From positions 496,001-560,000 of the forward strand of contig NZ_QNUM01000001.1 in NCBI RefSeq assembly GCF_003574655.1: 64,000 nucleotides of DNA, in the 5' to 3' direction. Source of the DNA: Cohaesibacter haloalkalitolerans (lineage in GTDB: Bacteria; Pseudomonadota; Alphaproteobacteria; Rhizobiales; Cohaesibacteraceae). Positions 1 through 64,000 of the stretch are shown in pieces. How positions within the stretch are numbered: position 1 is the stretch's first letter; each line of letters opens with the position of its first letter. Both the position numbers and the translations under genes were made by a program. Below the pieces are notes generated by a model. That model did no database searches. It was not told the origin of the DNA and saw only the letters and a list, made by a program, of their open reading frames with translations.

Positions 1-142
1 GATCATTGCTCTGGCTGAGGCATCGCAGTTCGAATTGGGGGGGCTTCTCAATGGAACGGAAGCCTTTGAATTCGACAGAACTGCGTCCCGTCTTACGGAA
101 ATGCAGTCGGATGAGTATCTCGATAAGTGCTTGAGCTTATAA
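1..142 (+). CDS. zapE: Cell division protein ZapE (AFG1-like ATPase), C-terminal end only
   Basis: The frame starting at base 2 stays open for 46 codons to a TAA at 140-142. The tail contains FEFDRTASRLTEMQSDEYL, which matches the conserved end of AFG1/ZapE-family P-loop ATPases, where an arginine-rich FDRT.SRL.EM segment precedes the stop. The gene enters from the left edge, so its ATPase core cannot be seen. ZapE directly upstream of mdh is the usual order in Rhizobiales, which supports the call. The family acts at the Z-ring in gammaproteobacteria; its role here is inferred. Confidence 0.72.
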   Translation, partial: IIALAEASQFELGGLLNGTEAFEFDRTASRLTEMQSDEYLDKCLSL

Positions 143-145
143 TTA

Positions 146-1254
<1,109 letters not shown>

Positions 1255-1277
1255 GGCTGATTGGCGATTGAGATCCC

Positions 1278-1356
1278 CCCTCTTGAGACGGCTTGATCAA
1301 TCGAGAGGGCATGATACCGGATATTCCTGAGCTCCTGGCTTACGGCTCAGGAATTT
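1278..1356 (+). terminator. Two stem-loops after mdh; possible weak terminator or processing site
   Basis: CCCTCTTGA (1278-1286) pairs with TCGAGAGGG (1301-1309). Then ATTCCTGAGC (1323-1332) pairs perfectly with GCTCAGGAAT (1345-1354). Only a short TTT follows, so this is a poor intrinsic terminator. It could attenuate read-through into sucC or stabilise the mdh transcript. Confidence 0.4.
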
Positions 1357-1517
1357 CTCCGGCCTAAATTATTGTATCACTTCCCTGCAGGACAAGGCCC
1401 ATGGGGATGGTCCGCGTGACGCAAGGAAGTGGTGCATTAAGACCATAAGCAAAGACCAGTCTGGTGGCGCTTGCTCACGGTGTTCATCAGGCCGATCCAA
1501 AGATTAGGGGAGATCCC

Positions 1518-2714
1518 ATGAATATTCATGAGTATCAGGCGAAGGCGCTTCTAAAGGAATATGGAGCGCCTGTCGCCGACGGCATTGCTATATTTTCTGC
1601 TGAGGAAGCGGCTGCTGCCGCAGAAAAACTTGGCGGTCCGCTCTGGGTTGTCAAATCCCAGATCCACGCGGGTGGCCGCGGCAAGGGCAAATTCAAGGAA
1701 GAAGCTGCTGGTGAAAAGGGCGGCGTCCGCCTGGCTTTCTCGAAAGAGGATGTTAGCACCTTTGCCAAGCAGATGCTGGGGGCAACCCTGGTAACCAAGC
1801 AGACCGGCGCTGCCGGCAAGCAGGTCAACCGCCTCTATATCGAAGATGGCGCCGATATTGACCGCGAGCTTTATCTCTCCCTTCTGGTGGACCGCTCCTG
1901 CGGTCGGGTGTCTTTCGTGGTTTCCACCGAAGGCGGCATGGACATTGAAACCGTCGCCGAAGAAACCCCGGAGAAGATCGTCACGGTTGCCATCGATCCG
2001 AATGCGGGCGTTACGGCCGACAATGCCATTGCGCTTTGTGATGCGCTGGGGCTTGAGGGCTCTGCGCGCGATGACGGCATGCATCTGTTCCCGATCCTCT
2101 ACAAGGCCTTTGTCGAGAAGGACATGTCCCTGCTTGAGGTCAATCCGCTGATCGTCATGGAAAACCAGCGTCTGCGTGTGCTCGATGCGAAGGTTTCTTT
2201 TGATGGCAACGCCCTGTTCCGCCACCCGGACGTGATGGAACTGCGCGATCTGACGGAAGAGGATGAGAAGGAAATCGAGGCCTCCAAATTTGATCTCGCC
2301 TATGTCGCGCTCGATGGCAACATCGGCTGCATGGTGAATGGTGCTGGCCTTGCCATGGCGACCATGGACATTATCAAGCTTTACGGTGCCGAGCCTGCCA
2401 ACTTCCTCGATGTGGGTGGTGGTGCAAGCGTCGAGAAGGTCACGGCAGCGTTCAAGATCATTACCTCTGATCCGAATGTCAAAGGCATTCTGGTCAACAT
2501 CTTCGGCGGCATCATGCGCTGCGACGTGATTGCGCAGGGCGTCTTGACGGCGGTTCAGGAAGTCGGGCTGAAAGTGCCCCTCGTTGTACGACTGGAAGGG
2601 ACGCGGGTTGAAGAAGGCAAGAAACTCATCGCGGAGAGCGATCTCAACGTGATTCCTGCTGACGATCTCAACGACGCCGCTCAGAAAATCGTGGCAGCAG
2701 TGAAGGGGGCCTAA
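1518..2714 (+). CDS. sucC: Succinyl-CoA synthetase (ADP-forming) beta subunit
   Basis: The beta subunit of succinate-CoA ligase makes ATP or GTP and succinate from succinyl-CoA with SucD. The protein is 398 residues. The start MNIHEYQAK is the family's conserved N-terminus and has AGGGGAGA just upstream, so the ATG at 1518 is preferred over an upstream in-frame start at 1464. An ATP-grasp domain fills the first half and a CoA-ligase domain the second, with [12 protein letters not shown] near residue 334. sucD begins five bases after its stop, so the two are translated from one message. Confidence 0.96.
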
Positions 2715-2718
2715 TTCG

Positions 2719-3630
2719 ATGTCGATTCTTGTCAACAAAGACACCAAAATCATCGTGCAGGGCCTGACCGGCAAGACCGGCACGTTCCACACGGAACAGG
2801 CTCTTTGCTACTTCGGTACGAAAATGGTTGCGGGTGTTCATCCCAAAAAGGGTGGGGAAACCTGGTCCTCCGGGGTCGAGTGTGCCGCAGAACTGCCCAT
2901 TTTCAAGACTGTAAAGGACGCCAAGGACGCTACCGGCGCCACCGCTTCGGTCATCTATGTGCCGCCCGCAGGGGCTGCTGCTGCGATCATCGAGGCGATT
3001 GATGCCGGGGTGGAGTTCATCACCTGCATCACCGAGGGTATTCCCGTGGTGGACATGGTGAAGGTGAAGCGGCGCCTGGAGGATTCCAGCTCCCGCCTGC
3101 TTGGCCCGAACTGCCCGGGTATCCTGACCCCTGAAGAATGCAAGATCGGCATTATGCCGGGCTCCATCTTCAAGAAAGGTTCAGTGGGTATTGTTTCGCG
3201 CTCCGGCACACTTACCTATGAGGCAGTGTTCCAGACGACGAATGAAGGTCTGGGCCAGACCACTGCTGTTGGTATCGGCGGTGATCCGGTCAAGGGCACC
3301 GAGTTTATCGATGTGCTGGACCTGTTCCTGGATGATCCTGAAACCAAGTCGATCATCATGATTGGTGAAATCGGCGGTTCCGCGGAAGAGGAAGCGTCCG
3401 AGTGGCTCAAGGAGCAGGCATCCAAGGGGCGCAAAAAACCCATGGTTGGCTTTATTGCCGGCCGTACGGCGCCTCCGGGGCGCACGATGGGCCATGCCGG
3501 CGCCGTGATTTCTGGCGGCAAGGGCGGGGCCGAAGATAAAATCGCTGCGATGGAAAGCGCAGGGATTCGCGTTTCGCCTTCTCCGGCAAGTCTCGGTACC
3601 ACTTTGGTTGACTTGCTCAAAGGTAAGTAA
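2719..3630 (+). CDS. sucD: Succinyl-CoA synthetase alpha subunit
   Basis: This 303-residue subunit carries the CoA site and the phosphohistidine. It has a CoA-binding Rossmann-like domain with [10 protein letters not shown] near residue 15 and the ligase signature with [10 protein letters not shown] near residues 258-267, where His259 is the expected phosphorylated histidine. Its coding region begins five bases after sucC. Together they catalyse the substrate-level phosphorylation step that follows the SucAB-Lpd complex encoded downstream. Confidence 0.96.
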
Positions 3631-3648
3631 AAGCGCGACATTAGATTA

Positions 3649-3685
3649 TAGCTGCGGGGTAGGGGTTGTCCCTGCCCCGCAGCTG
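3649..3685 (+). other. Strong stem-loop in the sucD-sucA gap
   Basis: AGCTGCGGGG (3650-3659) pairs with CCCCGCAGCT (3675-3684), with a small inner hairpin GGGG/TCCC. There is no T-run, so it is unlikely to stop transcription fully. It is more likely an RNA processing or stabilising element that sets SucCD against SucA levels. That role is inference. Confidence 0.5.
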
Positions 3686-3752
3686 CAAACCAGTTCAGCA
3701 ATGGTGCTGTATCTGAAATAAGAGACCGAACGAATGTTCGGCGGTGGTGACG

Positions 3753-6740
3753 ATGGCACGTCAGGACGCAAATGAAGCGTTCGCGTTATCTTCTTTCCTC
3801 TATGGGGGTAACGCGTCCTATATCGAAGATCTTTATGCCCGTTTTCAGGAAGATCCAACATCCGTTGCAGAAGAGTGGCGAGTCTTCTTCAGGGATCTGC
3901 AGGATAACAAGAACGATATTGTCGCAAACGCAAAGGGGGCTTCGTGGAAGCGCGCAGACTGGCCTCCCGCGACCAATGGTGAGTTGGTCTCGGCACTTGC
4001 TGGCGGCGATTTCGCTGTTGACGAGAAAAAACTGGGCGACAAGCTGAAAAGCAAGGCGCAGAGTCAGGGTGTGGAACTGACCGATGCTGCCGTCCAGCAG
4101 GCGACGCGGGATTCTGTCCGCGCCCTGATGATGATCCGCGCCTACCGCATGCGCGGGCATCTGCATGCCGATCTCGATCCGCTCAATCTGGCCGATGCGA
4201 AGGATCACGAAGAGCTGCATCCTTCGTCCTACGGCTTTACGGAAGCTGATTATTCTCGCAAGATTTTCATCGACCATGTTCTCGGGCTTGAGTTTGCAAC
4301 CATCCCGGAAATGCTCGAAATTCTGCGCCGGACCTATTGCTCTACCCTTGGGGTGGAGTTCATGCATATTTCGGATCCGGCCGAGAAGTCCTGGATTCAG
4401 GAACGCATCGAAGGGCCGGACAAGCAGATCGCCTTCACCAACAATGGCAAGAAGGCCATTCTCTACAAGCTGGTGGAAGCAGAAGGCTTCGAGAAATTCC
4501 TCGACCTCAAATACACCGGCACCAAACGGTTTGGCCTTGATGGTGGCGAGTCTCTCATTCCCGCGCTGGAGCAGATCATCAAGCGTGGTGGCGCCATGGG
4601 CGTCAAGCAGATCGTATTTGGCATGGCCCACCGTGGCCGCCTCAACGTTCTCAGCCAGGTGATGGGCAAACCGCACCGCGCCATTTTCCATGAATTCAAG
4701 GGTGGCTCGATCACGCCGGATGACGTGGAAGGCTCGGGTGACGTGAAGTATCACCTTGGTGCTTCTTCGGACCGTGCGTTCGACGACAACAACGTGCATC
4801 TGTCGCTGACTGCAAACCCGTCGCATCTGGAAATCGTCAACCCGGTCGTTCTGGGCAAGGCGCGCGCCAAGCAGGATCAGCTGTCTGCTCACGATGGCAA
4901 GTTCATCGAGACCACTCAGGTGGATCGCACGTCGGTTCTGCCACTGCTCATCCATGGTGATGCCGCTTTTGCAGGGCAGGGCGTTGTGGCCGAGTGTTTC
5001 GGTCTTTCCGGCCTCAGAGGGCACCGGACCGGCGGGTCGATTCATTTCATCATCAACAACCAGATCGGCTTTACGACCTATCCGCGCTTCTCGCGGTCGT
5101 CGCCTTATCCGTCCGACCTTGCCAAGATGATCGAAGCTCCGATCTTCCACTGTAACGGGGATGATCCGGAATCCGTGGTGTTCGCCGCGAAGATCGCGAC
5201 GGAGTTCCGTCAGCTGTTTGGCAAGCCGGTCGTGATCGACATGTTCTGCTATCGTCGCTTCGGTCATAACGAAGGCGACGAGCCGGCCTTTACCCAGCCG
5301 CTGATGTACAAGAAGATTCGTCAGCATCCGACGAGCCTGCAGCATTATGCCGACAAGCTGATTGCTGAAGGCGTGATCACCCAGGAAGACTTCGATCAGA
5401 TGCGGGCTGACGTTCGCAAGATGCTTGATGACGAGTTCGAAGCTGGTCAGAGCTTCTCGCCGAACAAGGCCGACTGGTTCGACGGCAAGTGGTCCGGTCT
5501 GACGACCGCCAGCGCCGAAGATGATCGTCGGTCCGGCAATACGGGCGTCGATGTGGAAACCCTGCGCGAGATCGGCCACAAACTGACCACGGTTCCGGAA
5601 AGTTTCAACGTACATCGCACGGTGCAGCGCTTCCTTGATAACCGCGCCAAGATGATGGAAACCGGTGAGGGCATCGATTGGGCCACCGCCGAATCCCTCG
5701 CCTTTGCTACGCTGGTGCGTGAGGGGCATCCGGTTCGCCTGTCCGGTCAGGACAGTGAACGCGGCACCTTCTCCCAGCGCCACACGGTGCTGTATGACCA
5801 GCAGGACGAAAGCCGCTACATTCCGCTCAACCATGTTGCCGACGGGCAGAACCGCTATGAGGTCATCAACTCGATGCTCTCGGAAGAGGCTGTTCTCGGC
5901 TTTGAATATGGCTATTCGCTTGCGGAGCCGGGCGGCCTGACGATGTGGGAAGCCCAGTTTGGCGACTTTGCCAACGGGGCGCAGGTGGTCTTTGACCAGT
6001 TCCTCAGCTCGGCAGAACGCAAGTGGTTGCGTGCGTCCGGTCTGGTGGTTCTGCTGCCGCATGGCTATGAAGGGCAGGGTCCGGAACACAGTTCGGCCCG
6101 TCTGGAGCGCTATCTGCAGTCTTGCGCCGAGGATAACATCCAGGTGGCCAACTGCACCACACCAGCCAACTATTTCCATATTCTGCGCCGTCAGGTGAAA
6201 CGCAGCTTCCGCAAGCCGCTGATCCTGATGACTCCGAAGAGCCTTCTGCGCCACAAGCGGGCTGTTTCCAATCTGGCCGAACTGGGCGCGGGCAGCACGT
6301 TCCATCGTGTGCTCTGGGATGATGCGGAAATCCGGCCCAACCAGGAAATCAAGCTGACCTCGGACGACAAGATCCGTCGCGTCATTTTGTGTACCGGCAA
6401 GGTTTATTACGATCTTTATGAAGAGCGCGAAAGACGCGGTATCAATGATGTCTACATCATGCGTGTCGAACAGCTCTATCCGTTCCCGGCAAAAACCCTG
6501 ATCAAGGAGCTGAGCCGCTTCAAGCAGGCTGACGTGATCTGGTGTCAGGAAGAACCGAAGAACCAGGGTTCCTGGACCTTCATCGAGCCTTACATGGAAT
6601 GGGTTCTCAATCAGATTGATGCGAGTGTCAAACGGCCGACCTACGCTGGGCGTCCGGCATCCGCAGCGACAGCGACCGGTCTTATGAGCCGACATCAGGC
6701 TCAGCTCAAGGCCTTCCTTGATGATGCGTTTGCCGAGTAA
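3753..6740 (+). CDS. sucA: 2-oxoglutarate dehydrogenase E1 component
   Basis: This thiamine-diphosphate-dependent E1 subunit decarboxylates 2-oxoglutarate and passes the succinyl group to SucB. The 995 residues are typical of bacterial E1o. The N-terminus (FLYGGNASYIEDLY...W) is the conserved segment that binds E2. HRGRLNVL (about residue 290) and the GDAAFAGQG stretch belong to the ThDP core. The ATG at 3753 is chosen because ARQDANEAFALSSFLYGGN matches family starts; in-frame GTGs lie just upstream at 3744 and 3747, and the ribosome binding site is weak. Confidence 0.96.
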   Translation: MARQDANEAFALSSFLYGGNASYIEDLYARFQEDPTSVAEEWRVFFRDLQDNKNDIVANAKGASWKRADWPPATNGELVSALAGGDFAVDEKKLGDKLKSKAQSQGVELTDAAVQQATRDSVRALMMIRAYRMRGHLHADLDPLNLADAKDHEELHPSSYGFTEADYSRKIFIDHVLGLEFATIPEMLEILRRTYCSTLGVEFMHISDPAEKSWIQERIEGPDKQIAFTNNGKKAILYKLVEAEGFEKFLDLKYTGTKRFGLDGGESLIPALEQIIKRGGAMGVKQIVFGMAHRGRLNVLSQVMGKPHRAIFHEFKGGSITPDDVEGSGDVKYHLGASSDRAFDDNNVHLSLTANPSHLEIVNPVVLGKARAKQDQLSAHDGKFIETTQVDRTSVLPLLIHGDAAFAGQGVVAECFGLSGLRGHRTGGSIHFIINNQIGFTTYPRFSRSSPYPSDLAKMIEAPIFHCNGDDPESVVFAAKIATEFRQLFGKPVVIDMFCYRRFGHNEGDEPAFTQPLMYKKIRQHPTSLQHYADKLIAEGVITQEDFDQMRADVRKMLDDEFEAGQSFSPNKADWFDGKWSGLTTASAEDDRRSGNTGVDVETLREIGHKLTTVPESFNVHRTVQRFLDNRAKMMETGEGIDWATAESLAFATLVREGHPVRLSGQDSERGTFSQRHTVLYDQQDESRYIPLNHVADGQNRYEVINSMLSEEAVLGFEYGYSLAEPGGLTMWEAQFGDFANGAQVVFDQFLSSAERKWLRASGLVVLLPHGYEGQGPEHSSARLERYLQSCAEDNIQVANCTTPANYFHILRRQVKRSFRKPLILMTPKSLLRHKRAVSNLAELGAGSTFHRVLWDDAEIRPNQEIKLTSDDKIRRVILCTGKVYYDLYEERERRGINDVYIMRVEQLYPFPAKTLIKELSRFKQADVIWCQEEPKNQGSWTFIEPYMEWVLNQIDASVKRPTYAGRPASAATATGLMSRHQAQLKAFLDDAFAE

Positions 6741-6775
6741 CCGGCGACATAAATTGATAAATGTGAGATAACCAA

Positions 6776-7993
6776 ATGGCTACGGAAATCAAAGTCCCTA
6801 CACTGGGCGAATCAGTGACCGAAGCGACCATCGGTCAATGGTTCAAGGCAACCGGTGATGCGGTTCAGGCCGATGAGCCGCTCGTCGAGCTGGAAACCGA
6901 CAAGGTAACCATCGAGGTGCCAGCTCCGGTCTCTGGCACTCTTGGCGATATTGTCGCCGCTGAAGGGGAAACGGTTGAAGTTGGTGCGCTTCTGGCCATG
7001 CTGCTGGAAGGCGAAGGGGCTGCTGCGGCGGCGCCGGCTCCAAAGAAGGAAACGGCTCCTGCTCCGGCGCCCGTTGCTGCTCCGGCTGCTCCGACCTCCA
7101 TGCCTCCGGCACCGAGTGCTGCCAAGATGATGGCCGAGAAGAAGGTTGATCCTGCTTCTGTGGCTGGTTCCGGCGTGCGCGGTCAGGTCCTCAAGGGTGA
7201 CGTGATCAATGCCATCGCTGCTGGTGCAACGGCTCCTGTCGGGGCTCAGCCTGCGCCGGTGGCCAACCGTCCGGCTTCTGCACCAGACGATGCTGCCCGT
7301 GAAGAGCGGGTTCGCATGACCAAGCTGCGCCAGACCATTGCCCGCCGCCTGAAAGATGCGCAGAGCACTGCTGCGATGCTGACCACGTTCAACGACGTGG
7401 ACATGTCGGCCGTGATGGACATGCGCAAGCAGTACAAGGATCTGTTCGAGAAGAAACATGGCGTCCGTCTGGGCTTCATGGGCTTCTTTGCCAAGGCGAT
7501 CTGCAAGGCTCTGGAAGAAATTCCCGCTGTCAACGCCGAGATCGATGGCACGGACATCATCTACAAGCATTTCGTTCATCTGGGCGTTGCCGTGGGGTCT
7601 CCGCGCGGTTTGGTCGTTCCGGTTGTCCGTGATGCCGACAAGATGTCGCTGGCGGAAATCGAGAAGGCCATTGCCGAATTCGGGCGTCGTGCCCGCGACG
7701 GTCAGCTGACCATCGAGGAAATGCAGGGTGGCACCTTCACCGTTTCCAACGGCGGTGTCTATGGCTCCATGATGTCAACGCCTATCCTCAATGCACCGCA
7801 GTCCGGTATTCTGGGCATGCACCGCATCGAGGACCGTCCGGTCGTCCGTAACGGTCAGATCGTGATCCGTCCGATGATGTATCTGGCCCTGTCCTATGAC
7901 CATCGCATCGTTGATGGCAAGGAAGCGGTGACCTTCCTGGTTCGCGTCAAGGAGAGCCTTGAGGATCCTCAACGCCTCGTCATGGATATCTAA
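6776..7993 (+). CDS. sucB: Dihydrolipoyllysine succinyltransferase (E2 of 2-oxoglutarate dehydrogenase)
   Basis: This is the core of the 2-oxoglutarate dehydrogenase complex. It has 405 residues in the order lipoyl domain 1-77 with the lipoylated Lys43 in ELETDKVTI, an Ala/Pro-rich linker, a peripheral subunit-binding domain at about 107-145 ([13 protein letters not shown]), a second linker, and a catalytic acyltransferase domain from about 175 with HRIVDG (His376, Asp380). It has a single lipoyl domain, as expected for an E2o. It lies 35 bases after sucA and is followed by an intrinsic terminator before lpd. Confidence 0.96.
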
Positions 7994-8008
7994 TCCAGAG
8001 AATATTGC

Positions 8009-8035
8009 AAAACGGGGTCTTTGCGCCCCGTTTTT
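8009..8035 (+). terminator. Intrinsic terminator after sucB
   Basis: AAAACGGGG (8009-8017) and CCCCGTTTT (8026-8034) form a nine-pair stem with an eight-base loop and a T tract. It sits between sucB and lpd, so lpd may partly depend on read-through or on its own promoter. Confidence 0.85.
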
Positions 8036-8095
8036 ATTTACCTGTTTGGTTGCACAAACGCTCCATCTATCCAGCATTCTTCGGGAGTGAATGAA

Positions 8096-9496
8096 ATGTC
8101 ATACGATATGGTCGTGATCGGTACGGGTCCTGGCGGTTATGTCTGCGCGATTCGTGCCGCACAGCTGGGCATGAAGGTTGCCGTTGTCGAAAAACGCAGC
8201 ACCCATGGTGGGACTTGCCTGAATGTTGGCTGTATTCCCTCCAAGGCCCTGCTGCACGCCTCGGAACTGTTCGAGGAAGCGGGTCATGATTTCGAAAACA
8301 TGGGCATCAAGGTCGGCAAGCCGAGCCTCGATCTGAAAGCCATGATGGGCCACAAGGATGATGTGATCGCCAGCAATGTTGGCGGTGTCGACTTCCTGTT
8401 CAAGAAGAACAAGATCGATGTCTTCCACGGCGCAGGCAAAATTGTTGCTGCCGGCAAGGTCGAAGTGACCCCGGAAACCGGGGACGTCCAGACTGTTGAG
8501 GCCAAGGCGATCGTGATTGCCACCGGTTCGGACGTGGCACCACTGCCGGGCGTCGAGATTGACGAGAAGCATGTGGTTTCCTCTACCGGCGCGCTGGAAC
8601 TGGACAAGGTCCCGGGCAAACTGGTTGTGGTCGGTGCCGGTGTCATCGGGCTTGAGCTTGGCTCGGTCTGGCGCCGTCTCGGCTCCGAAGTGACGGTTGT
8701 CGAGTTCCTCGACCGGATCCTGCCGGGCATGGATGGCGAAGTGGTCAAGAACGCCCAGCGCATCTTCAAGAAGCAGGGCTTCGACTTCAAGCTTGGCACA
8801 AAGGTGACGGGCGTTGAAAAGCACAAGAAGGGTGTCAAGGTCACGCTGGAACCTGCCAAGGGCGGGGAAGCCTCTGAGCTGGAAGCGGACATCGTGCTGG
8901 TGGCTATTGGCCGTCGTCCCTATACCGAAGGTCTGGGGCTGGCCGAAGTTGGCGTGGCGCTCGATGAGCGGGGCCGTGTGGCAACCGATGGTCATTTCAA
9001 GACCAGCGTTGACGGCATCTATGCCATCGGCGACGTGATTGCTGGCCCGATGCTGGCGCACAAGGCTGAAGACGACGGCGTGGCACTGGCTGAAATTCTG
9101 GCCGGTCAGGCGGGGCATGTGGACTATAATCTGGTGCCGGGTGTGGTCTACACCATGCCGGAGATCGCTGTCATCGGGAAGACCGAAGAGCAGCTCAAGG
9201 AAGCCGGTATCGACTATAATGTCGGCAAATTCCCCTTCACGGCCAATGGTCGCGCCAAGGCCCAGCGCCATACGGAAGGCTTCGTCAAGATCCTTGCGGA
9301 CAAGACGACGGACAAGGTGCTCGGTGTTCACATGATCGGTGCCGGTGTCGGCGAAATGATCCACGAGGCATCGGTTCTGATGGCCTTCTCTGGCTCTGCA
9401 GAAGATCTGGCGCGGACAATCCATGCCCATCCGACGCTGTCTGAGGCGGTCAAGGAAGCGGCTCTGGCCGTCGACAAGCGCCCGATCCATATGTAG
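8096..9496 (+). CDS. lpdA: Dihydrolipoyl dehydrogenase (E3)
   Basis: This FAD flavoprotein reoxidises dihydrolipoamide on SucB and passes electrons to NAD. It has 466 residues. FAD-binding GTGPGG (9-14) is followed by the redox-active disulfide Cys41/Cys46 in GGTCLNVGCIPSK. The NAD motif GAGVIGLELG lies near residue 181 and the catalytic His445/Glu450 in HPTLSE near the C-terminus. The ATG at 8096 gives the family start MSYDMVVIG. An open frame extending upstream to 8021 crosses the preceding terminator and is not used. Confidence 0.96.
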   Translation: MSYDMVVIGTGPGGYVCAIRAAQLGMKVAVVEKRSTHGGTCLNVGCIPSKALLHASELFEEAGHDFENMGIKVGKPSLDLKAMMGHKDDVIASNVGGVDFLFKKNKIDVFHGAGKIVAAGKVEVTPETGDVQTVEAKAIVIATGSDVAPLPGVEIDEKHVVSSTGALELDKVPGKLVVVGAGVIGLELGSVWRRLGSEVTVVEFLDRILPGMDGEVVKNAQRIFKKQGFDFKLGTKVTGVEKHKKGVKVTLEPAKGGEASELEADIVLVAIGRRPYTEGLGLAEVGVALDERGRVATDGHFKTSVDGIYAIGDVIAGPMLAHKAEDDGVALAEILAGQAGHVDYNLVPGVVYTMPEIAVIGKTEEQLKEAGIDYNVGKFPFTANGRAKAQRHTEGFVKILADKTTDKVLGVHMIGAGVGEMIHEASVLMAFSGSAEDLARTIHAHPTLSEAVKEAALAVDKRPIHM

Positions 9497-9513
9497 GATC
9501 TGGTCGATACTGA

Positions 9514-9556
9514 CAAAAGACAGAGGCCGCCTCTTCGGGGAGCGGCCTTTTGTTTT
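9514..9556 (+). terminator. Intrinsic terminator after lpdA
   Basis: AGGCCGC (9524-9530) pairs with GCGGCCT (9542-9548) around CTCTTCGGGGA, followed by TTTGTTTT. It closes the TCA-cycle gene run and lies between convergent genes. Confidence 0.85.
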
Positions 9557-9623
9557 GCCAATCTGGACTGACTGGATTGTTGTCAGCGTCGGAGTTTCAT
9601 GCGGTCGTTAAAAGGCAAGGTGC

Positions 9624-10034
9624 CTATTTGCGCCAGAGCACGAAAGACCGCTGGGTGTTGGGCTTCTTGGGGTCGTGGAAGTCATCATAGACGACGGCGT
9701 CCATGCGTTTGCCGTTGATCGATACTGTTACGGTGCGGCGGGCAAAGAATGTGTTGTAGCTGACGGTCAGGCTGGTGGAACTGCTTTGATGGGCGATGGA
9801 ACGTCCCCAGGTGCAGTCGCGGGGCGCACAGGCTGTGTAGGCCTTGACCTGAATGTGAGGAACCGTATGGGCGTTGCAGATCTCCTTGATCTCAAGCCGT
9901 GTGAGATCATAACGATCTCCTGCAAAGGGATTGTCCCACGTACCAAGAGTCTGCGAGTCAACGCATTTGCCTGCATGAGCCAGTGGCGTCATGAACAGGG
10001 TGAGCAGCGCGAACACTACGGCGCGATATACCAT
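9624..10034 (-). CDS. Small exported protein of unknown function with CxPxDCxWG motif
   Basis: The protein has 136 residues. It starts with a clear signal peptide (about residues 1-21, ending AHA), so it is probably periplasmic or secreted. The mature part has four cysteines and the motif CAPRDCTWG, preceded by a GTW and TRLEI pattern. The combination GTW...TR..I...CxPxDCxWG recurs in small exported bacterial proteins of unknown function, as far as I recall. The C-terminal half is rich in beta-type residues and ends in FVLWRK. It is convergent with lpdA and stands alone. No function is proposed. Confidence 0.72.
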   Translation of the reverse strand: MVYRAVVFALLTLFMTPLAHAGKCVDSQTLGTWDNPFAGDRYDLTRLEIKEICNAHTVPHIQVKAYTACAPRDCTWGRSIAHQSSSTSLTVSYNTFFARRTVTVSINGKRMDAVVYDDFHDPKKPNTQRSFVLWRK

Positions 10035-10264
10035 TCTATCCTCCGATATATCGTTTGAATGCCAACGTAAGTAATTACTCTAGGCTATGTGACACTTTAT
10101 CTCAAGTATAACGCCAAAATGTTACGCGGTTGTTAAGACACATTACCATCAATTCTAATGAAAACGCATCTCGATTGTTGAATTTATTTAGATTTTCAGA
10201 GTTTTTGATTCGCGCAATCATCCTTGGTAAATGTGCTTATACCCTTCGATACTATCTATAATAG

Positions 10265-11224
10265 TTACGATCGCGGGTGTGCCTTCTGGTAGATGGACAT
10301 AAGTTCGGACATTTCTACTTCGGTATAGGCCTGAGTGGTCGACAGGCTGGCGTGGCCAAGCAGCTCCTGAATTGTGCGCAAGTCGCCACCGTTGGCCAAC
10401 AGATGCGTGGCAAAGGAATGGCGCAAGGCGTGTGGGGTGGCACTGTCCGGCAGCCCGAGAGCGCCTCGCATGGCGGCAATCGTCTTCTGGACAATGCGCG
10501 GGCTGAGCGGGCCGCCGCGGACGCCGCGAAACAGGCTGCTGTCCGGTTCCAGCTCGAACGGGCAAAGCGAAAGATAGTGCTGCAGGGATGACTGCACGAT
10601 GGGCAGCACCGGCAGGCGGCGCTGTTTGCCGCCCTTGCCGGTTATGGTCATGGCGTCCTGTCCGGGCAGGGGGGCGGTTGATGGGGTGAGGGCGAGGGCT
10701 TCAGAAATGCGCAGGCCCACTGCGTAGAGCAGCAGCATGACGGCGCTGTCGCGCGCCGCAACCCAGGGCTCCATGGCGAGAGATTCGCCTGGGTCCACCA
10801 GCTGTGCGGCCTTTTCCATGCTGAGGGGTTTGGGCAGGGAGCGGGAATATTTCGGCGTCTGGATCGCGTTGAAGGGCGCGGTGGTCGCAAGCCCCTGTTC
10901 TTCCAGATAACGCACGAAGGAGCGGATGCCCGCCATGCCACGTGCCAGCGAGCGCGAGCCGGTGCCCTGTCGCCGGCGTTGGGCCATGAAAGCCCGAATG
11001 TCTGCGGGCCGAAGCTGCGGGAAATGGCCAAGGTCGGATACCTCGCCCATGTGCCGGGTGAGGAAGGAGAAGAACTGATCGAGATCGCGGTCATAGGCCT
11101 CCAGCGTGGCCTCAGAGAGGCGGCGCTCGTTGCCAAGGCTCTTGAGCCAGCCTTGCTGCTTCTGGCGCAGGGCGGGCGTTGCGATGATCAGGGGGGCATC
11201 ATCCCCCGGCTGCAGTTTGGGCAT
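10265..11224 (-). CDS. xerC: Site-specific tyrosine recombinase XerC
   Basis: This recombinase resolves chromosome dimers at dif sites together with XerD. It has 319 residues, with an N-terminal SAM-like DNA-binding domain (about 20-115) and a catalytic domain carrying the full set Arg172, Lys197, His265, Arg268, His291 and nucleophile Tyr300. The start at 11224 (MPKLQPGD) gives the usual length; an open frame extends to 11350 but adds a low-complexity stretch unlike the family. Position beside fsa and priA is the normal chromosomal site in Rhizobiales, which argues against a phage integrase. XerC rather than XerD is inferred from context. Confidence 0.88.
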   Translation of the reverse strand: MPKLQPGDDAPLIIATPALRQKQQGWLKSLGNERRLSEATLEAYDRDLDQFFSFLTRHMGEVSDLGHFPQLRPADIRAFMAQRRRQGTGSRSLARGMAGIRSFVRYLEEQGLATTAPFNAIQTPKYSRSLPKPLSMEKAAQLVDPGESLAMEPWVAARDSAVMLLLYAVGLRISEALALTPSTAPLPGQDAMTITGKGGKQRRLPVLPIVQSSLQHYLSLCPFELEPDSSLFRGVRGGPLSPRIVQKTIAAMRGALGLPDSATPHALRHSFATHLLANGGDLRTIQELLGHASLSTTQAYTEVEMSELMSIYQKAHPRS

Positions 11225-11395
11225 GCGTGTTCCGGAGTGTTTGGTTTCAGGCGGCCGATGGGGGCTGTCCTTGCCATGCGCTGCAAGGCGGCGCGATGGC
11301 TTCTGGATGGGCGAAGCGTAATCCAGTTCGCCCGATCCGTCAAAAGGCACGGGATGGTGCAGGGCGCTTGCTCAAGGCCTTTCACAGCGGCGAAT

Positions 11396-11430
11396 CAAAA
11401 ACCCCGATACCGAAGGGTTCGGCATCGGGG
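11396..11430 (-). terminator. Intrinsic terminator after fsa
   Basis: On the minus strand, CCCCGATGCCGAA pairs with TTCGGTATCGGGG (11402-11430) with a three-base loop and one mismatch, followed by TTTTT. It separates fsa from xerC. Confidence 0.82.
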
Positions 11431-11492
11431 TCGTGTTCTGCACAGGCGATCCGGCAGGCCGGACCCTGCCCGGATCGGGCCTGAAGGCTGGC

Positions 11493-12146
11493 CTAGAGGA
11501 TGGACTGGCCGGTGGTTGCCCAGTCTTTCATGAAGGCTTCGAGGCCCTTGTCGGTCAGGGCATGGTTGACCAGACCCTTGATGACGGACGGCGGGATCGT
11601 TGCAACGTCGGCACCGGCAAGGGCGCATTCCTTGACATGGTTGGCGTTGCGGATGGACGCAGCCAGAATTTCTGTTTCGAAACCGTAGTTGTCATAGATG
11701 GTGCGGATGTCCTCGATCAGTTCCATGCCATCGATGTTGAGGTCGTCGAGACGGCCAATGAATGGAGAAATGAAGGTTGCACCGGCCTTTGCAGCCAGAA
11801 GCGCCTGGTTGGCAGAGAAGCAGAGGGTCACGTTGACCATGTGGCCATTGTCGGTCAAGGCCTTGCAGGTCTTCAGGCCGTCGATGGTCAGGGGAACCTT
11901 GATGGCAATGTTGTTTGCAATCTTGAGCAGTTCCTTGGCTTCAGCCATCATCTGGCTGTGTTCCAGCGCGGTCACTTCAGCAGAAACAGGGCCGTCGGTG
12001 ATTTCGCAGATTTCAGCGATGACTTCCTTGAAATCGCGGCCGGATTTGACGATCAGCGACGGGTTGGTGGTCACACCGTCGATCAGGCCCGTGGATGCCA
12101 GTTCGCGGATATCTTTGGTTTCGGCAGTATCGACGAAGAATTTCAT
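11493..12146 (-). CDS. fsa: Fructose-6-phosphate aldolase / transaldolase of the small TalC-FSA type
   Basis: This (beta/alpha)8-barrel aldolase has 217 residues, the normal size for the short transaldolase subfamily. It contains [10 protein letters not shown] (23-32) and the Schiff-base lysine Lys83 in AIKVPLT. The family either cleaves fructose 6-phosphate or acts as a transaldolase in the pentose phosphate pathway, and sequence alone does not separate these. The start MKFFVDTA at 12146 is the family N-terminus; a frame open to 12227 adds 27 unrelated residues. It is transcribed divergently from priA. Confidence 0.9.
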
Positions 12147-12310
12147 TGTCTTTCGTGCTCCGTTTCCGTTAGCCATGTGAGCGCGACAACCGGTTTGGAA
12201 ATCGCGGCCGGGGTACGATATGTTCATTAAACCATAGTTCGGGGGTCGTCAGCCCGCATCTAAGGTGAAGTCAACTTATTTGCATCCTTGATGAAGGAAA
12301 AGGGATCATC

Positions 12311-14527
12311 TTGTCGTCAACGAGCCAAATTGTGTCAGTTCTTGTCCCGGTCTATGTGGATAGCTGTTACAGCTACCGGGTGCCCGCTGATTCGCCCTCG
12401 CTGTTTGATGACGACGCGGCGACGCGGTTTGCTGACAGGCTGGTGCCGGGGCAGGTGGTCCGGGTGCCGCTGGGGCCGCGCTCCGTGCTGGGGGTGGTCT
12501 GGGATGATCCAAGCGAATTTTCCGACGAAGCCCGCCTCAAGGATGTTGAGGCGGTCTATCCGGATGTCTGCCTGTCCGACGACTTCCGCAAGTTCGTGGA
12601 CTGGATTGCCCAATATACGCTGGCGCAGCGGGGCATGGTGTTGCGTATGGTGCTGCGCGGCGAAGAGGCTCTGTTGCCGCCAAGGGCGGTGTCTGCGCTG
12701 CGTCTGACAGGCACGCCGCCCGAACGCCTGACGAAGGCGCGGGAGCGGGTTCTGGAGGTGATGGAAGGCGGCTTGGCCGAGACCAAGGCAGCCATCGCCG
12801 AGCGGGCAGGCGTCTCGGCGTCGGTGATTGACGGTCTGGTGAAGGGCGGCACACTGTCGCCGTGCGAATTGCCGCCACCGGCCCTCATGGCGGCTCCGCA
12901 GGCCGATTTTGCGCCGCCAGATCTCAATGCGATACAGGCCGCAGCAGCCGATGAGATCCGTCAGATCGTCGCGGCGCGCGGCTTTGAAACCGTGCTGCTG
13001 GACGGGGTGACCGGATCGGGCAAGACCGAGGTCTATTTCGAGGCGGTGGCCGAGGCCTTGCGGCAGGAACGGCAGGTGCTGATTCTGGTCCCCGAAATTG
13101 CTCTGACGGATGCCTTTCTGACCCGTTTTGAAAGCCGGTTCGGTGTGCGGCCGGGGGAATGGCACTCCGGGCAGGCGCAACGCTACAAGAATCTGGTCTG
13201 GCGCGGGGTGGCCACCGGCGAGGTGCAGGTGGTCGTGGGCGCGCGGTCGTCGCTGATGCTGCCGTTCGGGAATCTTGGCCTTATCGTGGTGGACGAAGAG
13301 CATGACGGTGCCTACAAGCAGGAGGACCGCGTCATCTACAATGCGCGGGACATGTCGGTGGTGCGGGGCCACCTTTCCGGCTTTCCCGTCATTCTGGCCA
13401 GTGCGACCCCGTCGGTTGAAAGCCGCAACAACGCCGATCAGGGGCGTTATCGCCATATTCGGCTACCAAGTCGCTATGGTGGCCAGTCGATGCCGGACAT
13501 TTCCCTGATAGACATGCGGGTCAATCCGCCCGAAAAGGGCAGTTGGCTGTCGCCGATTCTGATTGATGCCGTTAATGAAACGATCGAGGCGGGACAGCAG
13601 AGCCTGTTGTTCCTTAACCGGCGCGGCTATGCGCCGCTGACTCTATGTCGCACCTGCGGGCATCGGTTCCAGTGCCCGAACTGTTCCACATGGCTGGTTG
13701 AACACCGGTTCCGCAAGCAACTGGTCTGCCATCACTGCGGACATTCGGAGCCGGTTCCGCCGACCTGTCCCCATTGTGGCGATGAACACAGCCTTGTTGC
13801 CTGCGGCCCGGGCGTTGAGCGAATTGCCGAAGAGGCGGCCAGTCGCTGGCCGGATCGCAGAATCGTCATCCTGTCGAGCGACCTTATCCACGGGGTGCAG
13901 CAATTGCGGGCCGAACTGGAGCTTATCTCGTCCGGTCAGGCAGATATTGTCATCGGCACGCAGCTGGTGGCCAAGGGGCACAACTTCCCGGCGATGACGC
14001 TGGTTGGCGTCATCGATGCGGACCTCGGGCTGGCCCATGGCGACCTTCGGGCTGGCGAAAAGGTGTTCCAGACTCTGGCGCAGGTGACCGGCCGTGCTGG
14101 CCGCATACAGGGGCAGGGACGCGGTCTGCTGCAGAGCTATGTTCCGGACCATCCGGTCATTGCTGCGCTTGCGAAAGGGGAGCGGGAAGAGTTTTACACA
14201 TATGAGTTGGACCAACGTCGTAAGGCAGGTATGCCGCCTTTCGGGCGACTGGCGGCGGTGATTCTGTCTTCCGAGCATCGCGAGGCTGCGCTGGCCTATG
14301 GGCGCGAGATGGTGCGAGCCGTTCCGCATGAGGAGGGCGTGCGGGTTCTTGGGCCTGCGGAAGCACCGATTTCCGTGCTCAGGGGGCGTTTCCGCTTCCG
14401 GTTGCTGGTGACCGCGCCACGGGCTTTTCCGCTGTCCCAGTGGATGCGCAGCTGGTTGGCGCAAAGTCCCAAAATCGCAGGGTCACTACGTATGCAGGTC
14501 GATATTGATCCGGTTTCCTTCATGTGA
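12311..14527 (+). CDS. priA: Primosomal protein N' (replication restart helicase PriA)
   Basis: This 3'-5' SF2 helicase reloads the replisome at stalled forks. It has 738 residues, full length. There is an N-terminal DNA-binding domain, a Walker A GVTGSGKTE with Lys238, a DEEH Walker B box, and the zinc-binding cysteine cluster (CRTCG, CPNC, CHHCG, CPHCG) at about 442-492. The start is a TTG at 12311 preceded by AAGGAAAAGGGA; no in-frame ATG near it gives a better start. It reads towards the atp operon, with a 236-base gap. Confidence 0.94.
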   Translation: MSSTSQIVSVLVPVYVDSCYSYRVPADSPSLFDDDAATRFADRLVPGQVVRVPLGPRSVLGVVWDDPSEFSDEARLKDVEAVYPDVCLSDDFRKFVDWIAQYTLAQRGMVLRMVLRGEEALLPPRAVSALRLTGTPPERLTKARERVLEVMEGGLAETKAAIAERAGVSASVIDGLVKGGTLSPCELPPPALMAAPQADFAPPDLNAIQAAAADEIRQIVAARGFETVLLDGVTGSGKTEVYFEAVAEALRQERQVLILVPEIALTDAFLTRFESRFGVRPGEWHSGQAQRYKNLVWRGVATGEVQVVVGARSSLMLPFGNLGLIVVDEEHDGAYKQEDRVIYNARDMSVVRGHLSGFPVILASATPSVESRNNADQGRYRHIRLPSRYGGQSMPDISLIDMRVNPPEKGSWLSPILIDAVNETIEAGQQSLLFLNRRGYAPLTLCRTCGHRFQCPNCSTWLVEHRFRKQLVCHHCGHSEPVPPTCPHCGDEHSLVACGPGVERIAEEAASRWPDRRIVILSSDLIHGVQQLRAELELISSGQADIVIGTQLVAKGHNFPAMTLVGVIDADLGLAHGDLRAGEKVFQTLAQVTGRAGRIQGQGRGLLQSYVPDHPVIAALAKGEREEFYTYELDQRRKAGMPPFGRLAAVILSSEHREAALAYGREMVRAVPHEEGVRVLGPAEAPISVLRGRFRFRLLVTAPRAFPLSQWMRSWLAQSPKIAGSLRMQVDIDPVSFM

Positions 14528-14763
14528 TCTTATTGCTTCTGCGAAGAGATGAAGCTGTGTAGAACGCGGTCACAAGTCCGTAATAGCGATACGGTTTACG
14601 ACTTATGGCTCTAACCGCAATGTTGCGCATGCTCATTCCATGTGCTAGACGAGCTAGCGGTTTCAGGGATTTACCTCCCCGGACAGATGAGACGAACTCC
14701 CAAGGGAGATAAGGGCTTTAGCTGGCTCATGTTTTCGCATAACAGGTTGGGAGCATTCTCCAA

Positions 14764-15342
14764 ATGTCAGAGAGCAACCAGGTGACAGATACTAATTCAG
14801 AAGTTTCAGGAGTGGCCGAACGTTACGCTCGCGCGTTGTTTGATCTCGCTCTCGAAGAAAAGGCAATTGATGCGGCAGAAGCTGATCTGGCGCGTATTGA
14901 AGCCATTATGGATGAAAGTGAAGACTTCATGCGGCTTGTCAAAAGCCCCGTCTTCACTGCTGAAGAGCAATTGGCTGCAGTTTCAGCACTTTTGGACAAG
15001 ATCGGAATGTCTGGCATTGTCGGGAATTTTGTTCGTGTCGTTGCTCAGAACCGCCGGCTGTTTTCCCTGCCGGGTATAATCAAAGCTTTTCGCAAGATCC
15101 TTTCCGTCCATCGCGGTGAGCAAGTGGCAGAAGTCACGTCCGCTCAACCTTTGGGTGATGACGACCTGGCTGCGCTCAAGGCGTCGCTCAAGGAAGCATT
15201 GGGCAAGGATATTGCAATTCATGCCAAGGTCGATGCAGATATTCTGGGTGGCCTTGTAGTAAAAGTAGGCTCACGGATGATTGACTCATCTGTGCGCACA
15301 AAACTCAACTCGCTCAAGATTGCACTGAAAGAGGTCGGCTGA
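14764..15342 (+). CDS. atpH: F1 ATP synthase delta subunit
   Basis: This peripheral-stalk subunit links F1 to the b subunits of Fo. It has 192 residues. The [13 protein letters not shown] segment (about 18-30) is the conserved N-terminal OSCP/delta signature and [11 protein letters not shown] near the end is the C-terminal signature. It opens the F1-only operon; the Fo genes are encoded elsewhere, as is normal in alphaproteobacteria. Its TGA overlaps the atpA ATG by one base, which suggests coupled translation. Confidence 0.95.
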
Positions 15343-16871
15343 TGGATATTCGGGCCGCGGAAATTTCCGCAATCCTCAAGGAGCAGATCAAAAACTTCGG
15401 TACTGACGCTCATGTCTCCGAAGTTGGTCAGGTTCTGTCTGTTGGTGACGGTATCGCCCGCATCTATGGTCTGGATAATGTTCAGGCCGGTGAGATGGTG
15501 GAATTCCCTGGTGGAATGCGCGGTATGGCGCTCAACCTTGAAATGGACAACGTCGGCGTCGTGCTGTTTGGCGATGACCGTGGCGTTAAGGAAGGCGATG
15601 TGGTCAAACGGACCGGCGCCATCGTTGACGTACCTGTCGGCAAGGGCCTTCTGGGCCGTGTCGTTGATCCGCTTGGAAACCCAATTGATGGTAAAGGCCC
15701 GATCGAGGCCACTGAACGCCGTCGTGTGGACGTGAAGGCGCCGGGTATCATCCCGCGCAAATCCGTGCACGAACCAATGCAGACGGGTCTGAAAGCCGTT
15801 GACGCGCTTATTCCGATTGGACGTGGCCAGCGTGAGCTGATCATTGGCGACCGTCAGACCGGTAAGACCGCGATTGCGCTTGATGCCATTCTGAACCAGA
15901 AATCGATCAACGAAACCGGTTCGGAAAGCGAAAAGCTCTACTGCGTTTATGTGGCCGTTGGTCAGAAACGCTCCACCGTTGCCCAGTTCGTGAAAACGCT
16001 GGAAGAAAACGGTGCGCTTGAATATTCCATCATCGTCGCTGCTACCGCGTCCGATCCTGCTCCGATGCAGTATCTGGCTCCGTTTGCCGGCTGTGCGATG
16101 GGTGAATTCTTCCGCGATAATGGCATGCACTCCCTTCTGGTCTATGATGATCTGACCAAGCAGGCTGTTGCCTATCGCCAGATGTCCCTGCTGCTTCGCC
16201 GCCCGCCAGGACGTGAAGCTTATCCGGGTGACGTGTTCTACCTGCATTCCCGCCTTCTGGAGCGCGCTGCGAAGCTGAACGAAGACAACGGGTCCGGTTC
16301 CATGACGGCTCTGCCGGTCATCGAAACCCAGGCCAACGACGTGTCTGCGTTCATTCCGACCAACGTGATTTCCATTACCGACGGTCAGATCTTCCTGGAA
16401 ACCGACCTGTTCTATCAGGGTGTCCGCCCTGCCGTGAACGTTGGTCTGTCGGTGTCCCGCGTGGGATCGTCGGCCCAGATCAAGGCCATGAAGCAGGTTG
16501 CCGGTCCGATTAAGGGTGAATTGGCCCAGTATCGTGAAATGGCTGCGTTCGCGCAGTTCGGCTCCGACCTTGATGCTACCACCCAGCGTTTGCTGAACCG
16601 TGGTGCCCGTTTGACCGAGCTTCTGAAACAGCCGCAGTTCTCGCCACTCAAGGTGGAAGAACAGGTCGCTGTGATCTACGCCGGTGTGAACGGTTATCTG
16701 GACACCATCGCAGTCAATCAGGTTCATGCGTTTGAACAAGGTCTGCTTTCCGTGATGCGCAACGAGCACAAGGACGTGCTGGATGCCATTCGCGAAAAGA
16801 AGGCTCTGGATGACGAAATTACAACCAAACTGAAGGCGGCGGTCGACGGTTTTGCAAAGAACTTTGCTTAA
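15342..16871 (+). CDS. atpA: F1 ATP synthase alpha subunit
   Basis: This is the regulatory nucleotide-binding subunit of the F1 hexamer. The 509 residues are the expected length. The P-loop is GDRQTGKT (about 169-176), and the conserved [14 protein letters not shown] stretch lies near residue 364. The N-terminal residues [15 protein letters not shown] match the delta-contacting helix. Third bases are typical of the neighbours. It is cotranscribed with atpH upstream and atpG 29 bases downstream. Confidence 0.98.
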
Positions 16872-16900
16872 CTTCCGGCTGACGGGGAACGGAGGCTATC

Positions 16901-19242
<2,342 letters not shown>

Positions 19243-19281
19243 GCGGCGTCTTTCCGGCGGGGAAGGAAGTAGGTATTCATC

Positions 19282-19686
19282 ATGGCTCAAGCTTTTGGTT
19301 TTGAACTCGTGTCGCCTGAAAGACTGGTTCTGTCCGAATCCTGTGTGTCTGTTCTGGTTCCGGGTTCTGACGGTTACTTTACTGTGCTGGACAAGCATGC
19401 TCCGTTGATTTCCACGATCGCTCCGGGAATTCTGGAAGCGGAACTGGAAGATGGCAGCAAGCGCGATATCTACGTTCGCGGTGGCTTTGCCGATGTCAGT
19501 GATAGCGGGCTCAAGATTCTTGTCGAGCAGGCGCTTCCTGTCGAAGAGCTGGACCACGAAAAAATGGCTCAGCTGATTAAGGATGCGGAAGAAGATGTTG
19601 CTGATGCAGAGACGGACGATCAGCGAAACGAAGCAACGCTGAGGCTTGCTCGTTTGCAGAAGATCAAGGTTGCGGTATCGCAATAG
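19282..19686 (+). CDS. atpC: F1 ATP synthase epsilon subunit
   Basis: This stalk subunit regulates ATP hydrolysis. It has 134 residues, with an N-terminal beta-sandwich (FELVSPERLVLS...GYFTVLDKHAPLIS) and a two-helix C-terminal part. It is the last gene of the operon; a terminator follows within 25 bases. Confidence 0.95.
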   Translation: MAQAFGFELVSPERLVLSESCVSVLVPGSDGYFTVLDKHAPLISTIAPGILEAELEDGSKRDIYVRGGFADVSDSGLKILVEQALPVEELDHEKMAQLIKDAEEDVADAETDDQRNEATLRLARLQKIKVAVSQ

Positions 19687-19709
19687 AGCTGGTTTCAATC
19701 GATTGAATG

Positions 19710-19748
19710 AAGGGTCGCAAGTAATTGAACTTGCGGCCCTTTTCTTTT
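19710..19748 (+). terminator. Intrinsic terminator of the atp operon
   Basis: AAGGGTCGCAAGT (19710-19722) pairs with ACTTGCGGCCCTT (19730-19742) with one mismatch, followed by TTCTTTT. Confidence 0.85.
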
Positions 19749-20070
19749 GGAATTATTGCGACTCAGTACCATGTGGGAATGCGTAGTTTTGGCAGGGTAA
19801 CTATTGTCAGGGCTGATCTCTGTGTGCAGGTTATCTACTTAATATTGCTAATAATTTGTGGAAAAATTTTTACCTGTCACTTTTTACCATGCTCTCTCGT
19901 AACTGCCGGTGTGATCAGCGATTTTTCTATTAGTAGTAATGCTTCCCATTACTTCCGATATTTAGCATCTATTCAAAATTAATTATATGTTAATCATAAA
20001 ATTCTGATCCTTTTGTACGAGGTGGTCTTTATCACGGCGTGAAGGGGCACGCTCCAGAAGGATAATACAG
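19749..20070. other. AT-rich gap before the first chemoreceptor gene
   Basis: This stretch is much richer in A and T than the flanking genes. I see no convincing gene or RNA. It must contain the promoter of the downstream chemoreceptor, but no clear sigma-70 or sigma-28 pair stands out. The coding-like frame at 19725-19982 begins inside the atp terminator and has no ribosome binding site. Confidence 0.4.
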
Positions 20071-22158
20071 ATGTCAATAAGCCAAGAAGCATTCTACGCG
20101 AACGGGGGAAGTCAACCAGCTCCGAGTTCGTTTAAGCAAGCACCACGGGGATTGAAGCGCCTGAAGATTGGTCACCGCATTGTCATTGGATTCATGATGG
20201 TTCTGATGATACTTGCGGGGCTCGCCTTCACAGCCATTCAGGGGTTGCGGCAGCTGGATGCCAATTTCGCGCACTATGGTGATCTCTCCGGGGATGCGAT
20301 CATCGCTAAGCAGCTCCAGACCCAACTGCTCAATATCCAGTTGGCGGCGAGAGAATACATGTCTTCATCGACGGACAAGAATGCAGAGCGGTTCGAAAAC
20401 CGTTATTCAACATTGCTCGGCATAATGGAAACCGCTCACGATGAAATTCAGCAATTTGATCGAGTTGCCCTCTTGAAGCAGATTGACCAGAATCTTGGCC
20501 ACTACAAGCAGGGCTTCGAACGCCTTGTTGAACTGATGACGCTTAGAAACAAGCTGGTCTATGACACCCTTGCGTCTATTGGTACCGACATCAATCAGCG
20601 CATCGATCAGGTCGACCGGATCATCGCCTCCTCTGGCAATGCCTCTTTGAACCAATATGCTGGCAAGATCCGAGAGAACATGCTGCTGGCTCGCTTGAGC
20701 CTGATGAAATTTGTTGATGACAACCGGGCTGAGACGATTGCTGAAACCTTCACATATCTGGAGGATTTGAACGTTGCGGACAACAAGCTGCGCAGCAGCA
20801 TGATTTCCAGTGAACTAGCGGGCGAGTTAACCGGACTGTCGCGGCGGATTGCCGACTATTCGCGCGAAATCGAGACGCTGCGCAATACAATCGAGGAACG
20901 AAACAAACTGCAGGTGCAGACGTTGGACCAGCGATCAACGGAAATTCTTTCTGCCGCGGAAGAGATTGCGTCTACGGTTGCCAGCGATACCTCGGATCTC
21001 GAAAAGGCGGTAATGGACAATTTTACCAACACCAACACTCTGTTGCTGATCGCCAGCGCAGTGGCTGTTGCCATTGGTCTTGGTTGCGCACTTGTCATTT
21101 CGCGGGGCATCACAAAGCCTGTAGTAACCCTGACGGGTGTGATGAAGGATCTGGCCAACGAAAACCTGTCTGTCGATGTTCCTGGCAAGGAGCGGGGTGA
21201 CGAGCTTGGCGAAATGGCATCTGCTGTTGAAGTCTTCAAGCAAAATGCGATCCGGACCAAGGAGCTTGAGACAGAGCAGATCGAACATCAGAAACGCACA
21301 GAGCTTGAGAAGCGCGAGATGATGGGGAAAATGGCCGATGATTTCAACGATCACATTGGCAGCATCATCGATACCGTATCTTCAGCATCCGAAGAGCTGA
21401 GCTCCAGTGCCAAATCCATGTCTGATGTTTCTGATCAGACAGAGCGACAGGTGGCTGAAGCTTCTGCAGCTTCTGCCCAGACTTCGGGTAACGTGCAGAC
21501 GGTTGCAACTGCGACCGAGGAAATGACGAGCACGATTGGTGAAATCAGCGTTCAGGTTCAGCAGGCTTCCCAATCGGCACGGGAAGCAGTCTCGAAGGTG
21601 GATGCCACCAACCAGATGATGGAACTGCTGGCATCAAACTCCAACAAGATTGGCGAAGTGGTCGAGATGATTTCTCAGATCGCGGAACAGACCAATCTGC
21701 TCGCGCTCAATGCCACCATAGAATCGGCCCGAGCCGGGGAGGCAGGCAAGGGGTTCGCAGTTGTTGCTGGTGAGGTCAAGGCACTGGCGGGCCAGACGGC
21801 CAAGGCGACCGACGAGATTGCCCAGCAGATCAACGAGATTCAGGCCGCAACTGAAAAGGCCTCTGTCTCGATGCAGGATGTCAGTCAGGTGATCCAGCGG
21901 CTTGATGAGTTCACGGCAGCAATCGCCTCGGCCATGGAGCAGCAGAATGCTGCCACTGGTGAGATCTCAAACAGCATTCATCAGGCAGCGCAGGGCACGG
22001 AGATCGTCGACAACTCCATTGCGTCGGTCTCAAGGGCTTCACAGGAAGCAGCGACTGCTTCGTCCCATGTAATGAAGGCTGCCAGTGAGTTGGCCAAGCA
22101 ATCGGATTTCCTCAAGACTGAAGTACAACGTTTCATTGACCATGTGCGAGAGGGGTAG
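20071..22158 (+). CDS. Methyl-accepting chemotaxis protein, first of a tandem pair
   Basis: This inner-membrane chemoreceptor has 695 residues. The order is a cytoplasmic N-tail, TM1 (about 35-55), a helical periplasmic sensor of roughly 265 residues, TM2 (about 325-347), HAMP (about 348-400), and a long coiled-coil signalling domain with the conserved tip around [20 protein letters not shown] (about 548-567). The large all-helical sensor with two repeats of an LL.IQLAAR / LL.ARLSL pattern fits a helical bimodular (HBM-like) sensor, known in other receptors to bind organic acids. There is no C-terminal CheR-tethering pentapeptide. RBS AGAAGGA precedes the ATG. Confidence 0.93.
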
Positions 22159-22183
22159 TCCCTGATTGCAAGCTACATCGAAG

Positions 22184-22216
22184 AGGCTGCGCCGCACAAA
22201 GCGCAGCCTTTTTTTG
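22184..22216 (+). terminator. Intrinsic terminator after first chemoreceptor
   Basis: AGGCTGCGC (22184-22192) pairs with GCGCAGCCT (22201-22209), followed by a run of seven T. Confidence 0.92.
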
Positions 22217-22603
22217 TTTCAGGGAAATTTCTCTTGGGTCCGAATCAACGTCAACTTAAAGGAAGAAATAATATTAAATATATATTTATAGAATAACTTA
22301 CTAATTTGATATATTTACATGGTTGGATCCAGATTGAAAAATTAATTATTTCGGTTTGCTTGATAATAATTCTAGTCATTTTGGGCAGTAATGGTTTTAA
22401 CCGAAAGAATAGTTATTGTATTTTAGTGCTCAAAATTCATTTTTAACAAAATATCAATAAAAATTAACGTTTATATTCAGATCTTTACTTGAATGTAATT
22501 TTCAATTCAGAGATCATTAATGCTTTGTTAACCATGCCTAACAAATCCTTGGGTTGTTACACAACTCATTTCATCCAGAAGTGTTCATTCCGGGGAGCAA
22601 GGC
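22217..22603. other. Very AT-rich gap between the two chemoreceptor genes
   Basis: About 390 bases with A+T far above the neighbours, especially 22260-22500. It separates two independently terminated receptor genes, so it should hold the second promoter. I recognise no gene, tRNA or clear operator. Confidence 0.4.
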
Positions 22604-24709
22604 ATGTCGGAACAATTCGTTGGAGGGGCTTATCAATTCGGCTCACCGAAAGAGGTGTCGCCATATCCAGGGCAACGGTCTCCATCGCGGTTGGTCAGTC
22701 TGAGGATCGGGACGCGGATCTATTCCGGCTTTGCGATTGTTCTGTGCTTGCTGGCTGGCCTGGCGATCTATGGAACGCTCCAACTTTCGGGGTTGGAAGA
22801 TCGTGTGATCTTCTACGGTGACAAGGCAGGGGACGCACTGCTGGTTGAAGAAATGCAGAAAGCGATTGTCGATGTGCAGTTGGCCGCGAGAGAATATGTC
22901 GGCACGGTAACCCCGGATGCCTCCAAGGCCTCTGAACGCGAGTATAATACCTCTTTCGACATCATGCAGGGGCTGATGGTTACGGCGCGAGGTGAGCTTC
23001 AGAAGCCCGACCGTGTTGCCATGCTCAACAAAATCGAAAGCAGTCTTGATACCTACAATGCGGGTTTCACTGAAATCACCAAGTTGAAAGAGCAATCGCA
23101 CCACCTGCTCTATGACATTCTCGCGCCAATTGGCGACATTATCACCGGCGCCTTGTCCGAAGTCCATGACGCAGCCTATTCGAACAGTCAGCTGCCCCTT
23201 CTTTCCAAGGTGGGGGAAGCACAGGAGAGCCTGCTTTTGGCACGATTGTCAGTGATGAAGGTCTGGGCAGATGGAACCAAAGAAGCGGCTTCCAAGGTGG
23301 AGCAGAATCTGGGTGACCTGGAAAATCAGCTGATCCAGATGCGTGGGGCCGGTCTGGGTGACCAGCTTCAGTTCAAGCTGGAAATGGCCATCAAGAATGC
23401 CGCGCTCTATCATTCCTCGTTTCAGAAACTGTTCGATGCGCTTGAAGAAAAGGAACGCATCCGCGCCGAGACCCTCGACGACCGTGCCTCGGAGATCATG
23501 AAAACGGCAAGCGCCATTACCGCGTCTGCCAAGGCCGAGGAAGCCGCGACCCGGCAGCAGGTCAATCAGCAGATTGATGGCTTAAGGGTGATGATCATGA
23601 CTGTTGGCGTGCTGGCGGTCGCTGCAGGGTTGATTGGCGCTTTCTTCATTGCTCGCGGCATCACAAAGCCGGTGCTCGCGCTGACGTCGATCATGGGACG
23701 CCTCGCCCATAATGATCTGGAAGTGCAGGTGACTGGCACCGAACGGGGGGATGAACTTGGGGCCATGGCTTTGGCGGTTGAGGTCTTCAAGCAGAACGCC
23801 CTTCGGGCGCGGGCACTCGAGGCCGAGCAGGAAGAACAGAAGCGGCGTGCCGAGGAAGAGAAGCGGCAGATGATGCTTGCCATGGCCGACGAATTCGATA
23901 CCCATGTCGGGATCATCGTGCAGACCGTATCTGCTGCGTCGACGGAGTTGAATTCAAGTGCGAAGTCCATGGCTGATGTCTCGGAGCGGACAGAAAAACA
24001 GGTGACGCAGGCTTCCGCTGCTTCGCAACAGACCTCTGGTAATGTTCAGACTGTTGCCTCTGCGACTGAGGAGATGACCAGCACGATTGGCGAGATCAGC
24101 GAACAGGTGTTGCAGGCCTCCAAATGTGCCCGTGACGCAGCCGGCAAGGTGACGCGGACCACCCATCAGATGGCGATGCTGGCGGAAACATCGTCCAAGA
24201 TCGGCAAGGTGGTGGAAATGATCTCCAGCATTGCCGAGCAGACCAACCTGTTGGCGCTTAATGCCACCATCGAATCCGCCCGTGCCGGAGAGGCGGGCAG
24301 GGGCTTTGCCGTGGTGGCGGGCGAGGTGAAGGCGCTTGCCGGGCAGACGGCGAAGGCAACCGAGGAAATTGCCAATCAGATCGGTGAAATCCAGAGTGCG
24401 TCCAGGGAGGCGTCTGCCTCAATGGATGAGGTCTCCCATGTCATCCAGAGTCTGGACGAGATTTCAGCGGCCATTGCCTCGGCGATGGAGGAGCAGAATG
24501 CCGCAACCAAGGAAATTTCGGGCAGCATCTTCCATGCGGCTCAGGGCACCGAGGTGGTGAACGAAAATATCGAGCAGGTCTCGAGAGCTTCGCAGGAAGC
24601 GGCTGCAGCCTCGACACAGGTCATGGGGGCTGCTGTGGAGTTGGCCAAACAGTCGGACATGCTGAAAATCGAAGTCGACAAATTCATCTATCAAATTCGT
24701 AACGGCTAG
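22604..24709 (+). CDS. Methyl-accepting chemotaxis protein, second of a tandem pair
   Basis: A 701-residue receptor with the same layout as its upstream neighbour: N-tail, TM1 (about 44-62), helical periplasmic sensor, TM2 (about 330-350), HAMP, and a cytoplasmic signalling domain with the same tip sequence ([20 protein letters not shown]). The signalling halves are very similar while the sensor halves have drifted, as expected for a duplication followed by a change in ligand. RBS GGGAGCAAGG precedes the ATG. No CheR-binding pentapeptide is seen at the end (YQIRNG). Confidence 0.93.
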   Translation: MSEQFVGGAYQFGSPKEVSPYPGQRSPSRLVSLRIGTRIYSGFAIVLCLLAGLAIYGTLQLSGLEDRVIFYGDKAGDALLVEEMQKAIVDVQLAAREYVGTVTPDASKASEREYNTSFDIMQGLMVTARGELQKPDRVAMLNKIESSLDTYNAGFTEITKLKEQSHHLLYDILAPIGDIITGALSEVHDAAYSNSQLPLLSKVGEAQESLLLARLSVMKVWADGTKEAASKVEQNLGDLENQLIQMRGAGLGDQLQFKLEMAIKNAALYHSSFQKLFDALEEKERIRAETLDDRASEIMKTASAITASAKAEEAATRQQVNQQIDGLRVMIMTVGVLAVAAGLIGAFFIARGITKPVLALTSIMGRLAHNDLEVQVTGTERGDELGAMALAVEVFKQNALRARALEAEQEEQKRRAEEEKRQMMLAMADEFDTHVGIIVQTVSAASTELNSSAKSMADVSERTEKQVTQASAASQQTSGNVQTVASATEEMTSTIGEISEQVLQASKCARDAAGKVTRTTHQMAMLAETSSKIGKVVEMISSIAEQTNLLALNATIESARAGEAGRGFAVVAGEVKALAGQTAKATEEIANQIGEIQSASREASASMDEVSHVIQSLDEISAAIASAMEEQNAATKEISGSIFHAAQGTEVVNENIEQVSRASQEAAAASTQVMGAAVELAKQSDMLKIEVDKFIYQIRNG

Positions 24710-24750
24710 CTGGTGAGCGAGCAACGATAACAAAAGTTCCCCGAACTCTC

Positions 24751-24780
24751 AGGAGGTCACATCCGGTGACCTCCTTTTTA
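24751..24780 (+). terminator. Intrinsic terminator after second chemoreceptor
   Basis: AGGAGGTCAC (24751-24760) and GTGACCTCCT (24766-24775) form a perfect ten-pair stem with a five-base loop and a T run. Confidence 0.93.
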
Positions 24781-24796
24781 TTGGTGGAGAATTGGG

Positions 24797-25300
24797 TCAG
24801 TCAGCCAGATCGGAGAAGGCATCCAGAACGGACAGGTAGACCTGACGTTTGAACGGCACGATCAGGTCGGGTGTCCTGTCAAGGCTTTCCCAACGCCAGC
24901 CTTCGAACTCCTGCGGGTGCGCGCCACCGCCCGGATTGATCACCTCGATCTCGGATTCCTCTCCCTTGAAGCGGAAAGCGAACCATCTCTGCCGCTGGCC
25001 GCGATATTTTCCGATCTTGCCAGCCTTGACGACATGATCGGGGAAATCATAGTGCAGCCACTGGGGGGCTTCCCTGATGAGGCTGACGCTCTTGATGGAG
25101 GTTTCCTCATAGAGTTCGCGCAGCGCAGCTTCCAGAGGCTCCTCGCCCTTGTCTATGCCGCCTTGTGGCATTTGCCAGGTATAGTGGCTGTCTTCCAGTT
25201 CCGAGGCGCCGAGCCGATTGCCGATCCAGACCTTGTTGTCCTTGTTGAATACGCAGATGCCGACGCAATCGCGATACGGCAGGTTTTCTTTCTCAGCCAT
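24797..25300 (-). CDS. rppH: RNA pyrophosphohydrolase (Nudix), RppH/IalA type
   Basis: It removes pyrophosphate from the 5' end of mRNAs and so starts 5'-dependent decay; the Bartonella orthologue is called invasion-associated IalA. It has 167 residues. The Nudix box begins at Gly47 and includes Glu53, Arg61-Glu62 and Glu65-Glu66, so the metal-binding glutamates are intact. The usual glycine near the end of the box is Ser68 (YEETSI). It is the last gene of the minus-strand envC-ctpA-DUF610 run, with its start 10 bases from the neighbour's stop. Confidence 0.93.
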   Translation of the reverse strand: MAEKENLPYRDCVGICVFNKDNKVWIGNRLGASELEDSHYTWQMPQGGIDKGEEPLEAALRELYEETSIKSVSLIREAPQWLHYDFPDHVVKAGKIGKYRGQRQRWFAFRFKGEESEIEVINPGGGAHPQEFEGWRWESLDRTPDLIVPFKRQVYLSVLDAFSDLAD

Positions 25301-25310
25301 CGGGGATGCC

Positions 25311-26453
25311 TTATTGCTTCAGGAGAGTGGTAACCGGAACCAGCGCAAAGCCGCGTTGACGCAGGGACTGGGTCCAGTCCGAAATGGATCTGATGGAGGT
25401 GGGGAAGGCTGAGGCGACACCAAGCGCCATGCCGCCTTCCTGAGCGATGGATTCCAGCTGGACAAGGCGGGTTTCGATGTCGGACGGGCGGCCTCGGAAA
25501 TCGATCACGAGGTCCGAACGCAGGTTCGGAATGCCCATCTTGTCCGCCGTGATGTTGAGGCGACTGCGGCCGGAGGAGCCGTTTTCGACATAGAGGAGGC
25601 CCCGGCTTTTCAACTCGCTTAGGAACTCCGAGCCAGCCAGTTCATCTGACGAAAAGCGGGCACCCATGTAGTTGATGGCACCGACATACTGTTCGAAACG
25701 ACCAAGCACCCACAGCAGGTTGGCCTTGTTCGCCTCGGGGTTGGCAGAGGTTAGCAGTGTGTGCGGGCCGGGATCATTGTTGGGATAGTCAAACGGTTCC
25801 ATTGGAACCTGAATCAGCAGTTCATGCCCCTGACTGCGGGCGCGGGTGGTCCAGCGTGACAGGCTGTTGCCATAGGGGGCGAAAGCCAGGGTGATATCGG
25901 GCGGCAACAGGGTGAGGGCTTCTTCCGTGGTGGTCTGGGAAAGACCAAGGCCGTCGATGATGATGGCGATCTTGGGTAGACCGGCGATGGCGTCCGTGTT
26001 CACCGGGCGGGCAAAGGCCTGATAGGCGGCCGTGCCATTTGCATCGGCTGACGTATTGAGGCTCGGATCGGCCGGATCCAGCACCCGGATTTCTCCGCCT
26101 GCATCATTGCCCGGATTGCTATTGAGATCATTGCTTTGCGGTATGGCGTTGGCCAGCTCGGAAGAGGCGCCTTGCTTCTGATCGTCTGGCATGGCGGTTT
26201 CCGGGATGCCCGGTTTGATGCCGGGGCGGATGGCGGCAACGCCAATGCGGGAGTTGGGGTCAACGGTTGCGTTGAGGTCAACCTCGCTGGTGGGCAGGCC
26301 ACCGTCCGGATTGTCGGCAAGAAAGATGAAGGAAGACAAACCGATTACGATGGATGCAAGCAAGGCCAGCGAGCCGAACATGAATATCCGGCTGAAGCCT
26401 GCTGCTTCCTTCTTGTCCTGGCCCAAAGGCTTGCTCAGATCACTCGCCGCCAT
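25311..26453 (-). CDS. Divergent polysaccharide deacetylase family protein (DUF610, YibQ-like)
   Basis: The protein has 380 residues. A short cytoplasmic N-tail and a single membrane anchor (about 25-47) precede a Pro/Asp-rich linker and a periplasmic domain from about residue 165 that starts KIAIIIDGLG. That domain belongs to the divergent polysaccharide deacetylase fold, with IIDGLGLS, LAFAPYG and GARFSSDE motifs. The family follows envC and ctpA in many proteobacteria and probably acts in envelope maintenance, but its substrate is not known. The start has a plausible GGAGACGGATC upstream. Confidence 0.85.
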   Translation of the reverse strand: MAASDLSKPLGQDKKEAAGFSRIFMFGSLALLASIVIGLSSFIFLADNPDGGLPTSEVDLNATVDPNSRIGVAAIRPGIKPGIPETAMPDDQKQGASSELANAIPQSNDLNSNPGNDAGGEIRVLDPADPSLNTSADANGTAAYQAFARPVNTDAIAGLPKIAIIIDGLGLSQTTTEEALTLLPPDITLAFAPYGNSLSRWTTRARSQGHELLIQVPMEPFDYPNNDPGPHTLLTSANPEANKANLLWVLGRFEQYVGAINYMGARFSSDELAGSEFLSELKSRGLLYVENGSSGRSRLNITADKMGIPNLRSDLVIDFRGRPSDIETRLVQLESIAQEGGMALGVASAFPTSIRSISDWTQSLRQRGFALVPVTTLLKQ

Positions 26454-26511
26454 GATCCGTCTCCCCGACAGAGGGTCAAGGTGGGCTTTTCAGCCCACCC
26501 TTTCCATGGTT

Positions 26512-27891
26512 CTACTTGTCTTCCCCTTTGGGAGGATAGGCGTCATTGGCAATTTCACCATGCATCAGCTTGAATGCAAACTGCAGCTGGGTGTCCTTGT
26601 CTGCTTCCGTCGGAACGTAGGATGGAGAATAGGCTTCCTTCTCATCCTTTGGCTCCGTGTTGTCCGCTGCCGGGACTTCTTCGGCGTCGGTTGCCATTTC
26701 GCCTTCCGCTTCCAGATGCCCCTTCAGAGTTGCCTCTGTGGTTGACTGCTGCGGGAACTTGTCCTTCAGGTCATCGGGCAGTTCCTGCTTGACGAAAATG
26801 TCCGGAACGATGCCCTTGGCCTGAATGGAGGTGCCCGACGGGGTGTAATAGCGAGCGGTCGTCAGGCGAATCGCACCGTTGTTGCTCAACGGGATGATGG
26901 TCTGAACCGAGCCCTTGCCGAAGGACTTTGAGCCGACGAGGGTTGCGCGGTGATGATCAGACAGTGCACCAGCAACAATTTCGGAGGCAGAAGCCGAGCC
27001 GCCGTTGATCAGCACGACCACCGGAAGGCCCTTGGCCAGATCGCCAGCGCGGGAATAGTAGCGCTTGACTTCTTCCTTGTTACGACCGCGGGTCGAGACG
27101 ATTTCGCCCTGATCAAGGAAGGTGTCGGCCACTGCGATGGACTGGTCGAGCTGGCCGCCCGGGTTGGAGCGCAGGTCGAGAATGTAGCCCTTGAGCTTGT
27201 CGGTGCCGATTTCCTTTTCAAGGCTGTCGATGGCATCGGTGAGACCGGCAAAAGCCTGCCCGTTGAACTGGGTGAGGCGGATGTAGCCGATATCGTCATA
27301 GGCCTTGAATTTGACCGACTTGAGCTTGATGATCTCGCGGGTGATTTCCACATCGAATGGCTTTTCGACGTTCTCGCGCACGATGGTCAGCTTGATTTTG
27401 GTGCCAACCTTGCCGCGCATCTTGTCGACAGCCTCGTTGAGGGTGAGGCCGCGTACCGGCTCGCCATCCAGATGGGTGATATAGTCGTCGGCCAGAATGC
27501 CGGCGGCGTGGGCTGGTGTGTCATCCATCGGCGAGATGACCTTGACGACGCCCTTGTCCATGGTGACCTGAATCCCGAGACCGCCGAATTCGCCCTGCGT
27601 TTCAACGGTCATGTCCTCGAAGCTGTCCGGAGACATGTAGCTCGAATGCGGGTCGAGAGAGGTCAGCATTCCGTTGAGTGCCGACGCAATCAGTTTGTCA
27701 TCGTCAGGGATTTCGACATACTCGCGCCGGACGCGCTCGAAAACGTCGCCAAACAGGTTGAGCTGGCGATAGGTGTCCGAACTGGCGGCATTGGCGACGC
27801 CTGTCGTCTCCCATGAGGTGACTGACAGGGTTACGACCAGCCCTGCTCCCATGAGAGCGCCGATGAGCAATAGTGAAAGTTTACGGATCAT
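26512..27891 (-). CDS. ctpA: Carboxy-terminal processing protease CtpA (S41 family)
   Basis: This periplasmic or membrane-anchored serine protease has 459 residues. It has an N-terminal signal anchor (about 5-25), a PDZ domain (about 90-170) and an S41 catalytic domain with Ser301 in GGSASASEI and Lys326 in SFGKG, the Ser-Lys dyad 25 residues apart as in the family. The start at 27891 is chosen because its ATG overlaps the stop of envC (ATGA), the pattern of coupled translation; a frame open to 27927 would overlap further. An acidic C-tail (about 395-450) is rich in Glu and Asp. Confidence 0.93.
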   Translation of the reverse strand: MIRKLSLLLIGALMGAGLVVTLSVTSWETTGVANAASSDTYRQLNLFGDVFERVRREYVEIPDDDKLIASALNGMLTSLDPHSSYMSPDSFEDMTVETQGEFGGLGIQVTMDKGVVKVISPMDDTPAHAAGILADDYITHLDGEPVRGLTLNEAVDKMRGKVGTKIKLTIVRENVEKPFDVEITREIIKLKSVKFKAYDDIGYIRLTQFNGQAFAGLTDAIDSLEKEIGTDKLKGYILDLRSNPGGQLDQSIAVADTFLDQGEIVSTRGRNKEEVKRYYSRAGDLAKGLPVVVLINGGSASASEIVAGALSDHHRATLVGSKSFGKGSVQTIIPLSNNGAIRLTTARYYTPSGTSIQAKGIVPDIFVKQELPDDLKDKFPQQSTTEATLKGHLEAEGEMATDAEEVPAADNTEPKDEKEAYSPSYVPTEADKDTQLQFAFKLMHGEIANDAYPPKGEDK

Positions 27892-29390
27892 CCGTCTGCC
27901 TTTTCCCTTAAATTTGCTGTCCACCATGGTGAAGGATCGATCGCAACACCATCTTTTCTCAATTCAATATATAGCACTGGCCGGGTCGCGTTTGCATCCA
28001 CTAGATCGCTTGAGGCCAGTTTTGTCTGTTGCATCTTTCCTACAGGCTCGTTGGCCAAAACAAAACTGCCAACTTCGGGGTATATCTCGTCCATGCCTGA
28101 CAGAACGATATGGTAGCCGTCTCCGGCGTTGATAATCAAGAGTTTACCGAAGGACCGGAAGGGCCCTGCATATACAATCCAGCCATCTGCCGGGCTCGTG
28201 ACCTGTGCGCCGATGCGCGTTGCCACGGACATGCCCTTGGTTTGGCCACCAAATCCGTCGTTCCTGCCATAGCCTTTTATGACGGCGCCATTGGCAGGTA
28301 CATGCATAAGTCCCTTCATCTTAACAAAAGGTATGGCAGGAGAAAGGCGGGCTGCATCTTTTAATGCGGCTATCTTCTGCTTTTTTGTTTCGATTTCCCG
28401 TTCAAGCGCTCTTTTCTCGGCCTCCTGGGCTTCCTTGACGGCAAATCGGGCCGCTTCGATCTCTTTTTCCATGCCATTGATCAGCTGCTCGAGCGTGCGG
28501 GCCTTGGCCGCGAGTTCGGATGTTCGCTCCTCCTCCTTGCGTGCGGCTTGCATGCTGGTCTCTTCCTGCGCCTTCTTCTTGGCGATGAGGAGGTCAAGCC
28601 GCTCCTGCTCTTCCTGCAATTTGGCAAGGTTAGTCTGAAGGGCGCCCTTTTCGTCCTCGATGTCCTTTTGCAGGCGGACCAACTCGGAAAGCTGGGTGGC
28701 CAGCGCATTGGCCTCGACCCGGATCTCTGGCACCAGCGTGGACAGCAGAATGGCGGAGCGGACGGCGTTGAGCGCCTCATTGGGCCGGATGACAAGGGCC
28801 GGCGGCGGATTGCGGCCGATCCTCTGCAGGGCAGCGAGAATTTCAGAGAGGGAATCCCGTTGCTCGGCCAGCGAAACCTTGAGTTCGGTCTGATCGGAGA
28901 ACAGCACTTTCAGGCGGTCTTCGCGCGTGGAGATGGATGCTTCCAGCGTGGTGATGCGCTCGCCTGTTGCCAGCATGTCGCTCTGGATGGTTTCGCGGTC
29001 GGATTTCAGCTGGGCGACTTCCTTGCGCAGGTCGTCCTGTTTCTGCTTGGAAAGCGCGATGCTTGCTTCGAGCTCGGTCAGCACCTCTTCCTGATCCTTG
29101 CGGGCCTTGAGCCGTGCCTCAAGGGCGCGTTCCGCCTGCAGCTCCGCTTCAGTCTTCTCGGGTTTGGCGGGCTGGTCCTCTGCATCGGAAGCGGCGGTTG
29201 CACCTTGCTGAGAGGCCTGGTCGGGGGCTGCAGCCTCTGGCGGCGAGGCGGGGGTCTCCTCGGCGGCGGTAGGGCCGAAGCCGGGCGGAAGCATCAGGGC
29301 AACGGCAAGCGCAAGGGACATGGTCTGTCCCTGCATGCCTGCTGTCTTGCCCCGTCTTTTGCCTGCGGCCCTGTCTTGCACTCGAATCAC
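27888..29390 (-). CDS. envC: EnvC-like murein hydrolase activator with degenerate LytM domain
   Basis: The protein has 500 residues with a signal peptide (about 18-43), a long coiled coil (about 80-360) and a C-terminal M23/LytM domain. The LytM metal ligands are mostly missing: the usual H...D is replaced in GRNDGFGGQTKG and only GYHIVLSGM keeps a histidine. This is the state seen in EnvC, which activates amidases at the division septum rather than cutting peptidoglycan. The Ala/Pro-rich stretch after the signal peptide is probably a flexible spacer. Gene order with ctpA is standard for the order. The exact start is uncertain. Confidence 0.85.
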   Translation of the reverse strand: MIRVQDRAAGKRRGKTAGMQGQTMSLALAVALMLPPGFGPTAAEETPASPPEAAAPDQASQQGATAASDAEDQPAKPEKTEAELQAERALEARLKARKDQEEVLTELEASIALSKQKQDDLRKEVAQLKSDRETIQSDMLATGERITTLEASISTREDRLKVLFSDQTELKVSLAEQRDSLSEILAALQRIGRNPPPALVIRPNEALNAVRSAILLSTLVPEIRVEANALATQLSELVRLQKDIEDEKGALQTNLAKLQEEQERLDLLIAKKKAQEETSMQAARKEEERTSELAAKARTLEQLINGMEKEIEAARFAVKEAQEAEKRALEREIETKKQKIAALKDAARLSPAIPFVKMKGLMHVPANGAVIKGYGRNDGFGGQTKGMSVATRIGAQVTSPADGWIVYAGPFRSFGKLLIINAGDGYHIVLSGMDEIYPEVGSFVLANEPVGKMQQTKLASSDLVDANATRPVLYIELRKDGVAIDPSPWWTANLREKADG

Positions 29391-29502
29391 CCGTTGCGCT
29401 GGTTTCCCTGCAATTTAGTGCAAGGACCGATCCGGTGGAATCGGTCTGACAGGGAAAAAGCCGCAAATAGCGATCTTTTATGTCGACTTTTGGACGGAGT
29501 GG

Positions 29503-29988
29503 TCAGCTGCGGTGGTAGGGATGGCCGGAAAGAATGGTCATGGCGCGGTAGATCTGCTCGGAAAGCAGGATGCGGGCAATCTGATGGGGCCATGTCATGG
29601 CCCCGAGCGCCAGCTTGGCGCTGGCCGCACCCAGCAGCGCCTGCCCGTGACCATCCGGGCCACCAAGACAGAAGGCCATGGCTGGCGTGCCCTGATTGCG
29701 TTCCCTGTCGATCAGTTTGGCGAAGTCTTCGCTCGACATGTTCTTGCCATGCTCATCCAGTGCAACGATGAAGGCGCCTGCGGGCAGGGCCGCGAGGGTC
29801 TGCTCGGCTTCCTGTGTCTTGCGTTCCTGGGTGTTGCGCGCCCGGCTTTCGGTAAACTCGAGAATGTCCGGCCCGTTGAGACCGAGCGCTCTGCCAGCCT
29901 TCTGTGCCCGGTCGAGGTAACGCGCGACAAGATCCGTTTCCGGACCGGCCTTCTGCCGTCCGATTGCACTGATAACAAGCTTCATCAT
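29503..29988 (-). CDS. rlmH: 23S rRNA (pseudouridine-1915-N3)-methyltransferase RlmH
   Basis: A small SPOUT-class methyltransferase that modifies pseudouridine 1915 of 23S rRNA on the 70S ribosome. It has 161 residues. The knot signature FCLGGPDGHG and the C-terminal LLSEQIYRAMTILSGHPYH are both conserved. Two consecutive ATGs (29988 and 29985) are possible starts; GGGAAGTGA lies just upstream. It follows rsfS by 75 bases, the usual pairing. Confidence 0.94.
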   Translation of the reverse strand: MMKLVISAIGRQKAGPETDLVARYLDRAQKAGRALGLNGPDILEFTESRARNTQERKTQEAEQTLAALPAGAFIVALDEHGKNMSSEDFAKLIDRERNQGTPAMAFCLGGPDGHGQALLGAASAKLALGAMTWPHQIARILLSEQIYRAMTILSGHPYHRS

Positions 29989-30063
29989 TCACTTCCCAAC
30001 GGCTTCCGCCGATCTCTGGCCGCTAGTGGCGGCCAGATGATGGAAACCGTCTGTCAGACAGGA

Positions 30064-30453
30064 TCAGAGATCGTCGTCTGTTTCCGCTGCCCACATTTTC
30101 TCGATATTGTAGAATGCGCGGACTTCCGGGCGGAAGACGTGAACGATGATGTCGCCGGTGTCGATCAGGACCCAGTCGCAGCTGGGCAGACCTTCCACGC
30201 TGGCACTGCCAAAACCGTTGTCCTTGAGGTCTCGGAGGAGACGATCAGCAACGGCACCGACATGTCTGTGGGAGCGACCGGATGTGATGACCATGTAATC
30301 GGCAAGGGCGGACTTGCCGCGCAAGTCGATAGACAGGATGTCTTCGGCCTTGGATTCATCAAGGCTGGAGAGGATCACTGCGAGGGCCTGTTCAGGATCC
30401 TTGCGACCCGAAACGAGGCGGATGGGAGACGGACCTTCAGGCATGATCTCCAT
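30064..30453 (-). CDS. rsfS: Ribosome silencing factor RsfS
   Basis: It binds ribosomal protein L14 and blocks subunit joining when nutrients are short. It has 129 residues. Conserved features include ILSIDLRGKSALADYMVI, RHVGAVADRL and the DWVLIDTGDIIVHVF core near the C-terminus. It sits between nadD and rlmH, the common bacterial arrangement. Confidence 0.93.
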   Translation of the reverse strand: MEIMPEGPSPIRLVSGRKDPEQALAVILSSLDESKAEDILSIDLRGKSALADYMVITSGRSHRHVGAVADRLLRDLKDNGFGSASVEGLPSCDWVLIDTGDIIVHVFRPEVRAFYNIEKMWAAETDDDL

Positions 30454-30617
30454 TTGTGCTGCGGTGGACAGGAATATACCTCTTGAATCAAACTGCAGAC
30501 AGTTTCTCTCCCGTTCATCGGTCCATCACGGATAGATGAACGGAAATGGACAGGCGAAAGACTGATGCTCGCATCGAATCTCCGCCCTTTAAGAATAAGT
30601 CATGCTATGTGACAATT

Positions 30618-31262
30618 TCAAGGCTCTTGCGCATTCTGCGCGCCTTGGGCTTTTGCGCTTTGCCTCAGTGCGGTGGAAGACAAGTCCGAGCGCGGACCGT
30701 GGATGAAGGTCCAAGCAGGGCATTGCGCTGTCGCGAGCGTTGCTGCCTTGTGGGAAGCGAGCCGCGCCCATGCATAATTCCGGGCTGCCAGTGCGTTAAG
30801 CGGTGACAGACTGTAGCCGGGGCGGTCCACAATGGCAACAGGGATTTTGTGCAAAATATCCTGCCAGCGTTGCCATTTGTGAAATTGCTTAAGATTGTCG
30901 GCCCCCATCAACCAGACAAAGTTGGCCTCGCGGGTGTGGGCCAGCAGCCAGTCAAGGGTTTCTGCGGTGTAGCGGGTGTTGGCCTTTGCCTCGACCCCGG
31001 TGATGTCGATCCGCGGGTGGTCCATGACGCTGGCGGTCTTGGCCAAACGGACCCCGAGCGGAGGCAGTTCTCTTATGTCTTTCAACGGGTTGCCGGGGGT
31101 GACCAGGCACCAGACCCGGTCCAGCTGCAAGCGCTTCATGGCGGTAACCGCCACATGCCGATGGCCGTTGTGCGCCGGATTGAAGCTGCCCCCGTAAAGG
31201 CCGATACGCAAGCCGGGGGTGACGGGTGGCAGATCGTTTGAATAGATGCGGGATCGTGTCAT
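30618..31262 (-). CDS. nadD: Nicotinate-nucleotide adenylyltransferase
   Basis: This enzyme makes deamido-NAD from nicotinate mononucleotide and ATP. It has 214 residues. The nucleotidyltransferase signature GLYGGSFNPAHNGH (about 20-33, HxGH being HNGH) is intact and the SSTALR motif is present near the C-terminus. The ATG at 31262 is chosen over a longer frame to 31361, which adds residues unlike the family. It lies between proA and rsfS in one minus-strand run. Confidence 0.93.
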   Translation of the reverse strand: MTRSRIYSNDLPPVTPGLRIGLYGGSFNPAHNGHRHVAVTAMKRLQLDRVWCLVTPGNPLKDIRELPPLGVRLAKTASVMDHPRIDITGVEAKANTRYTAETLDWLLAHTREANFVWLMGADNLKQFHKWQRWQDILHKIPVAIVDRPGYSLSPLNALAARNYAWARLASHKAATLATAQCPAWTFIHGPRSDLSSTALRQSAKAQGAQNAQEP

Positions 31263-31329
31263 CGCGTCAACCGGCTTGAAAAAGGGTAGGGGGGCTGGAT
31301 CTAAGCCATGTGTGGATGGAGTGTTGAAA

Positions 31330-32604
31330 TCACGGCCGGGTCTGCCCTGAACCATGCACACGATACTTGAAACTGGTCAGCTGCTCCAGCCCGACCGGCC
31401 CGCGCGCATGCATGCGGCCCGTTGCGATGCCAATTTCCGCGCCCATGCCGAACTCGCCGCCATCGGCAAACTGGGTCGAGGCATTGTGCATAACGATGGC
31501 GCTGTCCACTTCCTTGAGGAACTTGTCGGCAGCACTCTGATCCTCGGTGATGATGCTCTCGGTGTGGTTCGAGCTGTAATGGGCGATGTGATCGATGGCA
31601 CCATCGACACCATCCACCAGCTTGGCGGAGATGATGGCATCGAGATATTCGGTCGACCAGTCTTCCTCGTTGGCCAGTTCGGCAGCAGGCAACAGGGCCT
31701 GGATTTCCGTCGTGCCCCTGATCAGGCAGCCAGACTTGCTCAGCGCCTGCAAAACCGATTTGCCCAGCGTGTCCGCGACAGCCCGATCGATCAACAGCGT
31801 TTCGGCGGCTCCGCAAATGCCGGTGCGGCGCATCTTGGCGTTGACGGTGATGTCTTCGGCCTTCGCCGGGTCGGCTTCCTTGTCGATATAGACATGGCAA
31901 ATGCCTTCCAGATGGGAGAAGACAGGCACCCGTGCCTCGGACTGGACTCGGCCGACAAGGCCCTTGCCGCCGCGCGGCACGATGACGTCGAGGTTGCCGC
32001 CCAGCCCCTTGAGCATTTCGCCCACTGCCGCCCGATCTGTGGTGGGGACAATCTGGATGCAGTCCGCAGGCAGACCGGCGCTCTCAAGCCCGGCAACCAG
32101 ACAGGCATGAATGGCGCGGGACGAATGATAGCTGTCCGAGCCGCCGCGCAGGATGGAGGCATTGCCAGCCTTCAGGCACAGGGCACCGGCGTCGGCGGTG
32201 ACGTTGGGGCGGCTCTCGTAGATCACGCCGATAACGCCGAGGGGCGTGCGCACGCGCTCGATATGCAGGCCATTGGGGCGATCCCAGCCCGCCATGATGC
32301 TGCCGACGGGGTCGGGCAGACGGACGATGGCGTCCAGTCCGGCGGCGATGGCTTCAATGCGGTCGCGGCTGAGGGTCAGGCGATCGAGAAAAGCCTCTGT
32401 CATGCCCTCTTCCTTGCCCTTGGCAATGTCCTTGGCGTTGGCTTCCAGAATGGTGTCGGCGCTGGCGCGCATGGCCTTTGCCGCTTCGCTCAGCGCCTTG
32501 TCTTTCTGTTCCGTCGGGGCATTGGCCAGGTCCCGCGCAGCCAGACGGGCTTTTGCGCCCAGCGCGTTCATGATGTCAGTTACGGTCCCTGTCATGTCAT
32601 TCAT
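31330..32604 (-). CDS. proA: Glutamate-5-semialdehyde dehydrogenase (gamma-glutamyl phosphate reductase)
   Basis: The second step of proline synthesis, reducing glutamyl-5-phosphate with NADPH. It has 424 residues. The catalytic cysteine lies in [13 protein letters not shown] (about residue 266). The C-terminal [20 protein letters not shown] is the family signature. Two starts are possible (32604, or 32595 nine bases later). It is downstream of proB by 91 bases, giving the proBA pair. Confidence 0.95.
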
Positions 32605-32695
32605 GGCGTTTGCCCCCTTCGGGAATGGACGAAAAGTCTGCGAAATTCGGTTTTGTTGTTGGCGTCAGGTGATGGAGGCCTTTTACGGCCTCCCA

Positions 32696-33856
32696 TCACG
32701 GTCGGCTATCATGATCGTCATGATCAAAGTGGTCGCCATGCTCGCTACCGCTGATGACCATGTCGTCCCGGTGGATCAGTTCCGCCCGGCCATCATAGCC
32801 AAGAATATCGGCAATTTGCGAGGATTTGCAGCCCTTTATCTGGTCGGCTTCCGACCGGTCATAGGCGACAAGACCACGGGCGATTTCCAGCCCGGTGGAA
32901 TCCCGGATGATCAGGGCGTCGCCCTTGGCAAAATCGCCCTCCAGTCGCAGCACGCCCGCTGGCAACAGGCTCTTGCCGCTCATCAGGGCGTGGACTGCGC
33001 CATCATCCAGCGTGATCGTACCGTGTGGTTCCAGATTGCCGTTGATCCAGCGCTTGCGCTGGGTGATCGGGTTGGATTTGGGCACGAACCAGCTGTGCTT
33101 GCCGCCATCCATGATGGCTTTGAGCGGGTTGTAGCCGCTGCCGTTGGCGATGATCATCGCGGTGCCCGCGTTGACGGCGATCTTGGCGGCGGCGATCTTG
33201 GTGGTCATGCCGCCCTTGGCCAGAGAGGACCCGGCGCTGCCAGCCATGGCCTCGATTTCCGGCGTGATATGTTCGATCACGGGGATATGCTGGGCGTTCG
33301 GGTCCTTGGCCGGAGGGGCCGTATAGAGACCATCGATATCGGACAGCAGGATGAGGCAGTCGGCGCTGATCATGGTGGCAACTCGGGCCGCCAACCGGTC
33401 GTTGTCGCCAAACTTGATTTCCGTCGTCGCCACGGTGTCATTCTCGTTGATGATCGGCACGGCGCCGAGCTTGAGCATGGTGGCCAGCGTTGCGCGGGCG
33501 TTGAGATAGCGGCGGCGCTCTTCTGTATCGCCAAGGGTCAGCAGCACCTGTCCGGTGGTCATGTCGACCTTGTGCAGGGCGTCGGCATAGGCTTCGCCCA
33601 GTGCTATCTGGCCAATGGCGGCGGCGGCCTGACTTTCATGCAGCCGCAGCTTGCCCTTGGGCAGCTTGACCTTTCTGCGGCCAAGCGCGATGGCTCCCGA
33701 CGAGACGATGATGATTTCCTTGCCCTGCGTCTTGAGCATGGCGATGTCATCAATCAGGGTTTGCAGCCAGGCGGCGCGCAGACGTCCTGTCTTTTCATCC
33801 ACGAGGGTTGCCGATCCGATTTTGACGACAATCCTCTTTTGATCTTCAAGTCTCAC
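32696..33856 (-). CDS. proB: Glutamate 5-kinase with C-terminal PUA domain
   Basis: The first committed and feedback-inhibited step of proline synthesis. It has 386 residues: an amino-acid-kinase domain (about 8-250) opening with [14 protein letters not shown] and containing NENDTVAT, then a PUA domain (about 275-355). The last residues are unusually rich in His and Asp ([11 protein letters not shown]), a tail that could bind metal or be incidental. It is preceded by obgE on the same strand; the gap holds a GGCCTGAG/CTCAGGCC hairpin (33876-33893). Confidence 0.94.
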
Positions 33857-33932
33857 TTGGGGTCTCGATCGTTGGGGCCTGAGGGCTCAGGCCGACGTTG
33901 CAGCTAAAGGTTTCGAAGGTCTTCGGCGTCCC

Positions 33933-35515
<1,583 letters not shown>

Positions 35516-35545
35516 CGGACCTCTCCTCTAAAGGGGCGCGCCTTG

Positions 35546-36100
35546 TCAGGCGCACCTTTGCTGCAGGAACCGCTCGGACGTCAGCTCCATGATGACTTCG
35601 GGAACGGACTCTCCCCGGGCGGCGCTGTAGCCCGTGCCACGGCGGATCTCTTCAAACCCGAGGGTCTTCAGAAGGTTGATCGAGCGCGGATTGTCTTCAA
35701 AGGCGGCAGCGCACATCTTTTCCGTCGGTTCCAGCGGCAGGTACCAGTCGAGCAGGCGGCGGACCGCCTCCTGCATGAAGCCCTTGCCCCAGAAGGCAGG
35801 TGCCAGCCAGTAGCCGATGGTCGGGGCAAAGATGCCGACGTCCCGTTCGCTCGAAGCCTTGATGCCGACGACACCAATCAGTTTGTCGTCGTGGGTGATG
35901 CCCAGGTTGATGCCTGCTATCCCCTTGTCCTGACTGGCGATCCAGCTTTGCGCGTCCTCCTCCGTATAAGGATGGGGAACAACGGCCAGATATTTTGTTA
36001 CCTCAATGTCCTGACAATAGGTGCTGAGGTCGGGTGCGTCACTTGCCCTGAGAGACCTCAGGACAAGCCGTTCACTTACAAGAGCCGGAAACTGCATCAT
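35546..36100 (-). CDS. GNAT-family N-acetyltransferase (RimJ/RimL-like), paralogue B
   Basis: The protein has 184 residues and is a close paralogue of the gene 30 bases downstream, aligning over its whole length with the same VGIFAPTIGYWLAPAFWGKGF core. This suggests a local tandem duplication. It begins MMQFPALVSERLVLRSLR. Its ATG overlaps the stop of the preceding GNAT gene by four bases (ATGA). The substrate is unknown. Confidence 0.85.
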   Translation of the reverse strand: MMQFPALVSERLVLRSLRASDAPDLSTYCQDIEVTKYLAVVPHPYTEEDAQSWIASQDKGIAGINLGITHDDKLIGVVGIKASSERDVGIFAPTIGYWLAPAFWGKGFMQEAVRRLLDWYLPLEPTEKMCAAAFEDNPRSINLLKTLGFEEIRRGTGYSAARGESVPEVIMELTSERFLQQRCA

Positions 36101-36777
36101 GCCGCTCCTTTCATGCCATATATGTCAGGGCCACTGTTCGGCCCGAAAGAGAACATCTCTTTTTGCCCCATGCCCGACCAGTTGCGCAGGGCCGACCAGA
36201 CCCCCCGGTCCAGACGGTAACGATCGATTGGGATCATCCCCTTGTAATGATGGGAATGTGCCATTCCGGTGCCGCTATACTGGAAACCGCATTTCTCGGC
36301 GATGCGTCGGGACGCGCCGCAGGAAACCCGGCAGCGCGCCACAAGCGCTTCCAGATTCGGCTGATTCATGTTCGGGCTCGAAAATGCAAAATCCGCCACA
36401 GCCTGAATGGCTCGTGTGGCGTAACCGTGCTGCCAATGGTCGCGCTTGATGATGACACTGACTTCTGCCTGCTTTCGGTCTTCTTCAAGCAGCAGACACA
36501 TCACGCCAATCAAGGCCCCGTTCATATTGGTGATGATGAAGGGGAATTCGGTTGGGTCCGTCTTCTCGGTCTGATTGAGATACCAGGATTTCGCGCTGTC
36601 GGCTGAAATCGGCAGCCAGGTGCTGCACAGGTTCTTTGTCAGGGCTGGAGAATTGGCCAGAGCGACCAGCGTTTCCAGATCTGCACGAGCTGGGTGGCGC
36701 AACAGGAAAGGTTTGATTTCCGAACCCTCTCTACAGTCAGGCTCGGTCTCACGTAAACTTTCATCTATTTCCAACAT
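36097..36777 (-). CDS. GNAT-family N-acetyltransferase, third of the cluster
   Basis: The protein has 226 residues and is more distant from the two downstream GNAT paralogues. The fold is seen in FLLRHPARADLETLVALA and in the acetyl-CoA motif IIKRDHWQHGYATRAIQAV. It has a 30-residue C-terminal extension ending SFGPNSGPDIYGMKGAA. The ATG at 36777 has an excellent GGAGGGA upstream, so it is preferred over the longer frame to 36834. A terminator lies just upstream, so it probably heads the obgE-proBA transcript. Confidence 0.8.
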   Translation of the reverse strand: MLEIDESLRETEPDCREGSEIKPFLLRHPARADLETLVALANSPALTKNLCSTWLPISADSAKSWYLNQTEKTDPTEFPFIITNMNGALIGVMCLLLEEDRKQAEVSVIIKRDHWQHGYATRAIQAVADFAFSSPNMNQPNLEALVARCRVSCGASRRIAEKCGFQYSGTGMAHSHHYKGMIPIDRYRLDRGVWSALRNWSGMGQKEMFSFGPNSGPDIYGMKGAA

Positions 36778-36809
36778 TAGTCCCTCCTGTGGGGTTGGGT
36801 TGAGATCAA

Positions 36810-36843
36810 AAGAAAAGGGAAGATGGTGTCCCATCTCCCCTTT
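36810..36843 (-). terminator. Intrinsic terminator of the rplU-rpmA transcript
   Basis: On the minus strand, AAAGGGGAGATGG pairs with CCATCTTCCCTTT around GACA with one mismatch, followed by TCTTTTG. It isolates the ribosomal protein genes from the acetyltransferase-obgE run. Confidence 0.82.
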
Positions 36844-36937
36844 AATCTTTTGGCTCTCTTGCCCTTTTCAGGTGGGAGGCCTTTACGATTTTCCGGGGTC
36901 AGGGACACCGGCAAATCGTGTTATGTTCATGCCAGTG

Positions 36938-37207
36938 TTATTCAGCCGCTTCCGCCATCGGGTTCACGGACACGTAAGTTCGGCCATTCGCTTTGGTCGC
37001 GAACTCTACGTTGCCTTTGACGGTCGCAAAGATGGTGTGGTCTTTGCCCATGCCGACATTGTTGCCCGGGTGCCATTTGGTGCCGCGCTGACGAATGATA
37101 ATGTTACCTGCGATAACAGTTTCACCGCCGAATTTTTTCACGCCCAGACGACGGCCAGCTGTATCGCGGCCGTTACGGGATGAACCACCTGCCTTTTTAT
37201 GTGCCAT
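36938..37207 (-). CDS. rpmA: 50S ribosomal protein L27
   Basis: An 89-residue ribosomal protein near the peptidyl-transferase centre. [16 protein letters not shown] is the classical N-terminus without the cleavable extension seen in Firmicutes. It is 23 bases after rplU, the universal L21-L27 pairing. Confidence 0.97.
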
Positions 37208-37230
37208 TTTGGTGTCTCCTCGTCTCTAAC

Positions 37231-37830
37231 TTATTTCTCAGCAGCAAGCGTAGCGGCCTGCTCAATCCAGTTGTCACGCTCGAAGCGGCCTTTAGCTGCA
37301 AGAGCCTCTTCTACTTTTTCAATGTCTTCAGCGGTGAAGGCTGCGATCTGGGCATATGTGGTGATGCCCATTTCATTCAGCTTGCCTTCCATGACCTTGC
37401 CGAGACCTTTCAGTTTCTTCAGGTCGTCCTTGTCACCTTCAGCAGCAGCCGGGGCAGCAACAGCTGCTTCAGCCTTGGCCGGAGTTGCCTTCTTGGCAGC
37501 CTTTGCCGGAGCCTTGCCGCCGGTCAGGATCTCGGAGATCTTGACGGTGGTGAAGTACTGACGATGGCCGTTGCGACGACGGGAATTCTGACGACGACGT
37601 TTCTTGAAGATGATGATCTTGCGGCCACGGCCCTGATCAACAATCTCTGCTGCAACAGATGCGCCATCAACCAGAGGAGCGCCAACCTGTGCATCGCCTT
37701 CGCCGCCAACCAGCAGAACGCTGTCAAAGACAACGGTTTCGCCAGCTTCGCCTTCGAGCTTTTCGACCTTGATTACATCTTCGGGGGAAACAGTGTACTG
37801 CTTACCACCGGTTTTGATGACTGCGAACAT
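37231..37830 (-). CDS. rplU: 50S ribosomal protein L21 with C-terminal helix-hairpin-helix extension
   Basis: The protein has 199 residues, about twice the usual bacterial L21. The first ~103 residues are L21 ([14 protein letters not shown] ... [16 protein letters not shown]). An Ala/Lys-rich linker (about 115-135) leads to a C-terminal domain of about 60 residues starting [19 protein letters not shown], which looks like a helix-hairpin-helix fold. Such extensions occur in alphaproteobacterial L21, so this is a lineage trait rather than an artefact. Start ATG is preceded by CGGAG. Confidence 0.95.
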
Positions 37831-38134
37831 TTTTTTCTCCGTTCAATCCAGGCTCCGAGAATCGAGTTCTGCGGGTCTGTCTTTTTCAGTCAGTTGCAAG
37901 ATAGCTCGTTTGGTCAATGAAATCAGGTGTTTACCGAATTTTGTCCAGACAAGCAAAAGGGCGCGGGATTTGCCCCACGCCTCGAGTTCCAGCGCAATAT
38001 ACCGGTAAAGCCCGCAGAGTCAAGAAAAAGCTGCGGTTTCTGGCGCGGTCAGCGATCCTTGACGAGATCGTTCCTCCATCCCACATGCGAGGGGCTTATG
38101 TGTGTTCTCTGCACGATGGAAAAGGAAGAGTGAA
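37831..38134. promoter_or_regulatory. Divergent intergenic region between rplU and the MAPEG gene
   Basis: About 300 bases that must hold the rplU and MAPEG promoters. I see no convincing structured leader, tRNA or conserved coding frame; short frames here run into the MAPEG gene and lack ribosome binding sites. Confidence 0.4.
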
Positions 38135-38572
38135 ATGCAAGCAACGATTGTCGATCTCCAGGCTTATGGTTCGGTCTTCTGGGCGGTTTATCTGCTGCTG
38201 GTCATGGCGTTCATTCAGGCGCTGGTTGCTTCCGTTGCGCACCGGGCCCAGACGTCTTACGTCCCCGGCATTGTCGATGAAACGCTTGGCCCGGAATCCT
38301 TCGTGTTTCGCAGCCATCGCACCTTCATGAATTCCATCGAGAATGTGCCATTCATGGTGGCGCTGGTTGCGTTGGCGATGGCGAGCGGCTTCAGTCCGTG
38401 GTGGCTTTCACTGCTGAGCTGGGTCTATGTCGCCGCTCGGACCTGTCACATGGTGACCTATTATCTGGTGGCGACGCGAAAGAACCCGAGCCTGCGGAGC
38501 TATTTCTTCATGCTGGCGGTCTTCGCCCAGCTGGTGCTGTTCGTAATGCTTGGTTTCAATTGGCTGTCATGA
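38135..38572 (+). CDS. MAPEG-family membrane protein
   Basis: A 145-residue integral membrane protein with four predicted helices (about 13-30, 67-85, 87-105 and 120-142). The pattern of an N-terminal helix, a loop with PGIVDETLGPESFVFRSHR, NSIENVPFMVALV and ARTCHMVTYY fits MAPEG proteins, relatives of microsomal glutathione transferases. Its substrate is unknown. The ATG at 38135 is preceded by AAGGAAGAG, which fixes the start over a longer frame from 38102. It is transcribed alone, divergently from rplU. Confidence 0.82.
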   Translation: MQATIVDLQAYGSVFWAVYLLLVMAFIQALVASVAHRAQTSYVPGIVDETLGPESFVFRSHRTFMNSIENVPFMVALVALAMASGFSPWWLSLLSWVYVAARTCHMVTYYLVATRKNPSLRSYFFMLAVFAQLVLFVMLGFNWLS

Positions 38573-38782
38573 CGTGACCAAGGTATTGCCTTTGAGGCTT
38601 TATGTCGGCTCATTGTGCCTGTCAAAGGGGAAGGGTGGGGCAACTTTTAACAGGCATCTGGGGGCTTTTTGTTGCGGGTGGGGATTTTTTCGTTTGACGT
38701 CTTGAGCTTGGGGGCTGGGATGTGTATTGTCCGGCCACCTTTTTGAGCTTTCAGTGACCACATTCGGCTCGAAATGGTTTGC

Positions 38783-38872
38783 GGAGAGGTGCCGGAGTGG
38801 TCGAACGGGGCGGTCTCGAAAACCGTTGATCGCGCAAGCGTTCCGAGGGTTCGAATCCCTCTCTCTCCGCCA
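38783..38872 (+). tRNA. tRNA-Ser (anticodon CGA)
   Basis: A 90-base class II tRNA. The acceptor 5' arm GGAGAGG pairs with the 3' TCTCTCC, discriminator G, and CCA is encoded (38870-38872). The anticodon loop CTCGAAA has CGA at 38817-38819, reading UCG serine codons. A long variable arm (GATCGCGCAAGCGTT region) and the T-loop GGTTCGAATCC are present. tRNA-Ser genes are frequent integration sites, and the region just downstream is accessory. Confidence 0.95.
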
Positions 38873-39059
38873 TTTTCCAAGCGTTAGATTGAAATTTATA
38901 TAGTAAATTCAAATAGCTTGACGTGACATCTCCCGCGAAATCCCCCAAATTTTCTACACATTTTGCTACACAAACCTATGCGAAGGTCTATGGCCCTTTC
39001 CACGGTTTTCTTCAATTCTTTCGATAGTCCCGCAATAACTGCTTGGTCTGTGTTGGAGC
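38873..39059. other. AT-rich unidentified stretch between tRNA-Ser and the IS element
   Basis: The minus strand is open from inside the IS element down to 38896 and encodes a Lys/Arg/Cys-rich tail (for example AGLSKELKKTVERAIDLRI). It abuts a tRNA gene and is cut by the insertion sequence, so it could be the remnant of an integrase or other island gene, but I cannot assign a family. The base composition differs from the flanking housekeeping genes. Confidence 0.35.
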
Positions 39060-39098
39060 GGATCCTCCCCCACTGAATTGGTCCACTGTTATAGTTAG
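39060..39098 (+). repeat. Left terminal inverted repeat of the IS3 remnant
   Basis: Contains CCACTGAATTGGTCC, GTT and AGTTAG. It matches imperfectly the reverse complement of the right end (CCACTTGAGTGGTCC then GTT and TGTTAG). Confidence 0.6.
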
Positions 39099-39116
39099 GA
39101 AAACGGAGGATTCGAT

Positions 39117-39433
39117 ATGGCGAACAAACGACCAAAGCCAGAGGGAATTGTTGCGAAGTTACGGCAGGTTGAGATCTTGACGGGGCAAGGGATGCCTCGT
39201 CTTGATGCCATCCGGCAGATCGGTGTGACTGAGCAAACCTATTACCGCCGCCTCTCAGCGATTGTTCCAATCGCCTGTCGGTCAATGGGAAAAAGAAGTG
39301 CGGTGGAATTGGCACAGCTCAGCTCAAGGAACTCAAGCGCCTCCAGAAAGAGAACGAGCGTTTGAGAAAGGCAGTGTCTGACCTGACGCTGGACAAGCTG
39401 ATCCTGCCTGAAGCTGCAAAGGGAAACTTCTAA
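39117..39433 (+). pseudogene. IS3-family transposase OrfA, frameshifted
   Basis: The start MANKRPKPEGIVAKLRQVEI and the helix-turn-helix segment DAIRQIGVTEQTYYR are clearly OrfA of an IS3-family element. After about residue 43 the frame is lost, then recovered in another frame as KELKRLQKENERLRKAVSDL, the leucine-zipper-like helix, ending GNF and TAA at 39431-39433. So a small frameshifting change lies around 39250-39310. OrfA normally binds the ends and dimerises with OrfB through programmed frameshifting; this copy is defective. Confidence 0.82.
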
Positions 39434-40020
39434 GCCCTTCTCGCCGCCGTGCCTGCATCGATCATGTTCGTAGTCAGATCAAGGTCTTTGAGCGTCGCGT
39501 CTGTCGTGCTCTGGGGCAACATCGTTCAACGCAAAGACGGTTGCCACAAGGACGTTCCGATGAAGAGCGCTTGGTGGCGGATATGATCGAGTCGGCCCGG
39601 CAATATGAACGCTATGGCTATCGGCGTGTTGCCGCTTTGTTGCGAGATGCCGGTTGGCTGATCAATGACAAGCGCCGCTCTCGGCGGCGCTTCGCTTGCC
39701 TGCCGGGCAATGGTCCAACGGTTATGGCGACGAGAAGGGCTGAAAGTGCCAATGAAACAATCCAAGCGAGGTCGGCTTTGGCTCAACGATGGGTCTTGTG
39801 TCCGGCTTAGGCCAGAACATCGGGATCATGTTTGGTCCTATGCGCTGCCCCGGCAGGCGTTTGCTTGCAAACGTTGAGAGGGGACTTTAGGGAAGCGCAG
39901 ATCCTGATCGAGAAATGGAGGCACCACTACAACACCAAACGGCCAAACAGTGCATTGGGCTATCGCCCGCCAGCGCACGAAACCCTCGTGCCGATGGAAA
40001 CAAGGCCCGCGATGCACTAA
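39434..40020 (+). pseudogene. IS3-family transposase OrfB, frameshifted and lacking its DDE core
   Basis: From 39434 one frame reads SPSRRRACIDHVRSQIK and GYRRVAALLRDAGW, the usual OrfB N-terminal HTH region. After an extra stretch near 39675-39715 the frame changes and gives REGLKVPMKQSKRGRLWLND and HVWSY. The sequence then jumps to FREAQILIEKWRHHYNTKRP and LGYRPPA, the C-terminal end, with a TAA at 40018-40020. The roughly 130 residues between, which hold the two aspartates and the glutamate of the rve domain in relatives, are absent. The element is catalytically dead. Confidence 0.82.
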
Positions 40021-40053
40021 CATTCAAACCGGACCACTCAAGTGGAGCTGATC
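40017..40053 (-). repeat. Right terminal inverted repeat of the IS3 remnant
   Basis: Read on the minus strand: GATCAGCTCCACTTGAGTGG and then TCCGGTTTGAATGTTAG. It matches the left end imperfectly and begins right after the broken amidase frame. Confidence 0.6.
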
Positions 40054-40392
40054 ACTAGGACCGCCAGGAATTCTGTCCGGTGCTTTCGCATTGCGCGGTG
40101 TTCCGAAAAACTGGCTTTCGCCGTCAAGGCTGTAAGTGAACTCATCCGCAACGACCTTGCCGACGCATCGCTCCCCTTCTGCCAGCAACTGGTCGCCACA
40201 CAAAGCATTTTCAACCGGAGGCAAGTGTGCCTCGCGCCAGGCAGGGCTGCCATAGGAGGTCCGGTGTCCTGCGATGTCGATATTGTCCTTGGCCGTAAAG
40301 GTCAGGCCATCAAGGAGGCCATGAGCTGTCAGTTTCAAGTCAAGGGTGGTCAACAGGGAACCAGAATGGTCTTGGATATTTGTGGCAGGCAT
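40054..40392 (-). pseudogene. Amidase-signature enzyme, N-terminal fragment cut by the IS element
   Basis: A good ribosome binding site (AAGGAGAG) and ATG at 40392 open a frame with KDNIDIAGHRTSYGSPAWRE, which contains the Lys of the amidase catalytic triad, and with VGKVVADEFTYSLDGESQ. It runs to RIPGG, exactly where intact amidases continue into the Gly/Ser-rich GGSSSGSA catalytic loop. There the frame enters the right end of the IS element. About 110 residues remain of an enzyme of 400 or more. The rest is not found on the other side of the element, so insertion was followed by deletion. Confidence 0.82.
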
Positions 40393-40617
40393 TGCACGAC
40401 TCTCCTTTTCAGTCCCCGGACACAACCACTTTGTACCCTTCAAGGCAAAGAAAGAGGACGGCTTATCACCTGTTGAGGTGTCGCATCCGACCAGAATGCT
40501 CAGCGGCGAGATTGTGCAGGATCTCAAGGCGCTTTTTGGTCAGATTTGATATTCGGTGGCCGGAGAGAATTGCCCTGATCCGCTTTAGGCGATAAAAGGG
40601 TGGGGCATTTAGTGTGA

Positions 40618-41742
40618 ATGCCCCACTCTCGTCAGCAGAAAACCTCCGCCATGGCAGACGGTCTTGCGCCTACCCTTGAACAGATCAAAAGGCAGACTCA
40701 ATTGAAGATATTGGCAAAATGGTGCCTTCTGATCGTCTTTTCCTTCGGGCTGGCGGCAAGCCTTGAATGGCTCGGGCTGCCCGCGGGGCTCCTGATGGGA
40801 CCGATGATCATTGCCATCATCTTTGCCGTCAACGGCGCTGCGTTAAAGACCTCACAGCCACTGTTCATCTTTGCTCAGGGGATTGTCGGCATCATGATTG
40901 CCAGCAATCTGCCGGTGACCGTGTTTGGTCAAATCTGGACAGACTGGTCCGTCTTTCTCTTTGGCACGATGGCAACCGTCATTGCTTCCACCCTGCTGGG
41001 CTGGGCGATGACCCGATCCGGCCTGCTGCCGGGAACAACTGCGATCTGGGGATCTTCCCCGGGTGGCGCAACACTCATGACCCTGATGTGTGAATCCTAC
41101 GGCGCAGACATGCGGCTGGTTGCCTTCATGCAGTATATGCGGGTTCTGGGCTGCGTTGCGTCGGCTTCGCTGGTTGCCATGTATCTTGGCGTCCCCTCTT
41201 CGATGCATTCAGCATTCGAGGTGCCTGATTTGGCAAGCTGGATTTCGGCCATCCCGCCAGTCATCCTCGCCTTCGTTGCTTCAGCCGTGGGGGTTCGATC
41301 GCGCATTCCCGGAGGTGCGATCCTGTTGCCGATGAGCATCGGGATCATCATCAAGATTTTCTGGCCGATCTCTCTGGCCCTTCCCCTGCCGGTGCTTGCA
41401 CTGAGCTATGCGGTTATCGGATGGGGTATCGGCGCCCGCTTTTCGATGGATACCCTCAGACATGCGGCAAAGGCTTTTACCAGAGTTCTCGGTTCGGTAC
41501 TATTGCTGATCCTCATCTGTGCCTGCATTGGTGCCATCCTGACGGTCCTCACTGGCATTGATCTGCTCACGGCCCTGCTGGCAACCAGCCCGGGCGGGTT
41601 GGACGCAATCGCGATTATCGCGACCTCCACCCACGTTGATATTTCCTTTGTTCTGGCGATGCAAACAAGCCGATATCTGGTTGTCGCCTTCGCTGCGCCT
41701 ATTCTGGCCCGGTCCTTGTCTGCAAAAGCGACCGCTGCTTGA
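40618..41742 (+). CDS. AbrB-family inner-membrane protein (TIGR03082 type)
   Basis: About 374 residues with ten or so hydrophobic helices and an internal repeat; each half contains a glycine-rich loop (SSPGGATLMT and TSPGGLDAIA). This matches the duplicated AbrB membrane family, often mislabelled ammonia monooxygenase, whose transport role is unproven. The start is uncertain: ATG 40618 follows a GGTGGGG tract, whereas ATG 40651 gives a shorter cytoplasmic tail but has no clear ribosome binding site. It is divergent from the broken amidase, with which it may once have formed a catabolic unit. Confidence 0.75.
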   Translation: MPHSRQQKTSAMADGLAPTLEQIKRQTQLKILAKWCLLIVFSFGLAASLEWLGLPAGLLMGPMIIAIIFAVNGAALKTSQPLFIFAQGIVGIMIASNLPVTVFGQIWTDWSVFLFGTMATVIASTLLGWAMTRSGLLPGTTAIWGSSPGGATLMTLMCESYGADMRLVAFMQYMRVLGCVASASLVAMYLGVPSSMHSAFEVPDLASWISAIPPVILAFVASAVGVRSRIPGGAILLPMSIGIIIKIFWPISLALPLPVLALSYAVIGWGIGARFSMDTLRHAAKAFTRVLGSVLLLILICACIGAILTVLTGIDLLTALLATSPGGLDAIAIIATSTHVDISFVLAMQTSRYLVVAFAAPILARSLSAKATAA

Positions 41743-41899
41743 AATCATGACGATTGTCCGCGTGTGGGGATGTTGAAGTCATCATCGCAGCGCTGCATTT
41801 GCCACTTGTCATTGCAAAGTTGTGTGTCAAACCGGGCTTGGTTGTTGCTTTTGCCTTGTTTCAATTCCTAAACTTGAAACGGAAAAGGGGAGGCGGGCA

Positions 41900-44800
41900 A
41901 TGACCGAGGAAATCGCGGGAGACGGAATTCTTCAAGTGGCAGAAGGATTTGGAATTGAGGCGGATATCGCGTCCCTTGTCAATTATGCAAGCTGGCAAAA
42001 CTCGGTGCCGGTGGTCTCATCCGTTCGGGTCAGAAACAATCTGACGGAAGCAAAACGGCGGCTGGTTCTCGAGCTTTCCTTTTCTCCTGCCTTTGCCCGG
42101 CCCGTGCGCTGGACTCTGGATCTGGTTGGGGCGAATGAGGTGTTTGCCCTTTCCAACCCTGATCTCGAGATCGACGCTGACTATCTGAATGCCCTTGATG
42201 AGGCCGAGAAGGCCGTGGCACTCTTCAGCCTGAAGGACGGCGAGGGCGCCGTGCTGGCTGAAGTCAGGAAGGAACTCAGGCTGCTGGCGCGCGATGAGTG
42301 GGGTGGTTTTGATGGAATGGGCGGGCTCACGGCGGCGTTCGTCATGCCCAATGACCCGGCGATAGCGCCCATTCTCAAGAAGGCGGGCGATGTCTTGCAA
42401 CGGTTCGGCCATTCGCCCGCGCTGAATGGCTATCAGAGCAAGGACCCGGCGCGTGCCTATATGCTTGCCGCGGCGATCTGGTCGTCTGTTGCTGGTCTGG
42501 GGCTGACCTATGCAGAGCCGCCAAAGAGTTTTGAGCTTTATGGCCAGAAGGTCCGGCGGCCAACCACGATCCGGGAGCAGGGGCTGGCAACCTGCTTTGA
42601 CACGACGCTGCTGTTCGCATCTGCGCTTGAAGCGGTGGGGCTCAATCCGGTTGTGCTTTTGAAGACCGGTCATAGCTACTGCGGTGTCTGGCTGACCGAA
42701 AAGACGCTGCCGTCGCTGGTGGAGCGGGACCCGATCGAGATTCGCAAGGCTCTGGCTGCGCGTGAGCTGATCGTGTTCGAGACAACCGGTGTCACGTCCC
42801 GCCCGGCTGATCCATTCGAGCAGGCCATCGCGATCGGGCAGAGCCATACCAACGAAAAGAATGCGGCCGATTTTGTCGGGGCGATTGATATTGCCCGCTC
42901 GCGTGCCTCGCAAATTCGCCCGATGGCCGCGCATCAGGCCATGGTGTCGACCGGCGAGGAGGGTGAGGGGATCATCGAGGCGGCCGAGCTTCCCTTGCCC
43001 AAGGCGCCCTCGTTTGAAGACCTGTCCGGCCTGATCATCGAAGAAAAGCCAGCGACTGCGCAGGACCGCATTGCCCGTTGGCAGAACAAGCTGCTTGATC
43101 TGTCGCTCAGAAACAGGCTGCTGAATTTCAAGGCGACCAAACAGACCGTCCCTTTCCTTTGCCCGAACGTGCCAGCTCTGGAAGATCTGCTGGCTGACCA
43201 GAACCGGATTCGTGTCATCTCCCTGCCGGAGGAAAACCCGCATGGAGAGCGCAGTGATAGTCTGTTTCAGGAGCAGACCGGACGGGATCTGGATTATGAA
43301 TTTGTCGTGCAGTCGCTTGAGCGCAGGGAGATTGCTGCTACACTGGAAAAGAGCGAGCTGGACAAGCGTCTTACAGAGCTATATCGGCGCGCCAGAAGCG
43401 ATATGACCGAAGGCGGCTCCAATACGCTCTTTCTTGCCGTCGGGTTCCTCCGATGGAAAAAGACGGGAAGCGATGACAGGACCTACAAGGCCCCATTGCT
43501 GCTTATTCCGGTCAAGCTGACAAGGCGAAGCGCCAATGCTCCCTTCTATCTGGAGCATCACGAGGATGAAGTAAAATTCAACTCGACCTTGCTGGAGTTT
43601 CTCAAGAAGGACTTCAATCTTGCCATGCCGGCGTTTGATGAGAGCCTGCCCAAGGACGAGAGCGGCATCGACGTACCGCTGGTCTTTGAGACAATCCGGC
43701 GGGTTGTCCGGGATGTGCCGGGCTTCGAGGTGCTGGATGATATTGCGCTTTCGACCTTCTCCTTTGCCAAGTTCCTGATGTGGAAGGATCTGGTCGACCG
43801 GACCGATGAGTTGCGAAAGAATCGTGTTGTTCGCCACCTGATTGACAATCCCGACAAGGCGTTTGATCCGGGGCTCACGACGGACTTCCCTCAGGTCTTC
43901 GAGCTTGACAGCAAATATCGGCCAGCTGATATCGTCACCCCTCTTCCCGCTGACTCATCCCAGTTGAGTGCCGTCATGGGGGCCGCTGAAGGACGCGACT
44001 TCGTGCTGGTCGGGCCGCCGGGCACCGGCAAGAGCCAGACCATCACCAACATGATTGCCCAATGCCTGGCGACGGGAAAGAGCGTCCTGTTCGTTGCGGA
44101 GAAAACGGCGGCGCTCGGCGTCGTCTATCGGCGGCTCAAGGAACATGGCCTTGGAGATTTCTGTCTTGAACTGCATTCCAACCGGGCGGAAAAGAAGCAG
44201 TTCCTGTCGCAATTACAGACATCCTGGGAAACCAAGACTGATGCCAATCCGAACGAATGGGTGACTATCAATGACCAGTTGCAGGTGCGCCGCGACAGCC
44301 TGAACGACTATGTCTCTGCCCTGCACAAACGGGCGGCATGTGGCCTCAGTGTTTTTGAAGCGCTGGGATTGTCGGTCAAATATGCCGATCAATATACGCC
44401 TCGGCTGGATTGGGACCCTTCCGCAGAAGTGGGAGAGCAATCGCTCCTGCAAATGAAAGAGACAATTCGGGACATCGCCAGCGTGCATCGTCAGGTGATG
44501 CCCGTCCCGGCTCTGGAACTGGTCGGAACCACCGAATGGTCGAACAGATGGGTTGGGGACTTGCGGCAGGCGGCGCAAAGCCTTGCGGTCTCCACGGATG
44601 TGTTGTTGGCGCGCGTGGTCGATTTTGCGCGGCTTGCCGGTCTTGATGCGCAACGGCAATTCTCCCTGTCAGAACTGGAGCATGTGGTCTGGCTCGGGAA
44701 ACTGCTTGACTCGACTGCGGAAAAGACACTGGCTGTGGTTTTCGAGGAGCAGCTGGACAGGATTCGGCAATCTGTTGAAGAATTGGCAGGATGCGTTGAG

Positions 44801-47800
44801 ACTTTCAAGGCTGAACATGCAAGGCTGAGCGCCGTCTACGAGGAAGCCAGTATTGCTCGCATACCGATTGATCAGATTGATCAGGACTGGCGTATGGCCT
44901 GCTCCCGGATGTGGCCGTTCTCCGTTTTTGCCAAAAGCCGGGTGCGGAAGTTTCTTCAGAGCTATGCCTTGAAGGGAAAAGCCAATCCCGCCGAGGAAGT
45001 GGTCCCGCTGCAGAAGATGCAGTCTGCGCTCAAAGCCATGGAGAGCCAGTCCGAAAGGCAGTATTATCCAGCCTGGAACGGAACCGAAACGGATACGGGG
45101 GACCTCAAGGCCTATTTTGATCTGGCGGGCAAGATCAGGGCTGGATTTGAATCCATCGGGTATCTTGGCCATGAGGCCCTGACGAGCAATGGCGCCATGC
45201 AGTCTTGCCTTTCAGGCGGTAGTGCAACCCATCCGCTGCGCCTTCTGGCAAGAGATCTCATTGATGCGTGGGATGACTTCAGCGCCCGACTGGCGGCCTT
45301 TCGCAATGTGGCGAATACCGCTGAGGATCAACTCGAAGGGCCCGCCATCCTGCCGCGACTGCATGACATGCTCGACGCGCTTGAGCAGAATGCAGGTCAG
45401 TTGCAGGTCTGGACCGAGTGGCAGAAGGTCAAGGCCAAAGCCAAGGCACAGGAGCTTTCCGGCTTCCTGAAGGCGGTTGAAGCGGCTCGCATTTCCCATG
45501 ACGATCTGGAATTGAGCTTTTCTGTCGCCTTTGCCAACTGGTGGCTACCCGATGCCATCGACAGATCGGACGTGTTGCGCAGCTTCAAGCGGTTCAGGCA
45601 CGAGGAGATGCTGGAGCAGTTTCGGTTGCTTGATGACGAGGCCAGACGGGTTGCCGCCTCCAAGGTCCGGTCAGCGCTCAATCATCACTTGCCCGCGCCC
45701 CATGAAGTGGCAAAACGGTCCGAGCTTGGTCTGCTGCGCTACCAGATGGAGCTGAAGCGCCCGAGCAAGTCCATTCGCGACATGATCGCTTCCATGCCGA
45801 CCACCTTCAACAAGCTGGCCCCTTGTCTGCTGATGTCGCCGCTGTCGATCGCCCAGTATCTGCCAGCCGGGCAGGCCCTGTTTGATGTGGTCATCTTCGA
45901 TGAGGCCTCGCAAATCACGACATGGGATGCGGTTGGGGCGATTGCCCGAGGCAGGCAGACCATCATTGTCGGCGATCCCAAGCAGTTGCCTCCCACCAAT
46001 TTCTTCGGCCGGAATGATGGCGACGATGACGAAGAGCTTGAAGTCTACGAGAAGGATCTTGAGAGCATTCTGGACGAGGCCATTGCCTCGGGGCTGCCCT
46101 CCAAGCAGTTGAACTGGCATTATCGCAGCCGCAGTGAATCGCTCATCGCCTTTTCTAACTGGCACTATTATGGCAATCGTCTGATCACCTTTCCGTCGCC
46201 TGCGGTCAATGATCAGGCCGTCAAGCTGGTTCACGTTGCCGATGCGGTTTACGACAGGGGCAAGAGCCGCACGAACAGGGATGAAGCGCGCGAGATTGTC
46301 AGGATCGCCGTTGCCAAAATGCAAAGCTGGCTGCAGCTTGCCGAAGAGGATCGGCCCACTCTGGGCGTCATCACGTTCAACCAGCAGCAGCAGAGCCTGA
46401 TACAGGATTTGTTCGATGCCGAGTTGCGTAGCAATCAGGATCTGGAATGGTTCTTCTCGGATGATCGCATTGAACCAGCGATAGTCCGCAATCTGGAAAA
46501 TGTTCAGGGTGACGAACGGGATGTCATGCTGTTCTCGATCACTTTCGGCCCGGATCAGGCTGGCAAGATGTCCATGTCTTTCGGTGCCATCAACAAGGAT
46601 GGCGGAGAGCGGCGGCTCAATGTGGCGGTGACACGCGCCAGAGCCGAACTGCTGGTGGTCAGCACCATCACCGCCGACGTGATCGATACGTCGCGGACAA
46701 GGGCTCTTGGTGTTCAGCATCTGAAAGAATTTCTGGCTTATGCCGAGAAAGGATCTGCCTCCCTTCCCGCAGCGGTCAGCGGATCGGAAGGCGGGTTTGA
46801 CAGCCCGTTTGAGGAGGCGGTCTCGGACGCCCTGCAAGCCAGAGGATGGACCGTCATCCCACAGGTTGGCGTGTCCGGTTTTCGCATTGACCTCGGCATT
46901 GTGCATCCCGACAGGCCGGGAGCCTTCCTTGCTGGCATCGAGTGTGACGGGGCGACCTATCATAGATCGGCCACGGCGCGCGACCGTGACAAGGTGCGCG
47001 AGCAGGTTCTGCGTAATCTCGGCTGGGAAATCCTCCGCATCTGGTCACCGGACTGGTGGTATGATGCATCCAGAGTGGCGGGGGAGATACACCAAAAGCT
47101 TGATGGGCTTGTTGTGGCAAGCAGGGAAGAGGAGAAGCGGAAAAAGGCTGAAGCCCGGAGTGACGGGGCTTTCCCAGCGGCTGATGCGGGAATGGTCGTT
47201 CGGTCCGTGGCTGTAGAGGCGGCAGACCGCGCTGGGGCATCCCTCCTGCCGATGGTGCCATCTTCGAATGACCACCTGCCGGAAGAGCCTGTTGCCGCTC
47301 CTGCCAATCAGAATGAGCCATTTCAAGCTGTTAGAATAGCACAAGGCCCTTCTACGGCCAGCGAAACCTTCTATACCATAACGGACCTGCAATCCTTTGC
47401 GGTCGATCCGGACCGCTTCTATGATGTCGCCTATTCGTCCACGCTTGCCAGCATGATAGACCGGATCGTCGAGACTGAAGGCCCGATCAAGGATACGCTG
47501 CTTGCGCAGCGTGTGACCAAGGCTCATGGCTGGAGCCGAACAGGCAATCGCTTGCGAGAGCATATCTTTGACCACCTGAAGTCTTATGATTTTTCAGAAG
47601 GCACGGCCGGGCGCTTTGTTTGGAAGAGTGGGGCCAGGAAAGACTTGGTGCCCTTCCGTAAATCACTGGACCGCGACAACCGGAGACCGGTGAATGACAT
47701 TTCGCTCGCTGAAATCGCAGGGCTGATCAGGGAAAAGCCCGGCCTTTTGCAACAGGACGAGCCGGTCTATGCGATTGCCCATGAAATGGGATACGACCGT

Positions 47801-47881
47801 GTTGCCAGTGCCATTCAGGCTCGGCTTTGCGAGGCAATTGCCTATTATTCCGACCTGACCGACGTGCAGAAGGGCGTTTGA
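41900..47881 (+). CDS. Giant DUF4011 / SF1 helicase / PD-(D/E)XK nuclease / DUF3320 protein
   Basis: A 1993-residue multidomain protein, probably cytoplasmic. In order: an N-terminal domain (1-130); a transglutaminase-like segment with Cys232 (GLATCFDTT) and His258 (KTGHSYCGVWL); DUF4011 from about 388 (RWQNKLLDLSLRNRLLNF); an AAA_11/AAA_12 SF1 helicase with Walker A GPPGTGKSQT (Lys711), Walker B FDEAS (Asp1334, Glu1335) and motif VI NVAVTRAR (1574-1581); a Vsr/DUF559-like nuclease with Asp1664, Glu1681 and Asp1683 (IECDG); and DUF3320 at about 1835-1895. The start at 41900 has GGGGAGG upstream. Helicase-nuclease proteins of this type are listed as single-gene phage defence candidates (Hhe, as I recall). 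It sits in the accessory zone and has no obvious partner. Confidence 0.9.
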   Translation: MTEEIAGDGILQVAEGFGIEADIASLVNYASWQNSVPVVSSVRVRNNLTEAKRRLVLELSFSPAFARPVRWTLDLVGANEVFALSNPDLEIDADYLNALDEAEKAVALFSLKDGEGAVLAEVRKELRLLARDEWGGFDGMGGLTAAFVMPNDPAIAPILKKAGDVLQRFGHSPALNGYQSKDPARAYMLAAAIWSSVAGLGLTYAEPPKSFELYGQKVRRPTTIREQGLATCFDTTLLFASALEAVGLNPVVLLKTGHSYCGVWLTEKTLPSLVERDPIEIRKALAARELIVFETTGVTSRPADPFEQAIAIGQSHTNEKNAADFVGAIDIARSRASQIRPMAAHQAMVSTGEEGEGIIEAAELPLPKAPSFEDLSGLIIEEKPATAQDRIARWQNKLLDLSLRNRLLNFKATKQTVPFLCPNVPALEDLLADQNRIRVISLPEENPHGERSDSLFQEQTGRDLDYEFVVQSLERREIAATLEKSELDKRLTELYRRARSDMTEGGSNTLFLAVGFLRWKKTGSDDRTYKAPLLLIPVKLTRRSANAPFYLEHHEDEVKFNSTLLEFLKKDFNLAMPAFDESLPKDESGIDVPLVFETIRRVVRDVPGFEVLDDIALSTFSFAKFLMWKDLVDRTDELRKNRVVRHLIDNPDKAFDPGLTTDFPQVFELDSKYRPADIVTPLPADSSQLSAVMGAAEGRDFVLVGPPGTGKSQTITNMIAQCLATGKSVLFVAEKTAALGVVYRRLKEHGLGDFCLELHSNRAEKKQFLSQLQTSWETKTDANPNEWVTINDQLQVRRDSLNDYVSALHKRAACGLSVFEALGLSVKYADQYTPRLDWDPSAEVGEQSLLQMKETIRDIASVHRQVMPVPALELVGTTEWSNRWVGDLRQAAQSLAVSTDVLLARVVDFARLAGLDAQRQFSLSELEHVVWLGKLLDSTAEKTLAVVFEEQLDRIRQSVEELAGCVETFKAEHARLSAVYEEASIARIPIDQIDQDWRMACSRMWPFSVFAKSRVRKFLQSYALKGKANPAEEVVPLQKMQSALKAMESQSERQYYPAWNGTETDTGDLKAYFDLAGKIRAGFESIGYLGHEALTSNGAMQSCLSGGSATHPLRLLARDLIDAWDDFSARLAAFRNVANTAEDQLEGPAILPRLHDMLDALEQNAGQLQVWTEWQKVKAKAKAQELSGFLKAVEAARISHDDLELSFSVAFANWWLPDAIDRSDVLRSFKRFRHEEMLEQFRLLDDEARRVAASKVRSALNHHLPAPHEVAKRSELGLLRYQMELKRPSKSIRDMIASMPTTFNKLAPCLLMSPLSIAQYLPAGQALFDVVIFDEASQITTWDAVGAIARGRQTIIVGDPKQLPPTNFFGRNDGDDDEELEVYEKDLESILDEAIASGLPSKQLNWHYRSRSESLIAFSNWHYYGNRLITFPSPAVNDQAVKLVHVADAVYDRGKSRTNRDEAREIVRIAVAKMQSWLQLAEEDRPTLGVITFNQQQQSLIQDLFDAELRSNQDLEWFFSDDRIEPAIVRNLENVQGDERDVMLFSITFGPDQAGKMSMSFGAINKDGGERRLNVAVTRARAELLVVSTITADVIDTSRTRALGVQHLKEFLAYAEKGSASLPAAVSGSEGGFDSPFEEAVSDALQARGWTVIPQVGVSGFRIDLGIVHPDRPGAFLAGIECDGATYHRSATARDRDKVREQVLRNLGWEILRIWSPDWWYDASRVAGEIHQKLDGLVVASREEEKRKKAEARSDGAFPAADAGMVVRSVAVEAADRAGASLLPMVPSSNDHLPEEPVAAPANQNEPFQAVRIAQGPSTASETFYTITDLQSFAVDPDRFYDVAYSSTLASMIDRIVETEGPIKDTLLAQRVTKAHGWSRTGNRLREHIFDHLKSYDFSEGTAGRFVWKSGARKDLVPFRKSLDRDNRRPVNDISLAEIAGLIREKPGLLQQDEPVYAIAHEMGYDRVASAIQARLCEAIAYYSDLTDVQKGV

Positions 47882-47983
47882 TTCCCAAACTCTGGTATGC
47901 TGATTTGGACCTGATAGGGTATAGGAAAATGACTGCGTTGCCAGCTGGGCGCAGGGTGAGGCTATCGGATGGAAAGGAATGAC

Positions 47984-48328
47984 ATGCTGAGGTGGATCAT
48001 CATTGCGGGGCTGCTTTTCCTGCCGACTGTTGCTTCGGCCATGGATGATCTCAAGGGAACCTATGTTCTTCCCGGAGGGAGCTGTACACATCCCCGTTCT
48101 GAAGGGGATCAGCTTGTCGTGACCGAGGCAGGTCTGTCTTTTGCCCATCTTGAATGCAGCTTTGGCAAGGTGGTGCCGGTTGCCCGCATGAATGCCAGCC
48201 TTTATGATGCCACATGCAGGCAGGAAGATGTGCCCCAGACGACCCGGTTCTTCATCGCCCGAAGTAACGACGGGCTGACGATCTATTCGCCTGATTTTGG
48301 CACGTTCGTCGTTTCTCGCTGCCAATAG
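47984..48328 (+). CDS. Small exported protein of unknown function
   Basis: The protein has 114 residues with a signal peptide (about 1-17, ending VASA). The mature protein has four cysteines, enough for two disulfides, and beta-rich segments (GDQLVVTEAGLSFAHLEC, LTIYSPDFGTFVVSRC). I recognise no family. The ATG at 47984 is preceded by AAGGA, which favours it over the in-frame ATG at 47969. It follows the giant helicase gene by 100 bases on the same strand but looks unrelated. Confidence 0.68.
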   Translation: MLRWIIIAGLLFLPTVASAMDDLKGTYVLPGGSCTHPRSEGDQLVVTEAGLSFAHLECSFGKVVPVARMNASLYDATCRQEDVPQTTRFFIARSNDGLTIYSPDFGTFVVSRCQ

Positions 48329-48423
48329 CTCTCTGCCAGAGGGGTGCCATCAGACAGGATGCTCCGGTCTTATGCCCTGTTGCGGCAGCCAAAGTCACAT
48401 CACGCCAGCAGGTTGGTATCATC

Positions 48424-49137
48424 ATGGATCAAGGCTCACACCAGAAATTCGATATGGCGCGTGCGGAAGAATATGCGCAGCAGGCACGCATTGCGCTCGC
48501 AGGTTATGATGCCTGTCACGAGCTTTCCGCCTGTATCCTGTCTGCGGCAATCGGGGAGCGTCGCGATGCGCGGGTGCTGGTGGTCGGGGCTGGCGGCACT
48601 GGTGGCGAGATACTGGCTGCCGCCAAGCTTGAGGCGGGATGGCGCTTTGTTGCGGTGGACCCCTCTGCGCCGATGCTTGATTTGTCCAAGGCGCAAATCG
48701 AGGCGGCGGGGTTTCTGGATCGCGTTGATTTTGTCTGCAGTGCGGTGTCCGATCTTGCGCCAGAGGCCGTTTTTGACGCGGCTCTGGTGATTGGTGTGTT
48801 GCACCATGTGAAGGATGATGCGGACAAGGCTGCGTTGTTGCGCGATGTTGCGGCGCGTTTGCTGCCGGGCGGATCGATGGTTCTTGCCGGGAACTATCGG
48901 GCCTATGCGTCCGAGCCACTGTTGCTGGCTGCCTGGGCCAACCGCTGGCGGCTGGCTGGGGTCGATGAAGACGAGGTCAGGCGCAAGCGTGATACAATCA
49001 TGCGCGGTGCGGTGCCGCCTGAATCCGAGGACAAGGTGGCGAGCCTGCTCATGGAGGCGGGGTTCGAAGCGCCGGAGCGGTTCTTTTCGAGCCTGTTCTG
49101 GGGCGCCTGGCATACGCGGCGCGTCGATGGTATCTGA
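48424..49137 (+). CDS. Class I SAM-dependent methyltransferase
   Basis: The protein has 237 residues. Motif I VLVVGAGGTGGE (about 51-62), the acidic residue ending strand beta2 in VAVDPSAPML, and motif IV LVIGVLHHVKD mark a class I methyltransferase of the Methyltransf_11/25 type. The C-terminal ~90 residues (WANRWRLAGVDEDEVRRKRD) form a cap that probably sets the substrate, which I cannot name. It is followed by a terminator and convergent with the caspase-like gene. Confidence 0.85.
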   Translation: MDQGSHQKFDMARAEEYAQQARIALAGYDACHELSACILSAAIGERRDARVLVVGAGGTGGEILAAAKLEAGWRFVAVDPSAPMLDLSKAQIEAAGFLDRVDFVCSAVSDLAPEAVFDAALVIGVLHHVKDDADKAALLRDVAARLLPGGSMVLAGNYRAYASEPLLLAAWANRWRLAGVDEDEVRRKRDTIMRGAVPPESEDKVASLLMEAGFEAPERFFSSLFWGAWHTRRVDGI

Positions 49138-49155
49138 CGGATTGTTGGCAAAGAG

Positions 49156-49194
49156 AAACGCCCGTCCCTGACAATCAGAGGCGGGCGTTTTCGT
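49156..49194 (+). terminator. Intrinsic terminator after the methyltransferase, possibly bidirectional
   Basis: AAACGCCCG (49156-49164) pairs with CGGGCGTTT (49182-49190), followed by TTCGTCTTT. On the other strand the stem is followed by TTTCTCTTT, so it may also stop transcription from the convergent protease genes. Confidence 0.82.
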
Positions 49195-49295
49195 CTTTGC
49201 TTTCAGCCGGAGGGGCAGATGGGGGCTGGCCCGTGAGGTTGTCCCCCTTGTGCTTGTCCTTGCCTTTACTGCCACCGGGTTTCCCGAAGGGGTGG

Positions 49296-52200
49296 TTAGT
49301 TCACCGCGCTGATCGGGAAGTCCAGAACGTTGCTCGAGTTGGGCACCGTCGGGTGCTGTTCACCATTGGTCATCTGAGGCACGCGGCGCGAGGTGTAGCT
49401 GATCAGCTCCTGCACCGACGTATAACCATTCTGGTCGCCAGCGTCTGTGTCCGCCTTGCCAGCGAGGCCTTCCAGCAGAGCTGCAGTGAAGGCACCATGG
49501 CCACCGCCGAAGCTGGCGTCTTCCAGCGACGACTGAGCCCCGGTTGAAGACGCCAGCACGATGGTGCCGGTGCCATCGGACAGGGCCTGCACCGCTTCCT
49601 CGTTGGAGACGCTGCCACGCTTGCGCGGGCCGACCGTGCCGGAATGGCAGATGTCCATCAGGAAGATGGCCTTCTGGTTGATCGGGCGACCGGACAGGAA
49701 GTCACGGAACTTGTCGACCTGCATGCCCGTGTAGGGGCGGGTCTTGTCGCCGTCATAGGTGACGAGATACAGGCGCTGTTCGTTGTCCTGAACCCCGTGG
49801 CCGGCAATGAACAGGACGATGACGTCTTCAGCCGAAGCCTGCCTGAGGAAATCGTTCATCTCGACACGAATATCCCGCTCCGTGGCCTGATCATTGACGA
49901 GGACCTTGGTGTTGACCTTGCCATAGAGCACGCCTTCCTGAGCCTTGAAGGCCTTTTCCAGATCCAGCGCATCCTTGTGGGCGAATTCCAGATCCTGAGA
50001 ACTGATCTCGTATTTCGAGATGCCGACGCCAAAATACCAAAGCTGCGTGGTCTTTCTTACCTTGGACTGGGCCTTTACCTTGCGGTTGATCTCCGCTCGC
50101 TGGGTCAGCACGCGGGCGTCCTTGTAGACGAGACTTGCCTCGATCAGGTTTTCGCCTTCCCGCAGTTTGAACTTGCGGTCGATGCCGACGATTTCGCCGC
50201 CATCATAGACGGGTTCCTCGTCAAAGCCACGAGTGCGGATGACAACGCGCCCGTTGAGCGAATATTCGAACTCCGGATCCGGCAGATCGGCCGAGGATTT
50301 CTCGACCCGCAGGCGCAGGACATATTCGTCGCCGTCGACAGTGGCCTTGGCCGGTGAATCGAGTGAGACCTTGTAGGGTACGTTGAACAGGTCGGGGTCG
50401 ACATCAGGCTTTTCCGGCTCGACCGGCACGGGCTGGTCATTGCCGCTGTTCCCCTTGATCAACCGGCTGAGGCGGTCCTGGATGATGCGCGGACGTTCAA
50501 ACCGGCTCTTGAGGGCTTCAAATGGCAGGTAGTTGTCGCCGAGTGACCAGAATACGCCCTTGGTGCCGTTGAGCGAGGATGTGAATTCTCCGCTCGGAGC
50601 GTAGGCGATCCACTCGTTGTCGTTCTTCACCAACAGGGTCAGCTGCCGCTCGAAGCTGCGCAGATCGAAGTAGATCAGCTCATTCGAACTGGTCAGGGCC
50701 AAAAGGAGGTTGCGGCTTTCATCGGCCGAAATCGAGGCCAGAGTACCGCCGAAGAAGGCCGAACGATCGCCAAGGCGCATCATGTCGCGTGACCATTCGA
50801 TCTTCTGGCCGCTGTCGAGCTTCAGGGTCCAGACCGAGGTGGCCGGTTCCCAGCCGATGTAGCGTCCGGAGCGGGCATCATAGCCACGCCAGCCGCCGCC
50901 AACCTCAAGCATTTCGATGCGTGATGGGTCGTCTTCGTTGAACCTGAGATTATTCAATGGCTTGCCGTTGGTGATGGACTTCACCTCATCGCCCGATTTG
51001 ATGTCGAACAGCCGCGTGACGCGCGAATAGGTGTAGTCATGGCCGTAGCCATCTTTCCAAGCGGTGGTGACGCCGACAAGCCCTTCCTCGTCGCTGATGG
51101 CAACTCCGCTGAAGAAGCTGCCATAGACAGCATCATAGCTGAGGCTTTGGGTGACGATGTCGAACCGGGTGCTGGAGATCACCTGAAGGGACTGGCGGTC
51201 GCGAAGCTCAAGGATGGCCTTGGTGCTCTTGTCGCCCGATCCTTCGGGACGGCCCAGCAACAGGATATACCGGTCGCTCTGGGTCAGATAGGTCACGTCG
51301 AAGTCAATATGTGCCTTCGTCTCTTCCTTGAAGTTATCGGCGTTGAAGACGACGAGATCATTGTTTCTGGAGATGGTGTATTGCGTTGCCCCGTCCTTGC
51401 TGAGGCGGCGCCAGCCACGCTCCGTCGAGGTGCGCAGAGGCTGGAGGCGGCGCCCGGTGGCGAGATCCCAGACGTAACTGCCGCTGCTGTCGCGGGAAGT
51501 GACATAGCCATCACGCGTGTTGAGGGTCAACCCTTTGCCGCGTGGTGAAAGGCCGGTCATCTCGGAGATCGGGCTCAAGCTTCTGGTGTCGTACCATTCG
51601 ATATGCTCGCTGGCACCAGCCGAGAAGCTGTTGCCGTCGGGCGAGAAGGTGATACCCAGATCCTGCGCTGCCTCGCGCGAGTTGATAATGTCGCCTTTTT
51701 CAAGATCGACCAGCACCAGACCGGTCTTGCTGTTGAAGGTGTCGTTCATCAGTACCCACGGTTTGGAGGGATGGCTGACGATGCGGTTTGGGATTACCGG
51801 TGAGCGCATGCGCTTGACCTCGCGCCAGTCGCGGGTATCCCAGATGGCCATAACGCGGCTGTTGTCGATGGCCACCAGATAGCGGCCGTCGCGGGTCTGC
51901 CCCATGCGGTGCGTCCAGTTAACGCCCTCGACATTGCGCTCGAAGGCCAGATCCTTGGCGGAATAGATCTTAACGCCCTGATGCTGGAACTGGCCAACCG
52001 CGATCCGGTCTCCGTCTGCCAGCCAGATGATCGACCCGCCGATCCGCTGGGTGCTCATCCGGGTCACTGCGCGGATCTTGCGCTCGGCGACATTGTAGAT
52101 GCGGACAAAGCCATTGTTGTCGGTGTAGGCCAGTTCGTCGCTGAACGGGCTCCAGCCGAAGCGGGCAATCTCGTTCTCCGCATGAATCTGGCCGACCGCG

Positions 52201-54179
52201 AGCCCGGTCTTGGTATCATAGACATAGAGGACATAGGTTCTTGCGCCTGAAACCTCGCGGTAGTTCGAGGTGGTGGCCAGATAGCGCCCGTTGGGCGAGA
52301 AGGCGCGGGTGGAGCTGCCGCGATAGAGATCGCGGATCTTGACCTGTTGATGCAGATCCCACAGCTGGACCGGCTCGTAACCGACAGCGCCGAGCCGTCC
52401 GTCCGGGGAGGCGGCCAGAGCGGTAGCGTCAAGAGCACTGGTCACGGCGATCTGTGGATCGCTGACGTTGCCGTAAGGCCGGATTTCGACGCGGCGGTTG
52501 CGTTGCCTGCCCGATTCGGTCTCGTTGGTTGCAATCGGTTGGCGTGGGCCATGACCGACGGTGCGCAGACGGCTGGCGGGAATCCCTTGGTGTTCTTCCA
52601 GATAGCGTGCGGCAGCCTCGGCGCGGCGTTGCGACAGCGGCATGTTGATTTCATCGCTGCCGCGGCTGTCGGTGTTGCCCTCGATCAGGAAGACATATTT
52701 CTCCCCGCCGGGCGCATTGAGCACGGCTGCCGCCTTGTCAAGCTCGGGCAGGGTCTCTGGCCGGATGACATCGGAGTTGGTCTCGAACTCGATGGCCAGC
52801 GTCAGGCTGGAGCCGATGTTCGTTTCCCAGTTGCGCAGGAACGGGTTGGCGGCCAGAAAGGCCTTGCGCTCGTTTTCAAGGGCAGCGGCGGCGTTGATGC
52901 GTTCGCGGCGCTGGGAGATCCAGCTTCCGCTGACGTTGGGCATCTTTTCCATTGCAGCCAGATAGGACGCGGCGGCGTCATAATCCTGGGCATAGATGCG
53001 GTTGAGAACGAGATAGCTGGTCACGTCCCGGCGCTGGGCATCGGGGAGCGTATCAAGCTTGGAGAGATAGACATCACGGGCGGCATCAAAACGGCCTATC
53101 TTCTCGTAGAAGGTGCCGTAGTCACGCAGGGAAGTGGCGATATCGGGAGCCAGCTTGGCCAGCTTCAGACTGTCGCGGCTGTATTTCTCTGCCAGATCCG
53201 TATTGAAGGCGAAATTGTAGTTGGCCCAGGCAAGCTGGTTGCGGATTTCCCAGATCTGGGGGAAGTCGCGGGCTGCCTGTTCCAGCAAGCCGTAGCTGCT
53301 GTTGAAATCATAGTTGCCCATTGCAGCAAAGCCGGCGATTGCCGCTTCCGGTGTCGGATCCGTTGCATAGGACGTTTCATAGATGGACAGAGCCTGCTTG
53401 TAAGCCCTGAAACGCTCTTTCATCTGCTCGGCGGCATAATTGAAAGCTGCTGCATTCTTGTATTGCTTGCCAAAGTCGAGAACGTCCCGGATGGCCTTGA
53501 ATTTCTCGTCGTTCGAAGCGCCGGAGCGGTCGAGGCGATCAAGACGCAGATTGCTCAGCCGTTGCAAAACACCGAATTCCGGACGATCACCGGCCTTGAG
53601 CGACTTCTCGAAGAAGGCTTCGGCCTCTCTGCTATTGCCCGCAACCTGGGCTTCGATGCCGCGGACATAGTCGTAGATATAGCGGCGGGACAGGCCCCGG
53701 CTTTCCGATGTTGCAAGGAACTTGTCTGCTCGCGCCTTGTCCTTCAGATTGTCCTTGACGGTGAAATAGATGTTGCGGATGGCGTAAGGATCGACCGGGT
53801 CGATGTCGAGGCATTTCTCATAGGCGGCCACGGCCTCTTCATATCGTTTGGCGTTTGAGAGCTGATAGCCAAGGTTGATCCACGCCGTTGACAGATCCGG
53901 CACAAGGGACGTTGCCTTGCGGTAAAGTCCGATGATCTCGTCATCTCCTGCCCCGTTCCGGTCCGCGGCCCAGGCGCGAGCGAAATAGCCCTCGCCGGTT
54001 TCGGGATAATGCTCTGCCACATAGACGCGGATGGCAGCGCGTTCAAGCAGGCTTGACGTCTTGATGCTGCGTTCGATGAGGTCTCTCCGGTTGATGCCGG
54101 CATAGGGATCGCCACTCTGGGCCATGGCAGGCACTGCGACGGAGAAGAGGAAAAGGGCGAGGGTCAGAAGACGTATCAT
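49296..54179 (-). CDS. Exported TPR / OmpA / beta-propeller / caspase-like protein
   Basis: A 1627-residue protein with a signal peptide (1-20, ending AMA), so it acts in the periplasm or envelope. Order: TPR-like helices (about 25-430); an OmpA-type peptidoglycan-binding domain (about 465-570) with GNTDSRGSDEIN, LSQRRAEAAA and GRQRNRRVEI; a long run of WD40-like strands (about 580-1190) with repeated FSPNGRYLA/SPDGN-type turns; a linker and beta domain (about 1270-1370); and a C-terminal caspase-like (C14) domain with catalytic His1461 (AGHG) and Cys1511 (DICHSG). The dyad is intact. It starts 65 bases after the papain-like gene and is probably its operon partner. Substrate and trigger are unknown. 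Confidence 0.9.
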   Translation of the reverse strand: MIRLLTLALFLFSVAVPAMAQSGDPYAGINRRDLIERSIKTSSLLERAAIRVYVAEHYPETGEGYFARAWAADRNGAGDDEIIGLYRKATSLVPDLSTAWINLGYQLSNAKRYEEAVAAYEKCLDIDPVDPYAIRNIYFTVKDNLKDKARADKFLATSESRGLSRRYIYDYVRGIEAQVAGNSREAEAFFEKSLKAGDRPEFGVLQRLSNLRLDRLDRSGASNDEKFKAIRDVLDFGKQYKNAAAFNYAAEQMKERFRAYKQALSIYETSYATDPTPEAAIAGFAAMGNYDFNSSYGLLEQAARDFPQIWEIRNQLAWANYNFAFNTDLAEKYSRDSLKLAKLAPDIATSLRDYGTFYEKIGRFDAARDVYLSKLDTLPDAQRRDVTSYLVLNRIYAQDYDAAASYLAAMEKMPNVSGSWISQRRERINAAAALENERKAFLAANPFLRNWETNIGSSLTLAIEFETNSDVIRPETLPELDKAAAVLNAPGGEKYVFLIEGNTDSRGSDEINMPLSQRRAEAAARYLEEHQGIPASRLRTVGHGPRQPIATNETESGRQRNRRVEIRPYGNVSDPQIAVTSALDATALAASPDGRLGAVGYEPVQLWDLHQQVKIRDLYRGSSTRAFSPNGRYLATTSNYREVSGARTYVLYVYDTKTGLAVGQIHAENEIARFGWSPFSDELAYTDNNGFVRIYNVAERKIRAVTRMSTQRIGGSIIWLADGDRIAVGQFQHQGVKIYSAKDLAFERNVEGVNWTHRMGQTRDGRYLVAIDNSRVMAIWDTRDWREVKRMRSPVIPNRIVSHPSKPWVLMNDTFNSKTGLVLVDLEKGDIINSREAAQDLGITFSPDGNSFSAGASEHIEWYDTRSLSPISEMTGLSPRGKGLTLNTRDGYVTSRDSSGSYVWDLATGRRLQPLRTSTERGWRRLSKDGATQYTISRNNDLVVFNADNFKEETKAHIDFDVTYLTQSDRYILLLGRPEGSGDKSTKAILELRDRQSLQVISSTRFDIVTQSLSYDAVYGSFFSGVAISDEEGLVGVTTAWKDGYGHDYTYSRVTRLFDIKSGDEVKSITNGKPLNNLRFNEDDPSRIEMLEVGGGWRGYDARSGRYIGWEPATSVWTLKLDSGQKIEWSRDMMRLGDRSAFFGGTLASISADESRNLLLALTSSNELIYFDLRSFERQLTLLVKNDNEWIAYAPSGEFTSSLNGTKGVFWSLGDNYLPFEALKSRFERPRIIQDRLSRLIKGNSGNDQPVPVEPEKPDVDPDLFNVPYKVSLDSPAKATVDGDEYVLRLRVEKSSADLPDPEFEYSLNGRVVIRTRGFDEEPVYDGGEIVGIDRKFKLREGENLIEASLVYKDARVLTQRAEINRKVKAQSKVRKTTQLWYFGVGISKYEISSQDLEFAHKDALDLEKAFKAQEGVLYGKVNTKVLVNDQATERDIRVEMNDFLRQASAEDVIVLFIAGHGVQDNEQRLYLVTYDGDKTRPYTGMQVDKFRDFLSGRPINQKAIFLMDICHSGTVGPRKRGSVSNEEAVQALSDGTGTIVLASSTGAQSSLEDASFGGGHGAFTAALLEGLAGKADTDAGDQNGYTSVQELISYTSRRVPQMTNGEQHPTVPNSSNVLDFPISAVN

Positions 54180-54244
54180 CCGGGGACTTTCCTGTTGAGC
54201 TGACGTCGTGTTGTTGAAAGAGGCAAAAAGAAAGCCGCACCAAA

Positions 54245-55972
54245 TTATGGCGCGACCTGTATCTGGATCGTGCTTTCGGAGCTGTTGCCGTCGGCGTCAA
54301 CTGCAACGATCGTCACCGGATGCGGTTTGCCGTCCTGTGGCAACTCGATCTCGGCCTCGAATGGTCCGCGCGAGGAGAATTTGCTTGTCGCCGCGCCACT
54401 GATGCTGACCCGCTGGATGAGGCTTTCATCCTGTGCAATGCCGCGCAGGCGGAAGACCGGGGTTGCAACGCGGCGGATGGCGTTGGGGTCGACAATTTGC
54501 TCCAGCTCATCGCCTGCTGGTTCGGAGACGACCAGCTTTGGTGCCGTCCTGTCACGGTCGTTGCCAGACGGCGCGACATGATCAATGGCCACCACCACCG
54601 GCACGACCATGCGTCCGTCGCTTGCAGCCTCGAAGGCAATCCCGTTGCCCACGGCCTTGACCTGATCGGGATCGACCATCCGATTGCCGAGGGCGCGGGC
54701 GAGCTTGGCATGAACGTCACCCGAGGCCTTGTTGACATCGGCGACGATGTCTGCAATGGGCAGCGCCTCGCGGGAGAACAACACGACATAGAAATCGGTT
54801 CCGGTGTCGTCATTCATTCGCGTGAAGAAGTCTTCCGACGGTCCGGGCATCAGCATGGCGCCACCGCCGTCGATATGCGGGCTGACGGTGCTGCGGCGCG
54901 GGAATAGTTCAACAAACCGTCCCGACAGATCGCCGCCGAGCGCATAGACGAAGCCGCCGTCATCTGCCGAGATCTCGACCCGGAAGCGGGTGCCGGACGG
55001 ATAGGGGTCGGCAAGGCGATAACCCTTGCCGCCAGACAGGGCGCGCCCGCTCATCGGCTTGCCCGAAATGTGGATGAAGCCGACCTTGCCGCCCATGTCG
55101 ACCACTGCCGGTGGCTTGGGCGGATCGGGCGGGATCATCTCGTAGCCCTGCTGCACAAAGGTATTGAAGTCGCCGTAGGTCACCCACATGAAGCCATCGT
55201 TGCCCCAGTCCTGACCCCAGCTGTTGATCAATTCGAACGCGCCGCCATATTTGGTGTCATCATAGCCGATTACGGCCATGGCATGGCCGCCGAGATCGCC
55301 TTGCGCCAGCATGGATGCATCGGACGGCCCCGGCTTGTAGCGCCCGGAGGAGCGCATGAAGGCTTTGGAAACCATCATGCCGATGACAACGGAGTGGCCG
55401 TTGGCCAGGGCGCGGCGCACAGCAATGTGCTTGGCTGTGGAGTCGGCGTTGAACAGGCGCTGATAGCCCTTGATCCTGTATTGGCTGGCCATGCTTGTCT
55501 GGCGAGCCTGCGGGGTGGCGCTGCATGACTGATCGGTATAGGGAAAATCGGAGAGCGGCAGCACGCCAACAGACGACATCAGGTCCAGTGCTCGCGACGG
55601 CAGAGAGCCATCACTGCAGGAGCCAACCTTGATCTGGTTGTAGATGAACGCCGGGGAAAAAACCGATCGGTTGATTTCAGACCGGTTCTCGACGCCGAGA
55701 CGGTGGGCTTCCGCCAGCGTGCGTGCGGCATAGGCTGTTGCCCAGCCGACGCAACTGCCTTGGTTGCCTTGGTTGCCGGGTGTTGGTGCAAAGCGTTTCA
55801 GCGAAACCGCGGGAGGGAGAGAGCCATATCCGCCGCGTGCCAAAGGCGGTGTTTTGGGCAAGGTCTGGTAGAGTGCGTTATCAAGCATCGCGCCGGTGCT
55901 GTACGGTCCCTGCGCATGGGCAGCAGGAGACAGGGACAGGCCGAGGAGAAAGCAAAATCCAATATAGCGCAC
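54245..55972 (-). CDS. Exported papain-like (C1) cysteine protease with C-terminal accessory domains
   Basis: A 575-residue protein with a signal peptide (about 1-20, ending AHA). The C1 domain (about 50-270) has Cys74 in GNQGSCVGWA, His230 in GGHAMAVIGYDD and Asn250 in INSWGQDWG, so the catalytic triad is complete. No obvious long inhibitory propeptide lies between the signal peptide and Cys74. A beta domain (about 320-400) with RFRVEISADDGGFVYAL and FVELFPR resembles DUF4384, often found with C14 or kinase domains. The last ~90 residues look Ig-like. It lies 65 bases upstream of the caspase-like gene on the same strand. Confidence 0.9.
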   Translation of the reverse strand: MRYIGFCFLLGLSLSPAAHAQGPYSTGAMLDNALYQTLPKTPPLARGGYGSLPPAVSLKRFAPTPGNQGNQGSCVGWATAYAARTLAEAHRLGVENRSEINRSVFSPAFIYNQIKVGSCSDGSLPSRALDLMSSVGVLPLSDFPYTDQSCSATPQARQTSMASQYRIKGYQRLFNADSTAKHIAVRRALANGHSVVIGMMVSKAFMRSSGRYKPGPSDASMLAQGDLGGHAMAVIGYDDTKYGGAFELINSWGQDWGNDGFMWVTYGDFNTFVQQGYEMIPPDPPKPPAVVDMGGKVGFIHISGKPMSGRALSGGKGYRLADPYPSGTRFRVEISADDGGFVYALGGDLSGRFVELFPRRSTVSPHIDGGGAMLMPGPSEDFFTRMNDDTGTDFYVVLFSREALPIADIVADVNKASGDVHAKLARALGNRMVDPDQVKAVGNGIAFEAASDGRMVVPVVVAIDHVAPSGNDRDRTAPKLVVSEPAGDELEQIVDPNAIRRVATPVFRLRGIAQDESLIQRVSISGAATSKFSSRGPFEAEIELPQDGKPHPVTIVAVDADGNSSESTIQIQVAP

Positions 55973-56357
55973 GATTTTCTTACCTCGCTCAAATTGGTCA
56001 AGTAATCTGGTCGTCTAGAAAAATTCAGGCAGTCAGTATCGAGACTTAATAATTTCAAGTGCAAAGAATTGTGCAGTTTAGACTTAAACTAGGAAAAATA
56101 CGGATGTCAACATAAGTTGTAACAGTTCTAGTCTTATGGCTGATGTGGCTGGCCGCTGGAGATTGGGCTGGAACTTGTTCAGCCGCTCACTCTACCCGAT
56201 GGTTGATGCCAAGCCTTTATCTGTCCTCGCATCCCGGTCGGGGGCGTGGGGTGCATGAAATCTCGTTGAGGGCAGCTTGAAGAAAGTTCAGCGTTGAATA
56301 CACATGCTCCCCCAACGCCCCCTCAATGCCCATGCCAGCCTTGGCAAGGGATATAGA
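55973..56357. promoter_or_regulatory. Intergenic region upstream of the protease pair, with a candidate promoter
   Basis: On the minus strand, a perfect TTGACA (56105-56110) lies 17 bases before TTAAGT (56082-56087), about 100 bases upstream of the papain-like start. The -35 is strong and the -10 weak. The stretch is AT-rich near the gene and otherwise shows no coding frame or RNA I recognise. The remaining 250 bases reach the end of the antiporter gene. Confidence 0.4.
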
Positions 56358-58991
56358 TCAGGCTTCTGGCTCTGGCTTCGGGGCAGGCTCCGGCGGCGGC
56401 AGGGATCTGGTTTCCCTGTTGGGTGCTTGGGCCGGTTTGTTTGCGCTGTCTGCCATGAGGGCCTGAACCTTTTTCGCAAGTTCATGCTCATCCAGCTCAA
56501 GATCCTCCATCTTCAGCTTGATGCCGGTTTTCTCGGTGCATTGCAGAACAGCGCGTTTGATCGACTCCTCGGATTTCATCAGCCGCAGCAGTTTGCGTGT
56601 GCTGAGAGAGAAGAGTGTGCAATAGCCGACGGCGGACACCCTGACGGGTTGTTTTTGCTGCGCAAGGGCGGCCACCTGACCAAACATCTCGCCACTGCTC
56701 AGCCGGACCTTGCGATCATCGAAACTGACAATGACCGCACCAGAGGCGATGAACCAGACGTCCTTGCCGGAAAGCTCTCGCCGGACCAGCCGTTGTCCCG
56801 GTACGGCGTAGATCAGCCTCAGCCCACGAGCCAGCGCCTTGCGTTGCCTTTCGCCCAGTTCGGCAAAGGCAGGGAAATGGTCGATGATGCTGGCACGCTG
56901 CTGTTTCAGATCGAGCGTTGGGCGTTCATTGAGGCGCTGCCGACGGTCCTCGATCTGGGCGTTGAGCTCGGTTTGCAGCTCAACCCCGATCAGACCGTCG
57001 TCGGAAAAAGCATCATATTCGCGCTTTTCCAGCTGTAGTGTCGTCCGGCGGATGAGGCGCCTTTCAAGGCCTTCGGCATAGCCGGGGAACTGCAGGCGCA
57101 GGATTTCCAGTTCCTGCCGCGTTTCCTCCACCCGGCGGCTCAGCAACTCGTGCAACAGCTCGGCAACCCGGCGGCCATGGATGCGGCGGATGCGGTCATC
57201 GATGAATTCATCAAGCCGTGGCAGAACCAGCTCCAGGGACACGAGGACTTCAAAGCGGGTTTCGATCAACCGGGCCAGAGGTCGCCGGATGCCGAGATAG
57301 TTGTGTAGCAGCATTGCGGTGCGGAATTTCGGGCCGACGCGATAGGCTCGGCGGGCGGACTCACGGTAGCCGGTGCGTCCGCCGCTGTGGGTCCCCTCGA
57401 TGATATAATCCGCTTCCAGCAGCAGGCGCTCGGCCAGATCGGATGAAATCACCTGTTCCCGGTAGGCTTCGAGGATGGTGTCGCGTTCGTGAGCCGCGAG
57501 GGCAACCAGCCCGAGGGTGATTCTGTCGCGGTCGCTGATCTGATCAAGGCTGTCCGCCGAGTCCACCGCCAGATCCAGCCGTTCACCAAATTTCTTGGCC
57601 TCGTCGCGGACGATCTCACGCGTCAGTTCCAGGCTGCGCGTTGTGTCGGCGACCCGCTCGCGCACCGTCTGCAGCGCCACCGCGATGACCTGATTGCTAA
57701 GGGCAATATCAAGGGAGTTGAGCTTGTCCAGCCCCAGTTTCGAGATCGCCCAGCGCAGGGTCGTACCCTGCACGATCAGGGTGAACAGGGTGAAGCCCGT
57801 GGCCAGAATGCCGACCTGATGCTTGACCTCGTTGGGAATATAGCGGTTTTCGGTTACGGCCAGCGCCAGCGCCAGGGTAACCGCGCCGCGCAATCCGCCC
57901 CAGAGGATGGCAAAGCAATAGCGCGGCTCGATCCTCGGCGAGAGGCGCGCCAGCGCCAGCAATGGCAATAGCCCGAACAGGATGATCGCGCGGGCGACAA
58001 GGGCGGCGATGACGACAACGCCAATCAGCACGATATCAAAGGGAATGAAGTTGGACAGCAGCCGCGGAATGAAAATGGCCGCCAGAATAAAGATCAGTGA
58101 TCCGGCCCAGTGGGACAGCAGCTCCCAGATATCCCGTAATTGCGCATTGAACGAGGGGGTAAAGCGCGATGTCATGTGCAGGTTGATCGTCAGGCCAGCT
58201 GCAACAACGCCGATGACGCCCGAGGCGGACAATTGCTCGGCGAACAGATATGTCAGGGAAGGCACCGCCAGGGAAACCGAGATCTGTCCCTTCGGATAGG
58301 TGGGCATTCTGGCGATGATCTCGACAGCCAGCCGGCCGATGATTACGCCCGCAACGGCTCCGCCTGCGATGATCCATGGAAAGCCCAAGAGAGCCTGCCG
58401 GATGTCTGGGTTTTCTTCGTTGAGCGTGACAAAGGCCAGAAACAGCGAGAAGAAGGCGATGGCGGCGGCATCGTTGAGCAGGCTTTCGCCTTCCACGATC
58501 CGGGCCAGCCGTTGCGGCGAGGAGGTGCCCTTGAAAATCGAGACAACCGCCGACGGGTCGGTGGTCGAGACGATGGCCCCGATCAGCAGGCAGGCCGCAA
58601 GGGAAATGTTGGTGACGAAGAAATTGAGGGAAATGCCGACCGCCAGCATCGCCACAACGACCGCGATGATCGCAAGGATCAGGATCGGGACCCAGTCGTC
58701 CAGCATCCGCCGGATATCGATGTTGAGCGCCACCTGAAACACCAGCAGCGGCAGCAGCACCGTCAGGAAGACGCTTGAGCGGACGGGCAGATTGAGAATG
58801 GCAAGCGCAAGGGGATTGAGCGCATCCGTCAGATCCGTCTGCCACAGGAACGCAGCACCGATCCCGATTGCAATGCCCATCGCAGCAAGGATGACCGAAT
58901 AGGGCAGCCGCAAGCGGTTGGCTAGCGGTTCACTCACGCCGATCACAAAGAAGATTCCGACAGAAATGGCAATCAGAATGGAATAATCCAT
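56358..58991 (-). CDS. CPA1-family cation/proton antiporter with C-terminal cNMP-binding-like domain
   Basis: An 877-residue inner-membrane protein. The first ~430 residues hold about 12 helices with the CPA1 features TDPSAV (Asp145) and GESLLND (Asn173-Asp174), the ion-binding pair of electroneutral exchangers. A long cytoplasmic helical region (about 430-690) leads to a cyclic-nucleotide-binding-like domain (about 700-830) with SGKDVWFIASGAVIV and LSSGEMFGQVAAL. The Arg that holds the phosphate in true cAMP sites is not obvious. The C-tail is Pro/Glu-rich. The ion (Na+, K+) is not determinable from sequence alone. Confidence 0.88.
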   Translation of the reverse strand: MDYSILIAISVGIFFVIGVSEPLANRLRLPYSVILAAMGIAIGIGAAFLWQTDLTDALNPLALAILNLPVRSSVFLTVLLPLLVFQVALNIDIRRMLDDWVPILILAIIAVVVAMLAVGISLNFFVTNISLAACLLIGAIVSTTDPSAVVSIFKGTSSPQRLARIVEGESLLNDAAAIAFFSLFLAFVTLNEENPDIRQALLGFPWIIAGGAVAGVIIGRLAVEIIARMPTYPKGQISVSLAVPSLTYLFAEQLSASGVIGVVAAGLTINLHMTSRFTPSFNAQLRDIWELLSHWAGSLIFILAAIFIPRLLSNFIPFDIVLIGVVVIAALVARAIILFGLLPLLALARLSPRIEPRYCFAILWGGLRGAVTLALALAVTENRYIPNEVKHQVGILATGFTLFTLIVQGTTLRWAISKLGLDKLNSLDIALSNQVIAVALQTVRERVADTTRSLELTREIVRDEAKKFGERLDLAVDSADSLDQISDRDRITLGLVALAAHERDTILEAYREQVISSDLAERLLLEADYIIEGTHSGGRTGYRESARRAYRVGPKFRTAMLLHNYLGIRRPLARLIETRFEVLVSLELVLPRLDEFIDDRIRRIHGRRVAELLHELLSRRVEETRQELEILRLQFPGYAEGLERRLIRRTTLQLEKREYDAFSDDGLIGVELQTELNAQIEDRRQRLNERPTLDLKQQRASIIDHFPAFAELGERQRKALARGLRLIYAVPGQRLVRRELSGKDVWFIASGAVIVSFDDRKVRLSSGEMFGQVAALAQQKQPVRVSAVGYCTLFSLSTRKLLRLMKSEESIKRAVLQCTEKTGIKLKMEDLELDEHELAKKVQALMADSANKPAQAPNRETRSLPPPEPAPKPEPEA

Positions 58992-59722
58992 ATTGGGGTC
59001 TCGCGAACAGAATTCTTGATCTTACTTTGGACTTGAAATCAGTATTACCCAAGGTTCAGCGTGTGTCAGCCTCATCTTTCTGAAGTTTTTGATGATAGAT
59101 GGATTTCCGGCGTGTCGGGTACTGATGTGGGCCATTCAAATATAATTGATCAGGAGTGTGGAAAAAATTTGTCCAGACAGTGTTTCTGTCGCCTGATTTT
59201 CTGAAAATCTGTGATGTTCGAATATAGGCTAATAAAAATTTCCCCTGCTCCAATGGTTGTCTGGTTTCTTTTTGGGACTTCATGAGGAAGTTCTTAAAAA
59301 ATCATTACCTTGTTGATCACGAGTTATGAGGTTCCAGTTTTCATTGGAGATTTCTTGTTATGCACTGCCAATTTGAATTAAAATGACAGGATCTTGACGA
59401 TTGATGTTTGGAATCTGTTCTTCCAGTGGTCGATATGTGCGGATTTTCTTGCGAGATAGACTGCTGAAATCGTCTCGTGTCTGTCTGCAATGTTTCTGTT
59501 GATGGGTCTGCTCGCTCTTCGAGGGAGACTGTGTGCCTCTCACATGAGGTCTGAGGCAACAGGTCTTCGGGGTCTTCAGATTGCAATGTCGGGAATATTC
59601 GCGCTTTGTGACCCATAAACCGAGCCAACCCACTGCTTTATATGCACTAATTTAGTCTCATACCGGCGCGGGCGGATTGTTGGTAGAATGGGGGTGTGAT
59701 GAGTTCCTTCAGGGAGGTTATT
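58992..59722. other. AT-rich gap with no recognised gene
   Basis: Over 700 bases between divergently read genes. Several short frames exist on the minus strand (for example 59341-59628), but they overlap each other, lack ribosome binding sites and show no protein-like composition. No tRNA or clear hairpin is seen. It must contain the promoters of the antiporter and the stress protein. Confidence 0.45.
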
Positions 59723-60559
59723 ATGGCTATCAGAACGATATTGAGTCTTTGCACGGCCAACACTCCGGATTCCGAGATCAAGATGGTTGCGGGCTTGTGT
59801 GAAGAAACCGGCGCCCATCTATCCCTCATCGTCATTGGCGTCTCTTCCTACCCACCGATCGGTGAATATGCCGATACGACGTTTCTCGTATGGGCAAAGG
59901 AGAGGGACAGTGAAGTTGAGGCTCTTGCCAGGCGGGTTGCCAGCGCCAAGGACATTCTGAGTGCTGAAGGTGTGTCTTTCAACGTGGAGAGCAAGTATCT
60001 GCTTGAAGCAAACATTGACGACGAGGTCGCCTTGCGGGCCTTCTTCTGCGATCTGGTCGTGCTGTCCAATTCGATCATGATCAACCGGGTTGCCTTGCAG
60101 CCGGTGATTGAAGGGGCGGTATTCCGTTCGACACGGCCTGTCCTGATCGTGCCGAAGGATGGCCATCCGACCCTCAAGCCCGACAGCATCATGATTGCCT
60201 GGAATACGGGCGAAGAGGCTGCGCGGGCGATCTATAGCGCAATCGGCCTCATGAAAAATGCCGCCAGCGTGACTGTCCTGATGGTCGATCCGGTTGCCAG
60301 CGCCGATGAAAGCGGCGAGGAGCCCGGGGCCGATCTGGCTGCCTATCTCGTCCGCCACGATGTTTCTGTCAGCGTGGATGTGATCCACAGCGAAGGGCGG
60401 GATCAGGGAGAGCTGATCAAGCAGCATGCTGCCGCCGTGAAGGCGCAAATGATCGTCATGGGGGCCTATGGCCATTCGCGTCTCAGAGAGCGGATCTTTG
60501 GCGGTGTCACGGAAGCCATCATGAAGGACCCGATACTCCCTGTCCTGATGGCCCATTAG
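59723..60559 (+). CDS. Universal stress protein (UspA family), two-domain
   Basis: A 278-residue cytoplasmic protein, long enough for two Usp folds. The C-terminal half has the ATP-binding signature in MGAYGHSRLRE followed by FGGVTE, matching the G-2x-G-9x-G(S/T) pattern of nucleotide-binding Usp proteins. The N-terminal half (ILSLCTANTPDSEIKMVAGL) lacks that signature. The ATG at 59723 has GGGAGG five bases upstream, so an earlier frame from 59696 is not used. It stands alone; its trigger is unknown. Confidence 0.88.
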   Translation: MAIRTILSLCTANTPDSEIKMVAGLCEETGAHLSLIVIGVSSYPPIGEYADTTFLVWAKERDSEVEALARRVASAKDILSAEGVSFNVESKYLLEANIDDEVALRAFFCDLVVLSNSIMINRVALQPVIEGAVFRSTRPVLIVPKDGHPTLKPDSIMIAWNTGEEAARAIYSAIGLMKNAASVTVLMVDPVASADESGEEPGADLAAYLVRHDVSVSVDVIHSEGRDQGELIKQHAAAVKAQMIVMGAYGHSRLRERIFGGVTEAIMKDPILPVLMAH

Positions 60560-60840
60560 GACCAACCGGCGGGGTTGGCTGGAACGGGCGCGCCATTTTG
60601 CCACTTGTTCCGGCCTCGATCCCGCCCTCTCTTCCATGACGGGAAATCGGGGTGAAAGGGAGAGGGCCTTTGCAGGTCCGCTCCGCCCGATGACAGGTTG
60701 CTTTATGAGCTAGATGTGAGGCACGCGGCGCAGCGTGGAACATTCCGCGCGGGGTCCTGTGCGCCTCTCAATTTTTCGTCCGGTTGCATCCTTGGCTCGC
60801 TGTCGGGCAATCCCTTGCAATTTGCCGCGCCTGTTCAGGT

Positions 60841-61476
60841 TTAGCCGAGTTCGGCGAGCAACTGGGCGGTCGTGACCTGTCGGCAATAGCCCTTGATGGC
60901 TTTCAGCGAATTCTCCTGACGCTCCGGCGTGATCGTCAGGCAGGCATCGGTGACTTCGGTGACCAGATAGCCCAGATCACAGGCGTCGCGCACGGCGCTC
61001 TCAACACACTGGTCCGTCAGCATGCCGCAGATTACCAGCTGTTTGACGCCCAGATTGCGCAGGATATAGTCGATGTGGGTGGAGATGAACACCGATGAGG
61101 AGCTCTTGGGCAGCACGATCTCGTCGCCAACGGGCGCGATTTCGTCGATGACCTTGCCGTCCCATGAGCCTTTGGGCACGTTGAAGCCGGTGATCTTGTA
61201 GTCAAGCGACCGGTCACGGCCATCGAGGGTCAGGCTTTCGATGGTGGTATACATCACCTCAATGCCCTTTTCCCGGCATTTGGCCTGTAGCGCCTGCATG
61301 TTGGGAACCGTTTCAGCTTCCAGCTTTTCAAAGAACCAGCCGCATTGCGCTTCCAGTTCCTGTTCGGACAAATGGGAAAACTCGCCGCCCTTGCGGTTGC
61401 AGCTGAAATTCTGCACGTCGACAAACAGCAGGGCAGAAACAGACGGATCAAGGGGTACATCGCGGGTCAGTGTCAT
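60841..61476 (-). CDS. Isochorismatase-like cysteine hydrolase
   Basis: A 211-residue amidohydrolase of the isochorismatase superfamily with the catalytic triad Asp20 (FVDVQN), Lys124 (LPKSSSS) and Cys157 (TDQCVES). Relatives hydrolyse N-carbamoyl compounds, nicotinamide, biuret or ureidoacrylate. Its ATG overlaps the stop of the N-formylglutamate amidohydrolase gene by four bases, and it is the last gene of a transport operon, so it probably finishes breakdown of the imported substrate. The exact substrate is unknown. Confidence 0.88.
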   Translation of the reverse strand: MTLTRDVPLDPSVSALLFVDVQNFSCNRKGGEFSHLSEQELEAQCGWFFEKLEAETVPNMQALQAKCREKGIEVMYTTIESLTLDGRDRSLDYKITGFNVPKGSWDGKVIDEIAPVGDEIVLPKSSSSVFISTHIDYILRNLGVKQLVICGMLTDQCVESAVRDACDLGYLVTEVTDACLTITPERQENSLKAIKGYCRQVTTAQLLAELG

Positions 61477-62225
61477 GCTGAAACCTCATCAACAAGATGG
61501 TCAAAGGATGCTGCAAGGATGTCGGCCCATTTTTCCTGACCGTCCTTGTCGGTAATATGATCATTCCGCACCTCTATGAGAGAATGCGGCAAATGTCTTG
61601 CTTCGCCATGGCGCGGCACGAACCAGTCGGACTGGCCACTGACCTGATAGGGCTCGTTCATGCCGATGGTCATCCAAGGATAGGCCTTCGCCAGAAAGGC
61701 GGCAAGCGCTTGCGAGGTGGCGGTGTCCTTGCGGAAGAGGAAGCCGATGTCCCATGGTCGGGCAAAGCCGCGCATAACAGGCGTGAAGCTGTGAATGGAC
61801 AGGGCGATCCTGTAGCGGTCACTGTCGAGCAGGCGTGAGACTTCTGCCTGATAGGGCTCGAAGATCTCGCGAACGCGGGCCTCGCGGTTGTCCGGATTGA
61901 TGTTGGCGGGGATGCTAATGCCATCGCTGGTTTCCGGGATGGAATCGGGGGCTTCCGGTGGCCGGTTGCAGTCGATGACCAGGCGGCTGTAGTGCTGGAA
62001 GATCGCGGTGGCATTCAGGTGTTCAGAGAGGAGGCGCGTCAGGGCGGCAGCCCCGATGTCCCAGCCGATGTGCATGTCGAGCTGGTCGCGGCTGATGCCC
62101 AGATTGCCGAGGGCGGACGGGATGCCCTGACCGGCATGCTCGCAGGCAAGCAGGATCGGGCTGGTGCCTTCAGGATTGAGAATAACGGAAGGCGAGGGGT
62201 CGCCAGCTTGCAACAAACGCGTCAT
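61473..62225 (-). CDS. N-formylglutamate amidohydrolase-family protein
   Basis: A 250-residue hydrolase of the FGase family. ILLACEHAGQGIP (about 24-36), DIGAAALTRLL, SRLVIDCNRP and ALSIHSFTP carry the conserved Glu/His and His residues of the metal site. In histidine breakdown the family releases formate from N-formylglutamate; here no hut genes are nearby, so the substrate may be another N-acyl amino acid. It lies 15 bases downstream of livH and overlaps the isochorismatase-like gene. Confidence 0.88.
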   Translation of the reverse strand: MTRLLQAGDPSPSVILNPEGTSPILLACEHAGQGIPSALGNLGISRDQLDMHIGWDIGAAALTRLLSEHLNATAIFQHYSRLVIDCNRPPEAPDSIPETSDGISIPANINPDNREARVREIFEPYQAEVSRLLDSDRYRIALSIHSFTPVMRGFARPWDIGFLFRKDTATSQALAAFLAKAYPWMTIGMNEPYQVSGQSDWFVPRHGEARHLPHSLIEVRNDHITDKDGQEKWADILAASFDHLVDEVSA

Positions 62226-62240
62226 TGAAAGAAACCTTGA

Positions 62241-63134
62241 TTAGACTTTTTCGGCTTTCAGGCTGGCTGCCGGAATGAGACCATTGGGACGGAACAGCAT
62301 GACGAAGACCACGATGGCCAGACCGATGGGCTCTCTGAATTCCTGCATGGAGGCGGGCAGGAAGGCCGCCAGATAGATCTCGATGAAACCGAGGACAAAA
62401 CCACCGGCCACAGCACCGCGCAGGGAGCCCAGACCGCCGAGAATGGCGGCGATGAAGGCCTTGAGCACCGGCGAGAAGCCCATCAGCGGATCGACAGATG
62501 CGCGCTGGGACACCCATAGTACGGCCGCAACCCCAGCCAGCAGCCCGGACAGGGCAAAGGCGGCGGAAATCACCGTGTTGGCGCGGATGCCCATCAGGCG
62601 GGCGACGGCAAAGTCGGACGCTGCGGCGCGCATGGCAATGCCGTGCTTCTGCTTGCGCATGAACCAGTCGAGGAATGCCAGCATCACGATGGTGGCGATG
62701 ATGGCGGCAATCTTGTTAATGCCGATGACCAGACCGAAAATGCTGACGCTGTCAGACAGCAACTGCGGCAGCAGAACCGGCTGGGACCGCGCTGCAATGA
62801 GGTTCTGGAACAGTACCTGCAACACCATGGAGACGGCAAAGGAGGTGACCAGCATGGTGGCGCCAGAGGCGTTGCGCACCGGTCGGAAGGCGATGATCTC
62901 CATCAGCACGGCAGCCAGCATGGCGGCGCCGACGGCAAGGGCTGCGGCGATGGCAAAGGGCACACCTGCCAGACCGCAATACATCAGCACATAGCCTGCA
63001 ATCGTCATCAGCTCCCCATGGGCGAAGTTGATCAGGCCCATGATGGAGAACACGACGGCCAGTCCCAGAGCGAGAAGCGCATATGTGCCACCAAGCGCGA
63101 TGGCATTGACGGTTTGTTGCAGCAGAATTTCCAT
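62241..63134 (-). CDS. livH: Branched-chain amino acid-type ABC transporter permease LivH
   Basis: A 297-residue inner-membrane permease with about eight helices. MEILLQQTVNAIALGGTYAL (1-20) and LINFAHGELM are LivH hallmarks; the GLLAGVAAVLW and LKAFIAAILGGLGS segments are the EAA-like coupling region. The ATG at 63134 has GGAGCG seven bases upstream; a GTG six bases earlier overlaps the livF stop and is also possible. It is in one operon with livF. The partner permease LivM and ATPase LivG are not in the window. Confidence 0.92.
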   Translation of the reverse strand: MEILLQQTVNAIALGGTYALLALGLAVVFSIMGLINFAHGELMTIAGYVLMYCGLAGVPFAIAAALAVGAAMLAAVLMEIIAFRPVRNASGATMLVTSFAVSMVLQVLFQNLIAARSQPVLLPQLLSDSVSIFGLVIGINKIAAIIATIVMLAFLDWFMRKQKHGIAMRAAASDFAVARLMGIRANTVISAAFALSGLLAGVAAVLWVSQRASVDPLMGFSPVLKAFIAAILGGLGSLRGAVAGGFVLGFIEIYLAAFLPASMQEFREPIGLAIVVFVMLFRPNGLIPAASLKAEKV

Positions 63135-63136
63135 AG

Positions 63137-63850
63137 TCACGCTCCAAGGAATGTGTCTTCAAAGCCGCCCTCGGCCATGAGGTCGGTGGCGGTTCCCTCT
63201 CCGACCACTTTGCCGCCGGACAGGATGTATCCACGGTCAGCGATCTCCAGACTCTTGGCGACATTCTGCTCGACGAGCGCGATGGTCACCTTCTGGTCTC
63301 TGAGGATGGTAATCAGGTCGAACACCTGCTCGACGATCAACGGGGCAAGGCCGAGGGAGGGCTCGTCAAGCAGCAGCAGGCGCGGTCCGCTCATCAGGGC
63401 GCGGCCAACCGCCAGCATCTGCTGCTGGCCACCCGAGAGGGTGCCGGCCAGCTGGTCCTTGCGTTCATGCAGGATCGGGAAAAGGGAATAGACCCGTTCC
63501 CAGGCAGTGTCGATTTTCGCCTTGTCGCGGACACTGTAGGCGCCCATCAGCAGATTCTCGGCCACGGAGAGGGCCGGGAAAACGCGGCGGCCTTCCGGCG
63601 ACAGGGCGAGCCCCAGCGGTGTCAGGGTTTCTGGTGCCATGGCGGTGATGTCCCGCCCGGCAAACTCGATCGTGCCGGAATGGACATCTGCCAACCCGGC
63701 AATGGCATTCAGCGTCGAGGACTTGCCCGCGCCGTTGGCTCCGAGGAAGGCGACGATCTCGCCTTCCCGGATTTCGAAGTCGATCCCCCGAACCGCCTGT
63801 ACAGCGCCATACCGCACTTGCAGCGAGGATACTTTCAATAGCGGTTCCAT
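63137..63850 (-). CDS. livF: Branched-chain amino acid-type ABC transporter ATPase LivF
   Basis: A 237-residue ATPase. Walker A is GANGAGKSS (about 34-42), the ABC signature LSGGQQQM (about 137-144) and Walker B LLLLDEPSLGLAP. The latter is typical of LivF rather than LivG. It overlaps livH and follows the substrate-binding protein gene by about 20 bases. The imported substrate may be a modified amino acid or amide, judging by the hydrolases downstream. Confidence 0.94.
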   Translation of the reverse strand: MEPLLKVSSLQVRYGAVQAVRGIDFEIREGEIVAFLGANGAGKSSTLNAIAGLADVHSGTIEFAGRDITAMAPETLTPLGLALSPEGRRVFPALSVAENLLMGAYSVRDKAKIDTAWERVYSLFPILHERKDQLAGTLSGGQQQMLAVGRALMSGPRLLLLDEPSLGLAPLIVEQVFDLITILRDQKVTIALVEQNVAKSLEIADRGYILSGGKVVGEGTATDLMAEGGFEDTFLGA

Positions 63851-63869
63851 TGGATCAATGCTCCCTTGA

Positions 63870-64000
63870 TTACTGCATGCGCGGGGCAGGAACGAGGTCG
63901 GCGGTCGGGCTTGGCTGGCCGATCAGTTCGCGGTCACCACCCTTGACGCGGACGAGAGAAACCTGACGGACCGGCATGCCGTTGGTGCCCTTGTAGGTGA
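63870..64000 (-). CDS. Branched-chain amino acid-type ABC transporter substrate-binding protein, C-terminal end
   Basis: The last ~43 residues are visible before the right edge, ending DLVPAPRMQ with TAA at 63870-63872. The segment YKGTNGMPVRQVSLVRVKGG followed by DRELIGQP matches the end of Liv-type periplasmic binding proteins, which finish with a lobe strand and a PAP tail. Its signal peptide and ligand pocket are outside the window. Confidence 0.82.
   Translation of the reverse strand, partial: TYKGTNGMPVRQVSLVRVKGGDRELIGQPSPTADLVPAPRMQ

Follow-up and report, generated by a model that had tools for sequence, protein, structure and literature searches.

Within the 64,000-nucleotide stretch of Cohaesibacter haloalkalitolerans DNA analyzed here (the window), two adjacent minus-strand genes encode predicted exported proteases: a papain-DUF4384 protein of 575 amino acids with a GTG start (54245-55972) and, downstream of it, a TPR-OmpA-propeller-caspase protein of 1627 amino acids (49296-54179). 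The open reading frames confirmed the original prediction of two genes 65 bases apart, the intergenic gap spanning positions 54180-54244 of the same strand. Promoter and terminator predictions around the pair occurred at chance level, as did hairpins of the kind found at the upstream edge of the gap (a terminator-like hairpin, 54232-54258), and no RNA element reached gathering scores. A nuclease-helicase gene lies near the pair.

In the papain protein, whose features all lie on the minus strand, the predicted signal peptide (approximately residues 1-21; 55910-55972) is followed by a short conserved segment of about 25 residues (approximately residues 22-46), the last of which, Arg46 (55835-55837), is a candidate processing site on the strength of the association described below. 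An inhibitory propeptide as long as that of eukaryotic papains would not fit into this N-terminus. Pfam detected a Peptidase_C1 domain at residues 67-268 (55169-55774; E 2.7e-13, above the cut-off), DUF4384 at residues 324-402 (54767-55003; E 2.7e-6), and, through weak matches (E 0.03-0.04), a possible Ig-like C-terminal domain at residues 493-573 (54254-54496); NCBIfam gave no match for this protein. DUF4384, absent from the original prediction, turned out to be the most useful clue. Gln68, Cys74 (55751-55753), His230 (55283-55285), and Asn250 (55223-55225) were present in all 14 papains (the window protein and its relatives), and with Gln, Cys, His, and Asn in this order the protein can be assigned to family C1.

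The caspase protein, also encoded with all its features on the minus strand, has a predicted signal peptide (approximately residues 1-21; 54117-54179), a TPR region (approximately residues 85-371; 53067-53927), an OmpA domain (residues 465-562; 52494-52787), a WD40-like beta-propeller (approximately residues 577-952; 51324-52451), and a Peptidase_C14 domain (residues 1385-1616; 49332-50027). Its Pfam matches included OmpA (1.2e-20) and Peptidase_C14 (3.3e-19), in addition to those for TPR and propeller. The proposed anchoring to peptidoglycan gained support from Asp504 and Arg519 of the OmpA domain, found in 14/14 caspase proteins; we take this pair to be the residues that bind peptidoglycan stem peptides, and domain and pair together predict peptidoglycan binding. 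His1461 (49797-49799), Asp1509, and Cys1511 (49647-49649) were kept in all 13 caspases reaching that point, the relative at locus L078 running off its contig. The C1 triad and C14 dyad described earlier are therefore intact, and neither active site was lost in the relatives whose sequences covered it. A p20-type domain with a His-Cys dyad would place the window caspase in family C14 as an orthocaspase. The isolated caspase domain had no phmmer match among solved structures, and the folds of both proteins are assigned from sequence matches. An Asp lies two residues before the catalytic Cys in 13/13 proteobacterial caspases (DIC) and in 8/8 from Flavobacteriaceae (DAC); acidic residues accommodating basic substrates are reported for this caspase family in the available portion of PMC6426788.

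Signal peptides had been proposed for both proteins, and the start of each does read as a Sec signal, with an 11-residue hydrophobic core near the start of 14/14 papains and 14/14 caspase proteins, several of the longest open reading frames beginning upstream of it. With a 19-residue window, the signal of the caspase protein was clearly prominent in the hydropathy plot; that of the papain (1.16) was exceeded by a stretch at residue 445 (1.45). The accompanying statement that caspase-like modules are usually cytoplasmic was too strong, as exported caspases are less unusual: in the accessible part of PMC3501461, 98 of 671 sequences are assigned to the membrane, most of them having a putative signal peptide, and another 30 lie outside.

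A genome scan for relatives revealed the conservation of the two genes as neighbors that had been put forward as a check. Among the best 80 of 492 relatives, the caspase gene lay directly downstream of the papain gene in 13/13 proteobacterial orthologues, with identical gene order throughout. These loci occur in distant orders and in a second proteobacterial class, amid unrelated neighbors; no third gene was common to all 14 loci, other shared neighbors reaching only 2 or 3 loci. Within the genus, the pair was present in 2 of 17 congeners (3 of 18 genomes, counting the source), and these two congeners retain it between the same outer genes. Both genes are under purifying selection (dN/dS 0.05-0.09 among the three congeners). 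Papain and caspase divergences were correlated across 13 loci, L078 having been dropped (r 0.97; 0 of 10,000 permutations as high), which could come from joint transfer alone. No full-length caspase relative without a papain was found in 296 other genomes of the order, 254 other genomes of the class (samples with a slight overlap, in each genome of which two candidates were scored), or among 72,556 plasmid records. On a Pannonibacter plasmid, the TPR-OmpA-propeller part was present and the caspase absent.

A vertically inherited system across the order was rejected, a full-length papain orthologue being present in 0 of 10 congeners of the first sample and in no other genome of 297, 7 of which gave partial matches. 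Phage cargo was likewise rejected: the caspase had no relative in viral contigs. Six viral contigs carried related papains, with no caspase or OmpA in the stretch examined, and 50,697 phage records yielded one weak match.

Beyond Proteobacteria, counts over whole loci in Bacteroidota gave 8 of 67 in which a related papain precedes a different exported caspase protein and 59 in which it stands without a caspase; two of two papain-DUF4384 relatives on Persicobacter plasmids also had no caspase neighbor. Widespread orthologues of each gene without the other had been named as refuting the pairing: none was found for the caspase in the order, class, and plasmid samples above, and the wider papain family does occur mostly alone. 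The Flavobacteriaceae caspases carry long N-terminal parts. In all, three caspase lineages were linked to related papains; that the linked caspases share one origin was rejected by AU tests (p 0.001 and 1e-51). Because the linked types are separate lineages, linkage has originated or been re-established more than once. In two further loci, separate genes encode papain, OmpA, and caspase; beyond these, 11 genomes from the order of G573 and 10 from the family of G245 yielded no complete trio, and the survey also returned one locus cut at its contig start (L153) and a Tateyamaria plasmid locus without a papain. C1 papains without DUF4384 formed a different group and were dropped from the set, serving as controls. 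Among 25 DUF4384 loci, OmpA was near 15, C14 near 9, both near 8, and neither near 9, compared with 0 of 13 control loci. In the window, too, the DUF4384 protein stands beside OmpA and C14 domains.

The papains themselves differ with linkage: an Arg was present in the N-terminal segment of 24/24 caspase-linked papains versus 4/61 unlinked ones, a difference noticed by inspection with no prior prediction. In the diverged linked sets it lies within P[LM][AST]RG.Y (ALSRGSF in L079), P[LI][VI][TS]RS[YF], TRTF, or TRAY. Either Arg or Lys, mostly Lys, occurred somewhere in the segment of 40/61 unlinked papains, so it is Arg alone that separates the two groups. In a papain tree built by a quick method, with long branches flagged, linked and unlinked sequences fell on opposite sides of one branch; the difference may therefore be a single inherited change, and the Arg is best regarded as a possible site of cleavage by the caspase, with shared ancestry as a confounder.

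Recurring as neighbors in two phyla, the two proteases probably work together, and their functional coupling is well supported. We tentatively favor, at somewhat under an even chance, an exported two-protease cassette in which a sensor-caspase at the peptidoglycan processes the papain, and we infer its direction, trigger, and substrates as follows. The OmpA domain would hold the caspase protein at the peptidoglycan, where binding of a ligand or of a damaged envelope protein would most likely fall to the TPR and propeller regions. A signal sensed by this protein would trigger its C14 domain which, being of the metacaspase type, should cut after Arg or Lys; it may cut the papain after Arg46 or release it from a complex. 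Once active, the papain would use DUF4384 for binding and degrade protein targets that are incoming or part of the envelope. Against activation of one protease by the other count the wider papain family, found mostly without a caspase neighbor in Bacteroidota and on the Persicobacter plasmids, and the Pannonibacter plasmid, whose TPR-OmpA-propeller part comes without a caspase. An extended form of this reading, possible but more doubtful, is an extracytoplasmic zymogen cascade in which an anchored sensor-caspase cuts the papain after one conserved Arg. Across Pseudomonadota and Bacteroidota, such a circuit would have been built at least three times, from separate caspase lineages and with anchors that differ, and it would belong as one branch to a broader envelope module of DUF4384, OmpA, and caspase.

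Alternatively, neither protease would need activating by the other: both could work independently and in parallel, either on one envelope substrate common to the two or on envelope proteins that have misfolded. The papain lacks a long inhibitory propeptide and, given the 59 solitary Bacteroidota loci, need not depend on a caspase; DUF4384, the propeller, the TPR region, and the long Flavobacteriaceae N-termini are plausible binding modules. This explanation, which we consider rather unlikely, leaves the Arg difference unaccounted for and does little to explain why separate caspase lineages should stand one-to-one beside the papains.

The papain might instead be active first, again for want of a long propeptide, and its cleavage of the linker preceding the C14 domain, or of a site inside that domain, would activate the caspase. 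In the window caspase and in L068, L069, L070, L072, and L075, a basic GPR[KR]RG stretch comes after the catalytic Cys; this stretch is absent from seven others (L071, L073, L074, L076, L077, L079, and L080), so no conserved cut site was seen in the caspase, and the stretch was rejected as its activation site. Metacaspase-type enzymes, moreover, usually mature themselves, and we regard this order of events as improbable. Similarly improbable is a conflict or suicide system, in which phage, a predator, or a contact-delivered protein would act as trigger in the periplasm and set the proteases loose to kill or protect the cell. The patchy presence of the pair in the genus, its spread over distant orders and a second class among unrelated neighbors, and the nearby nuclease-helicase gene would fit a mobile defense cassette, and caspases have partner peptidases or hydrolases in other conflict systems, according to the available portion of PMC7159879. 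PADLOC, however, returned generic models only, the two congeners hold the pair between the same outer genes, and incidental inspection noticed no toxin, immunity, or phage gene beside it. Chance proximity of genes with unrelated roles, to which the solitary Bacteroidota papains might point, is very improbable indeed, contradicted already by conserved adjacency in 13/13 proteobacterial pairs with no other neighbor common to all and by repeated pairing with other caspases.

Bacterial caspases are widespread, yet to our knowledge partners or substrates have been identified for only a few of them. The exported papain, closely linked and bearing a putative cleavage site, is a candidate substrate that can be tested directly. 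The pair puts caspase signaling in the envelope, with peptidoglycan or invading proteins as conceivable triggers, and repeated pairing suggests a role for DUF4384 as the common thread of second proteases, OmpA anchors, and caspases.

Among known systems, PADLOC held no system-specific model for the pair: the caspase protein matched generic caspase, MotB-/ZorB-type OmpA, and TPR models, and the papain none. The solved structure closest to the papain by sequence, PDB 3ois, presumably xylellain, is likewise a bacterial C1 peptidase; its 291-residue chain has no DUF4384 match, and only the C1 part aligns. In xylellain, an N-terminal cover reportedly lies over the active site; the title of the xylellain paper, as cited in PMC10380794, mentions an intriguing activation mechanism. 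EACC1-caspase and VMAP caspase plus alpha/beta-hydrolase systems likewise combine a caspase with a constant partner in few genes; as the available part of PMC7159879 describes them, EACC1 is a membrane protein with a single helix, VMAP systems rely on NTPases, and no exported papain partner appears. The NCBIfam EACC1-type caspase model scored 94.7 of 140 bits against the window caspase, below cut-off, and the 5' gene encodes the papain-DUF4384 protein and no EACC1 membrane protein. Metacaspase operons containing OmpA (14 of 217, reported as a count only) also join caspase and OmpA domains, probably at the cell envelope; the accessible text of PMC3501461 describes no papain partner or DUF4384 for them. 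Alphaproteobacterial trypsin-caspase-DUF4384 proteins, a QC pseudo-orthocaspase clade in the available portion of PMC6426788, likewise unite a second protease with C14 and DUF4384, and one example identified in this analysis (L178) is immediately preceded by an OmpA gene and a C14 gene whose match is weak. In that clade the partner is a serine protease, the protein is a single fusion, and the caspase dyad is reported as altered (QC), whereas the window encodes a papain, two separate proteins, and an intact dyad.

The papain gene (54245-55972, minus strand) encodes 575 residues, predicted to be exported, with a C1 domain (residues 67-268), a DUF4384 domain (residues 324-402), and perhaps an Ig-like domain. 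It is separated by 65 bases from the downstream caspase gene (49296-54179, minus strand), whose product of 1627 residues, also predicted to be exported, features TPRs, an OmpA domain (residues 465-562), a WD40-like propeller, and a C-terminal C14 caspase domain (residues 1385-1616). Both signal peptides were called by eye and hydropathy; that of the papain is not its most hydrophobic stretch in a 19-residue window. The papain matched nothing in NCBIfam or PADLOC. The caspase protein gave generic PADLOC matches and, among the 25 of 43 NCBIfam matches listed, below-cut-off matches only, one of them to the model for EACC1-associated caspases (94.7 bits against a cut-off of 140). Ahead of the caspase gene, where the papain gene ends, lies a terminator-like hairpin (54232-54258), a possible attenuator, though the number of such sites in the window is at chance level. 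Elsewhere in the window, near the pair, the plus strand (41822-47881) encodes a 2019 aa protein that resembles a defence-type nuclease-helicase, its domains being DUF4011, helicase-type AAA, MTES_1575 nuclease, and DUF3320; local GC dips to 0.46 at 59000-59999, between the antiporter gene and a universal stress protein gene.

The papain was present in 3 of 18 Cohaesibacter genomes, its own included. In the two congeners (L201 and L202), both genes were full-length, with 95-97% protein identity, and flanked by the same methyltransferase and antiporter genes; L202 carries additional sequence with several ORFs between papain and antiporter. Nei-Gojobori dN/dS among congeners spanned 0.064-0.093 in the papain gene and 0.054-0.082 in the caspase gene. 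At L203, in congener genome G1012, the flanking Na+/H+ antiporter gene is kept amid transposase-like genes, and the pair is absent there.

Across 297 genomes of the order, its own included, papain matches (E<=1e-10) were found in seven others, all partial; the class sample gave one closer match (genome G573), still partial, and the phylum sample partial matches only. Genome contigs were also scanned with the papain, and the best 80 of 492 relatives were taken further. Thirteen of these were proteobacterial (Stappiaceae, Rhizobiaceae, Rhodobacterales, Halomonas, Idiomarina, and one gammaproteobacterial MAG), and all 13 had a caspase gene of the same architecture directly downstream on the same strand, counting L078, where it is cut off by the contig end, and the close copies L074 and L080. 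The adjacency on which the original prediction of a two-gene system was built thus held throughout these orthologues. Taking longest-ORF starts, the spacing between the genes at the 13 loci was -89 to +47 bases. In flanks of up to 10 kb, only the papain and caspase genes were common to all 14 loci, the next commonest neighbours occurring in 2 or 3, and the distances of the two proteins correlated with r 0.97 (Mantel, 0 of 10,000; 13 loci, L078 dropped).

The predicted active sites proved equally stable: papain Gln68, Cys74, His230, and Asn250 were invariant in 14/14 sequences, and caspase His1461, Asp1509, and Cys1511 in 13/13, L078 lying outside coverage. Papain Cys119 and Cys150 were also invariant and could form a disulfide in an oxidising compartment; the sole conserved Cys of the caspase protein is the catalytic one. 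OmpA residues Asp504 and Arg519 were present in 14/14.

Had each gene occurred widely alone, the predicted system would have been in doubt; this was found for the papain, outside the proteobacterial pair clade, and not for the full-length caspase in the samples searched. No C14 match was found anywhere in the locus DNA of 59 of 67 Bacteroidota papain loci (downstream DNA at least 1.5 kb in 61 and at least 5 kb in 50 of the 67), and two Persicobacter plasmids carry the papain without nearby C14 or OmpA. A full-length caspase without papain was absent among the matches listed for 296 other genomes of the order (E<=1e-10, two candidates scored per genome), the best of which span only the C-terminal or OmpA part, from 254 other genomes of the class (E<=1e-40; the two samples overlap slightly), and, at 80% coverage, from 72,556 plasmid records. 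A Pannonibacter plasmid (L065:8917-12694) encodes a TPR-OmpA-propeller protein without caspase, 34% identical to the anchor part of the window caspase protein, and its gene overlaps a CFI-box-CTERM gene. A predicted viral contig (L206:7905-9155) carries a papain, exported by appearance, without caspase or OmpA; similar papain matches lie on Sinorhizobium and Ensifer plasmids.

The other 8 of the 67 Bacteroidota loci all belong to Flavobacteriaceae; here a caspase gene starts 6-12 bases after the papain-DUF4384 gene and encodes a protein of 937-1346 aa, predicted to be exported, with the caspase at its C-terminal end. These loci probably represent one vertical lineage, since their flanks are shared; a ninth Flavobacteriaceae locus, L128, has no such gene. 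Pfam, run on four of these proteins, matched an Ig-like module (Glucodextran_B) and not C14, so the caspase assignment relies on our own C14 profile (E 1e-21 to 5e-18), together with the motifs AGHG and DACFSG, present in 8/8. Their N-terminal repeats are ConA-like by eye, with a weak Pfam match to DUF1583_N in one protein only.

Papain-DUF4384, OmpA, and caspase genes are consecutive at two trio loci of the window's class (L047 and L051). On a Tateyamaria plasmid, DUF4384, OmpA, and caspase occur together in the absence of a papain; the same three are found at L153, where the contig start truncates DUF4384. DUF4384 (PF14326) occurred in 25 of 289 class genomes, including the window's own and G573; 25 loci from the other 23 had, within 5 kb, OmpA in 15, C14 in 9, both in 8, and neither in 9, against OmpA 0 and C14 0 at 13 control loci with papains lacking DUF4384, a small set partly from other genomes. 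OmpA, weak C14, and C14-DUF4384 genes are consecutive at L178:251-5516 and L180:1-5377, the last gene of L178 being trypsin-C14-DUF4384 by Pfam. The row of genes at L192:1-10710 comprises four that are C14-like, one for OmpA, and one for a cytochrome c-type protein that matches DUF4384 weakly.

In a tree of 85 papain rows, built by a quick method and with long branches flagged, one starred branch split 24 caspase-linked from 61 unlinked papains. The C14 tree (58 rows) recovered the proteobacterial pair caspases and the Flavobacteriaceae caspases as groups at 100/100 each, and placed these and the trio caspases separately, each nearer to papain-less caspases. AU tests rejected a single clade of proteobacterial and Flavobacteriaceae caspases (p 0.00097) and of proteobacterial and trio-type caspases (p 1e-51, L152 and L153 included); linkage defined the groups before the tree was built, the tests were run once it had been seen, and long branches call for caution. 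Different caspases have thus become linked to related papains, which argues for a working partnership, and we consider it very probable that the two genes are functionally coupled.

Downstream of the signal peptide and before the catalytic domain, the linked papains have a short conserved segment that ends with P[LM][AST]RG.Y (ALSRGSF in L079; P[LI][VI][TS]RS[YF] in Flavobacteriaceae; TRTF and TRAY in the trio papains), whereas unlinked papains often have PLADN or PLADD, then KNP. Arg was found here in 24/24 linked vs 4/61 unlinked papains (24/24 vs 5/61 in an alignment-free count of about the same stretch), a difference noticed after the fact; Arg or Lys occurs in the segment of 40/61 unlinked papains. 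According to PMC6426788, acidic residues in this caspase family accommodate basic substrates. Taken together, these observations led us to propose that the caspase may cut the papain after the segment Arg. Linked and unlinked papains form two sides of one branch, so the Arg difference could be one inherited change. A cascade in which the caspase acts first is a tentative reading, somewhat short of even odds.

In the passages of open-access full texts examined, those of PMC7159879, PMC3482391, PMC7475262, and PMC10380794 included, we found no account of an exported papain paired with a caspase. Of 217 metacaspase operons in PMC3501461, OmpA is reported for 14 and non-C14 proteolysis domains for 23; the operons are detailed in its supplements, where single cases may therefore appear. 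One of ten DUF4384 proteins scanned, that of L178, was a trypsin-C14-DUF4384 fusion, a kind described in PMC6426788. The pair is a real, conserved two-protease cassette, predicted to be exported; since both caspase-OmpA operons and proteins of the trypsin-caspase-DUF4384 type have been published before, it extends known arrangements and is not a wholly new kind.
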